From assembly GCA_027013575.1 (NCBI GenBank), contig JALWGN010000058.1, forward strand, positions 1 through 33,880: a DNA stretch of 33,880 nucleotides, given 5' to 3'. The position numbers and the translations under genes are program-made. The stretch comes from Desulfurobacteriaceae bacterium. Lineage in GTDB: Bacteria > Aquificota > Aquificia > Desulfurobacteriales > Desulfurobacteriaceae. Shown here in pieces: positions 1 to 33,880 of this stretch; the first letter of the stretch is position 1; every line of letters begins with the position of its first letter. A model generated the notes under the pieces. That model was not told the DNA's origin. It ran no database searches and worked only from the letters and a program-made list of their open reading frames with translations.

Positions 1-603
1 AGAGCCTTAAACTACGGCATCTTAGAAGACCTAATAGAAACTGCAAAAGGCATCTTCCAAGAACTCACAGAGGAAAAGCTCAAACAAGCCTTTGGATTTA
101 CCCAACCTAAGGTTCGTGAGTTTATGGCTTGGGTGAGGAAAATCCTACAAAGTGGCTGGAAACCTAAAGGGGAGCTTAAAAATATCGGCTGGATAGACAA
201 AGAAATAAGAGAGCTTGTTGAAAAATTAACAGGCTTTAGGATTAAAAATCCAGTAATAGCCGTCAACGACAAAGGAATTCTGCACATGATAAGGAATGCC
301 AAAGAGAAGAGAGGAGCAACTATTCCTTTAAAGGAGCTTTATAGGATTCCGAAAACAATAGCTTCTCCTGAAGTTATCCTCCTTGATACAGGAGATAAAT
401 CGGGGAAGCCTGTGCTACTCTTCGTAAAAAGCGTTCCGGGTAAGAAAGCAAAGTTCGTTGTTAAGTTGGAGACACCTACAAAAGTAAAAATTGAAGGTAA
501 AAAGAAGAAGATACTCCTAAATCTTCTTAAAACTTCTGGACTTGTTGATATAACGAATCTTCGGGAAAGGAGATATAAACTTCTAAAGGGAAAAATTCAG
601 TAA
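1..603 (+). CDS. phage-type protein, C-terminal part (possible head-morphogenesis-linked PBECR nuclease domain); 5' end outside window
   Basis: The reading frame is open from the first base, so the gene begins upstream; the ATG at 124 is internal. About 200 residues are visible. The first ~70 are helical and charged. The last ~125 (from about GILHMIRNAKEK to the end) look like a small alpha/beta domain: an LHMIRNA segment, then IPLKELYRIPKTIASPEVILLD and strands around LLFVKSVPG and FVVKLETP. This pattern resembles the barnase/EndoU/colicin/RelE-fold (PBECR) domains often fused to the C-terminus of phage head-morphogenesis proteins; that is family knowledge recalled from memory. Base and codon use (AAA, ATA, CTA) is more AT-rich than the genes to the right, which fits foreign origin. 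A structured element starts at its stop codon. The phage assignment is moderate and the nuclease assignment weaker; it could be another accessory phage protein. Confidence 0.5.
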   Translation, partial: RALNYGILEDLIETAKGIFQELTEEKLKQAFGFTQPKVREFMAWVRKILQSGWKPKGELKNIGWIDKEIRELVEKLTGFRIKNPVIAVNDKGILHMIRNAKEKRGATIPLKELYRIPKTIASPEVILLDTGDKSGKPVLLFVKSVPGKKAKFVVKLETPTKVKIEGKKKKILLNLLKTSGLVDITNLRERRYKLLKGKIQ

Positions 604-705
604 GGCGGTGGTGGGAGGACGCCCACCCCCTCCATAGAACGAATCCTCCACTCAGGAGGACCCGCCCAGCCAGCCAGGGCGACTTTCTGGCTTTCACCAC
701 CGCCT
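603..705 (+). ncRNA. candidate structured RNA: four-way junction closed by an 11-bp stem
   Basis: A perfect closing stem pairs 603-613 (AGGCGGTGGTG) with 695-705. Inside it are three hairpins: 614-618 with 629-633 (GGAGG/CCTCC); 644-649 with 655-660 (TCCTCC/GGAGGA, loop ACTCA); and 672-677 with 687-692 (AGCCAG/CTGGCT, 9-nt loop). CGCCC at 620-624, in the first loop, is complementary to GGGCG at 677-681 around the third hairpin, which would allow a pseudoknot. The element is about two-thirds G+C inside AT-rich DNA and begins at the stop codon of the phage-type gene. No U-run follows the closing stem, so it is not a plain terminator. I do not recognise it as a named family. Alternatives are a processed 3' UTR, a phage regulatory RNA, or the folded end of a transposon. 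The pairing is seen in the sequence; function is unknown. Confidence 0.5.
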
Positions 706-760
706 AATATAAATGATATCCCTTTTTTAGCTCCCCTGCAAATTAACCTTACCTAACAAA

Positions 761-930
761 TTTCTCAGTTTTTTCTTGAAAGTAAAGAAATAAATGAGAA
801 ATTCCAGCGGGCAGACCGAAAATTTCTCACCTTTTTCTTGATTTCTCCCTTTACCCCCTTTTACGTCCCTTTACGCCTTCTTACGTTTTTCTCAGTTTTT
901 TCTTTATCATTTCTCATCTTTTTCTTTACC
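761..930 (+). repeat. five dispersed TTTCTCANNTTTTTCTT sites, candidate Mu-like transposase binding sites at a prophage right end
   Basis: Four direct copies start at 761, 823, 888 and 910, and one inverted copy lies at 801-781. All share TTTCTCA, two variable bases, then T[TA]TTTCTT, followed by GA or TA. The two rightmost copies are exactly 22 bp apart. The 761 and 801 copies face each other and would form a long AT-rich hairpin. As I recall it, the phage Mu right end carries tandem 22-bp MuA sites of the form TTTCGC..TTT.TCGTG in the same orientation relative to the end, which is a close analogy in layout and in sequence character. The site array lies beside a phage-type gene. It is inferred to be the transposase-recognised right end of a Mu-like prophage. 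Confidence 0.45.
847..885 (+). repeat. 10-bp phased tandem repeat of CC(N)TTTACG
   Basis: TTTAC starts at 850, 860 and 870, with CTTAC at 880: an exact 10-bp period, one helical turn. Each copy is preceded by CC and mostly followed by G. It sits between the third and fourth TTTCTCA-type sites. The related sequence CTTTAC also ends two of those sites (925-929 and the inverted copy at 782-787). The phasing suggests one face of the helix bound by a protein array, or intrinsic curvature. Function is unknown. Confidence 0.6.
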
Positions 931-962
931 TTAGAGGAGGGAGCTCTCACCGCTGCTCTTAT

Positions 963-1047
963 CTGAACTAGTGGGGTTTAAACCTATTTAACAGAAAGCT
1001 GTGGTCAGAGATTTTAAAATTTTTTCCTGAACTGGTAGAATTTAAAT
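963..1047. repeat. degenerate repeat pair (CTGAACT..GT.G..TTTAAA), 64 bp apart
   Basis: CTGAACTAGTGGGGTTTAAA at 963-982 matches CTGAACTGGTAGAATTTAAA at 1027-1046, differing at 4 of 20 positions. The 64-bp offset equals a typical CRISPR repeat-plus-spacer unit, but there are only two copies, they diverge, and there are no cas genes. It may be a decayed array remnant or a duplicated protein-binding site. Confidence 0.3.
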
Positions 1048-1134
1048 CTAAAATCGCAGTTGCTTGAGGTCTCTCAAACCGCTTCCACAGAGTGAATTAA
1101 TTAGCTTTGTCTTTCATAAACTTTTCGTTTAGGC

Positions 1135-1908
1135 TTATTCTTCGTCTACAACGTAGTTGATAAGCGTTCCTATTCCCTCTATTTCAACTTCTACTCTGTC
1201 TCCGGCCTGGAGGGGGCCTACTCCCGGTGGGGTTCCGGTTGCGATTACGTCTCCGGGAAGAAGGGTCATTATTTGCGAGATGAAGGAGACGAGTTCAAAG
1301 GGTGAGAAAATCATATCTTCTGTGTTTCCTTCCTGTTTAACCTCTCCGTTAACCCTTGTTGTTATCTTTAACCCGATTGGGTCTATGTCTGTGTTTATCC
1401 AGGGACCGTAGGGGGCGAACGTGTCAAAGGATTTTGCTCTTGTGTATTGAACGTCTTTCTGCTGAAGGTCTCTTGCGGTTACGTCGTTAAAGCAGCTGTA
1501 GCCTAATATGTAGTCTGGAGCTTCCTCAGGCGTTACTTTTCGGCACTTCTTTCCTATTACAACGGCCAGCTCGCCTTCGTAGTCAACCCTTTGAGACATT
1601 TTTGGTTTTACTATTCTCATTTTGTTTGAAATAACGGCCGTTGAGGGCTTTAGAAAGAGGAGAGGTTCTTCAGGTAGGGGTTTTCCCATCTCTTCGGCGT
1701 GTGCTTTGTAGTTAAGGCCTACTGCTACTATTTTTGAAGGTCTGGTGGGAGACAGGAATTTTACGTCTTTAAATGTGAGGACTTCACCTTCAGGGGTTAT
1801 GCTCTCCATGAGCTCCGAAACCCTTTTTTCCTTAACAGGTATTATCTCCCTACCTTTTATTATGGCAAAGATCGTTCTATCACCGTGTTTAAATCTTCCT
1901 ACCTTCAC
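1135..1908 (-). CDS. fumarylacetoacetate hydrolase (FAH) family protein
   Basis: This 257-residue protein belongs to the FAH superfamily, metal-dependent enzymes that hydrolyse, decarboxylate or isomerise beta-keto acids such as acylpyruvates and oxaloacetate. Family hallmarks are visible: an N-terminal capping segment (residues ~1-55), [15 protein letters not shown] at the start of the catalytic barrel, [11 protein letters not shown] carrying metal-binding Glu residues, [14 protein letters not shown] with the metal-binding Asp, and the C-terminal [17 protein letters not shown] signature. Translation starts at GTG (1908), placed directly after AGGAGGAGAGG, and that Shine-Dalgarno sequence contains the upstream gene's stop codon. 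It is the last gene of the minus-strand run. The true substrate cannot be read from the sequence; acylpyruvate hydrolase or oxaloacetate decarboxylase activity is the usual role in organisms without aromatic degradation. Confidence 0.9.
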
Positions 1909-1917
1909 CCTCTCCTC

Positions 1918-2742
1918 CTATACAGCTGCAATCCCGAACATTTTACCATTTAGTTGTACTCTTTCTCCTTCAGATAGTTTCAGGTTTTCGGGCGTTAAAA
2001 CTGTAAGCTCTATTTCTTCGGAGAACAGGTCTATTGCTGTGAGTTCTCTGTCTCTTAAGGTTACTCTGTTTACGGCGGTTGTTATTCCTATTACCGTATA
2101 GCTGTTTCCAGAGTAGAGAATGCAGGTGTCAAAGAGCTCTTCAGGTTTTGATTTAAACTCTTCTATTAGCCTGTTCGTTTCCGACTCTCCTACTGCTGCT
2201 TCCAGCTTTTCTCTGGCACGGGTGTTGCCTTTCAGTACCAGTTTGAGGAGCTCCCTGTTCTCGTCGGCAAGCTGGTCAAAGTGGGTAAGTGGTGGCAGTT
2301 TTTTTACGGTTTTGGAGTAGATGCTGAGGGCTACGTCAAGCTCCCCTGAGAGCTTTTCCGGTAGCTGGCACAGGTTGCAGAGCTCAAAGTAGAAGGAGTT
2401 TCCAGTGGTCACTTCTACTGCTTCTGTTAAGAGTGTGAACTCGTCAAAGGAGTTTATTTTGAAGTTAAAGTCCTCAAAGGTGTAAATGGAGCCTCCTTTG
2501 AAGCCTAAGTAGCAGCCCAGCTCTTTTTCGGTTCTCCTTGAGAAGAAGGAGCTCCTCTCCTTTGTGAGTACGTAGTTGTAAGTCTGGAAATCTCCGAAGT
2601 CTTTTGAGTAACAGACGAGTTTTTCAGAGGTATCAAGGAGGTCTTCAAACACGAAGTGTTTAACTACCGTTTCTTCTCCTGTTTCTCTTGTTTCCTGACA
2701 GAGTTCCCTGTTTACGCTCAGTAAACTGAAACTGTCGTCCAT
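1918..2742 (-). CDS. hypothetical protein, 274 aa, no recognised family
   Basis: I do not recognise this protein. It is acidic and soluble, with no signal peptide or membrane segment. The N-terminal half is rich in Phe, Tyr, Asp and Glu and predicted to be mainly beta. The middle (around DQLADENRELLKLVLKGNTRAREKLEAAVG) is helical. The C-terminus (TAIDLFSEEIELTVLTPENLKLSEGERVQLNGKMFG is its pattern; residues ~238-270) looks like a small beta-barrel. A single CNLC (CxxC) lies near residue 122. ATG at 2742 is preceded by AGGGGAA. It is nine bases upstream of the FAH gene and 51 bases downstream of ndk, with a palindromic hairpin in that gap, so it is probably co-transcribed. Its position in a dense housekeeping run and its normal base composition argue for a real lineage-restricted gene. 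Confidence 0.8.
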   Translation of the reverse strand: MDDSFSLLSVNRELCQETRETGEETVVKHFVFEDLLDTSEKLVCYSKDFGDFQTYNYVLTKERSSFFSRRTEKELGCYLGFKGGSIYTFEDFNFKINSFDEFTLLTEAVEVTTGNSFYFELCNLCQLPEKLSGELDVALSIYSKTVKKLPPLTHFDQLADENRELLKLVLKGNTRAREKLEAAVGESETNRLIEEFKSKPEELFDTCILYSGNSYTVIGITTAVNRVTLRDRELTAIDLFSEEIELTVLTPENLKLSEGERVQLNGKMFGIAAV

Positions 2743-2763
2743 ACATTCCCCTGTATAGAGTTA

Positions 2764-2786
2764 TTGAGGGGGGAGCTCCCCCTCAA
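2764..2786 (-). promoter_or_regulatory. strong intercistronic hairpin built around GGAGCTCC
   Basis: On the minus strand, TTGA plus five G pairs through a 4-nt AGCT loop with a C-run plus TCAA, with one bulged base. It lies between the ndk stop and the next start. No U-run follows on either strand, so it is more likely an mRNA-stabilising or processing hairpin than an intrinsic terminator. Confidence 0.5.
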
Positions 2787-2793
2787 CTTCAAT

Positions 2794-3222
2794 TTAGTAC
2801 TGGTCGTGAATTTCAAGCTGGTTGAAGAAGAACGGAATCTCGTAAGCTGCAGACTCGGGGGAGTCTGAAGCGTGAACGGCGTTCCTTCCAACGTCTGTTC
2901 CGTACTTCTTCCTGATTGTTCCTTCTGCTGCCTTTGCAGGATCTGTAGCTCCAATAATCTCCCTTACCCTTGCTATTGCGTTTTCCCCTTCAAGTACCAT
3001 CGGAACGCAGGGGCCAGAAGACATGAAGTCTGTAAGCTCGTCGTAGAAAGGTCTCTCTTTGTGAACGATGTAGAACTTCTTGGCCTGCTCCTTTGTAAGG
3101 TGAACCATTTTGATTGCAAGGAGTTTGAGGTCGTTCTCCTGAAGAATCCTGACGATATCTCCTACTGCGTTTTTCTTAACGGCGTCAGGTTTTACTATTA
3201 CCAGCGTTCTCTCAACTGCCAT
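2794..3222 (-). CDS. ndk: nucleoside diphosphate kinase
   Basis: This 142-residue enzyme transfers the gamma phosphate from ATP to other nucleoside and deoxynucleoside diphosphates through a phospho-histidine. The whole family pattern is present: RTLVIVKPDAV at residues 5-15, the Kpn-loop region around ERPFYDELTDFMSSGPCVPMVLEG, and the active-site signature NAVHASDS with catalytic His117. Length is typical of bacterial NDK. The ATG at 3222 lies inside the end of nfi (11-bp overlap), so translation is probably coupled. The gene just upstream repairs deaminated purines, so two nucleotide-quality functions sit together. The enzyme is cytoplasmic. Confidence 0.97.
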   Translation of the reverse strand: MAVERTLVIVKPDAVKKNAVGDIVRILQENDLKLLAIKMVHLTKEQAKKFYIVHKERPFYDELTDFMSSGPCVPMVLEGENAIARVREIIGATDPAKAAEGTIRKKYGTDVGRNAVHASDSPESAAYEIPFFFNQLEIHDQY

Positions 3223-3919
3223 TCTTACCCTCCGGCTCCTGTAATTTGCGTTGTATTATACCTTTTCTAACTGTTTGCAGGTAGTTGTGGGCAAGTCTTG
3301 TCGGTTCTGGAAGTTTGAAACCTCTGGCGGTTTTTAGGGCGAGTTTAAGGGCTTCTTCCGGTGTTATCAGGTTTCCTGGGGAGATATAAACAGGCTTTGA
3401 GTTCTTTCGGAGCCTTACGGCGTATCCTATCGTCTCCCTTGTTTTCGGGTGGAGTATCGGCTCGTAGCAGCCGGCCTCTCTGCAGGTTTCTTTAAACTCT
3501 CCGAACAGCGGTTTTTTGGCACATCCAACTGAAGGGACTCCCGTTACAACTCCAAAGTGGGCTGCTATTCCCAGACCTCTCGGGTGGGTTATTCCGTGGC
3601 CGTCTACAAATACGACGTCGGGCTTCTTTTTTAACTTTTTGAAGGCTTTTATAAGGAGGGGGAGCTCCCTGAAGGCTAAAAAGCCGGGAACGTAGGGAAT
3701 CTCAACTTCAGCTACTTCATAAACCTTTTCAACCACTTCAAGTTCCGGGTAGGTTAGAACTACAAAAGCTCCTATTCCCGTTGTCGGGTTTTTAAACGGA
3801 TCTAGAAAAGTCAGGTCGCAACCTGCTACAGTTCTTACCTCTGTTTTCAGCGGCTCCAGCTTAACTCTTTTCCTGAGAACTTCCTGTGCCTTTCTGGCTT
3901 TCTTAAAAGAGAACTTCAA
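3212..3919 (-). CDS. nfi: endonuclease V (deoxyinosine 3' endonuclease)
   Basis: This 235-residue DNA repair nuclease nicks DNA one base 3' to hypoxanthine (deaminated adenine) and other lesions. The family motifs are visible in order: AGCDLTF with catalytic Asp35, the PYVPGFLAFRE wedge and motif (Tyr76, Glu85), FVDGHGITHPRGLGIAAH with Asp106 and the HPR segment, and GVPSVGCAKKPLFG. Start is TTG at 3919, which overlaps the upstream lptG stop (TTGA), a choice supported by the exact coupling. Heat-driven deamination makes this enzyme especially relevant to a thermophile. It overlaps ndk by 11 bp at its 3' end. Confidence 0.95.
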   Translation of the reverse strand: MKFSFKKARKAQEVLRKRVKLEPLKTEVRTVAGCDLTFLDPFKNPTTGIGAFVVLTYPELEVVEKVYEVAEVEIPYVPGFLAFRELPLLIKAFKKLKKKPDVVFVDGHGITHPRGLGIAAHFGVVTGVPSVGCAKKPLFGEFKETCREAGCYEPILHPKTRETIGYAVRLRKNSKPVYISPGNLITPEEALKLALKTARGFKLPEPTRLAHNYLQTVRKGIIQRKLQEPEGKNGS

Positions 3920-4965
3920 GCTTCTACCCTCCCAAGTAGAAAGAGGCCGAGAGCTCCAAAGAGCATTACAGGTGCAAACGCTGCGTACAGAGGTGGAAGA
4001 ACGCCGCTTTTACCCAGGCTCAGGAAAAATGCAGTTGTAACCCACATAACAACGATGATAAGGCTGGCAATAACAAGTGTATAACCCTTCTTGTTCCTCG
4101 GGTTATACACCCCGAAAGGAATGCCGATTGCAGTAACCACTATCGGGAAAAGGGCAAGGGCCAACTTTGAGTAGAACTCAACTTCCATCTGGGTAGTGTT
4201 GTAGCCTATTCTCTTCAACCTCTTTATGGTTATGAAGAGTTTTATGAGTCCAGATATCTGGGGGTTCGCCTCAGAGAGTTTTAGGTCTTTTACATCCACT
4301 CCAAGGTTTAGCTTTACTGATGGGAGTTTTCTTACTTTAAATGCTGACAGGTTTCTCTCGATTACACCTTTGAACTGCCATACTCCATTTCCAAGGTACT
4401 TTACCTTTTCAGCGTCAACTCTTCCTGTAGGTTGGAAGTTCTTAACCTTTATGAGGCTTGCCCATTTTCCCTCTCTACTCTGTAGGTTGAACAGCCAGAT
4501 AAATACAAAGTCTCCTGCTCTGTCCTGGAACCAGACCCCTTTAAGTTCTCTCTTCGTTTCACTTTCTCCTGCTATTGACTGTGCAACTTTCAGCCCTCTC
4601 GGCAGTAAGCTTTCCTGAACGTAAAGAGAAAATGTAGATGCAATGAGTGCCAGAGCGAAAAGGGGAAGGGAGAACCTGTAGATACTTATTCCCAGTGCTC
4701 TTACCACTGTTAGTTCGTTTGTTGATGAGAAACGGGACAGTGTAACCATCGTTGATATCAGAACGGCTATTGGGAGAACTCTAACTGTGTACAGGGGAAA
4801 CCTACCTGTAACAAACATCAAGCCTTTTGCAAAACCGACTTTCATTATCAGGTCTATGTGGCTTACGAAGTCAACTATTCCAAACAGCGTAAGAAACGTT
4901 ATCAGTGAGAGAATCAGTGTTTTAAAACCCTCTGAAAACACGTACCTGTCTAAAATCTTTACCAT
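3916..4965 (-). CDS. lptG: LptF/LptG family permease (second gene, LptG-like)
   Basis: This 349-residue YjgP/YjgQ-family inner-membrane protein is expected to pair with the neighbouring LptF-like protein and the LptB ATPase to extract lipopolysaccharide for export to the outer membrane. Three hydrophobic segments in the N-terminal ~110 residues, a large periplasmic beta-rich domain (about residues 115-245), and three C-terminal hydrophobic segments (about 260-345) match the family. VVRALGISIYRFSLPLF is the typical cytoplasmic-side segment. The ATG at 4965 overlaps the end of the upstream paralogue by 7 bp, and its stop overlaps the nfi start. F and G cannot be told apart with certainty by sequence alone; I named them by order. 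Confidence 0.88.
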   Translation of the reverse strand: MVKILDRYVFSEGFKTLILSLITFLTLFGIVDFVSHIDLIMKVGFAKGLMFVTGRFPLYTVRVLPIAVLISTMVTLSRFSSTNELTVVRALGISIYRFSLPLFALALIASTFSLYVQESLLPRGLKVAQSIAGESETKRELKGVWFQDRAGDFVFIWLFNLQSREGKWASLIKVKNFQPTGRVDAEKVKYLGNGVWQFKGVIERNLSAFKVRKLPSVKLNLGVDVKDLKLSEANPQISGLIKLFITIKRLKRIGYNTTQMEVEFYSKLALALFPIVVTAIGIPFGVYNPRNKKGYTLVIASLIIVVMWVTTAFFLSLGKSGVLPPLYAAFAPVMLFGALGLFLLGRVEA

Positions 4966-6038
4966 CTTGACCCTGTGTAGAGTGATAGCTTCTCTCTAAC
5001 TGAGAGGTAGTAGCCAACTGCTGCAAGTACTCCAAAGAGGAGGTCCGGCAGTAGGGCTATCGCCGGTGTTCCCGTTTTTACTGCCAGCTTCTTTGAAACT
5101 GTGTATATAACGTAGTAGATAACGACCATTAAGAGTCCTAGAGCAATACCAGTTCCCAAAGCTCCCCTCGGCAAGGATACTGCAACGGAGAAGGCTAGTA
5201 TTCCCACTATGAGCGGAGAGAGGGAGAGACAGAACCTCTTGAGGAGCTCCGTTTTGCTCTCTACGTCTCTCTCTTTAAGTAGCTGGAACAGTGTTTTGTA
5301 CTTCTCCGCGCTGAACTTCTCCTTCTTTGAGAACCTGTAGAGCTCCACCGTGTAGTCCTGAAACTTCAAGAACTTAAACTCCTCCGGTTTTCTCCAGTCT
5401 ATCAGCTGAGCGCTTCCGTTGTAGATGTCAAGGAAGACAGTGTCCCCCGTTGTTCTTAGAACTCCCTTCTTCCCAAATATTGTGAGGAGTTCGCTCTTCT
5501 TCTGTAGGGAGACCATAAAGTTCTCAATAAAACCTTTCTGAGGGAAGACTTTTTCAACGTAGAACGTTACACCCGGAAAGTTGGAGGAGAAGTTTTTCGG
5601 GGTGATGCTCATGGTAATCTTCTTTTTGAGGAGCTCCTGAAGTTCCTTCTTCATTGCAACGTTACTCTTGGGAGCAAGGAACATCAGCGAGTAGAAGGAG
5701 AAGAGGGAGAAGAGAGCTCCCATAACGAAAACGGGAACTGAGATCTGCTTGAGGCTTACCCCACAGGACTTTAAAGCTACAAGTTCGTTGTTGTTTTCCA
5801 TCTGGATAAACAGTATAAGGGTTGATATGACGAAGGAGATGGGGATTACAATGCCAAAGAAGGCGGGAAGACCTTTTATAAGGACTGAGAGGAACTCTAC
5901 AAAGGAGACTCCCTGCCCCAGAACTGTTTCTGCTATTGTTGAAGCTCTGTCAACCAGGATTACAAAGAGAAAAAGCAGGAAGGAGATGGTCACTAACTTA
6001 AAGAGTTCAGTAGATATGTACCTGTAGAGAGTTTTCAT
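4959..6038 (-). CDS. lptF: LptF/LptG family permease (first gene, LptF-like)
   Basis: This 359-residue paralogue of the adjacent gene has the same plan: N-terminal hydrophobic segments (residues ~12-125), a periplasmic domain (about 130-260) and C-terminal hydrophobic segments (about 270-345). MENNNELVALKSCGVSLKQISVPVFV is the conserved family segment that faces the cytoplasm near the LptB coupling site. It starts at ATG 6038 with an ATGA overlap of the secF stop, so it is coupled to the Sec genes. A pair of LptF/G proteins indicates a diderm cell with lipopolysaccharide or a similar glycolipid. The lptA, lptB and lptC genes are not in the window. Confidence 0.88.
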   Translation of the reverse strand: MKTLYRYISTELFKLVTISFLLFLFVILVDRASTIAETVLGQGVSFVEFLSVLIKGLPAFFGIVIPISFVISTLILFIQMENNNELVALKSCGVSLKQISVPVFVMGALFSLFSFYSLMFLAPKSNVAMKKELQELLKKKITMSITPKNFSSNFPGVTFYVEKVFPQKGFIENFMVSLQKKSELLTIFGKKGVLRTTGDTVFLDIYNGSAQLIDWRKPEEFKFLKFQDYTVELYRFSKKEKFSAEKYKTLFQLLKERDVESKTELLKRFCLSLSPLIVGILAFSVAVSLPRGALGTGIALGLLMVVIYYVIYTVSKKLAVKTGTPAIALLPDLLFGVLAAVGYYLSVREKLSLYTGSRW

Positions 6039-6922
6039 TTCTCCTTCTTAACGTATTTGTACCAGTCAACAACGACTGCACTGGCTATGAAGATGGAGGA
6101 GTAAGTTCCTACTGTTATTCCAACCAGTAGAACGAAGGCAAAGTCGTTTATTACTCCTCCTCCGAAGAGGTAGAGGCAGAGAACGACAAACAGCGTTGTT
6201 AGAGATGTTATTACAGTCCTTGAGAGCGTCTGGTTTATGCTTTCGTTAACTATCTCTTCAAAGGGTTTGCTTCTTAAAAGAACCTTCATGTTCTCCCTGA
6301 TTCTATCGTAAACGACAATTGTATCGTTTATGGAGTAACCTATTACTGTAAGGAGGGCAGCAATTACCGGAAGGCTAAACTCCCTTCCGACGGCCATGAA
6401 GATCCCGGTTGTTGCGAGGGCGTCGTGGATGAGGGCCAGAACAGCTCCAAAGGCAAATATTGGTTCAAACCGCCACGCTACGTAGATGAGTATTCCTATA
6501 AGGGCGTAAATTATTGCCATTATCCCTTTTTCGCGTAGTTCTTTACCTACTGTAGGTCCTATCATTTCAACTTTTCTTATCTCAACTTTCCCGTCAAACT
6601 TCTCTTTTAGAACTTCTCTTACTGTATCAACTGTTTTATTTGGATCACCGATTGCAGGGGCTTTTATTAGAAACTCGTTTTTTCCTTCACCTTCCAGGTT
6701 CTGTACTAAAACTCCTTCAACTTTTCCCTTGAAGAGTTCTCTAATGTTACCTGTTGTTACGTTTGGTTCCTCAACCCTGACCTGAACGAGAACTCCTCCT
6801 GTGAAGTCTATTCCGAACTTGGGGCCTTTTATGAACACGCCGTATATCCAGCTTCCCAGTATGAGCGTTAAAGAGAAGAGGTAAGCCAGGTATCTCTTTC
6901 CTATAAAGTCAAACTTTTTCAT
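6035..6922 (-). CDS. secF: protein translocase subunit SecF
   Basis: This 295-residue RND-type membrane protein works with SecD to pull exported proteins through SecYEG using the ion gradient. The first hydrophobic segment is followed by the family signature FGIDFTGGVLVQV (around residue 35), then a small periplasmic domain (about 50-130), and five further transmembrane segments (from about residue 137). VIGYSINDTIVVYDRIRENM and the segment around NQTLSRTVITSLTTL are diagnostic. The ATG at 6922 is 9 bp after the secD stop. The C-terminus is short, with a lysine-rich tail. Confidence 0.97.
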   Translation of the reverse strand: MKKFDFIGKRYLAYLFSLTLILGSWIYGVFIKGPKFGIDFTGGVLVQVRVEEPNVTTGNIRELFKGKVEGVLVQNLEGEGKNEFLIKAPAIGDPNKTVDTVREVLKEKFDGKVEIRKVEMIGPTVGKELREKGIMAIIYALIGILIYVAWRFEPIFAFGAVLALIHDALATTGIFMAVGREFSLPVIAALLTVIGYSINDTIVVYDRIRENMKVLLRSKPFEEIVNESINQTLSRTVITSLTTLFVVLCLYLFGGGVINDFAFVLLVGITVGTYSSIFIASAVVVDWYKYVKKEK

Positions 6923-6931
6923 CTTCTGCTC

Positions 6932-8602
6932 CTAAATTCTGAAGATTTGGGGCTTGAACTTCACGATCAGATCCAGGAGGACTTTTGTGACGAAAACGGC
7001 GGTAAACATACTGGAGAGAATACCCAGTGAAAGCGTTACGGCGAAGCCCTTTATTGGACCCGTTCCAAACTGGAAGAGGACGGCGGCGGCAATTAGGGTT
7101 GTAACGTTTGCGTCAAGGATCGTTCCCCACGCTCTGGCAAAGCCTGCCTCCACTGCCGAGAAGAGGTTTCTTCCCCTTCGGAGCTCCTCCCTTATCCTCT
7201 CAAAGATTATGACGTTGGCGTCAACCGCCATACCTACCGTCAGGATAAATCCGGCGATTCCCGGAAGGGTTAGGGTTGCTCCCAGTAGGATCATCATCGC
7301 CCAGAGCAGGACGACGTTCATCAGGAGCGCAAGGTCTGCGATAACCCCTGCGGTTTTGTAGTAAACGGCCATGAAGAGCATTACGATGATAATTCCGGCA
7401 ACGCCCGCCTTTATTCCCTTTTCAACAGACTCTTTACCGAGCGAAGGTCCTACAGTTGTCTCCTCTATTATCTTTACAGGTGCAGGGAGAGCTCCCGCCC
7501 TCAGAACGATCGCCAGGTCTCTCGCCTCCTGATAGGTGAACTGGCCTGATATCTGTCCCCTTGCCCCTATTTCACTCCTGATTACCGGAGCAGACTGAAC
7601 CTTGTTGTCAAGGACGATTGCAAGCCTTGTTCCTATGTGGGTTTTCGTGTAGTTCCTGAATATCCTTGCTCCCTCCTCTTTAAGGACGAAGCTGACCGCC
7701 GGCATCCCGTTTTCGTCCTGGCTTGGGTAGGCGTCTTTCAGGTAGGCACCTGTCAGTATAGGCTCTCTCTTAAGGATGTAGAAGACGTAACCTACAACTT
7801 TTCCCTTTTTGTTCTTTATCTCCTGGTAGAGTATCTGCTGGTCTTCGGGAACGTGCCCTCCGAACTTCTCAACCAGTTCTTCAAGGCTCTTTACTTTTAT
7901 CTCTTCTCTCTTTCCGTTCTTAATTAGGAAAAACTTTGGCCCTTTTGGGGAGGGTTCTACGGCTACCGTTGCTCCCGGCGGGAGTGTTCCTCCCAGTTTT
8001 GTTATCAGCTCGTCGGGAGTTCTGGCAGTGCCTATAACCTCTTTAAACTCAAGGTTTGCAACCTTCCCTATGACTTTCTTTGCCCTCTCAGGGTTTTTAA
8101 CTCCCGGAAGTTCAACAATTATCCTGTCTTTCCCGTTTCTTACGATTACCGGTTCGGCTACTCCAAGCTGGTCTATCCTGTTCCTTATCGTTTCCAGCGC
8201 CTGTTCGGCGAGTCTGTCTATCTCTTTTGCTTTGTAGGAGGGTTTCATAGAGAGGAGTATCTTCTTGCCCTCGGTTTTTATAGAGAACATCTGGCTGTAC
8301 TCGTCCTTTATCAGTGAAACCGCTTTTTCTGTGTACTCGGGGGAGAGGAGCTCTATCTCTATGGTCGTTCCTTTTCTCCTGGCAGAAACTACCGGAATGT
8401 TTTCCTCTTCCAGTCTTCTCTTTATCTCTCTGAGAGCGGCTGAAGTTTCACTCTCTAAGGCTTTCTGTGTTTCTATCTGTAAAACGAGGTGGGTTCCTCC
8501 TTTAAGGTCAAGTCCTAAGTTGATGTGTCTGGTAAGGTCTATGTACAGAGCTCCCAGGAGTACTATGAGAACAAATATGACTTTCCACTTCAGGTTCTTC
8601 AT
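6932..8602 (-). CDS. secD: protein translocase subunit SecD
   Basis: This 556-residue protein is the partner of SecF in the secretion motor. After an N-terminal transmembrane segment comes the signature LGLDLKGGTHLVLQI, a long periplasmic P1 domain with an embedded beta-rich region (about residues 50-370), and a C-terminal six-helix RND unit containing VGMAVDANVIIFERIREELRRG. The frame is open 13 codons further upstream (to 8641), but I chose ATG 8602: it follows AAAAGGGAGTT at proper spacing, and MKNLKWKVIFVLIVLL is a normal SecD start. It lies 43 bp downstream of the HD-domain gene. Separate secD and secF genes are the usual bacterial arrangement. Confidence 0.96.
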   Translation of the reverse strand: MKNLKWKVIFVLIVLLGALYIDLTRHINLGLDLKGGTHLVLQIETQKALESETSAALREIKRRLEEENIPVVSARRKGTTIEIELLSPEYTEKAVSLIKDEYSQMFSIKTEGKKILLSMKPSYKAKEIDRLAEQALETIRNRIDQLGVAEPVIVRNGKDRIIVELPGVKNPERAKKVIGKVANLEFKEVIGTARTPDELITKLGGTLPPGATVAVEPSPKGPKFFLIKNGKREEIKVKSLEELVEKFGGHVPEDQQILYQEIKNKKGKVVGYVFYILKREPILTGAYLKDAYPSQDENGMPAVSFVLKEEGARIFRNYTKTHIGTRLAIVLDNKVQSAPVIRSEIGARGQISGQFTYQEARDLAIVLRAGALPAPVKIIEETTVGPSLGKESVEKGIKAGVAGIIIVMLFMAVYYKTAGVIADLALLMNVVLLWAMMILLGATLTLPGIAGFILTVGMAVDANVIIFERIREELRRGRNLFSAVEAGFARAWGTILDANVTTLIAAAVLFQFGTGPIKGFAVTLSLGILSSMFTAVFVTKVLLDLIVKFKPQIFRI

Positions 8603-8645
8603 CGGAACTCCCTTTTCTGAACTTGAGTCTGAATGATACAAAATC

Positions 8646-9317
8646 TTAAAGGTCTGTGTCGTTAATCCTTAACCGGAACTTAAATCCCAGAACTTCACTT
8701 GCCCTTCTGCACATCTCCATTCTCGGCTGAAAGATGGAGAAGTAGTCAAGGAGGTCTGATATAGTTGTGTCTATCTTAAGAACCAGCTTTATGGTTTTCC
8801 GGCTTCTGTCAACCTCAAGGTTACTGTAGAGGACTGCGTAGTTGACCCTGTCGTGAATGTCCTCTCTGATGTTCCTCTTGTTCCTTACCCTCGTTCTGTG
8901 GACGTGGGACTTGTCTGCAATTACAAGAGCTGCTGCAACTTCCGTTGCCGGCTCTCCTGTTCCCTCTTCGTGGTTTCCTATTGCAAAGGTTATCTCCGTA
9001 AGGTCGTCGTCTAAGTAGCCCTTACCTTTAAGCAGCTGGTAGGCCAGGAGAGCTCCGCTCTGAGCGTGGTCGTGCCGTGAAACGATGTGGCCTATGTCGT
9101 GCAGGAGCCCTGCCACTCCTGCAAGTTCTGAGAGCCGTCTGTCTCCCACCGTTTCCATCAAAAGCCATCTGGCCTTTTCTGCCACCCAGCCAACGTGTTT
9201 TATTCCGTGGTCTGTGTATCCCATTCTCTCCAGGAAGTAGTCGGCTCTGTTTATGTAGTAGAGGATTCTCCTGTCTTTGAGGAGCTCCCTGTAGGTTGGA
9301 AACTCTATCTCTTTCAC
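8646..9317 (-). CDS. HD-domain metal-dependent phosphohydrolase
   Basis: This 223-residue protein has the classic HD constellation: His41 (GIKHVGWV), His73-Asp74 in GLLHDIGHIVSRHDHAQSG, His116 in AIGNHEEG and Asp135 in VIADKSHVH. These would bind one or two metal ions and hydrolyse a phosphomonoester or nucleotide. The segment AALVIADKSHVHRTRVR followed by a conserved-looking DIHDRVNYAVL suggests the broader HDIG/nucleotide-hydrolase group. Start is GTG at 9317, with a GTGA overlap of the birA stop. The substrate cannot be inferred from the context of BirA and SecD. There is no signal peptide or membrane segment. Confidence 0.85.
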   Translation of the reverse strand: MKEIEFPTYRELLKDRRILYYINRADYFLERMGYTDHGIKHVGWVAEKARWLLMETVGDRRLSELAGVAGLLHDIGHIVSRHDHAQSGALLAYQLLKGKGYLDDDLTEITFAIGNHEEGTGEPATEVAAALVIADKSHVHRTRVRNKRNIREDIHDRVNYAVLYSNLEVDRSRKTIKLVLKIDTTISDLLDYFSIFQPRMEMCRRASEVLGFKFRLRINDTDL

Positions 9318-10003
9318 TTTTCCTCCCTGACCGTAACCTCTCCTGAGAAGAGCCGTTTTAACCCCTCTTCCGTTTCAACTATCAGAGCACCTTCAGAATC
9401 TATTCCCAGCACCTTTCCGGTAAAGAGTTTTCCGCTCTCCTCTACTCTAACTTCCCTACCTACCATCGGACAGTTCCTCTCAAACAGCTCAACACTGAAC
9501 CTGCCACTCTCAATTAGAGAGTGGGCGTCAAGGACGTTCCTGTAAAGCTCCCTCAGCAGGTTCTCTCTGTCAAACTTAACCCCCTCTGCCGCAAGGGAGG
9601 TTGCCGGAACCGGGAAGGAGAGCTCCCTCTTTGAGTAGTAGAGGTTGATTCCAACGCCCACAATTAGCCGGTCTTTGGTAAGTTCAGGCAGTATTCCTGC
9701 CACTTTCCTGCCGTTTATGTAAACGTCGTTAGGCCACTTCAGGTAAAAACCCTCCTTTAAAGGAGAGAGAGTCTTAAAAACCGCCCAGCCGAAAGCTAAA
9801 CTGGCAAGGGTCAGGTTCTCCTTTATCGGTTTCAGAACGAAGGAGGCGTAGATACCCATTCCCCTCTTTGAGAGCCAGCGCCTTCCCCTCCTTCCTCTTC
9901 CCCCGGTCTGTTCATCTGCAACTATACAGAGGCCGTGTCTGAACGGTACCCTTCTGGCCTCCTCGTTTGTTGAGTCAACGCTTTCCAGCCTTACCAGCAT
10001 CAT
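9314..10003 (-). CDS. birA: biotin--[acetyl-CoA-carboxylase] ligase (monofunctional, no DNA-binding domain)
   Basis: This 229-residue enzyme makes biotinyl-AMP and attaches biotin to carrier proteins. Motifs are STNEEARR near residue 11, ADEQTGGRGRRGRRWLS (the biotinyl-AMP binding loop, at about 29-45), LKWPNDVYINGRKVAGILPE, and a C-terminal SH3-like domain (from about residue 180). It starts directly with the catalytic domain, so unlike E. coli BirA it has no N-terminal helix-turn-helix and should not act as a repressor. Two tandem ATGs (10003 and 10000) are possible starts. A TATAAG box ends 10 bases before the first, which implies a leaderless transcript. It is the first gene of the minus-strand operon. 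Confidence 0.94.
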   Translation of the reverse strand: MMLVRLESVDSTNEEARRVPFRHGLCIVADEQTGGRGRRGRRWLSKRGMGIYASFVLKPIKENLTLASLAFGWAVFKTLSPLKEGFYLKWPNDVYINGRKVAGILPELTKDRLIVGVGINLYYSKRELSFPVPATSLAAEGVKFDRENLLRELYRNVLDAHSLIESGRFSVELFERNCPMVGREVRVEESGKLFTGKVLGIDSEGALIVETEEGLKRLFSGEVTVREEK

Positions 10004-10059
10004 GAAGAGGAATCTTATAACATCCGCTCAAAGTGTTAAAGGTTTATAATTCCGCCGCT
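10004..10059. promoter_or_regulatory. divergent promoter region with two -10 boxes, both close to ATG (leaderless)
   Basis: On the plus strand TATAAT at 10045-10050 ends 9 bases before the prmC ATG at 10060. On the minus strand TATAAG (10019-10014) ends 10 bases before the birA ATG at 10003. Usual transcription start distances would place both +1 sites at or within a few bases of the start codon. Neither gene has a clear Shine-Dalgarno sequence. No good -35 hexamer is visible for either; the two upstream regions overlap in 10020-10044. Confidence 0.55.
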
Positions 10060-10908
10060 ATGAAGTGGACTGTAGGTGAACTTTTAAAGCGTGCTTCAGA
10101 GATTTTGAGGGAAAGGGGGAGCCGCTCCCCGAGGCTTGACGCAGAACTTCTTCTCGTCTACTCCCTGGGATTAAAGAGCAGAGTGGAGCTCTACACCAAC
10201 TTTGACAGACCCCTGACAGACGAGGAAGTTGAGGCTTACAGACAGCTGATAATCCGCAGGGCTAAGGGTGAGCCTGTAGCTTACATAACGGGAAAGAAGG
10301 AGTTCTTCGGTTTTGAGTTCCGCGTTGAGAGGGGAGTTCTCATACCGAGGCCTGAAACGGAGCTCCTTGTAGAGGTCGTTTACTCCTACCTGAAGGAGAG
10401 AGAAGGACTGACAGTTGTTGACGTTGGAACAGGTTCAGGCTGTATAGTTCTTACCCTCTGTAAACTTACAGGTGGAAAACACAGCTTCTTTGGAACTGAC
10501 ATCTCAAAGAAAGCCCTTGAGGTTGCCCAGGAAAACAGAGAGAGGCTTGGCTGCAATAAGGTTCAGTTCCTCAAAGGGGATCTCCTCTCTCCTGTTGACT
10601 TTCCGGTTGACGTTGTCGTCTCCAACCCCCCTTACGTTCCGATAGGGGACAGAAGACTTGAGAGAGAGGTGCTTAAGTTTGAGCCGGCGGTTGCTCTGTT
10701 TGGAGGAGAGACGGGTCTTGAGGTTATAGAGAGGCTAATAGCTCAGGCTTCCGGGAAACTAAAGCCCGGTGGCTTTATAGCCCTTGAGGTGGGAGAGGGT
10801 CAGAGTGGAGATGTTAAATCTCTACTTGAGTCTTCCGGTTTCTGTTCTGTTAAAGTTTATAAAGACCTATCGGGTATAGAGCGGGTTGTAACGGGGGTGA
10901 AGGAGTAA
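10060..10908 (+). CDS. prmC: peptide chain release factor N5-glutamine methyltransferase
   Basis: This 282-residue enzyme methylates the GGQ glutamine of release factors RF1/RF2. An N-terminal helical release-factor-recognition domain (about residues 1-75) precedes a Rossmann methyltransferase domain: IPRPETELLVE (about 95-104), the S-adenosylmethionine loop VVDVGTGSGCIVL (119-131), GTDISKKAL, and the catalytic VVSNPPYVP with NPPY at 189-192. The frame extends to a GTG at 10033, but that lies upstream of the TATAAT box, so I use ATG 10060. It is the first gene of the plus-strand operon, and its stop overlaps the murA start (TAATG). It is usually adjacent to prfA, which is not in this window. 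Confidence 0.95.
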   Translation: MKWTVGELLKRASEILRERGSRSPRLDAELLLVYSLGLKSRVELYTNFDRPLTDEEVEAYRQLIIRRAKGEPVAYITGKKEFFGFEFRVERGVLIPRPETELLVEVVYSYLKEREGLTVVDVGTGSGCIVLTLCKLTGGKHSFFGTDISKKALEVAQENRERLGCNKVQFLKGDLLSPVDFPVDVVVSNPPYVPIGDRRLEREVLKFEPAVALFGGETGLEVIERLIAQASGKLKPGGFIALEVGEGQSGDVKSLLESSGFCSVKVYKDLSGIERVVTGVKE

Positions 10909-12173
10909 TGGAAAAGTTCGTTATAAAAGGCGGAAGGGAGCTCTACGGCAGAGTTAAGGTTTCCGGTTCAAAGAACGCTTCACTTCCCATTCTGTTTGCC
11001 TCTATTCTTACGGGGGAGCTCCACCTCTCAAACGTTCCGGCGCTGATGGACGTTGCCACCACCTGCGACCTTTTAGAATACATGGGGTTCTCTGTTGAGA
11101 GGGGAGCGGGAAGGGTGTCGGTAAAGGAGGAGAGCCTAGTTCCGGAAGCCCCTTACGAGCTTGTAAAGAAGATGAGAGCGTCTATTCTGGCGCTGGGACC
11201 CCTCCTTGCCCGCTTCGGCAGAGCAAAAGTCTCCCTTCCTGGGGGGTGTGCAATTGGCCTGCGCCCCGTTGACCTTCACCTTAAAGGTCTTTCAAAACTG
11301 GGTGCCGACATAGAGATATCCCACGGTTACGTTGTTGCAAAAGTTAACGGAAGGTTAAAGGGAGCCGACATAACCCTTGACTTTCCAACAGTAGGGGGAA
11401 CCGAAAACATACTGATGGCGGCAACCCTTGCAGAGGGTAGAACTGTAATAAGGAATGCCGCCAAAGAGCCTGAAATCGTTGACCTTGCCAGAGCTCTCAA
11501 AAAGGCAGGAGCTTACATTGAAGGTGAGGGAACAGACGTTATAGTTGTTGAGGGAAGGAGGGAGCTCTCTCCCGTCTCCTACACCGTAATGCCAGACAGA
11601 ATAGAGGCCGGAACCTTCCTTGCCGCTGTGGCCTCTGCCGGAGGAGAGGTTGTTTTAGAGAACTTCCCTGCCGAAACCCTGAAAACCGTTATAGACAAGT
11701 TCAGGGAGGCCGGCCTTGAGATAGAGGAGCTCTCGCTTACAGAGGTAAAGGTGAGAAAGAGAGAGAGGCTGAGGGGAACCGACATAACAACTCAACCCTA
11801 CCCCGGATTTCCCACAGACATGCAGGCACAGTTTATGGCAGCCATGTGTACGGCGGACGGAGTTTCTGTTATCAGGGAAACGATATTTGAGAACCGGTTT
11901 ATGCACGCTCTGGAGCTCCAGAGAATGGGAGCCGACCTTAGAATAGAGGGAAACACAGTTGTAGTTAAAGGGGTGGAGAGACTCACCGGAGCAAAGGTTA
12001 CTGCTACAGACCTGAGAGCAAGTGCCTCCCTCGTTATAGCAGGCCTTGGAGCAGAGAACACCACAGAGGTTTACAGGATCTACCACCTTGACAGAGGGTA
12101 CGAGAGGCTGGAGAGGAAGCTCCGGTCTTTAGGAGCTGAAATAGAGAGAGTTCCAAGCGAGCTTAAGTACTAA
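10908..12173 (+). CDS. murA: UDP-N-acetylglucosamine 1-carboxyvinyltransferase
   Basis: This 421-residue cytoplasmic enzyme performs the first committed step of peptidoglycan synthesis, adding enolpyruvate from PEP to UDP-GlcNAc. SGSKNASLPIL at residues 19-29 contains the conserved Lys22. Catalytic Cys114 lies in SLPGGCAIGLRPVDLHLKGL; because Cys rather than Asp is present, fosfomycin sensitivity is expected from family knowledge. The C-terminal half has QPYPGFPTDMQAQFMA and the loop TIFENRFMH. Length matches the family. Start is ATG at 10908, overlapping the prmC stop by one base. Together with murE, murF and ddl downstream it covers parts of the precursor pathway. Confidence 0.98.
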   Translation: MEKFVIKGGRELYGRVKVSGSKNASLPILFASILTGELHLSNVPALMDVATTCDLLEYMGFSVERGAGRVSVKEESLVPEAPYELVKKMRASILALGPLLARFGRAKVSLPGGCAIGLRPVDLHLKGLSKLGADIEISHGYVVAKVNGRLKGADITLDFPTVGGTENILMAATLAEGRTVIRNAAKEPEIVDLARALKKAGAYIEGEGTDVIVVEGRRELSPVSYTVMPDRIEAGTFLAAVASAGGEVVLENFPAETLKTVIDKFREAGLEIEELSLTEVKVRKRERLRGTDITTQPYPGFPTDMQAQFMAAMCTADGVSVIRETIFENRFMHALELQRMGADLRIEGNTVVVKGVERLTGAKVTATDLRASASLVIAGLGAENTTEVYRIYHLDRGYERLERKLRSLGAEIERVPSELKY

Positions 12174-12183
12174 GGGGTAGAAG

Positions 12184-12837
12184 ATGGACTACAGAACCAT
12201 AACCGTAGCCCTTCCAAAGGGGAGGCTCTTAAAAGAAGCCGTGAACTTCCTCGTAGAGAGTGGAGTTGACGCAACTGAAACGCTGTCTGAGACCAGGAAA
12301 CTCGTCTTCCACTGGAAGGACTTCAGGTTTATACTGGTGAAGCCGATGGACGTTCCCACCTACGTTTACTACGGAACGGCAGACTTAGGTATAGCCGGAA
12401 AAGACGTTATTGAGGAAAAGGGGTTTGAGCTTTACGAACCCTTAGACCTGAAGTTTGGAGCCTGCAGGCTTTCTGTTGCCGAACCTGAAGGAATACCCGA
12501 ACCTTACGACATAGACAGGCTCTCCTACATAAGGGTTGCCACAAAGTACCCGAGAATAACAGACCGCTACTTCAGAAGTAAGGGTATCCACCCGGAGATA
12601 ATCACCCTCTACGGTTCTGTAGAGCTTGCTCCCCTTGTAGGTCTTTCAGAGAGAATTGTTGACCTTGTGCAGACGGGAACAACCCTGAAGGCCAACGGCT
12701 TAAGAGAAGTTGACGTAATACTCCACTCAACTGCCAGACTCATCGTCAACAGAGCCAGCTTAAAAACCAAGTACGCCGTTATAAAGGAGCTGATAGACAG
12801 AATGAAGGAGTCGTTATCGGCCAAAGTGGTAAAATAG
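12184..12837 (+). CDS. hisG: ATP phosphoribosyltransferase, short (HisZ-dependent) form
   Basis: This 217-residue enzyme catalyses the first step of histidine synthesis (ATP + PRPP). Visible motifs are TVALPKGRLLKEAV at the N-terminus, YYGTADLGIAGKDVIEE (about 55-71), and the PRPP loop region DLVQTGTTLKANGL (about 159-172). It ends soon after that, so it lacks the ~80-residue C-terminal histidine-sensing ACT-like domain of long HisG. Short HisG needs the HisRS-like HisZ partner for activity and feedback; no hisZ lies in the window. It is ten bases downstream of murA and preceded by AAGGGGTAGAAG. No other his gene is nearby. Confidence 0.96.
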   Translation: MDYRTITVALPKGRLLKEAVNFLVESGVDATETLSETRKLVFHWKDFRFILVKPMDVPTYVYYGTADLGIAGKDVIEEKGFELYEPLDLKFGACRLSVAEPEGIPEPYDIDRLSYIRVATKYPRITDRYFRSKGIHPEIITLYGSVELAPLVGLSERIVDLVQTGTTLKANGLREVDVILHSTARLIVNRASLKTKYAVIKELIDRMKESLSAKVVK

Positions 12838-12865
12838 CCTAGAGTTCTAAAGAGCGGACGCCGTA

Positions 12866-13834
12866 ATGAAAATATCCTACTTGAGAGTTTCTGTAACCGA
12901 CAGGTGCAACTTCAGGTGCCGTTACTGTATGCCTGAGGGAAAAAAAGAGTTCATTCCCCATCGGGAAATTCTCAGGTACGAGGAGATTGCCGAAATAGTA
13001 AAGGTCTTTTCCCGTTTCGGCGTCAGGTCGGTAAGGCTTACCGGCGGGGAACCTCTTGTAAGAAGGGGAATTGAGAGTCTTATCCGTCAGCTGAAAGAGA
13101 TAGACGGAATAGACGAGGTCTCACTTACAACAAACGGCTTCTTCCTTGAAGAGAAGGTGGAGCTCCTTAAAGAGGCCGGACTTAACAGAGTCAACGTAAG
13201 TATTGACACCCTTAACCCGGAGAAGTTCTCCTTCATAACCCGTTCTGGTAAAGACTCCCTCGGCAGGGTTTTAAGGGGAATTGAAAAGGCAAAGGAGGTA
13301 GGCCTTAACCCGGTAAAAGTTAACACTGTTCTCATTAAAGGTTTTAACGACTCAGAGGTTGAGGAGTTTGTTAGGTTCTCTGCCAGCTACGGAGTTGAGG
13401 TGCGGTTCATAGAGCTCATGCCCGTTGGGGGGGAGTTCTTCAGCAGGGATAACTTCATTCCCGTTTCTGTGGTTAAGGAACTCCTTGAGGAGAAGTTCGG
13501 CGCTCTGGAGCCTGCAAGAACGGTAAAGATGGGGCCTGCAAAGAGCTTCAGGGTAGGTAGTACGGGAGCTCTGGTTGGGTTTATTCCATCCGTCAGCCAG
13601 CACTTCTGCTCCGAGTGTAACAGGTTGAGGCTTACGTCAGACGGTAAACTGAGGCTCTGCCTTATGTCAGACAGGGAGATTGACCTTAAAGAGCTCCTCA
13701 GGTCTCCCGACTACAGAGAGGAACTCCTTGAGAAGACGGTAGCAGGAGCTCTTCTTTTGAAGAGAAGGGTTGACGGGGTTTCAGCCCTTGAGTCTTTGGG
13801 GTGTTCAAGAAAAATGTTCTCAATAGGGGGATAG
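12866..13834 (+). CDS. moaA: GTP 3',8-cyclase (molybdenum cofactor biosynthesis)
   Basis: This 322-residue radical-SAM enzyme starts molybdopterin synthesis from GTP with MoaC. The N-terminal 4Fe-4S cluster motif CNFRCRYC has Cys14, Cys18 and Cys21. RLTGGEPLVR follows, as the SAM-binding glycine motif. The second cluster motif is CSECNRLRLTSDGKLRLC (Cx2Cx13C) near residue 250. The C-terminus ends with the conserved RKMFSIGG double glycine, which acts in trans at the active site. It lies 28 bp after hisG with only a weak ribosome site. No other moa/moe gene is in the window. Mo- or W-enzymes such as nitrate reductase or formate dehydrogenase would be the users. Confidence 0.97.
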   Translation: MKISYLRVSVTDRCNFRCRYCMPEGKKEFIPHREILRYEEIAEIVKVFSRFGVRSVRLTGGEPLVRRGIESLIRQLKEIDGIDEVSLTTNGFFLEEKVELLKEAGLNRVNVSIDTLNPEKFSFITRSGKDSLGRVLRGIEKAKEVGLNPVKVNTVLIKGFNDSEVEEFVRFSASYGVEVRFIELMPVGGEFFSRDNFIPVSVVKELLEEKFGALEPARTVKMGPAKSFRVGSTGALVGFIPSVSQHFCSECNRLRLTSDGKLRLCLMSDREIDLKELLRSPDYREELLEKTVAGALLLKRRVDGVSALESLGCSRKMFSIGG

Positions 13835-13838
13835 TTAA

Positions 13839-14093
13839 ATGGAAACTCTGATAGCGATAGACCTTACTGTAATTGCCGTCTGTTTTATAGTTATGGCCGT
13901 TGGGGTTGTAGTGCTCTCCGTTGTCGGGTACCGGATTCTGAAGAAACTTGAGGAGAGCGTTGATACCGTTAACAGCCAGTTAAAGCCGGCGGTGGTTGAG
14001 TTAAAGGCGGTTATTGACTCAATAACAGAGTCCCTTCAGGCGGTTTCCTCCACAATTTCCTTCCTAATGAAGTTAAAAAGAAAGCGAACTTAA
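13839..14093 (+). CDS. DUF948-like small membrane-anchored protein
   Basis: This 84-residue protein has one N-terminal transmembrane helix (about residues 5-32), then a heptad-patterned helical tail (KKLEESVDTVNSQLKPAVVELKAVIDSI) and a basic C-terminus. This matches the DUF948 family, which is often encoded next to a YtxH-domain protein, exactly as here. Its function is unknown; general-stress or cell-envelope roles have been proposed for such pairs. It starts at ATG 13839, four bases after moaA, with AGGGGGA upstream. Confidence 0.8.
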   Translation: METLIAIDLTVIAVCFIVMAVGVVVLSVVGYRILKKLEESVDTVNSQLKPAVVELKAVIDSITESLQAVSSTISFLMKLKRKRT

Positions 14094-14160
14094 CTCTCTT
14101 TTAACGGCTGAGAAATTAAATTAGAATGGTGAAAGAAACCACAGAGAAAGGAGGGAGAGA

Positions 14161-14460
14161 ATGAAGAAAAGTTCACTGATGTTTCTCCTCGGAAGCCTTG
14201 TAGGAGCCGGTGCAGCTTACGTTGCAACGACTAAGAGAGAAGAGCTCATGAAGAAACTTGAGGAGCTCCAGGAGCAGATCAAAGAGAGCGACCTTCCAGA
14301 GAGAGCCAAGTCCCTCGTTAAGGAGATTTCAGACTCCATAAAGCAGCTTGTGGCTTCCGGTGAAGGAGAGATGTCTGAAGAGGAGAAGAAGTCTATCCTT
14401 GAAGAGGTTGAGGCCAAAATCCAGAAGCTTGAAGAGACGATTCAGAAGGAGGGAGAGTAG
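14161..14460 (+). CDS. YtxH-domain small membrane-associated protein
   Basis: This 99-residue protein begins MKKSSLMFLLGSLVGAGAAYVATTKREE, the glycine-rich single membrane helix of the YtxH family, followed by a charged coiled coil (about residues 26-99). AAGGAGGGAGAG precedes ATG 14161. A 67-bp gap from the DUF948 gene contains TTAGAAT at about 14124, a possible -10, so a secondary promoter for the murE-ftsZ section could lie there, though the -35 is poor. Pairing with the DUF948 gene suggests a joint envelope role; no catalytic residues are present. Confidence 0.82.
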   Translation: MKKSSLMFLLGSLVGAGAAYVATTKREELMKKLEELQEQIKESDLPERAKSLVKEISDSIKQLVASGEGEMSEEEKKSILEEVEAKIQKLEETIQKEGE

Positions 14461-14463
14461 TTA

Positions 14464-15891
14464 TTGAGACTCTCCTCTCTCCTCTCCCCTCTGGGTATAA
14501 AGCCGGAAAGGGACGTTGAAATTAGAGGAGTAACTGAGGACTCAAGGAGAGTTGAGCCCGGTTATCTCTTCTTCGCCTACCGGGGAACCGCTTCCGATGG
14601 CAACCTTTACGTTAAAGAGGCACTTAAAAAGGGGGCTGTTGCCCTCTTTACAGACTCACCTGTAACTTACAGGCTCTTTTCAGGTAAACTCCCCGTTTTC
14701 TTAACCAGAAGACCCCGAAGAGACCTTGCCGTTCTCTCTGCCAGGTTTTTCGGGAACCCAGAGAAGGAGCTCTCCCTCCTCGGAGTAACGGGAACAAACG
14801 GGAAGACGACAACGGCCTACCTTCTCTTCCACGGCCTCAACAGACTTGGAGAGGCTGCAGGTATAGTTGGAACGGTTGAGTGGGGAACTGAGAACTGCCG
14901 CTTTCCCTCAGACAGGACGACCCCCTCTCCCACGGTCTTTTTTAAACAGCTGGCCTTTCTTAAGGAGAGGGGAGTAAGGTGGGTGGCCTGTGAGGTCTCC
15001 TCCCACGGGCTTGAGCTTGAAAGGCTCTACGGCGTGAAGTTTAAGGGCGCCATCTTCACCAACCTTACACCTGAACACTTAGACTTCCACAAAACGATGT
15101 TTGACTACTTCGCCGCAAAGGAGAAGCTCTTCTTCTCTTCAGACGTTTCACTCTTTAACATTGACGACAGGTGGGGGGAGCTCCTTTACTACCTCAGGCC
15201 GCTGTTTAAAAAGGTCGCCACCTACGGCACCGGAGGGGAGTTTCGGATAGAGGGGTTCGGCACCGGAAACTTCGTTCCCGTAAGCTACGGGGGAAAGAGC
15301 TACAGGGTTGAAACTTCCCTTAAAGGTTTCTTCAACTTCTACAACATTACCGCAGCCTTTTCCCTCCTTACACTTTTAGGTTTCCCCCCAAAGGAACTTC
15401 AGACCGTGTTCAGAGGAGTGAAAGTTCCCGGCAGGTTAGAGGAGGTGGCTCCCGGCGTGTTTGTTGACTACGCCCATACTCCAGACGCCCTAAAAAAAGT
15501 TTTGGAGGCTTTAAGACCCTTAACTAAAGGGAAACTGACTGTGGTTTTTGGCTGCGGAGGGGACAGGGACAGGGAGAAGAGAGCTCCCATGGGTAAAATA
15601 GCCTCACACCTTGCTGATAAGGTTGTAGTTACGACAGACAACCCAAGGAGTGAACCTCCTGAGTTAATCATAGAAGACATACTTTCTGGCGTGGAGGAGA
15701 GGGAGAAAGTTGAGGTTATTCCCGACAGGAGGGAGGCCATAGAGGAAGCCCTCCGAAAGAAGAGAGAGGGAGACGTTGTTCTCATTGCCGGTAAGGGACA
15801 CGAAACCTACCAGCAGTTTAAAGACAGAACCGTTTACTTCAGCGACAGAGAGGTTGTAGAGGAGTTCTATGGACGCAAAGGAGATAGCTGA
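14464..15891 (+). CDS. murE: UDP-MurNAc-tripeptide synthetase
   Basis: This 475-residue Mur ligase adds the third amino acid to UDP-MurNAc-L-Ala-D-Glu using ATP. The P-loop GVTGTNGKTTTAYL lies at residues ~107-120, followed by the central-domain segment ACEVSSHGLELERL and TNLTPEHLDFHKTM, then the C-terminal-domain signature TDNPRSEPPELI. The DNPR motif is the marker of meso-diaminopimelate-adding enzymes, so the peptidoglycan is predicted to be DAP type. Start is TTG at 14464, three bases after the ytxH stop and after AAGGAGGGAGAG, which decides it. Its 3' end overlaps murF by 23 bp. Confidence 0.96.
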   Translation: MRLSSLLSPLGIKPERDVEIRGVTEDSRRVEPGYLFFAYRGTASDGNLYVKEALKKGAVALFTDSPVTYRLFSGKLPVFLTRRPRRDLAVLSARFFGNPEKELSLLGVTGTNGKTTTAYLLFHGLNRLGEAAGIVGTVEWGTENCRFPSDRTTPSPTVFFKQLAFLKERGVRWVACEVSSHGLELERLYGVKFKGAIFTNLTPEHLDFHKTMFDYFAAKEKLFFSSDVSLFNIDDRWGELLYYLRPLFKKVATYGTGGEFRIEGFGTGNFVPVSYGGKSYRVETSLKGFFNFYNITAAFSLLTLLGFPPKELQTVFRGVKVPGRLEEVAPGVFVDYAHTPDALKKVLEALRPLTKGKLTVVFGCGGDRDREKRAPMGKIASHLADKVVVTTDNPRSEPPELIIEDILSGVEEREKVEVIPDRREAIEEALRKKREGDVVLIAGKGHETYQQFKDRTVYFSDREVVEEFYGRKGDS

Positions 15892-17173
15892 GGTTACAGG
15901 GGGGGAGCTCCACGGAGAGAACTTGCCGGTTTCCGGGTTTCACTTTGACTCAAGGGAGATAAAACCGGGGGAGCTCTTCATTCCCGTTTCAGGGAAGAGA
16001 GACGGCCACCAGTTTATTGGCGACGCCTTAAGTGGTGGAGCCGTAGGTTTTCTAACCTCTAAAGAGGTAAAACCTCCTTTCGGGAAGTTTGCAGTTAAAG
16101 TAACCGATACCTTTGAAGCCTTTAAGAAAATAGCCCTCTACAGGAGGCGCAGCTTCAGGGGAACCGTTGTAGCGGTAACCGGAAGCGTTGGGAAGACAAC
16201 GACGAAGGAGCTCCTTTCCTTCCTCTTCTCCCTCTACGCTTCCACCTACTCAAACGTTAAGAGCTACAACAACCTTTTAGGTTTAACCTACACGATGGCA
16301 AACCTCAAACAGGCAGCGTTCTACTTTCAGGAGCTCGGAACAAACGCCTGCGGAGAGATAGGGGAGCTCTCCTCGCTCCTCTCCCCCGACGTTGGCGTTG
16401 TAACCGCCGTTGAGAGAGCCCACCTTCAGGGTTTTGGCAGCTTTGAAGAGCTAATATCCGAGAAGTTCTCCCTTACAACCTTTACAGAAGTTTCCGTGGT
16501 TCCCTCCCACCTTTCCCGTTTCTCCCTCTCAAAAGAGACCATAACCTTTGGAAGAGACGGAGACGTTCACCTTACCGGCTTGGAGGAGACGCCGGAGGGG
16601 AACCGGTTTGAGATAAGCGTCTTTGGGGAAAAGATTTCTCTCTTTACCCCGGTTCCCGGTTTCTCAGTCGTTAACGCCTCTCTGGTTGGGGGAGCTCTCC
16701 TGAAAGTGATGGGTTACCCCCTTAACCTGCTTAAAGAGGTCTCCCGGTTCCGGCCGCCGAAGATGAGAATGGAGATTCACAGGCTTCCGGGAGGCGTTCT
16801 TATAGACGACTCCTACAACGCCAACCCGGCCTCTTTCAGAAACGCCCTGAAAGTCCTCTCCCTTTTCAAGATGCCGAAACTGGTTGTGGCCGGTGAAATG
16901 CTTGAGCTCGGCAGCGCTTCTGCCGAAGAGCACCGCCTTCTTGGTGAAGAGATGAACAGGCTGAGCGTTGAGGAGCTTATTGCCTACGGGAAGGAGACAG
17001 AAGAGACTGTTAAGACTTTTAAAGGGAAAGCCTACCACTTTACAGATAGGGAAGAGCTACTTAATTTCCTTTCTGAATACCCCGTTAAAGAGAAGGCTAT
17101 ACTTATCAAGGGTTCCAGAGGTAACAGACTGGAAGAAGCCGTTAAACTGGTCTATAAGAGGTTGGAGCGGTGA
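15869..17173 (+). CDS. murF: UDP-MurNAc-tripeptide--D-alanyl-D-alanine ligase
   Basis: This 434-residue Mur ligase adds D-Ala-D-Ala to complete the UDP-MurNAc-pentapeptide. The N-terminal uridine-binding domain has FDSREIKPGELF. The P-loop AVTGSVGKTTTKELL lies at ~residue 106, YNNLLGLTYTM and QELGTNACGEIGEL follow, and the C-terminal domain has DDSYNANPASFRNAL. ATG 15869 is inside the end of murE and preceded by GTAGAGGAG. The next gene, ddl, makes its dipeptide substrate and overlaps by 4 bp (GTGA), so substrate maker and user are translationally coupled. Confidence 0.96.
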   Translation: MDAKEIAEVTGGELHGENLPVSGFHFDSREIKPGELFIPVSGKRDGHQFIGDALSGGAVGFLTSKEVKPPFGKFAVKVTDTFEAFKKIALYRRRSFRGTVVAVTGSVGKTTTKELLSFLFSLYASTYSNVKSYNNLLGLTYTMANLKQAAFYFQELGTNACGEIGELSSLLSPDVGVVTAVERAHLQGFGSFEELISEKFSLTTFTEVSVVPSHLSRFSLSKETITFGRDGDVHLTGLEETPEGNRFEISVFGEKISLFTPVPGFSVVNASLVGGALLKVMGYPLNLLKEVSRFRPPKMRMEIHRLPGGVLIDDSYNANPASFRNALKVLSLFKMPKLVVAGEMLELGSASAEEHRLLGEEMNRLSVEELIAYGKETEETVKTFKGKAYHFTDREELLNFLSEYPVKEKAILIKGSRGNRLEEAVKLVYKRLER

Positions 17174-18066
17174 AGGTTGCCCTTATCTTCGGAGGTCCCT
17201 CTCCTGAGGCTGAGATATCCAGAAAGAGCGCAGAAAGCGTAGAATCCGCCCTTAAAAAGCTGGGGCACGAAGTCTTCCCCGTTGAACTAGGTAAAGACCT
17301 CCCTCTTAAACTGACGGAGATAAACCCCGACAGGGCATTTCTCGTTCTTCACGGTTCCCCCGGAGAAGACGGAACTGTTCAGGGACTCCTTGAGGTCATG
17401 GGAATTCCCTACACAGGTTCGGGGGTAGCGGCAAGTGCCGTTACAATAGATAAAGACCTTACAAAGAGAGTTCTTAAGAGCCACGGAATACCTGTACCTG
17501 CCGGTATCACCCTCTACGGTGAAGATGAGGTAACCCCTGAAGAGCTGGAGTTTCCGTGCGTTGTGAAACCTGCCAGAACGGGCTCAAGCGTTGGTGTTAA
17601 CCTTGTAAAGTCTCCCGACCGTTTCAGAGAAGCTCTGAAGGAAGCCTTTAAATACGACTCAAAGGTTCTAATTGAGGAGCTCCTTGAGGGAAAGGAGCTG
17701 ACAGTTGGAGTTGTCAACGGTAGAGCTCTCACTCCTGTAGAGATAGTTCCCGGCAGGGAGTTCTACGACTACACAGCAAAGTATGAGGACAGCTCTACAC
17801 GCTACCTCGTTCCGGCCCCCATAAACTCTCACCTTGAGAAGAGATTAAAGGCTATGGCAGAACAGGTGTATAAAGTTCTTGAGTGTAGAGGAGCTATAAG
17901 GGTAGACTTCAAGCTCAACCGCTTTGGTTCACCTTTTGTTCTTGAAGTGAATACTATTCCCGGCTTAACGGAGAGAAGTTTACTTCCAAAAGCAGCTGCT
18001 TACGAAGGTCTCTCTTTTGAAGAGCTGATAGAGGAGATGATTCTGCCAGACAGAGGAGAGCGTTGA
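17170..18066 (+). CDS. ddl: D-alanine--D-alanine ligase
   Basis: This 298-residue ATP-grasp enzyme joins two D-alanines for MurF. Seen in order are VALIFGGPSPEAEISRKSA at the N-terminus, FLVLHGSPGEDGTVQGLLE with the conserved His/Gly loop, YTGSGVAASAVTIDK, CVVKPARTGSSVGV (ATP-grasp lysine loop), YDYTAKYEDSSTRYLVPA (flexible loop over the active site), and EVNTIPGLTERSL with metal-binding Glu and Asn near the C-terminus. GTG at 17170 overlaps the murF stop. Its own stop overlaps the ftsQ TTG, continuing the chain of coupled genes. Confidence 0.97.
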   Translation: MKVALIFGGPSPEAEISRKSAESVESALKKLGHEVFPVELGKDLPLKLTEINPDRAFLVLHGSPGEDGTVQGLLEVMGIPYTGSGVAASAVTIDKDLTKRVLKSHGIPVPAGITLYGEDEVTPEELEFPCVVKPARTGSSVGVNLVKSPDRFREALKEAFKYDSKVLIEELLEGKELTVGVVNGRALTPVEIVPGREFYDYTAKYEDSSTRYLVPAPINSHLEKRLKAMAEQVYKVLECRGAIRVDFKLNRFGSPFVLEVNTIPGLTERSLLPKAAAYEGLSFEELIEEMILPDRGER

Positions 18067-18803
18067 GACTGAGATGGGTGCTTCTTGGTCTTCTTATCGG
18101 AATAGCAGGTTTTGTTCTCTACGGCGTTTATACTGCACCTTCAAGGTTGAATCAGATAGAGTTTGTTGTTGTTGAGAAAAAGGGACTCTGGAAGGCAGAT
18201 ATAAGTCAGTATGTCCTCTCCTACGTTCAGATGGGACAGGATCTAACTCCCAGGTTTCTTTCAAACTTGAAAAATACTGTAAAATCACTACCGTGGGTAA
18301 AAAAATGTGATATAGAGGTAAAGGGGGGAAAACTGACAGTTAAGATATGGGAGACCTCTCCCAGGTTGGTTCTCATATTTGATAGAGATAGTTATCTTAT
18401 AGGTAATAACTGGTTTGTTCTGCAGAAGGGGGTTAAAACTACCAAAAACTATCCGATATTCTTCTATAGGGGGAAAACTTCCCCTTTTACTGTAATAAAC
18501 GGGTTTCTGAAGTTGAAGAGATCTGTTAAAATGGAACTGGAGCTCCTGAACTCAAAATTAAACGAGATTGAGTTGAACGGGAAAAAACCGGAAGTCTCTC
18601 TGCTGAGTAGCGGTGTCCAGCTGGCCTTCAGGAATCCTCCTGTATTAGTCTTCTTAGGAATTGGTGGAAGCGGGTGGGACCGTTTTAGGGAGCTCTCCAA
18701 GAAAGGTTTCTTTAAGCCGGGCATTTACGATTTCAGATTTGAACAGATGGTAGTAATAAGGGGGAGGCAAGAAGAATGCTCAGTCAAAAGATCCTTACGT
18801 TAG
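18063..18803 (+). CDS. ftsQ: FtsQ/DivIB-like divisome protein
   Basis: This 246-residue bitopic membrane protein has a short basic cytoplasmic start, one transmembrane helix (residues ~5-22) and a periplasmic region. A POTRA-like stretch covers about residues 30-105, ending in the typical PWVKKCDIEVKGGKLTVKIWETSPRLVL pattern; a beta domain then runs to about residue 225. The start is TTG at 18063, overlapping the ddl stop (TTGA), and the 3' end overlaps ftsA by 28 bp. Sequence conservation is low as usual for FtsQ, and position between ddl and ftsA is the strongest support. The central part is visibly more AT-rich (ATA, AAA, GTT codons) than its neighbours. Confidence 0.85.
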   Translation: MRLRWVLLGLLIGIAGFVLYGVYTAPSRLNQIEFVVVEKKGLWKADISQYVLSYVQMGQDLTPRFLSNLKNTVKSLPWVKKCDIEVKGGKLTVKIWETSPRLVLIFDRDSYLIGNNWFVLQKGVKTTKNYPIFFYRGKTSPFTVINGFLKLKRSVKMELELLNSKLNEIELNGKKPEVSLLSSGVQLAFRNPPVLVFLGIGGSGWDRFRELSKKGFFKPGIYDFRFEQMVVIRGRQEECSVKRSLR

Positions 18804-20020
18804 ATTTAGGAACTAGCTCTGTAAGAGTTTCTCTATCCCTTCAAAAAGGTGATAAGTACCACTTTTACATAAAGACTGCCCCTTCCAGGGGAGTGAAGAA
18901 CGGAAACATAGTGAACCTTGCTTCAGCCAAGGAGTCGCTCAGGTCGGCCCTTAACAGCTTAAAGCTTGAGTCTCCTGTGGCTCTACCGAACGAAGCCTAC
19001 GTTTTAGTTCCAGGTGGCTGTACCCTCGGTTACCAGGTGGAGGCCACGATAGAGTTCCCAGGGATCAAAACCATATCACACAACGACGTTAACGTCGTAA
19101 AGAACAAGGCAAAAGACGAACTGCTGAGAATAAAGGGTCAGACCGTTAAGAGTTACTACGAGGTTATCCACGTCGTTCCCCAGGAGTTCATAGTTGACAG
19201 CGTGGACGGTATTCAGAACCCGATAGGCAGGAGCGGGAGAAAGCTGACGATGAAGGCCTTTATCGTTCTTGCCTCCCGTTCCCACGTAAAGACCCTGGAA
19301 GATCTCTTAAAGGAACTCAACCTTAAGCTTAAAGGTGTTGTTCTTCAGTCTTTTGCCTCCTCCTTCGGTATAAGGTCTCAAAACTCCTACTTTAACAACA
19401 ACCTCCTCCTCTACATGGGAGCTGGAAATACTGAGTTCATGTACTTCAGGGAGGATAAGCCGGTTCTATCAAAGCACCTGCCCTTTGGTAGCGAAGACAT
19501 TATGGAGTTTCTTATTAAAAAACTGAAGGTTAGCAGAACTGAGGCAGAGAGGCTTTACAGGGAGCACGGTAGCGCTTACGCCTTCAACGTAAGCAAAGAG
19601 GAGGTGATCCACATAAACTACGGAAGTAAGACACTTAAGGCCCCCAAAATCCTCATCCCTGCACTGATTCACCTGAAACTTAAAGAGGTCTTTAAGGACA
19701 TCAAATCTCTGCTCAGTGAGGAGAACCCCGACTACCTTGAAAACCTCAGCGGAGTTTACCTGACCGGAGGACTTTCAAAGCTGAAGGATATAGACACGCT
19801 AGCTGAGAAGATCTTTAAAGCTCCTGTTACCGTTCCGCCTCTTTCTCACCCTGAAGTATCAGACGTTGCTCTTTCTCCTCTTGTGGGAGTTACCGACTAC
19901 ATCGTCTCCCTCTCTGATAGGAAGAAACTGTCAGACATTAGGGAGGACCTCACAAGGTCTTACGAGAGAGGGGGAGGATTCTTTGCCTCCGTCTGGAGGT
20001 TCATAACCGATATAATCTAG
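18776..20020 (+). CDS. ftsA: cell division protein FtsA
   Basis: This 414-residue actin-fold ATPase tethers FtsZ to the membrane. ILTLDLGTSSVRVSLS is the phosphate-1 loop (about residues 5-20). A 1C-domain segment follows (about 85-165) with the conserved QEFIVDSVDGIQNPIGRSG, then LLYMGAGNTEFMYF (phosphate 2) and GVYLTGGLSKLKDIDTLAEKIF (adenosine motif). The C-terminus FFASVWRFITDII is an amphipathic membrane-targeting helix separated by a glycine-rich linker. ATG at 18776 lies within ftsQ. It is followed by a strong GGAGGTAAAAG site for ftsZ. Confidence 0.95.
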   Translation: MLSQKILTLDLGTSSVRVSLSLQKGDKYHFYIKTAPSRGVKNGNIVNLASAKESLRSALNSLKLESPVALPNEAYVLVPGGCTLGYQVEATIEFPGIKTISHNDVNVVKNKAKDELLRIKGQTVKSYYEVIHVVPQEFIVDSVDGIQNPIGRSGRKLTMKAFIVLASRSHVKTLEDLLKELNLKLKGVVLQSFASSFGIRSQNSYFNNNLLLYMGAGNTEFMYFREDKPVLSKHLPFGSEDIMEFLIKKLKVSRTEAERLYREHGSAYAFNVSKEEVIHINYGSKTLKAPKILIPALIHLKLKEVFKDIKSLLSEENPDYLENLSGVYLTGGLSKLKDIDTLAEKIFKAPVTVPPLSHPEVSDVALSPLVGVTDYIVSLSDRKKLSDIREDLTRSYERGGGFFASVWRFITDII

Positions 20021-20030
20021 GAGGTAAAAG

Positions 20031-21125
20031 GTGTTTGACATAGCAGATGACCTGTTTCAGGGACCTGTAATAAAGGTAATCGGCGTAGGCGGCGGAGGAG
20101 GGAACGCCGTAGCCCGAATGTACGAGATGGGAATTGAGGGGATAGACTTTGTTGCCATAAACACAGATGCTCAGGTTCTCTCAAAGATTTCCGTTCCTGT
20201 AAAGGTTCAGATAGGAGAGAAGTTAACAAAGGGCCTGGGAGCTGGAGGGAAGCCTGAGATTGGGGAGCAGGCAGCCCTTGAAGACGAACCCAAGATAAGG
20301 GAGGTTCTAGAAGGCTCCGACATGGTCTTCATAACTGCCGGAATGGGAGGAGGAACGGGAACCGGAGCAGCCCCGATAGTAGCAAAGATAGCTAAGGACA
20401 TGGGGATACTGACAGTAGGGGTTGTAACAAGGCCCTTTGACTTTGAGGGCAGGCGTCGCCAGGAGTACGCAGAGGCTGGAATCAGAAGGCTCAAGGAGTT
20501 TGTTGATACCCTCATGGTTATTCCCAACCAGAAGCTCCTTACCATTGCACCTAAGGATATGAACATTCTGAATGCCTTTAAACTTGCCGACAACGTTCTC
20601 TACCAGGCGGTTAAGGGTATAACCGAGGTGATAACAAAGCCAGGCCTTATAAACCTTGACTTTGCAGACGTAAAAACAGTTATGCACAGCGGTGGTTACG
20701 CCCTCATCGGTATAGGTGAGGCCAGCGGAGAGGACAGGGCTCTCACCGCAGCCAGGAAGGCGATAGACAACCCCCTCCTTGAGAACGTTCAGGTAGAGGG
20801 GGCAAGCAGGATACTTGTAAACATCAGCGGAGGTTCAGACCTTACCCTTGACGAGGCTTACGCGGCAGCCGGCCTCATAAAGGAGAGGGCGAAGAGGGAC
20901 GACACCAACTTCTTCTTCGGCGTAACCCTTGACGACGAGCTTGAAGGATCAATCCAGGTAACGGTTATAGCCACAGGGTTTGACGAGAAAGGAAGGCCTA
21001 TTATCTCAGGGTTTTCTGAGATTGCGAGAAGTTCAGAGACCAGCACTCCGTTCCAGACTCAGGAGAGCTCCGACGTTCTTGACATAGACATATCAGACCT
21101 TCTTAAAGAGCTTAAAGAGGAGTAG
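20031..21125 (+). CDS. ftsZ: cell division protein FtsZ
   Basis: This 364-residue tubulin-like GTPase forms the Z ring. [19 protein letters not shown] begins the GTP-binding domain, the tubulin signature [17 protein letters not shown] is intact, and the T7 loop region [18 protein letters not shown] supplies the catalytic aspartate. The C-terminal tail is only ~45 residues and ends [17 protein letters not shown], without the usual proline-containing (D/E)-I-P-x-F-L-R type peptide that binds FtsA. Start is GTG 20031, fixed by CTAGGAGGTAAAAG. The last codons and stop form the 5' arm and loop of an intrinsic terminator. GAGCTC is scarce here (a single copy, at 21064). Confidence 0.98.
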
Positions 21126-21142
21126 TTTGCTCCTCTTTTTTT
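21116..21142 (+). terminator. intrinsic terminator after ftsZ, overlapping its stop codon
   Basis: AGAGGAG (21116-21122) pairs perfectly with CTCCTCT (21130-21136) across a 7-nt loop, followed by a T run to 21142. The ftsZ stop codon TAG lies in the loop, so the terminator stem encodes the last residues. It separates the division operon from the chemotaxis operon. Confidence 0.85.
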
Positions 21143-21185
21143 ATCATAAAATTGAGTATTGATTCGCTATTCGGAGGAGGAAGAG

Positions 21186-21707
21186 ATGGAAAAGGGGTTA
21201 CTGAAGGAGATAAAGGAGCTCCTCACCCTTATTGAATCCTTCAAAGATGAACTTTCAAAAGTCTCCTCTAAAAGAGAGGGATTTAGAGCCGTTAATAAAC
21301 ATATAGACAGCGCGATCAGCGAAAGTGAAGAGGCAACTAAAAAGTTAATTGAGGCTATTGGGGACTCTATGGAGAAGCTCCAGAGAGCCGTTCAGCTTGT
21401 AGAGAAGATGGAAGGCGAAGGAAAAGAGGAGGTTGTCTCCATAATAAACTCTGTTCTTACAACCCTGATGAACTCTCTTACGCTTCTTGAGTTTCAGGAT
21501 ATTATGGCACAGAGGCTTTTAAAGGTTAGAGACTTTTTGGTTGACCTTGAGAAGAGTATCGTGAAAGTTGCGCTGGTTGCAGGTCTTGAGGAGACGGAAG
21601 AGGAGGGAGAGAAGGAGGAGATAAAGAAGAAACTTGAGGAGCTTGAGTGGAAGAAAGAGGTTTCTCAGGAAGACGTTGACGAGATTATGAAGCAGTTCGG
21701 CCTTTAA
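21186..21707 (+). CDS. cheZ: CheZ-family CheY-phosphate phosphatase
   Basis: This 173-residue helical protein matches CheZ. The long helical hairpin contains LLEFQDIMAQRLLKV, where Asp105 and Gln109 correspond to the catalytic Asp/Gln pair of the FQD..GQ motif. The last residues QEDVDEIMKQFGL resemble the C-terminal CheY-docking helix of E. coli CheZ. Between them is an acidic Glu-rich linker (about 134-158). It would speed loss of phosphate from CheY. The frame extends to a TTG at 21159, but GGAGGAGG at about 21173-21180 lies inside that extension, so ATG 21186 is the start. First gene of the chemotaxis operon. Confidence 0.9.
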   Translation: MEKGLLKEIKELLTLIESFKDELSKVSSKREGFRAVNKHIDSAISESEEATKKLIEAIGDSMEKLQRAVQLVEKMEGEGKEEVVSIINSVLTTLMNSLTLLEFQDIMAQRLLKVRDFLVDLEKSIVKVALVAGLEETEEEGEKEEIKKKLEELEWKKEVSQEDVDEIMKQFGL

Positions 21708-21718
21708 GGGAGAGGGTT

Positions 21719-23722
21719 ATGAAGGTAGAGATTCCCGAGGAGCTTCAGGAGATATTAGAGGAGTTTCTGGTAGAGGCTGAGGAGATACTTGAAAACCTTG
21801 ATCAGGATCTCGTTGACCTTGAGTCAAACCCCGAGGATAAGGAGCTCCTCAACAAAATATTCCGGGGAATGCACACACTCAAAGGGGGAGCGGGTTTTCT
21901 GAACCTAACCCCTGTTGTTGAGATAGCCCACAGGATTGAAGACATATTTAACAAGCTCAGGAACGACGAGCTAAAGCTCACCCCTGAGATAATGGACGTT
22001 ATTCTGGAGGGTATAGACAAACTGAAGGAAGCCCTCCAGATGCTTAAGGAGAGCCAGGAGCTCCCCGACATGGAGGAGATAGAGGGGCTCCTCTCTCAGC
22101 TTGACGCCGTTCTGAAGGGTGAATCTCCAGTTTCGGCAGAGACTTCTACAGAGAGTTCCTCTTCACCCTCTTCTGAAGCTCAGAAAGGGGAAGAACTGGA
22201 GTTTGTGGAGGGAATCTCTGACAAACTAAAAGAACTTATAAAGCAGTTCCCCGATAAAGACCTTGCCGGAATTCTGGAAGAGATAATCCTGATGCCTCCC
22301 GACAGGCGTCCTATGGACGTTATTCCCGAGGTAGAGAAGCTCATAGAAGAGGGAAAAGACGTAAAAGACCTGATTAAGAAAAAAGAGCCTTCTGGAGGTG
22401 AAACGGAGAAACAGCCCTCTCCTCAAAAGAGCGAAACGCCTCCTGCTGCTACCTCTGAAACCGCCAGAACCCCTGCCGAAAAGACGCCTGCCTCAAAACA
22501 GAAGACCTCCAAGAAGCAGGAGAAGAAGAGTTCAGAAACTATAAGGGTTGACGTTGAAAGGGTAGAGAACCTTATGAACCTTGTCGGTGAAATAGTTCTT
22601 GACAGGAACAGAATACTTCGGGTTACCCAGGACGTTGAAAAAGAGTGTAGAGGAGAGGCCGTTGAGAAGCTCGTTGAGGCGGTTACCAGCCTTGACAGGA
22701 CGGTAAGCGACCTTCAGGTCGCCGTTATGAAACTGAGGATGCAGCCTATAAAGAAAATATTCAGCAAGTTTCCCCGTTTGGTGAGAGACCTTGCAAGGAA
22801 ACTCAACAAAAAGGTTCAGCTCATTATAGAGGGTGAAGACACAGAGCTAGACAGGTCTATACTTGATAAGCTGGAAGATCCGCTTATACACCTGGTAAGG
22901 AACGCCTTAGACCACGGAATAGAGCCTCCAGAAGAGAGAGTTGCTAAAGGTAAGCCGGAGGTTGGAACCATCAGGCTCTTTGCCTACCACGAGGGAGACC
23001 ACATAGTTGTCGGCATTCAGGACGACGGAAGGGGAATTGATCCGGAAAAGGTTAAGAAAAAAGCCCTTGAGAAGGGTTTAATAACCCCTGAGCAGGCTGC
23101 CCAGATGAGCGATAAGGAGGCCTACGAGCTCATCTTCCTCCCCGGATTTTCAACGGCAGACAAGGTCAGCGACGTTTCCGGCCGCGGCGTTGGAATGGAC
23201 GTTGTTGCAAGCACGATCCACTCGCTTAGAGGTTCCATAGAGATAGACAGCGAGCCCGGTAAGGGAACGACCATTCTTCTGAAACTTCCCCTTACGGTTG
23301 CAATCATAAGAACCTTAATGCTCGGGTGTAACGGTCAGGTCTACGCCGTTCCCCTCCACTCCGTTGTTGAAATCGTCAGGTACCAGGAGGAGCAGGTTAA
23401 AGAGGTTGGCAGTTTCAGGAGCTTCATGCTCAGAGACGAGGTACTACCCCTCTTCTCACTTAACGAACTCCTTGAGGTTCCGGATAACAACCAGAAAGCT
23501 TTTGTGGTTATAGTGAAGGTGGGAGAGAAGTTAATCGCCGTTTCTATAGAGAAACTCTTCGGTGAAGAGGAGATAGTTATCAAGTCTTTAGGTGAGCTCC
23601 TTTCTGACATACCTGGAATAGCAGGTGCAACGATAGCGGGAGACGGAAGGGTCGTTCTTATTCTTGACCTTAACTCCCTCCTTGCCGACTACAAGACAAA
23701 GCTGATTGGAGTTAAGAGATGA
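21719..23722 (+). CDS. cheA: chemotaxis histidine kinase CheA with non-standard P2 region
   Basis: This 667-residue kinase phosphorylates CheY in response to receptor arrays. The HPt domain (about 1-130) has phospho-acceptor His52 in RGMHTLKGGAGFL. The P3 dimerisation helices span about 275-345. The P4 kinase has an N box HLVRNALDHGIE (391-402), G1 DDGRGID (435-441), G2 GRGVGMD (488-494) and GKGTTILLKLPL. The P5 CheW-like domain covers about 525-660. Between HPt and P3, two low-complexity Ser/Pro/Lys linkers (about 138-156 and 222-272) flank a ~65-residue helical module (about 157-221) that does not look like a standard CheY-binding P2. No receiver domain follows. It overlaps cheW by ATGA. 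Confidence 0.97.
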   Translation: MKVEIPEELQEILEEFLVEAEEILENLDQDLVDLESNPEDKELLNKIFRGMHTLKGGAGFLNLTPVVEIAHRIEDIFNKLRNDELKLTPEIMDVILEGIDKLKEALQMLKESQELPDMEEIEGLLSQLDAVLKGESPVSAETSTESSSSPSSEAQKGEELEFVEGISDKLKELIKQFPDKDLAGILEEIILMPPDRRPMDVIPEVEKLIEEGKDVKDLIKKKEPSGGETEKQPSPQKSETPPAATSETARTPAEKTPASKQKTSKKQEKKSSETIRVDVERVENLMNLVGEIVLDRNRILRVTQDVEKECRGEAVEKLVEAVTSLDRTVSDLQVAVMKLRMQPIKKIFSKFPRLVRDLARKLNKKVQLIIEGEDTELDRSILDKLEDPLIHLVRNALDHGIEPPEERVAKGKPEVGTIRLFAYHEGDHIVVGIQDDGRGIDPEKVKKKALEKGLITPEQAAQMSDKEAYELIFLPGFSTADKVSDVSGRGVGMDVVASTIHSLRGSIEIDSEPGKGTTILLKLPLTVAIIRTLMLGCNGQVYAVPLHSVVEIVRYQEEQVKEVGSFRSFMLRDEVLPLFSLNELLEVPDNNQKAFVVIVKVGEKLIAVSIEKLFGEEEIVIKSLGELLSDIPGIAGATIAGDGRVVLILDLNSLLADYKTKLIGVKR

Positions 23723-24222
23723 GCGAGGCTAAAGAGAAAGAGCTGAGCGTTTTAGGCGTTGAGGAGCTGATAGGGGAGGTTCACGAGAAAGAGGTTCAGG
23801 TAATAGCCTTCAGGCTCAACGACGAGCTTGTAGGCGTTCCAATAGAGCAGATAATAGAGATAACCAACAACAGAGACCTGACGCCGGTTCCCAAAGCCCC
23901 CTCTTTCGTTATCGGCGTTATGAACCTGAGGGGAAAGATCGTTCCCGTTATAAACCTTAAGGAGCACCTCAGAATACCCTGTGAAATACCTGAAGATATC
24001 TACCAGAGGAACAAGATAGTTATTCTGGAAACCCCCAAGGGAGAAGTTGGGGTAATTGTTGACGAGATAGTTGGTTCCGTTAAGTTCCCGGAGAGCGACG
24101 TCCTTCCGGAGCCTATAGGAACTATAGGGATAGACGTGAAGTTTATCTCTGGGGTTGTTCAGCTTGACAGGGAGCTCCTTATCCTTCTAAACGTTGAATC
24201 AATCTTTAATCAGGAGGAGTGA
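23719..24222 (+). CDS. cheW: chemotaxis coupling protein CheW
   Basis: This 167-residue adaptor links CheA to receptors. After a charged N-terminal extension of ~28 residues comes the CheW fold: [23 protein letters not shown], the [34 protein letters not shown] core signature, and [29 protein letters not shown]. Start ATG 23719 overlaps the cheA stop. The 3' end carries AGGAGGAG, which is the ribosome site for the following receptor gene. The family also appears as the N-terminal half of CheV three genes downstream. Confidence 0.96.
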
Positions 24223-24223
24223 G

Positions 24224-26104
24224 ATGTTCTGTTCAGGAGAGAGGAGGGAAATAGAGAGGCTCAAGGGAGAGCTGGAGAGTCTGAAGATTGAGAATATGAA
24301 GCTCCAGAAGAGGTGTGAAGAGGCTGAAAGGGAGAAAAAATCCCTTCAGGAAGAGGTGAAAAAGCTCTCCCAGAGGAACTTTGAGCTCTCAAGGGAGGTT
24401 GAGGAGTACAGGAAGAAGGTTGAGAAGTTAGACAACGACGTTTACATGTACGAGCAGATACTTGACTCACTTATGGAAGAGGCAATATTCCTTGCGACGC
24501 CTGATTTTAAACCTGGTAGGGCTGGAAACGAGATCGTCTACGCCAACAGGAGAGCCCTTGAGATTGCCAATAAGTGGAGAGACGTCTTTGTAAGTGAGTT
24601 TGGAATAGACCCCGATAAACTCATAGGTACCAGCATTCACGTTTTCCACAAGGATCCCGAAAGGGTTAAGGAGCTCTTAAAGTCTACCCGTCCGGGAGAG
24701 CACAAGAAGAACGCAGATATTCAGATAGGTCCCTACGTTATGGCCTCCTACCGTCACGCCATTGCCAACAGAGACGGCTCCGTAAGGTACTACATGGCAA
24801 CCTGGAAAGACGCTACAGCCGAGAAGGAGATTCAGGAACAGCTTGAGAAGTCCAGGAGGATGTTCCTCCAGAACCTCAGAGCTACAAAACAGTCTCTGGT
24901 TAACAACCTTGCAACGATAGTGGCTATATCCGTTGCGATTAAGGAGCTTAAAGAGGTTCTTAAGCTCTCCGAGAACCAGATAGTTGCAACCGACGAGATA
25001 GAGAAGACCGTTAACAAGCTCGTTGAAGTTTCAAAGAAACTCATGGAAAACTACCAGTTTGTCCTCTCCAAACTGGAGGAGGCGGAGCAGAAGACTGTTG
25101 AATCCATTGACCAGATGCAGTACATAAGGGACATTACGAAAGAGATGGAAGACGTTGTTAAGTCCCTCCAGCTTCAGACGGAGCAGATCGACAGGGTTGT
25201 TGAGGTTATTACCTCTATTACGGAGCAGACAAACCTCCTTGCCCTCAACGCTGCAATAGAGGCTGCAAGGGCCGGTGAAGCCGGAAGAGGGTTTGCTGTT
25301 GTTGCCGACGAGGTAAGGAAACTTGCAGAGAGAACCAACAAGTCTGCAACCGAGATTAGAGAAGTTGTTAAGAACATGCGGGAGCAGATGGCAAAGACTG
25401 CCGAGATTACCAACAAGAGCGTTGTGGCCGTTGAAGACGGAATGAACATCTTTAAGGAGAACCAGTCAACCTACGCAACCCTTAAGAACTCCTCAGAGGA
25501 AGTTCTGAAAGTTATAAACGACCTCTCAAGCGTTGTTGCCGTTCAGAAGGATAAGACTGAGGAGATAGTTAAGAACATTCACAACGCTAACAGCGTTATT
25601 CACGCAGTAAGAGAACAGGCGGATAAGGTTATTAAGATTGCCGAGAAGACAGACGCCAGCCTCCACAAGATCTGGGAGACCTTCTACATCTTTAAGCTTG
25701 GAGATGCAACGGTTCTCCTTGATAAACTCGCAGAGCTTGGTAACTTTACGGCCAAGGTCAACGACGTTATCAAGGCCAAGTTTGTTGAAGACCTCAACCC
25801 CGACATCTCCCTCATTGCCGAAGTTGACGGCCTCATCAGGAGCCTGAGCCTTCAGAACAAGGAGATGGCCGAGCTGGTTCAGAAGTACCCACAGCTCAGG
25901 GATATACTTGACAACATTGAGGACGACCTCTTTGAGGTGAAACTCCTTCTGAAAGAGCTCTTTGTGGCAATGAACAACGACGACCTTGACGAAATTAAAG
26001 GTAAAGAGGAAGAGATATCTGACGTTGTAAACAGGATTACGGAGAAGCTCATTAAGGCCATAGCCGAAATTGTTCTCTCAAACAAAAAAGGTGAAAGGGC
26101 TTAG
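24224..26104 (+). CDS. soluble methyl-accepting chemotaxis protein with coiled coil and PAS domain
   Basis: This 626-residue receptor has no transmembrane segment. Its order is an N-terminal coiled coil (about 5-72), a PAS-type sensor (about 75-200, with [19 protein letters not shown] and [23 protein letters not shown]), a helical signalling region with the conserved hairpin tip [38 protein letters not shown] (about 334-371), and a C-terminal helical domain (about 480-615) that is not a CZB zinc domain and has no CheR-docking pentapeptide. It should sense an internal cue (redox, energy or a diffusible ligand) through PAS. AGGAGGAGTGAG fixes ATG 24224 rather than the TTG at 24194 inside cheW. 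Confidence 0.93.
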
Positions 26105-26106
26105 TT

Positions 26107-27075
26107 ATGGCGAAGAAGAAGGAGCTCCTTCCCAAGATACTTGAGACCGGGGCCAACGAGCTTGAGATTATAGACTTCAGGATGTACGAGATTTTAGACG
26201 ACGGCTCCATCTACGAGTGGATTTTGGGAGTAAACGTTGCAAAGGTTAAAGAGGTAATCTTTAAGCCAAAGGACATAATCAAAGCCCCCGGTCTTCCCCC
26301 TGAGGCCGAAGGGTTGGCGAAGATAAGGGGACAGATGATTCCGATAATCAACCTTGCAAAGTGGATGAAGATAAAGGAGCCTCCAAACGCCGGCCGTTAC
26401 GTTATAGTTATGGAGTTCCTCCGTGAAACTGTAGGGGTTATTGTTCACGAGGCTAAGAGGATAAGGAGAATAAAGTGGGCAGACATAAAGAGGCCTCCCA
26501 AGAGTATTGACGAGAAGCTGGGAGGTAAGGTTGTAGGTGTTGTTGAGATAGAGGACAATAAACTCCTTCTCCTGTTAGACTTTGAAGGAATACTTGACGA
26601 GCTTGGAATGATTAAGATATTCGGAGAGGAGGAAGTTAGGAAGGACATAGAAGGAATAGAGAAGAAGGGACACTTTAAAGTACTCATACTTGACGATAGC
26701 CCTGTTGCGAGGAAAATTATCAGGAGAATTCTTGAGGCAGACGGCCACACAGTTTACGAGGCCCAGAACGGTATAGAAGCCCTCCAGATGCTTCACCAGT
26801 GGCTGGAGGAGGCAAAGGCTACAGGGAAGGACATAACCGACTACGTTCAGCTTATAATTTCCGACATTGAGATGCCCGGTATGGACGGCTTAACCTTTAC
26901 AAGGAAAGTTAAAGAGGATCCGGAGCTCTCTAAGATACCCGTTATTATCAACACGTCTCTCAGCGACAGAGCTAACGTTGATAAGAGTAAGTACGTTGGT
27001 GCAGATGCTCACCTTGTAAAATTTGACGCCCCAGACCTAATAAAACTGGTTCACCAGTACGCAATTACAAAGTAA
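26107..27075 (+). CDS. cheV: CheV: CheW-like coupling domain fused to a receiver domain
   Basis: This 322-residue two-domain adaptor begins with a CheW-like domain (about 18-170), containing WILGVNVAKVKEVI, KIRGQMIPIINLAKWM and VGVIVHEAKRIRRIKW. A receiver domain follows (about 190-322) with the acidic pair Asp196-Asp197 (LILDDSPV), phospho-acceptor Asp253 (ISDIEMPGMDGL), the Thr/Ser switch in INTSLS, and Lys305. Phosphorylation of CheV tunes receptor-CheA coupling and can act in adaptation. As no cheR or cheB lies here, that role is of interest. It starts at ATG 26107, two bases after the receptor stop. Confidence 0.95.
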   Translation: MAKKKELLPKILETGANELEIIDFRMYEILDDGSIYEWILGVNVAKVKEVIFKPKDIIKAPGLPPEAEGLAKIRGQMIPIINLAKWMKIKEPPNAGRYVIVMEFLRETVGVIVHEAKRIRRIKWADIKRPPKSIDEKLGGKVVGVVEIEDNKLLLLLDFEGILDELGMIKIFGEEEVRKDIEGIEKKGHFKVLILDDSPVARKIIRRILEADGHTVYEAQNGIEALQMLHQWLEEAKATGKDITDYVQLIISDIEMPGMDGLTFTRKVKEDPELSKIPVIINTSLSDRANVDKSKYVGADAHLVKFDAPDLIKLVHQYAITK

Positions 27076-27085
27076 GGAGGTTTAG

Positions 27086-27487
27086 ATGGCGCTACCGAAT
27101 CCCGACATAAACATTCTCATCGTTGACGATATGGCAGCGATGAGGAAGATTCTGAAAACCCTTCTGGCTCAGCTTGGTTACAAAAACGTTGACGAGGCGG
27201 AAGACGGAAAGCAGGCCCTAGAGAAACTCCGTCAGAACCCCGACAAGTACGGACTGGTAATTACAGACTGGAACATGCCGAATATGACCGGAATTGAGCT
27301 TGTTCAGGCCATAAGGAGTGACGAGAAGCTCAAGCACCTTCCCGTTCTCATGGTTACTGCAGAGGCAAAGAAGGAGAACGTCCTTATGGCCATAAAGGCT
27401 GGTGTAAACAACTACATTGTAAAACCGTTTACGGCTGAGACTCTGAAGGAAAAACTTGAGGCGATATTCAGCTCTCTCAACAAGTGA
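27086..27487 (+). CDS. cheY: chemotaxis response regulator CheY
   Basis: This 133-residue single receiver domain has Asp14-Asp15 (ILIVDDMAAMRKIL), phospho-acceptor Asp61 (VITDWNMPNMTG), Thr91 (LMVTAEAKKENV), Tyr110 and Lys113 (NNYIVKPFTAETL). The DWNMPNM and MVTAEA segments are those of the motor-binding CheY subgroup. No output domain is present, so it should bind the flagellar switch and be dephosphorylated by CheZ. TAAGGAGGTTTA precedes ATG 27086. It is the last gene of the chemotaxis operon, and a hairpin terminator begins at its stop codon. Confidence 0.96.
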   Translation: MALPNPDINILIVDDMAAMRKILKTLLAQLGYKNVDEAEDGKQALEKLRQNPDKYGLVITDWNMPNMTGIELVQAIRSDEKLKHLPVLMVTAEAKKENVLMAIKAGVNNYIVKPFTAETLKEKLEAIFSSLNK

Positions 27488-27512
27488 AGAGGGGTTAACC
27501 TCTGTGTTTTTC
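27488..27512 (+). terminator. intrinsic terminator after cheY
   Basis: AGAGG (27488-27492) pairs with CCTCT (27499-27503) around a 6-nt loop, followed by GTG and a T run (27507-27512). The loop also contains the stop codon of the opposing gamma-glutamylcyclotransferase gene. The stem is short, so efficiency is uncertain. Confidence 0.6.
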
Positions 27513-27938
27513 CAGCTCTTTTACGTAACTCTCAGGAAGCAGTTCCTTTGCAGCCAAGAGGTGGTTAAGGTACCAGTCGGCAGGCCTTAACCCCTCTCTC
27601 TTATACTCTTCACAGGCAACGTAAGTTACCGCTTCTACCTCTTTCCCTTCTTGTGTAAGTACTTTTACCTTTACTCTTCTGTAGTGGAGTGGAGCTCCCT
27701 CGTACCTATCTAGCTCTTTTAGCTGTTCCTCTTTAACCTTGTAGAGAAGCCCCCATACCTCTCTACCTTCTGCAGGTTCAACGTTGGCACAACCCCAACC
27801 GCTGACGGAGAGTTTGTTGAACTTCAGCTCGTGGTCTCTGAGGCGAGCTACTCCAACTAGCTCAACGTCACCGACTCTCTCTTTCAGCCGATTAATGTTC
27901 ATGTTGGAGCCGTAGGCAAAGTAGACGACTTCACCCAA
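27495..27938 (-). CDS. gamma-glutamylcyclotransferase-like (GGCT/AIG2 fold) protein
   Basis: This 147-residue protein begins VVYFAYGSNMN, the substrate-binding (F/V)xYGSN loop of the GGCT fold, and has VWGLLYKVKEEQLKELDRYEG, where the Glu of the DxYEG segment is the expected general acid/base. The family releases 5-oxoproline from gamma-glutamyl amino acids or related amides. The substrate here is unknown. Start is TTG 27938, which overlaps the upstream aminotransferase gene by 8 bp. Last gene of a three-gene minus-strand group, meeting cheY tail to tail. Confidence 0.85.
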   Translation of the reverse strand: MGEVVYFAYGSNMNINRLKERVGDVELVGVARLRDHELKFNKLSVSGWGCANVEPAEGREVWGLLYKVKEEQLKELDRYEGAPLHYRRVKVKVLTQEGKEVEAVTYVACEEYKREGLRPADWYLNHLLAAKELLPESYVKELEKHRG

Positions 27939-28641
27939 AGCAGACCTCCTCTATAACCTCTTTTATCCTCTGGTACAGCGGTTTTCCCTCCACTCTTTTA
28001 ACCGGAAACCGGCCTACTTTTCTGACTGGGCAGGCGTCTTCCCTTGCGCTCGTTATGAAGACCTCGTCTGCCGTAAGGAGGTCTTTTACGGTAAAGAAGC
28101 CTTCAATTAGTGCTAAGCCCATCTCGTGGCAGAGCTCCCTCAGAAACTCCCTTCTGGTTCCGGGAAGACACCCAGTTTTAAGTGAAGGCGTAAAGAGTAT
28201 TCCGTCTCTGTAAAAAAAGAGGTTGGCAAAGGCAGTTTCAGACAAGAACCCCTTTTCGTCAAGGAGAAGTGCTTCGTCGTAGCCCGCCTTCTTTGCCTCC
28301 TCAAGGGCATATAGGGAGTCCATAACGTCAACAGTTTTGTGAAGTGAGAGTGCAGAGAAAACTCTCTTTACGGAGTAAACCGGCAGGAGAGAGACAGACT
28401 CCCTCTTCCTGCATTCCCTTACTGAGATCTCGGTCTTTCCGCTTCTAAACAGCGTAAACCGAACGAGTTTTAATCCGTTACCGGCGGCTTCCGTTATCCT
28501 CTTTTCAAACTCTTCAGGTGAGAGGTTAAAGGGGAGGGAGAGAGCTCTGGAGCTCTCCCGGATTCTCCTGTAGTGGTACTCAACTAGAACGGCCTTTCCC
28601 CTTTCAACCCTTACGGTTTCAAATACCCCAAACCTTTCCAT
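27931..28641 (-). CDS. class IV PLP-dependent aminotransferase family protein (possible aminodeoxychorismate lyase)
   Basis: This 236-residue fold-type IV PLP enzyme has HYRRIRESSRALSLP near the N-terminus, HKTVDVMDSLYALEEAKKAGYDEALLLDEKGFLSETAFANLFF (catalytic Lys in HKT, then the Glu and Asn of the phosphate/cofactor region) and TPSLKTGCLPGTRREFL. It is shorter than branched-chain aminotransferases (about 300 aa), which favours 4-amino-4-deoxychorismate lyase (PabC, folate synthesis) or a D-amino-acid aminotransferase-like enzyme. No pabA/pabB lies nearby. Its ATG at 28641 overlaps the stop of the flavoprotein gene by one base. Confidence 0.83.
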   Translation of the reverse strand: MERFGVFETVRVERGKAVLVEYHYRRIRESSRALSLPFNLSPEEFEKRITEAAGNGLKLVRFTLFRSGKTEISVRECRKRESVSLLPVYSVKRVFSALSLHKTVDVMDSLYALEEAKKAGYDEALLLDEKGFLSETAFANLFFYRDGILFTPSLKTGCLPGTRREFLRELCHEMGLALIEGFFTVKDLLTADEVFITSAREDACPVRKVGRFPVKRVEGKPLYQRIKEVIEEVCFG

Positions 28642-29831
28642 TACGGAGCGTCAAATCCCGGGATTCTCGGTACTTTCTTCAGCTTACTGGCCTTATAGTA
28701 CCACCCCCACAGTTTCTTGAGGGAGTGTCCTATAAACGGCAGGGGAACCATCAGCGACCTTTTGTCGTCTCTGTAGACCAGAGCTCCACTCATCCAGCAC
28801 GGTCCCATGTCCATCAGACAGAGAATGTGGAGGTGGTGGGTGTACTCCTCTCTCTTTGGGTCTCCCTTAACTTTGTTCTCCAGGTTTCTTGCAACTATTC
28901 TGCCCATAACTTCGGCTATGTGTCCCTGCTTTGCCTTCCACTTTGGGCCTTCCAGAGCTGCGCTGTCCCCTATAGCCCAAACGGTTTCGTCTGTTCCCGG
29001 AACGGCACACGTCGGCTCTATCTTTACAAATCCCGCCTCGTTGAGGGGGAGGTCGGAGTTTTTAAACACCGGATGGCCGTCTGTTGCCGGTATGAACATC
29101 GTAAGGTCTGTCTTCAGGAAGGAGTCGTCCTCAAAGACCACTCCGTCGGGCTTGAACTCCTTTATCTTCTTACCGAAGTGCCTCTTTATTCCCAGTTTGT
29201 CAAGCATTCTGTAAGCTTTGAGGGCGTTCTTCTCTCCAAGTCTTATTCCAGGTTTGGGCATCGGGGCGAAGAAGTGGAGCTGGAACTTATCCCTTATTCC
29301 CTTTTTCTTGAAGTAGCAGTCAAGGTTGAAGACAAACTCAAAGGCAGGTCCTCCTCTAACTCCCGATGGGTCTTTCGGGTTTCCACCGAAACCTGCTGCT
29401 ATTACTCCTCCCCCTTTCTCTATCAGCTGGTCTATTCTCTCCCTTATCTTCAGCGACTCTTCTGGCTTCCCGCAGATTGAGAGGAAGTTCTCGCTTCCTT
29501 TGTGTTTTACCTTTGCTCCTCCGAGGGCGATCACGAGGTAGTCGTACTCCTTAACTGTTCCGTCTGACATGTAGACCTTTTTCTCTGCCGTTGATATCCT
29601 CTCAACCCTCCCTACCGTAAGTTTGAAACCGTTAGCCTTTGCTACTTCTTCCAGCGGAAGGGTTACGTCTTTCCAGTCGTACTCGTGGGTTGGTATCCAG
29701 ATTGAGATGGGGTAGATGTATAGGAAGTCCCTCTCAGAGATAAGCTCTACGTCAAAACACTTGTGGCAGAGTGCAAAGGCGGCTTCAACTCCTCCTATTC
29801 CTCCTCCTAAAACCAGCACTTTTGGAGCCAT
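28641..29831 (-). CDS. sulfide:quinone oxidoreductase-like FAD flavoprotein
   Basis: This 396-residue two-dinucleotide-binding-domain flavoprotein has a GGGIGGVEAA FAD loop at residues 9-18, a second domain start YDYLVIALGGAKV, and the FAD-closing motif VWAIGDSAAL (284-293). RGGPAFEFVFNLDCYF and the C-terminal amphipathic segment LPFIGHSLKKLWGWYYKASKLKK suggest membrane-surface binding, as in SQR. Cysteines are at 22, 25, 120, 172, 275, 338 and 345. Cys120 and Cys345 fit two of the three SQR catalytic positions, but no Cys lies near residue 156. It may be a divergent SQR type or a type-II NADH:quinone-like enzyme. It has its own promoter-like TATAAT upstream and GAGGTGAAC before ATG 29831. 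Confidence 0.8.
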   Translation of the reverse strand: MAPKVLVLGGGIGGVEAAFALCHKCFDVELISERDFLYIYPISIWIPTHEYDWKDVTLPLEEVAKANGFKLTVGRVERISTAEKKVYMSDGTVKEYDYLVIALGGAKVKHKGSENFLSICGKPEESLKIRERIDQLIEKGGGVIAAGFGGNPKDPSGVRGGPAFEFVFNLDCYFKKKGIRDKFQLHFFAPMPKPGIRLGEKNALKAYRMLDKLGIKRHFGKKIKEFKPDGVVFEDDSFLKTDLTMFIPATDGHPVFKNSDLPLNEAGFVKIEPTCAVPGTDETVWAIGDSAALEGPKWKAKQGHIAEVMGRIVARNLENKVKGDPKREEYTHHLHILCLMDMGPCWMSGALVYRDDKRSLMVPLPFIGHSLKKLWGWYYKASKLKKVPRIPGFDAP

Positions 29832-29865
29832 TGTTCACCTCTTTCAATCGTTCTTTGCGAATCTA

Positions 29866-29871
29866 ATTATA
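29866..29871 (-). promoter_or_regulatory. -10 box (TATAAT) for the SQR-like gene
   Basis: A perfect minus-strand TATAAT lies 34 bases upstream of ATG 29831, within the 60-bp AT-rich gap after recO. No clear -35 hexamer is seen at 16-18 bp. It suggests the flavoprotein group is transcribed separately from ychF-recO. Confidence 0.45.
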
Positions 29872-29891
29872 GAAATATATCAGAATTACCT

Positions 29892-30536
29892 TTACTTTTC
29901 TGTCCTGTACCTGAGGTGTTTTTCGGCTGCCGTCTCTACAAGGTTGAGCCAGCGGAATTTCTTCTTCTTCAACTTCTCAAGTGGCTCCTTTGTAAGCGTA
30001 TAGGCTTCAACAGATGCCTCTCTGCTCCACCTTAATCCACTGCCTTCTCCGCACTTTCTGCATAAGACCCCTCCTTTCTCTACGGAGAAGGCTGAAATCT
30101 CGCTGCTTCCACACTCAATGCACCTGAAAAGACGGGGGGTTAGGCCCTCTAAGAATAGGAACTTCATCAGAAAGGCCTGGTAGGCCGGAGGAGCTCCCTC
30201 CTCTTCCATGTACCTCTTTATCAGCCGGTAGAGCCTTCTTCCCGGTGGAAGTTCAAGGGGAGAGAGGAGCCTTGCTATTTTAGACCTGTAAAGGAGCTCC
30301 TTTCCGTTTTTAGGGAAGTTCTCCTTAACCAGCTTTCCTTCAACAACTTCCCACCTTTCTCCCTTCTGGAGGAGCTTAAACTCTGTAACAGAGAAGGGTT
30401 CGTACTTTATCGGGAAGTCGGCGCTTCTTAACTTAACCAGCAGGTTAACCTTCCCCAGCTTTTCTGTATAGACGGTTAGGTGCCTCAGCCGGTCTCCCAG
30501 GTCTTTACTCTTTAGAACAACCCCTTCTGTTTTCAT
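29892..30536 (-). CDS. recO: DNA repair protein RecO
   Basis: This 214-residue recombination mediator loads RecA with RecR on gapped DNA. The N-terminal OB-fold begins KTEGVVLKSKDLGDRLRHLTVYTEKLGKV. A helical domain follows (about 75-140), then a zinc-binding pair CIECG and CRKCG (about 140-165) and a C-terminal helical tail. The ATG at 30536 shares one base with the ychF stop (TGATG); a TTG one codon earlier is an alternative. The zinc knuckle is kept in this copy though it is lost in some lineages. Confidence 0.92.
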   Translation of the reverse strand: MKTEGVVLKSKDLGDRLRHLTVYTEKLGKVNLLVKLRSADFPIKYEPFSVTEFKLLQKGERWEVVEGKLVKENFPKNGKELLYRSKIARLLSPLELPPGRRLYRLIKRYMEEEGAPPAYQAFLMKFLFLEGLTPRLFRCIECGSSEISAFSVEKGGVLCRKCGEGSGLRWSREASVEAYTLTKEPLEKLKKKKFRWLNLVETAAEKHLRYRTEK

Positions 30537-31639
30537 CAAACGTTAAACCTGAAGTGGATTATGTCTCCGTCCTGAACTTCGTAATCTTTCCCTTCAAGTC
30601 TCATCAATCCCTTCTCTTTACACGCCTGTATGGAGCCTTCCCTTATAAGGTCTTCGTACCTTATCACTTCAGCCCTTATGAATCCCCTCTCTATGTCGGA
30701 GTGTATCTTCCTTGCAGCCTGAGGTGCCTTTGTCCCTTTCCTTACAGTCCAGGCCTTTACCTCAGGCTCTCCTGCCGTGAAGAAGGTTATAAGGTCAAGG
30801 AGTTTGTACCCTTCCCTGATTACCGTGTTAAGACCCGGTTCCTCCATTCCTAGCTCTTTCAGGAACTCTTCCTTCTCCTCTTTGGGGAGCTCGCTGAGCT
30901 CGGCCTCTATTTTGGCGCAGATCTTGACTACCGGAGCTCCCTCTTTCTCGGCGTACTCCCTCACCTGTTTCACAAACTCGTTGTCCTCAAACAGGCCTTC
31001 CTCGTCAACGTTTGCAACGTACATTACCGGCTTTGCCGTTAGCAGCTGGAGCTCCCTTACAACCCTCCTCTCCTCTTCTCCCAGTTCCTCTAAAAACGGG
31101 TGGATTCTCTTTCCCTCTTCAAGGATTCCTTTTATCCTCTCAAGGGCTTCGGCCTCGGCCCTTAACTTCTTATCTCCGCTCTTTGCCTGCTTTGCTACCT
31201 TCTGGAGCCTCTTCTCAACGCTCTCCAGGTCTTTCATAACCAGCTCAAGGTTTATCGTCTCTATGTCCCTTATCGGGTCAACCGAGCCGTCTACGTGAAC
31301 CACGTTTTCGTCCTGGAAACACCTTACGACGTGAGCTATTGCGTCAACGTTCCTGATGTTTGCAAGGAACTGGTTGCCCAGTCCTTCCCCTTTACTGGCT
31401 CCCCTTACAAGACCTGCTATGTCAACAAACTCTATCGTTGTAGGTGTTATCTTCCTTGGCTTTACTATCTCTGCTATTTTGTAGAGTCTCTCGTCTGGAA
31501 CCTCTACAACTCCAACGTTTGGCTCAATTGTGCAGAACGGGTAGTTTGCCGCCTCTGCCTTCATGGTGTTGGTTAGAGCGTTGAAAAGTGTTGACTTTCC
31601 TACGTTTGGAAGCCCTACTATTCCGCAGTTGAATCCCAT
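30536..31639 (-). CDS. ychF: YchF/OLA1-family redox-regulated ATPase
   Basis: This 367-residue Obg-related P-loop protein has the G1 motif [15 protein letters not shown] (8-22), [16 protein letters not shown]3 [24 protein letters not shown], the altered G4 YVANVDEEG that gives ATP preference, a coiled-coil insertion (around [32 protein letters not shown]), and a C-terminal TGS domain with [16 protein letters not shown] and [16 protein letters not shown]. The frame is open 83 codons further upstream, but MGFNCGIVG at 31639 is the family start and GAGGAG lies just before it. It binds ribosomes and modulates translation and stress responses. Confidence 0.97.
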
Positions 31640-31718
31640 CTCTTCTCCTCTTTTGCCGTTTTTCAGAAGGTGAAATTTAAGCAGTTGGGTATATTTAAAC
31701 CATACCGGAGGTGAAATG

Positions 31719-32933
31719 ATGAAGGAGCGCTTCCTTCTCTTTATGGTGGGTGGAGTCGTTCTGGGTTTTGTGACGGGAGCTCTCTTCCCGACCTTCTCTA
31801 AGGAGACCTCGTTTGTTGGGGAGCTCTTTCTGAACGCCCTCAAGATGGTTGTTCTTCCCCTTATAACCGTCTCTATAGCAAACGCCATCTTTAAAATGGA
31901 GACCCTTGAGAGGTTCAGGCAGATTGGAGTGAGAGCTCTCCTCTACTACACCCTGACGACAGCCCTTGCAGTTGTTACCGGTATTGGAGTTGTCCTTCTC
32001 TTTAAACCTGGAGCTTCAGTCTCCTTTAGCGGTTCAGAGTTCCACAGGGAGGTAACTTTTAGCTTTAAGGAGCTTATCCTTTCACTGATCCCCTCTAATA
32101 TCTTTAAGGCATTTGTAGACTTTGACGTTCTACCTGTAATCGTTTCAACGATTCTCTTCTCACTTGCCTTCCTCTCTGTTGACTGGAACAGAAAGACTGT
32201 TCTCCACCAGCTCATCTCCGAGCTTGACGTAGCCCTTTTGAAACTCACAGGGTGGGTAATCTCTCTGGTTCCTGTTGGCGTCTGCTCCCTCATCGCCACA
32301 AAAGTTGCTGAGATGGGGGGAGCTCCTGCCCTGAAAACCCTCTTTCTCTCTTTAGGGGTTTACGTCTTAACAGTTCTAACCGGCCTCTTCATCCACGGCT
32401 TTATAACCCTTCCACTTCTCTACTTCCTCTTTACCAGGAAGAACCCCTACTCCCTTATAAACCGTGTTAAGGAAGCGCTTCTGACGGCTTTTGCAACTGC
32501 CTCCTCCTCTGCCACTTTTCCCGTAACCCTTTCAAGGAGCATTGCCGCCGGAATTAAGAGGGAGGTTGCAGAGTTTACCCTTCCACTTGGAGCCACCATA
32601 AACATGGACGGAACAGCCCTCTACGAGGCCGTTGCTGCCATCTTCCTTGCCCAGAGTTACGGGATAGAGCTCTCCCTCTCCCAGTACGTTGCCGTTTTCC
32701 TCACCGCAACGCTTGCCGCCATAGGTGCTGCCGGAATTCCAGAGGCGGGTCTTGTTACGATGGTTTTAGTTCTCCAGTCTATAGGGGTTCCGACAGAGGG
32801 TATAGGGATTATCCTTGCGGTTGACTGGTTCCTTGACAGGTGCAGAACTGCCATAAACGTTTTAGGTGATATAATCGCCGCCGCCGTTATATCCAGACAG
32901 CTGGAGGAGAGAGATGGTAGGGTTTCTCCTTGA
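31719..32933 (+). CDS. dicarboxylate/amino acid:cation symporter (DAACS family)
   Basis: This ~404-residue multi-pass membrane transporter of the GltP/DctA/GltPh fold imports acidic amino acids or C4-dicarboxylates with Na+ or H+. Eight hydrophobic stretches are apparent. The HP1 serine-rich hairpin [15 protein letters not shown] and the TM7 motif [14 protein letters not shown] are intact. HP2 is [11 protein letters not shown], and TM8 carries [16 protein letters not shown], where the Asp and Arg contact substrate. Tandem ATGs at 31716 and 31719 follow GGAGGTG; 31719 has the better spacing. Exact substrate is unknown. Its end overlaps the next gene by 20 bp. Confidence 0.95.
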
Positions 32934-33714
32934 CCTTGAAGGAACTCTCGTTAAGGATAAGAGCTACACGCCAATTCCTGAAGCACTTGAGTTTACCCGC
33001 TACTTAGACGAAAAGGGGATTCCCTGGATAGTTGCAACCAACAACTCAACGGAAAAGCCGGGAGTTTTAGTTGAGATACTGAGGGAAAAAGGGTTTAACG
33101 TTGACAGGAGAAAACTCCTCTCCCCTTCCCTCCTTGCCGGAGACTTCCTGAAGAAAAGGGGAGTAAAGAGTATCTACTTCCTCGGAACAGAGAAGGTGAA
33201 GGAGTTCTTCCGGGAGGAAGGGTTTGACGTTAGAGACGACCACAGAGTTGACGCCGTTGTTGTTGGTAGGGACAGGGAGATAAACTACGGAAAACTTAAA
33301 ACTGCGACCTCTGCCCTTGTTCTTGAGGGAGCGGAGCTCTTTGCGTTCCACAGGAACAGGCTGATTTTAGACCCCGACGGCCTCGTCGGCCCCAGCGTTG
33401 GCGCTATTGCAGAAGCCCTCTCTTACGCCTCAAACAAGCCGGTTGTCTCCTTTGGAAAACCCTCTAAAGAGTACTTTGACAGAGCCTTTGAACTCCTTGG
33501 AATTTCTGACCCAAAGAAGGTTTACATGGTTAGCGACGACCCGTTCACAGACCTTGCGGAGGGTAAAAAGGTTGCCGGCTTTAAAACCGTCTTCGTTTTA
33601 AGCGGGAAGTATAAAGACCTTTCAGTTCTTGACGAGATTCCGGCGGAGCTCCGCCCCGACTACGTTTTTAAGCACGCAGGCGAGTGTATCCAGCTGGTTG
33701 AGGAGAGCGCTTAA
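32914..33714 (+). CDS. HAD superfamily IIA (NagD-like) phosphatase with altered motif I
   Basis: This 266-residue protein has the type IIA HAD plan: motif [11 protein letters not shown] (residues 4-13), motif II IVATNNST with the capping domain between motifs II and III (about 65-190), motif III lysine in SFGKPSKEYFDRAFELLG, and motif IV MVSDDPFTDLAEGKKVAGFKTVFVLSG. Motif I reads D-x-E rather than the usual D-x-D: the nucleophile Asp7 is kept but the general acid Asp is Glu9. Substrate is unknown; small sugar or nucleotide phosphates are typical. ATG at 32914 lies inside the symporter gene, after GGAGGAGAG. Confidence 0.88.
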   Translation: MVGFLLDLEGTLVKDKSYTPIPEALEFTRYLDEKGIPWIVATNNSTEKPGVLVEILREKGFNVDRRKLLSPSLLAGDFLKKRGVKSIYFLGTEKVKEFFREEGFDVRDDHRVDAVVVGRDREINYGKLKTATSALVLEGAELFAFHRNRLILDPDGLVGPSVGAIAEALSYASNKPVVSFGKPSKEYFDRAFELLGISDPKKVYMVSDDPFTDLAEGKKVAGFKTVFVLSGKYKDLSVLDEIPAELRPDYVFKHAGECIQLVEESA

Positions 33715-33880
33715 TGGGAGTTGCCGGCAGGATAAAAACCTACATGGAGCTCATTAAGGTTGAGCACACAATTTTTGCCCTTCCCTTTGCCTTAACTGCT
33801 GCCCTTATGGCTGCAAGGGGTTTCCCCTCTCTCTACCAGCTCTTCTGGATAACTGTAGCCCTCTTTGGAGCCAGAACGGC
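33714..33880 (+). CDS. UbiA-family prenyltransferase, N-terminal part (runs off window)
   Basis: The ATG at 33714 overlaps the upstream stop by one base (TAATG). The 55 visible residues include IKTYMELIKVEHTIFALPFALTAALMAA, typical of the first transmembrane region of UbiA/MqnP aromatic prenyltransferases, which attach a polyprenyl chain to a quinone precursor. The Asp-rich motif lies beyond the window, so the substrate (4-hydroxybenzoate versus a futalosine-pathway naphthoate) cannot be decided. Confidence 0.85.
   Translation, partial: MGVAGRIKTYMELIKVEHTIFALPFALTAALMAARGFPSLYQLFWITVALFGART

Follow-up and report, generated by a model that had tools for sequence, protein, structure and literature searches.

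Structured RNAs and Toxins of Phages

In type III toxin−antitoxin systems of the ToxI/ToxN kind, the gene of a small folded RNA, at times in tandem copies, adjoins that of a nuclease-like protein, and phage phi29 produces a small RNA, the pRNA, that has complementary hairpin loops. GOLLD and ROOL are phage-encoded structured RNAs without known function that form kissing loops (PMC12286853). A toxin family has also been described in temperate phages, that of the MuF proteins, whose C-termini are often nucleases. An immunity gene of small size is usually located directly downstream of the toxin; for many proteobacterial MuF extensions, the toxin status was left open (PMC5576092).

The window, i.e., the whole stretch of 33,880 nt analyzed here from a Desulfurobacteriaceae bacterium, encodes an RNA that belongs to a real, conserved structured family without a match in Rfam, and that shares some features with each of these systems. 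Like the RNA antitoxins of type III systems, it is a small folded RNA gene, sometimes in tandem, adjacent to a nuclease-like gene (the nuclease-like domain, PBECR3, scores under the cut-off in some members), a resemblance that concerns only how such systems work. Unlike ToxI/ToxN, there is no pseudoknot repeat array feeding a toxin, the candidate partner is a phage head protein, and the gene order is convergent. With the immunity genes that accompany MuF polymorphic toxins, which encode proteins, it shares the position directly behind muF and the occurrence of orphan copies, but it is an RNA on the opposite strand instead of a small open reading frame (PMC5576092). GOLLD and ROOL are several times larger, and the RNA described here differs from them in its lack of an Rfam match, its layout, and its phage type (PMC12286853). 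Finally, the likeness to the phi29 pRNA stops at small size and complementary loops, as the phage type is different, the junction is four-way rather than three-way, and no Rfam match was obtained.

Fold and Conservation of the RNA

The RNA is a four-way junction with kissing side loops that spans positions 603−705 on the minus strand and is best read from 705 to 603. The closing stem P1 pairs 695−705 (the 5′ arm on this strand) with 603−613 (the 3′ arm) and encloses three hairpins: P4 (668−692, with 668−673 paired to 687−692), the variable arm P3 (639−665, at least 11 pairs on the minus strand, broken by A·C mismatches on the plus strand), and P2 (614−633, with 614−618 paired to 629−633). The loop of P2 carries 620−624 (CGCCC) and that of P4 carries 677−681 (GGGCG), and the pairing between these two halves is kept across homologues. 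The 11-bp closing stem, the three hairpins, and the pseudoknot had been proposed in an earlier note on this DNA, and all are present in the fold of the window. The element has a G+C content of 0.66 and occurs as a single copy in its genome. Its plus strand folds with a minimum free energy (MFE) of −50.5 kcal/mol (z −5.2), a value that was equaled by 0 of 200 shuffles, and its minus strand folds better still (−64.7, z −5.7).

The layout recalls a tRNA, with a closing stem, a 2-nt joint, three arms, and a loop−loop contact. tRNA mimicry was nevertheless rejected because ARAGORN and the Rfam tRNA model were negative and no T-loop sequence was seen, which leaves a resemblance of shape only. More generally, membership in an Rfam family was defined by a covariance-model score that equals or exceeds the gathering score of that family, and none of the Rfam 15 families, including tRNA, pRNA, GOLLD, ROOL, riboswitches, and ribozymes, reached it at the element in the window or its relatives. 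These searches agree with the earlier note, which could not match the RNA to a known class. DNA similarity searches of phage, plasmid, and E. coli collections with the window and with the L081 and L120 elements returned nothing meaningful.

Homologues were obtained in several ways. A DNA search located the element in six further Desulfurobacteriaceae genomes, while three Hydrogenothermaceae genomes have a MuF homologue (36−38% identity) and, behind it, an RNA that has the same layout despite a very different sequence. The covariance model R1 then matched further copies in the same phylum, namely two in genome G103 and a second copy in G092, and two RNAs, one per loop type, lie in tandem on the IMG/VR contig L081. 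The occurrence of the RNA is patchy (7/22 and 4/41 genomes).

As expected for a structured RNA family, the helices covary among these homologues beyond the controls. Every helix does so: both sides change in 24 of the 33 pairs, 93% of the cells are paired, and in P1 alone 9 of the 11 pairs are altered on both sides; the kissing pair is kept, with one full compensation from C-G to G-C. An alignment of 15 sequences has 24/38 pairs altered on both sides. Of its cells, 94.0% are paired when the plus strand is read and 96.3% when the minus strand is, and its covariation scores, 0.506 and 0.548, exceed those of slid controls (at most 0.152). When the contigs L120 and L122 are added, the resulting alignment of 17 sequences, which was fitted to the model, has 93.4% paired cells, and 138 double-change cells, where shuffles have 47; its score is 0.616, and slid controls reach at most 0.185. 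The kissing pair of L120 and of Pseudomonas phage B3, CGCCA with UGGCG, provides a further compensatory state. Because P3 was hand-aligned with its pairing as a guide, the count for this arm leans toward structure; the counts for P1, P2, P4, and the kissing pair depend much less on hand alignment.

This covariation also bears on the possibility that the locus acts as DNA, i.e., as a cruciform, a transposon end, or a MITE, with no role for an RNA. A perfect 11-bp inverted repeat near the end of a transposable phage would suit such an element, but the paired bases change together across 17 sequences, the loop−loop pairing compensates, and there is one copy in the window genome and a copy in the middle of the B3 genome, all of which makes a DNA-level element very improbable. 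A transposon end or MITE, in particular, was rejected because of the single genomic copy, the end repeats of the Mu-like phage that lie beyond the RNA, and the mid-genome copy of B3. The earlier note had regarded either this identity or a lack of covariation among homologues as reason to abandon a structured RNA, and neither was found; its suggestion of a new structured phage RNA is borne out both by the covarying stems and by a conserved place beside a phage gene.

Strand and Putative Promoter

The minus strand is very probably the RNA strand. The earlier note had read the plus strand, and this is probably wrong, as the MFE of the minus strand is the lower one in each of the 15 sequences of the model and also in B3 (−50.5 versus −32.7). 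Furthermore, 19 plus-strand A·C mismatch cells of the Aquificota set become G·U on the minus strand, against 3 plus-strand G·U cells, although this wobble evidence is mixed, and the cells are not independent and correspond to roughly six events versus two. L120 and L122 fold better on the plus strand, so that the folding evidence on the strand is mixed.

On the minus strand, a site that resembles a promoter (TTTGCA-18-TATCAT or TTGCAG-17-TATCAT) is located at 713−742, its −10 box lying 7 nt before the 5′ end of the RNA, and it is conserved in G017, G008, and G018. The site of the window clade has 9/12 matches (p 0.02−0.08 per sequence, the sequences not being independent), and that of L120, also on the minus strand, has 10/12 (p 0.002). 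Similar sites were recognized by eye in L122 (TTGAAA-17-GATAAT) and B3 (CTGCCA-17-TATAGT), and the site is weak in the Hydrogenothermaceae copies. Very probably, the element is thus a gene for a small RNA that is encoded opposite to muF and transcribed from a promoter of its own. The remark in the earlier note that the element lacks a U-tract holds for the plus strand and not for the minus strand, where UUUUU follows P1 within a few bases in several copies, the window included. A scan found no standard intrinsic terminator; the UUUUU is near the end of P1, but this stem encloses about 80 nt.

The abutting convergent layout, with a promoter-like site facing muF, is what would be expected if minus-strand transcription interfered with the end of the muF mRNA, a late transcript, or yielded an antisense to it, and so silenced it in the lysogen. 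Such a regulatory RNA would not need an elaborate covarying fold or a kissing pair, however, and the orphan copies and the G103 copy adjoin other genes, so that this explanation is unlikely. Cis action on the upstream mRNA, which had also been suggested, is unsupported. Two other roles suggested in the earlier note, in packaging and in anti-defense, are possible.

MuF Neighbor and Prophage Context

Positions 1−603 on the plus strand comprise the 3′ portion of a gene for a MuF-like minor head protein with a PBECR3 domain, cut by the start of the contig and convergent with the RNA; the phage-type gene of the earlier note is therefore the C-terminus of a MuF-like protein. Full-length relatives also bear a Mu F domain. 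The PBECR3 match is above the curated cut-off for the MuF C-termini of the window and of the IMG/VR relative (IMGVR) and under it for G105, L081, and L120, while for the MuF C-terminus of the G103 phage no relation to PBECR3 was found by hhalign, Pfam, or NCBIfam.

Downstream, five TTTCTCANNTTTTTCTT repeats (one inverted) occupy 761−926 on the plus strand and are probable transposase-binding sites of a phage right end, and the sequence common to the relatives stops near 930, beyond which the flank differs from genome to genome. Because of these repeats, of this shared end, and of a Mu-like IMG/VR relative, the window is read as opening with the final 930 bases of a prophage of the Mu-like kind and continuing into the host chromosome, so that the RNA lies within the phage, about 225 bases from its right end. 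The relative, 39 kb long, encodes a Mu-type transposase, an AAA/TniB ATPase, a Mu portal, sheath, tube, and terminase.

Further copies were reached independently of the RNA, as IMG/VR contigs were picked by terminase similarity alone and then scanned with the minus-strand model R3. Two contigs with terminases only 26−31% identical to the query gave matches, L120 (E = 2.6e-8) and L122 (E = 1e-4), E-values of covariance models being rough. In L120 the RNA comes directly after the MuF stop codon and in L122 about 126 bases after it; in both, the next gene was read by eye as a DNA methylase. A protein search with the MuF C-terminus of L120 led to Pseudomonas phage B3, where R3 matches the minus strand of the record at 18968−19059 (E = 4.5e-7), beginning at the MuF stop codon. 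Only two B3 records in the phage collection carry the DNA of this RNA, and the RNA was not found in PM105 or in a Pasteurella phage, both with related MuF genes or C-termini. In B3, muF and the RNA are located in the middle of the genome, which indicates that the RNA is linked to MuF and not to the phage end. An annotated hypothetical gene of 33 codons, B3ORF34 (L124 2415−2513, B3 record 18980−19078), overlaps the RNA and may be a mis-annotation.

Overall, MuF is directly behind the 3′ side of the RNA at 11 loci (window, G017, G008, G009, IMGVR, G105, G092, G091, L081, L120, and B3), and L122, with its gap, is the twelfth. Five copies are without MuF (G013, G092b, G103a, G103b, and the second copy of L081), G022 has a decayed RNA that keeps the last few MuF codons, and the contig of G018 starts inside the RNA. 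Solo copies, from which the rest of the phage is gone, are located at L030 7628−7730, L034 128−223, L070 14478−14575, and L073 10669−10766; that of G013 is nearly intact, those of G022 and G092b are decaying, and such copies are possibly orphan antidotes or simple relics.

The G103b copy closes a different transposable phage, the last gene of which is Rz1-like, and it nearly equals the RNA of the other Hydrogenothermaceae phages despite differing phage proteins. Across two phage types that differ from each other, the type of RNA thus goes with the family of the host. This, together with the patchy distribution and the copies that persist without a phage, would agree with an accessory gene of lysogens, a trans-acting small RNA that targets a host factor in superinfection exclusion, counter-defense, or host regulation. 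The host target was not found, however, and the place behind MuF, kept across phyla and mid-genome in B3, would be left unexplained; we regard this alternative as rather unlikely. Both G103 copies and their phage-end repeats adjoin tRNA genes (tRNA-Trp and tRNA-Ser; L070 14478−14983 and L072 14751−15118), unlike the other phage type.

Two transposable phages have large terminases (L072 5225−6781 and L052 14189−15721) that are 64% identical, while their other shared proteins reach at most 39%, and the terminase is best read as exchanged between phage types. It is also the most similar protein of two otherwise different phages that bear the RNA, as might be expected of a virion or packaging RNA that binds to MuF or terminase while the DNA is packaged and that works like the phi29 RNA. 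The complementary hairpin loops covary, and two new copies were reached via terminase similarity, as such a role would suggest. On the other hand, G105 and G103 have near-identical RNA types and terminases that are 38% identical, so that the RNA type does not track the terminase; furthermore, orphan copies persist without a phage, and PM105 does without the RNA. A role in packaging is accordingly quite unlikely. Terminase relatives without the RNA were dropped as counter-evidence because their contigs end before the right end.

Prophages at CRISPR Loci

A separate observation is that the Mu-like prophages sit unusually often in or at CRISPR-cas loci. Those of G009 and IMGVR are inside CRISPR arrays, and those of G105, G092, and G091 interrupt, at three different positions, the 3′ portion of a gene that was identified by eye as cas1; the orphan RNAs of G013 and G092 are at CRISPR arrays, and the prophages of G017, G008, and G018 are away from CRISPR-cas loci. 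The right ends in arrays or putative cas1, near cas2-like genes and arrays, are at L055 ~7010−7590, L026 1−620, L028 1−500, L043 10930−11570, L007 232−365, and L004 1−1440. Just past the right end in the window, at 956−1053, two decayed CRISPR-like repeats about 67 bases apart resemble GTTTTATCTGAACGTAGTGGGATATAAAG (the Rfam DR43 match is sub-threshold, E = 1.2).

The RNA is often near CRISPR arrays because the prophages sit there, and an RNA-guided or CRISPR-linked function was rejected because this proximity follows from the prophage sites and no spacer matched these phages (none of the spacers of the sampled arrays does so convincingly). Phage DMS3 offers a precedent, as CRISPR loss occurs via transposition of a Mu-like prophage under self-targeting (PMC11406979). 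Because of this precedent, selection for CRISPR loss is a simpler reading than targeted insertion, although either could explain the sites.

A Candidate RNA Antidote

Because the RNA occupies the position of an immunity gene behind muF, the function that we favor, with a probability of about 30%, is that of an immunity factor, or antidote, against the nuclease-like C-terminus of MuF. MuF, which bears this domain, presumably accompanies the phage DNA into the next cell. The kissing of the two side loops would hold the folded RNA rigid, and the RNA would bind and block the MuF C-terminal domain in the producing cell or lysogen, as the antitoxin RNAs of type III systems do. The copies that lack MuF would, on this view, be orphan immunity genes. 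In an extended form, which we consider doubtful, the RNA would represent a new class of immunity that relies on RNA and not on protein, guarding the producer from a nuclease injected within a minor head protein, and that is traded between phages and kept by the host as an orphan antidote.

In favor of the antidote are the copies that are orphaned (G013, G092b, G103a, and G103b) or doubled (the tandem of L081), a pattern known from immunity systems, and the recovery of the RNA beside MuF in phages that were fetched without using the RNA. The covariation of all helices and of the kissing pair, the PBECR3 matches of the window and IMGVR, and an RNA type that goes with the host family even in a phage of another kind also speak for it. 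Against it, the G103 phage bears the RNA and has a MuF C-terminus without a detectable relation to PBECR3, the domain scores under the cut-off in G105, L081, and L120, and PM105 and the Pasteurella phage lack the RNA although their MuF C-termini are related. In addition, many proteobacterial MuF extensions are not known to be toxins (PMC5576092), and L120 and L122 fold better on the plus strand.

Thus, a well-supported structured RNA family is added to the Mu-like phages, one that is common to phages of deep-branching thermophiles and to Pseudomonas phage B3. Its presence in B3, a phage that can be propagated in a standard laboratory strain, makes both the transcript and its role open to direct test. 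If the RNA is indeed an antidote to MuF, this would change the view of how toxin-bearing phage head proteins are restrained.
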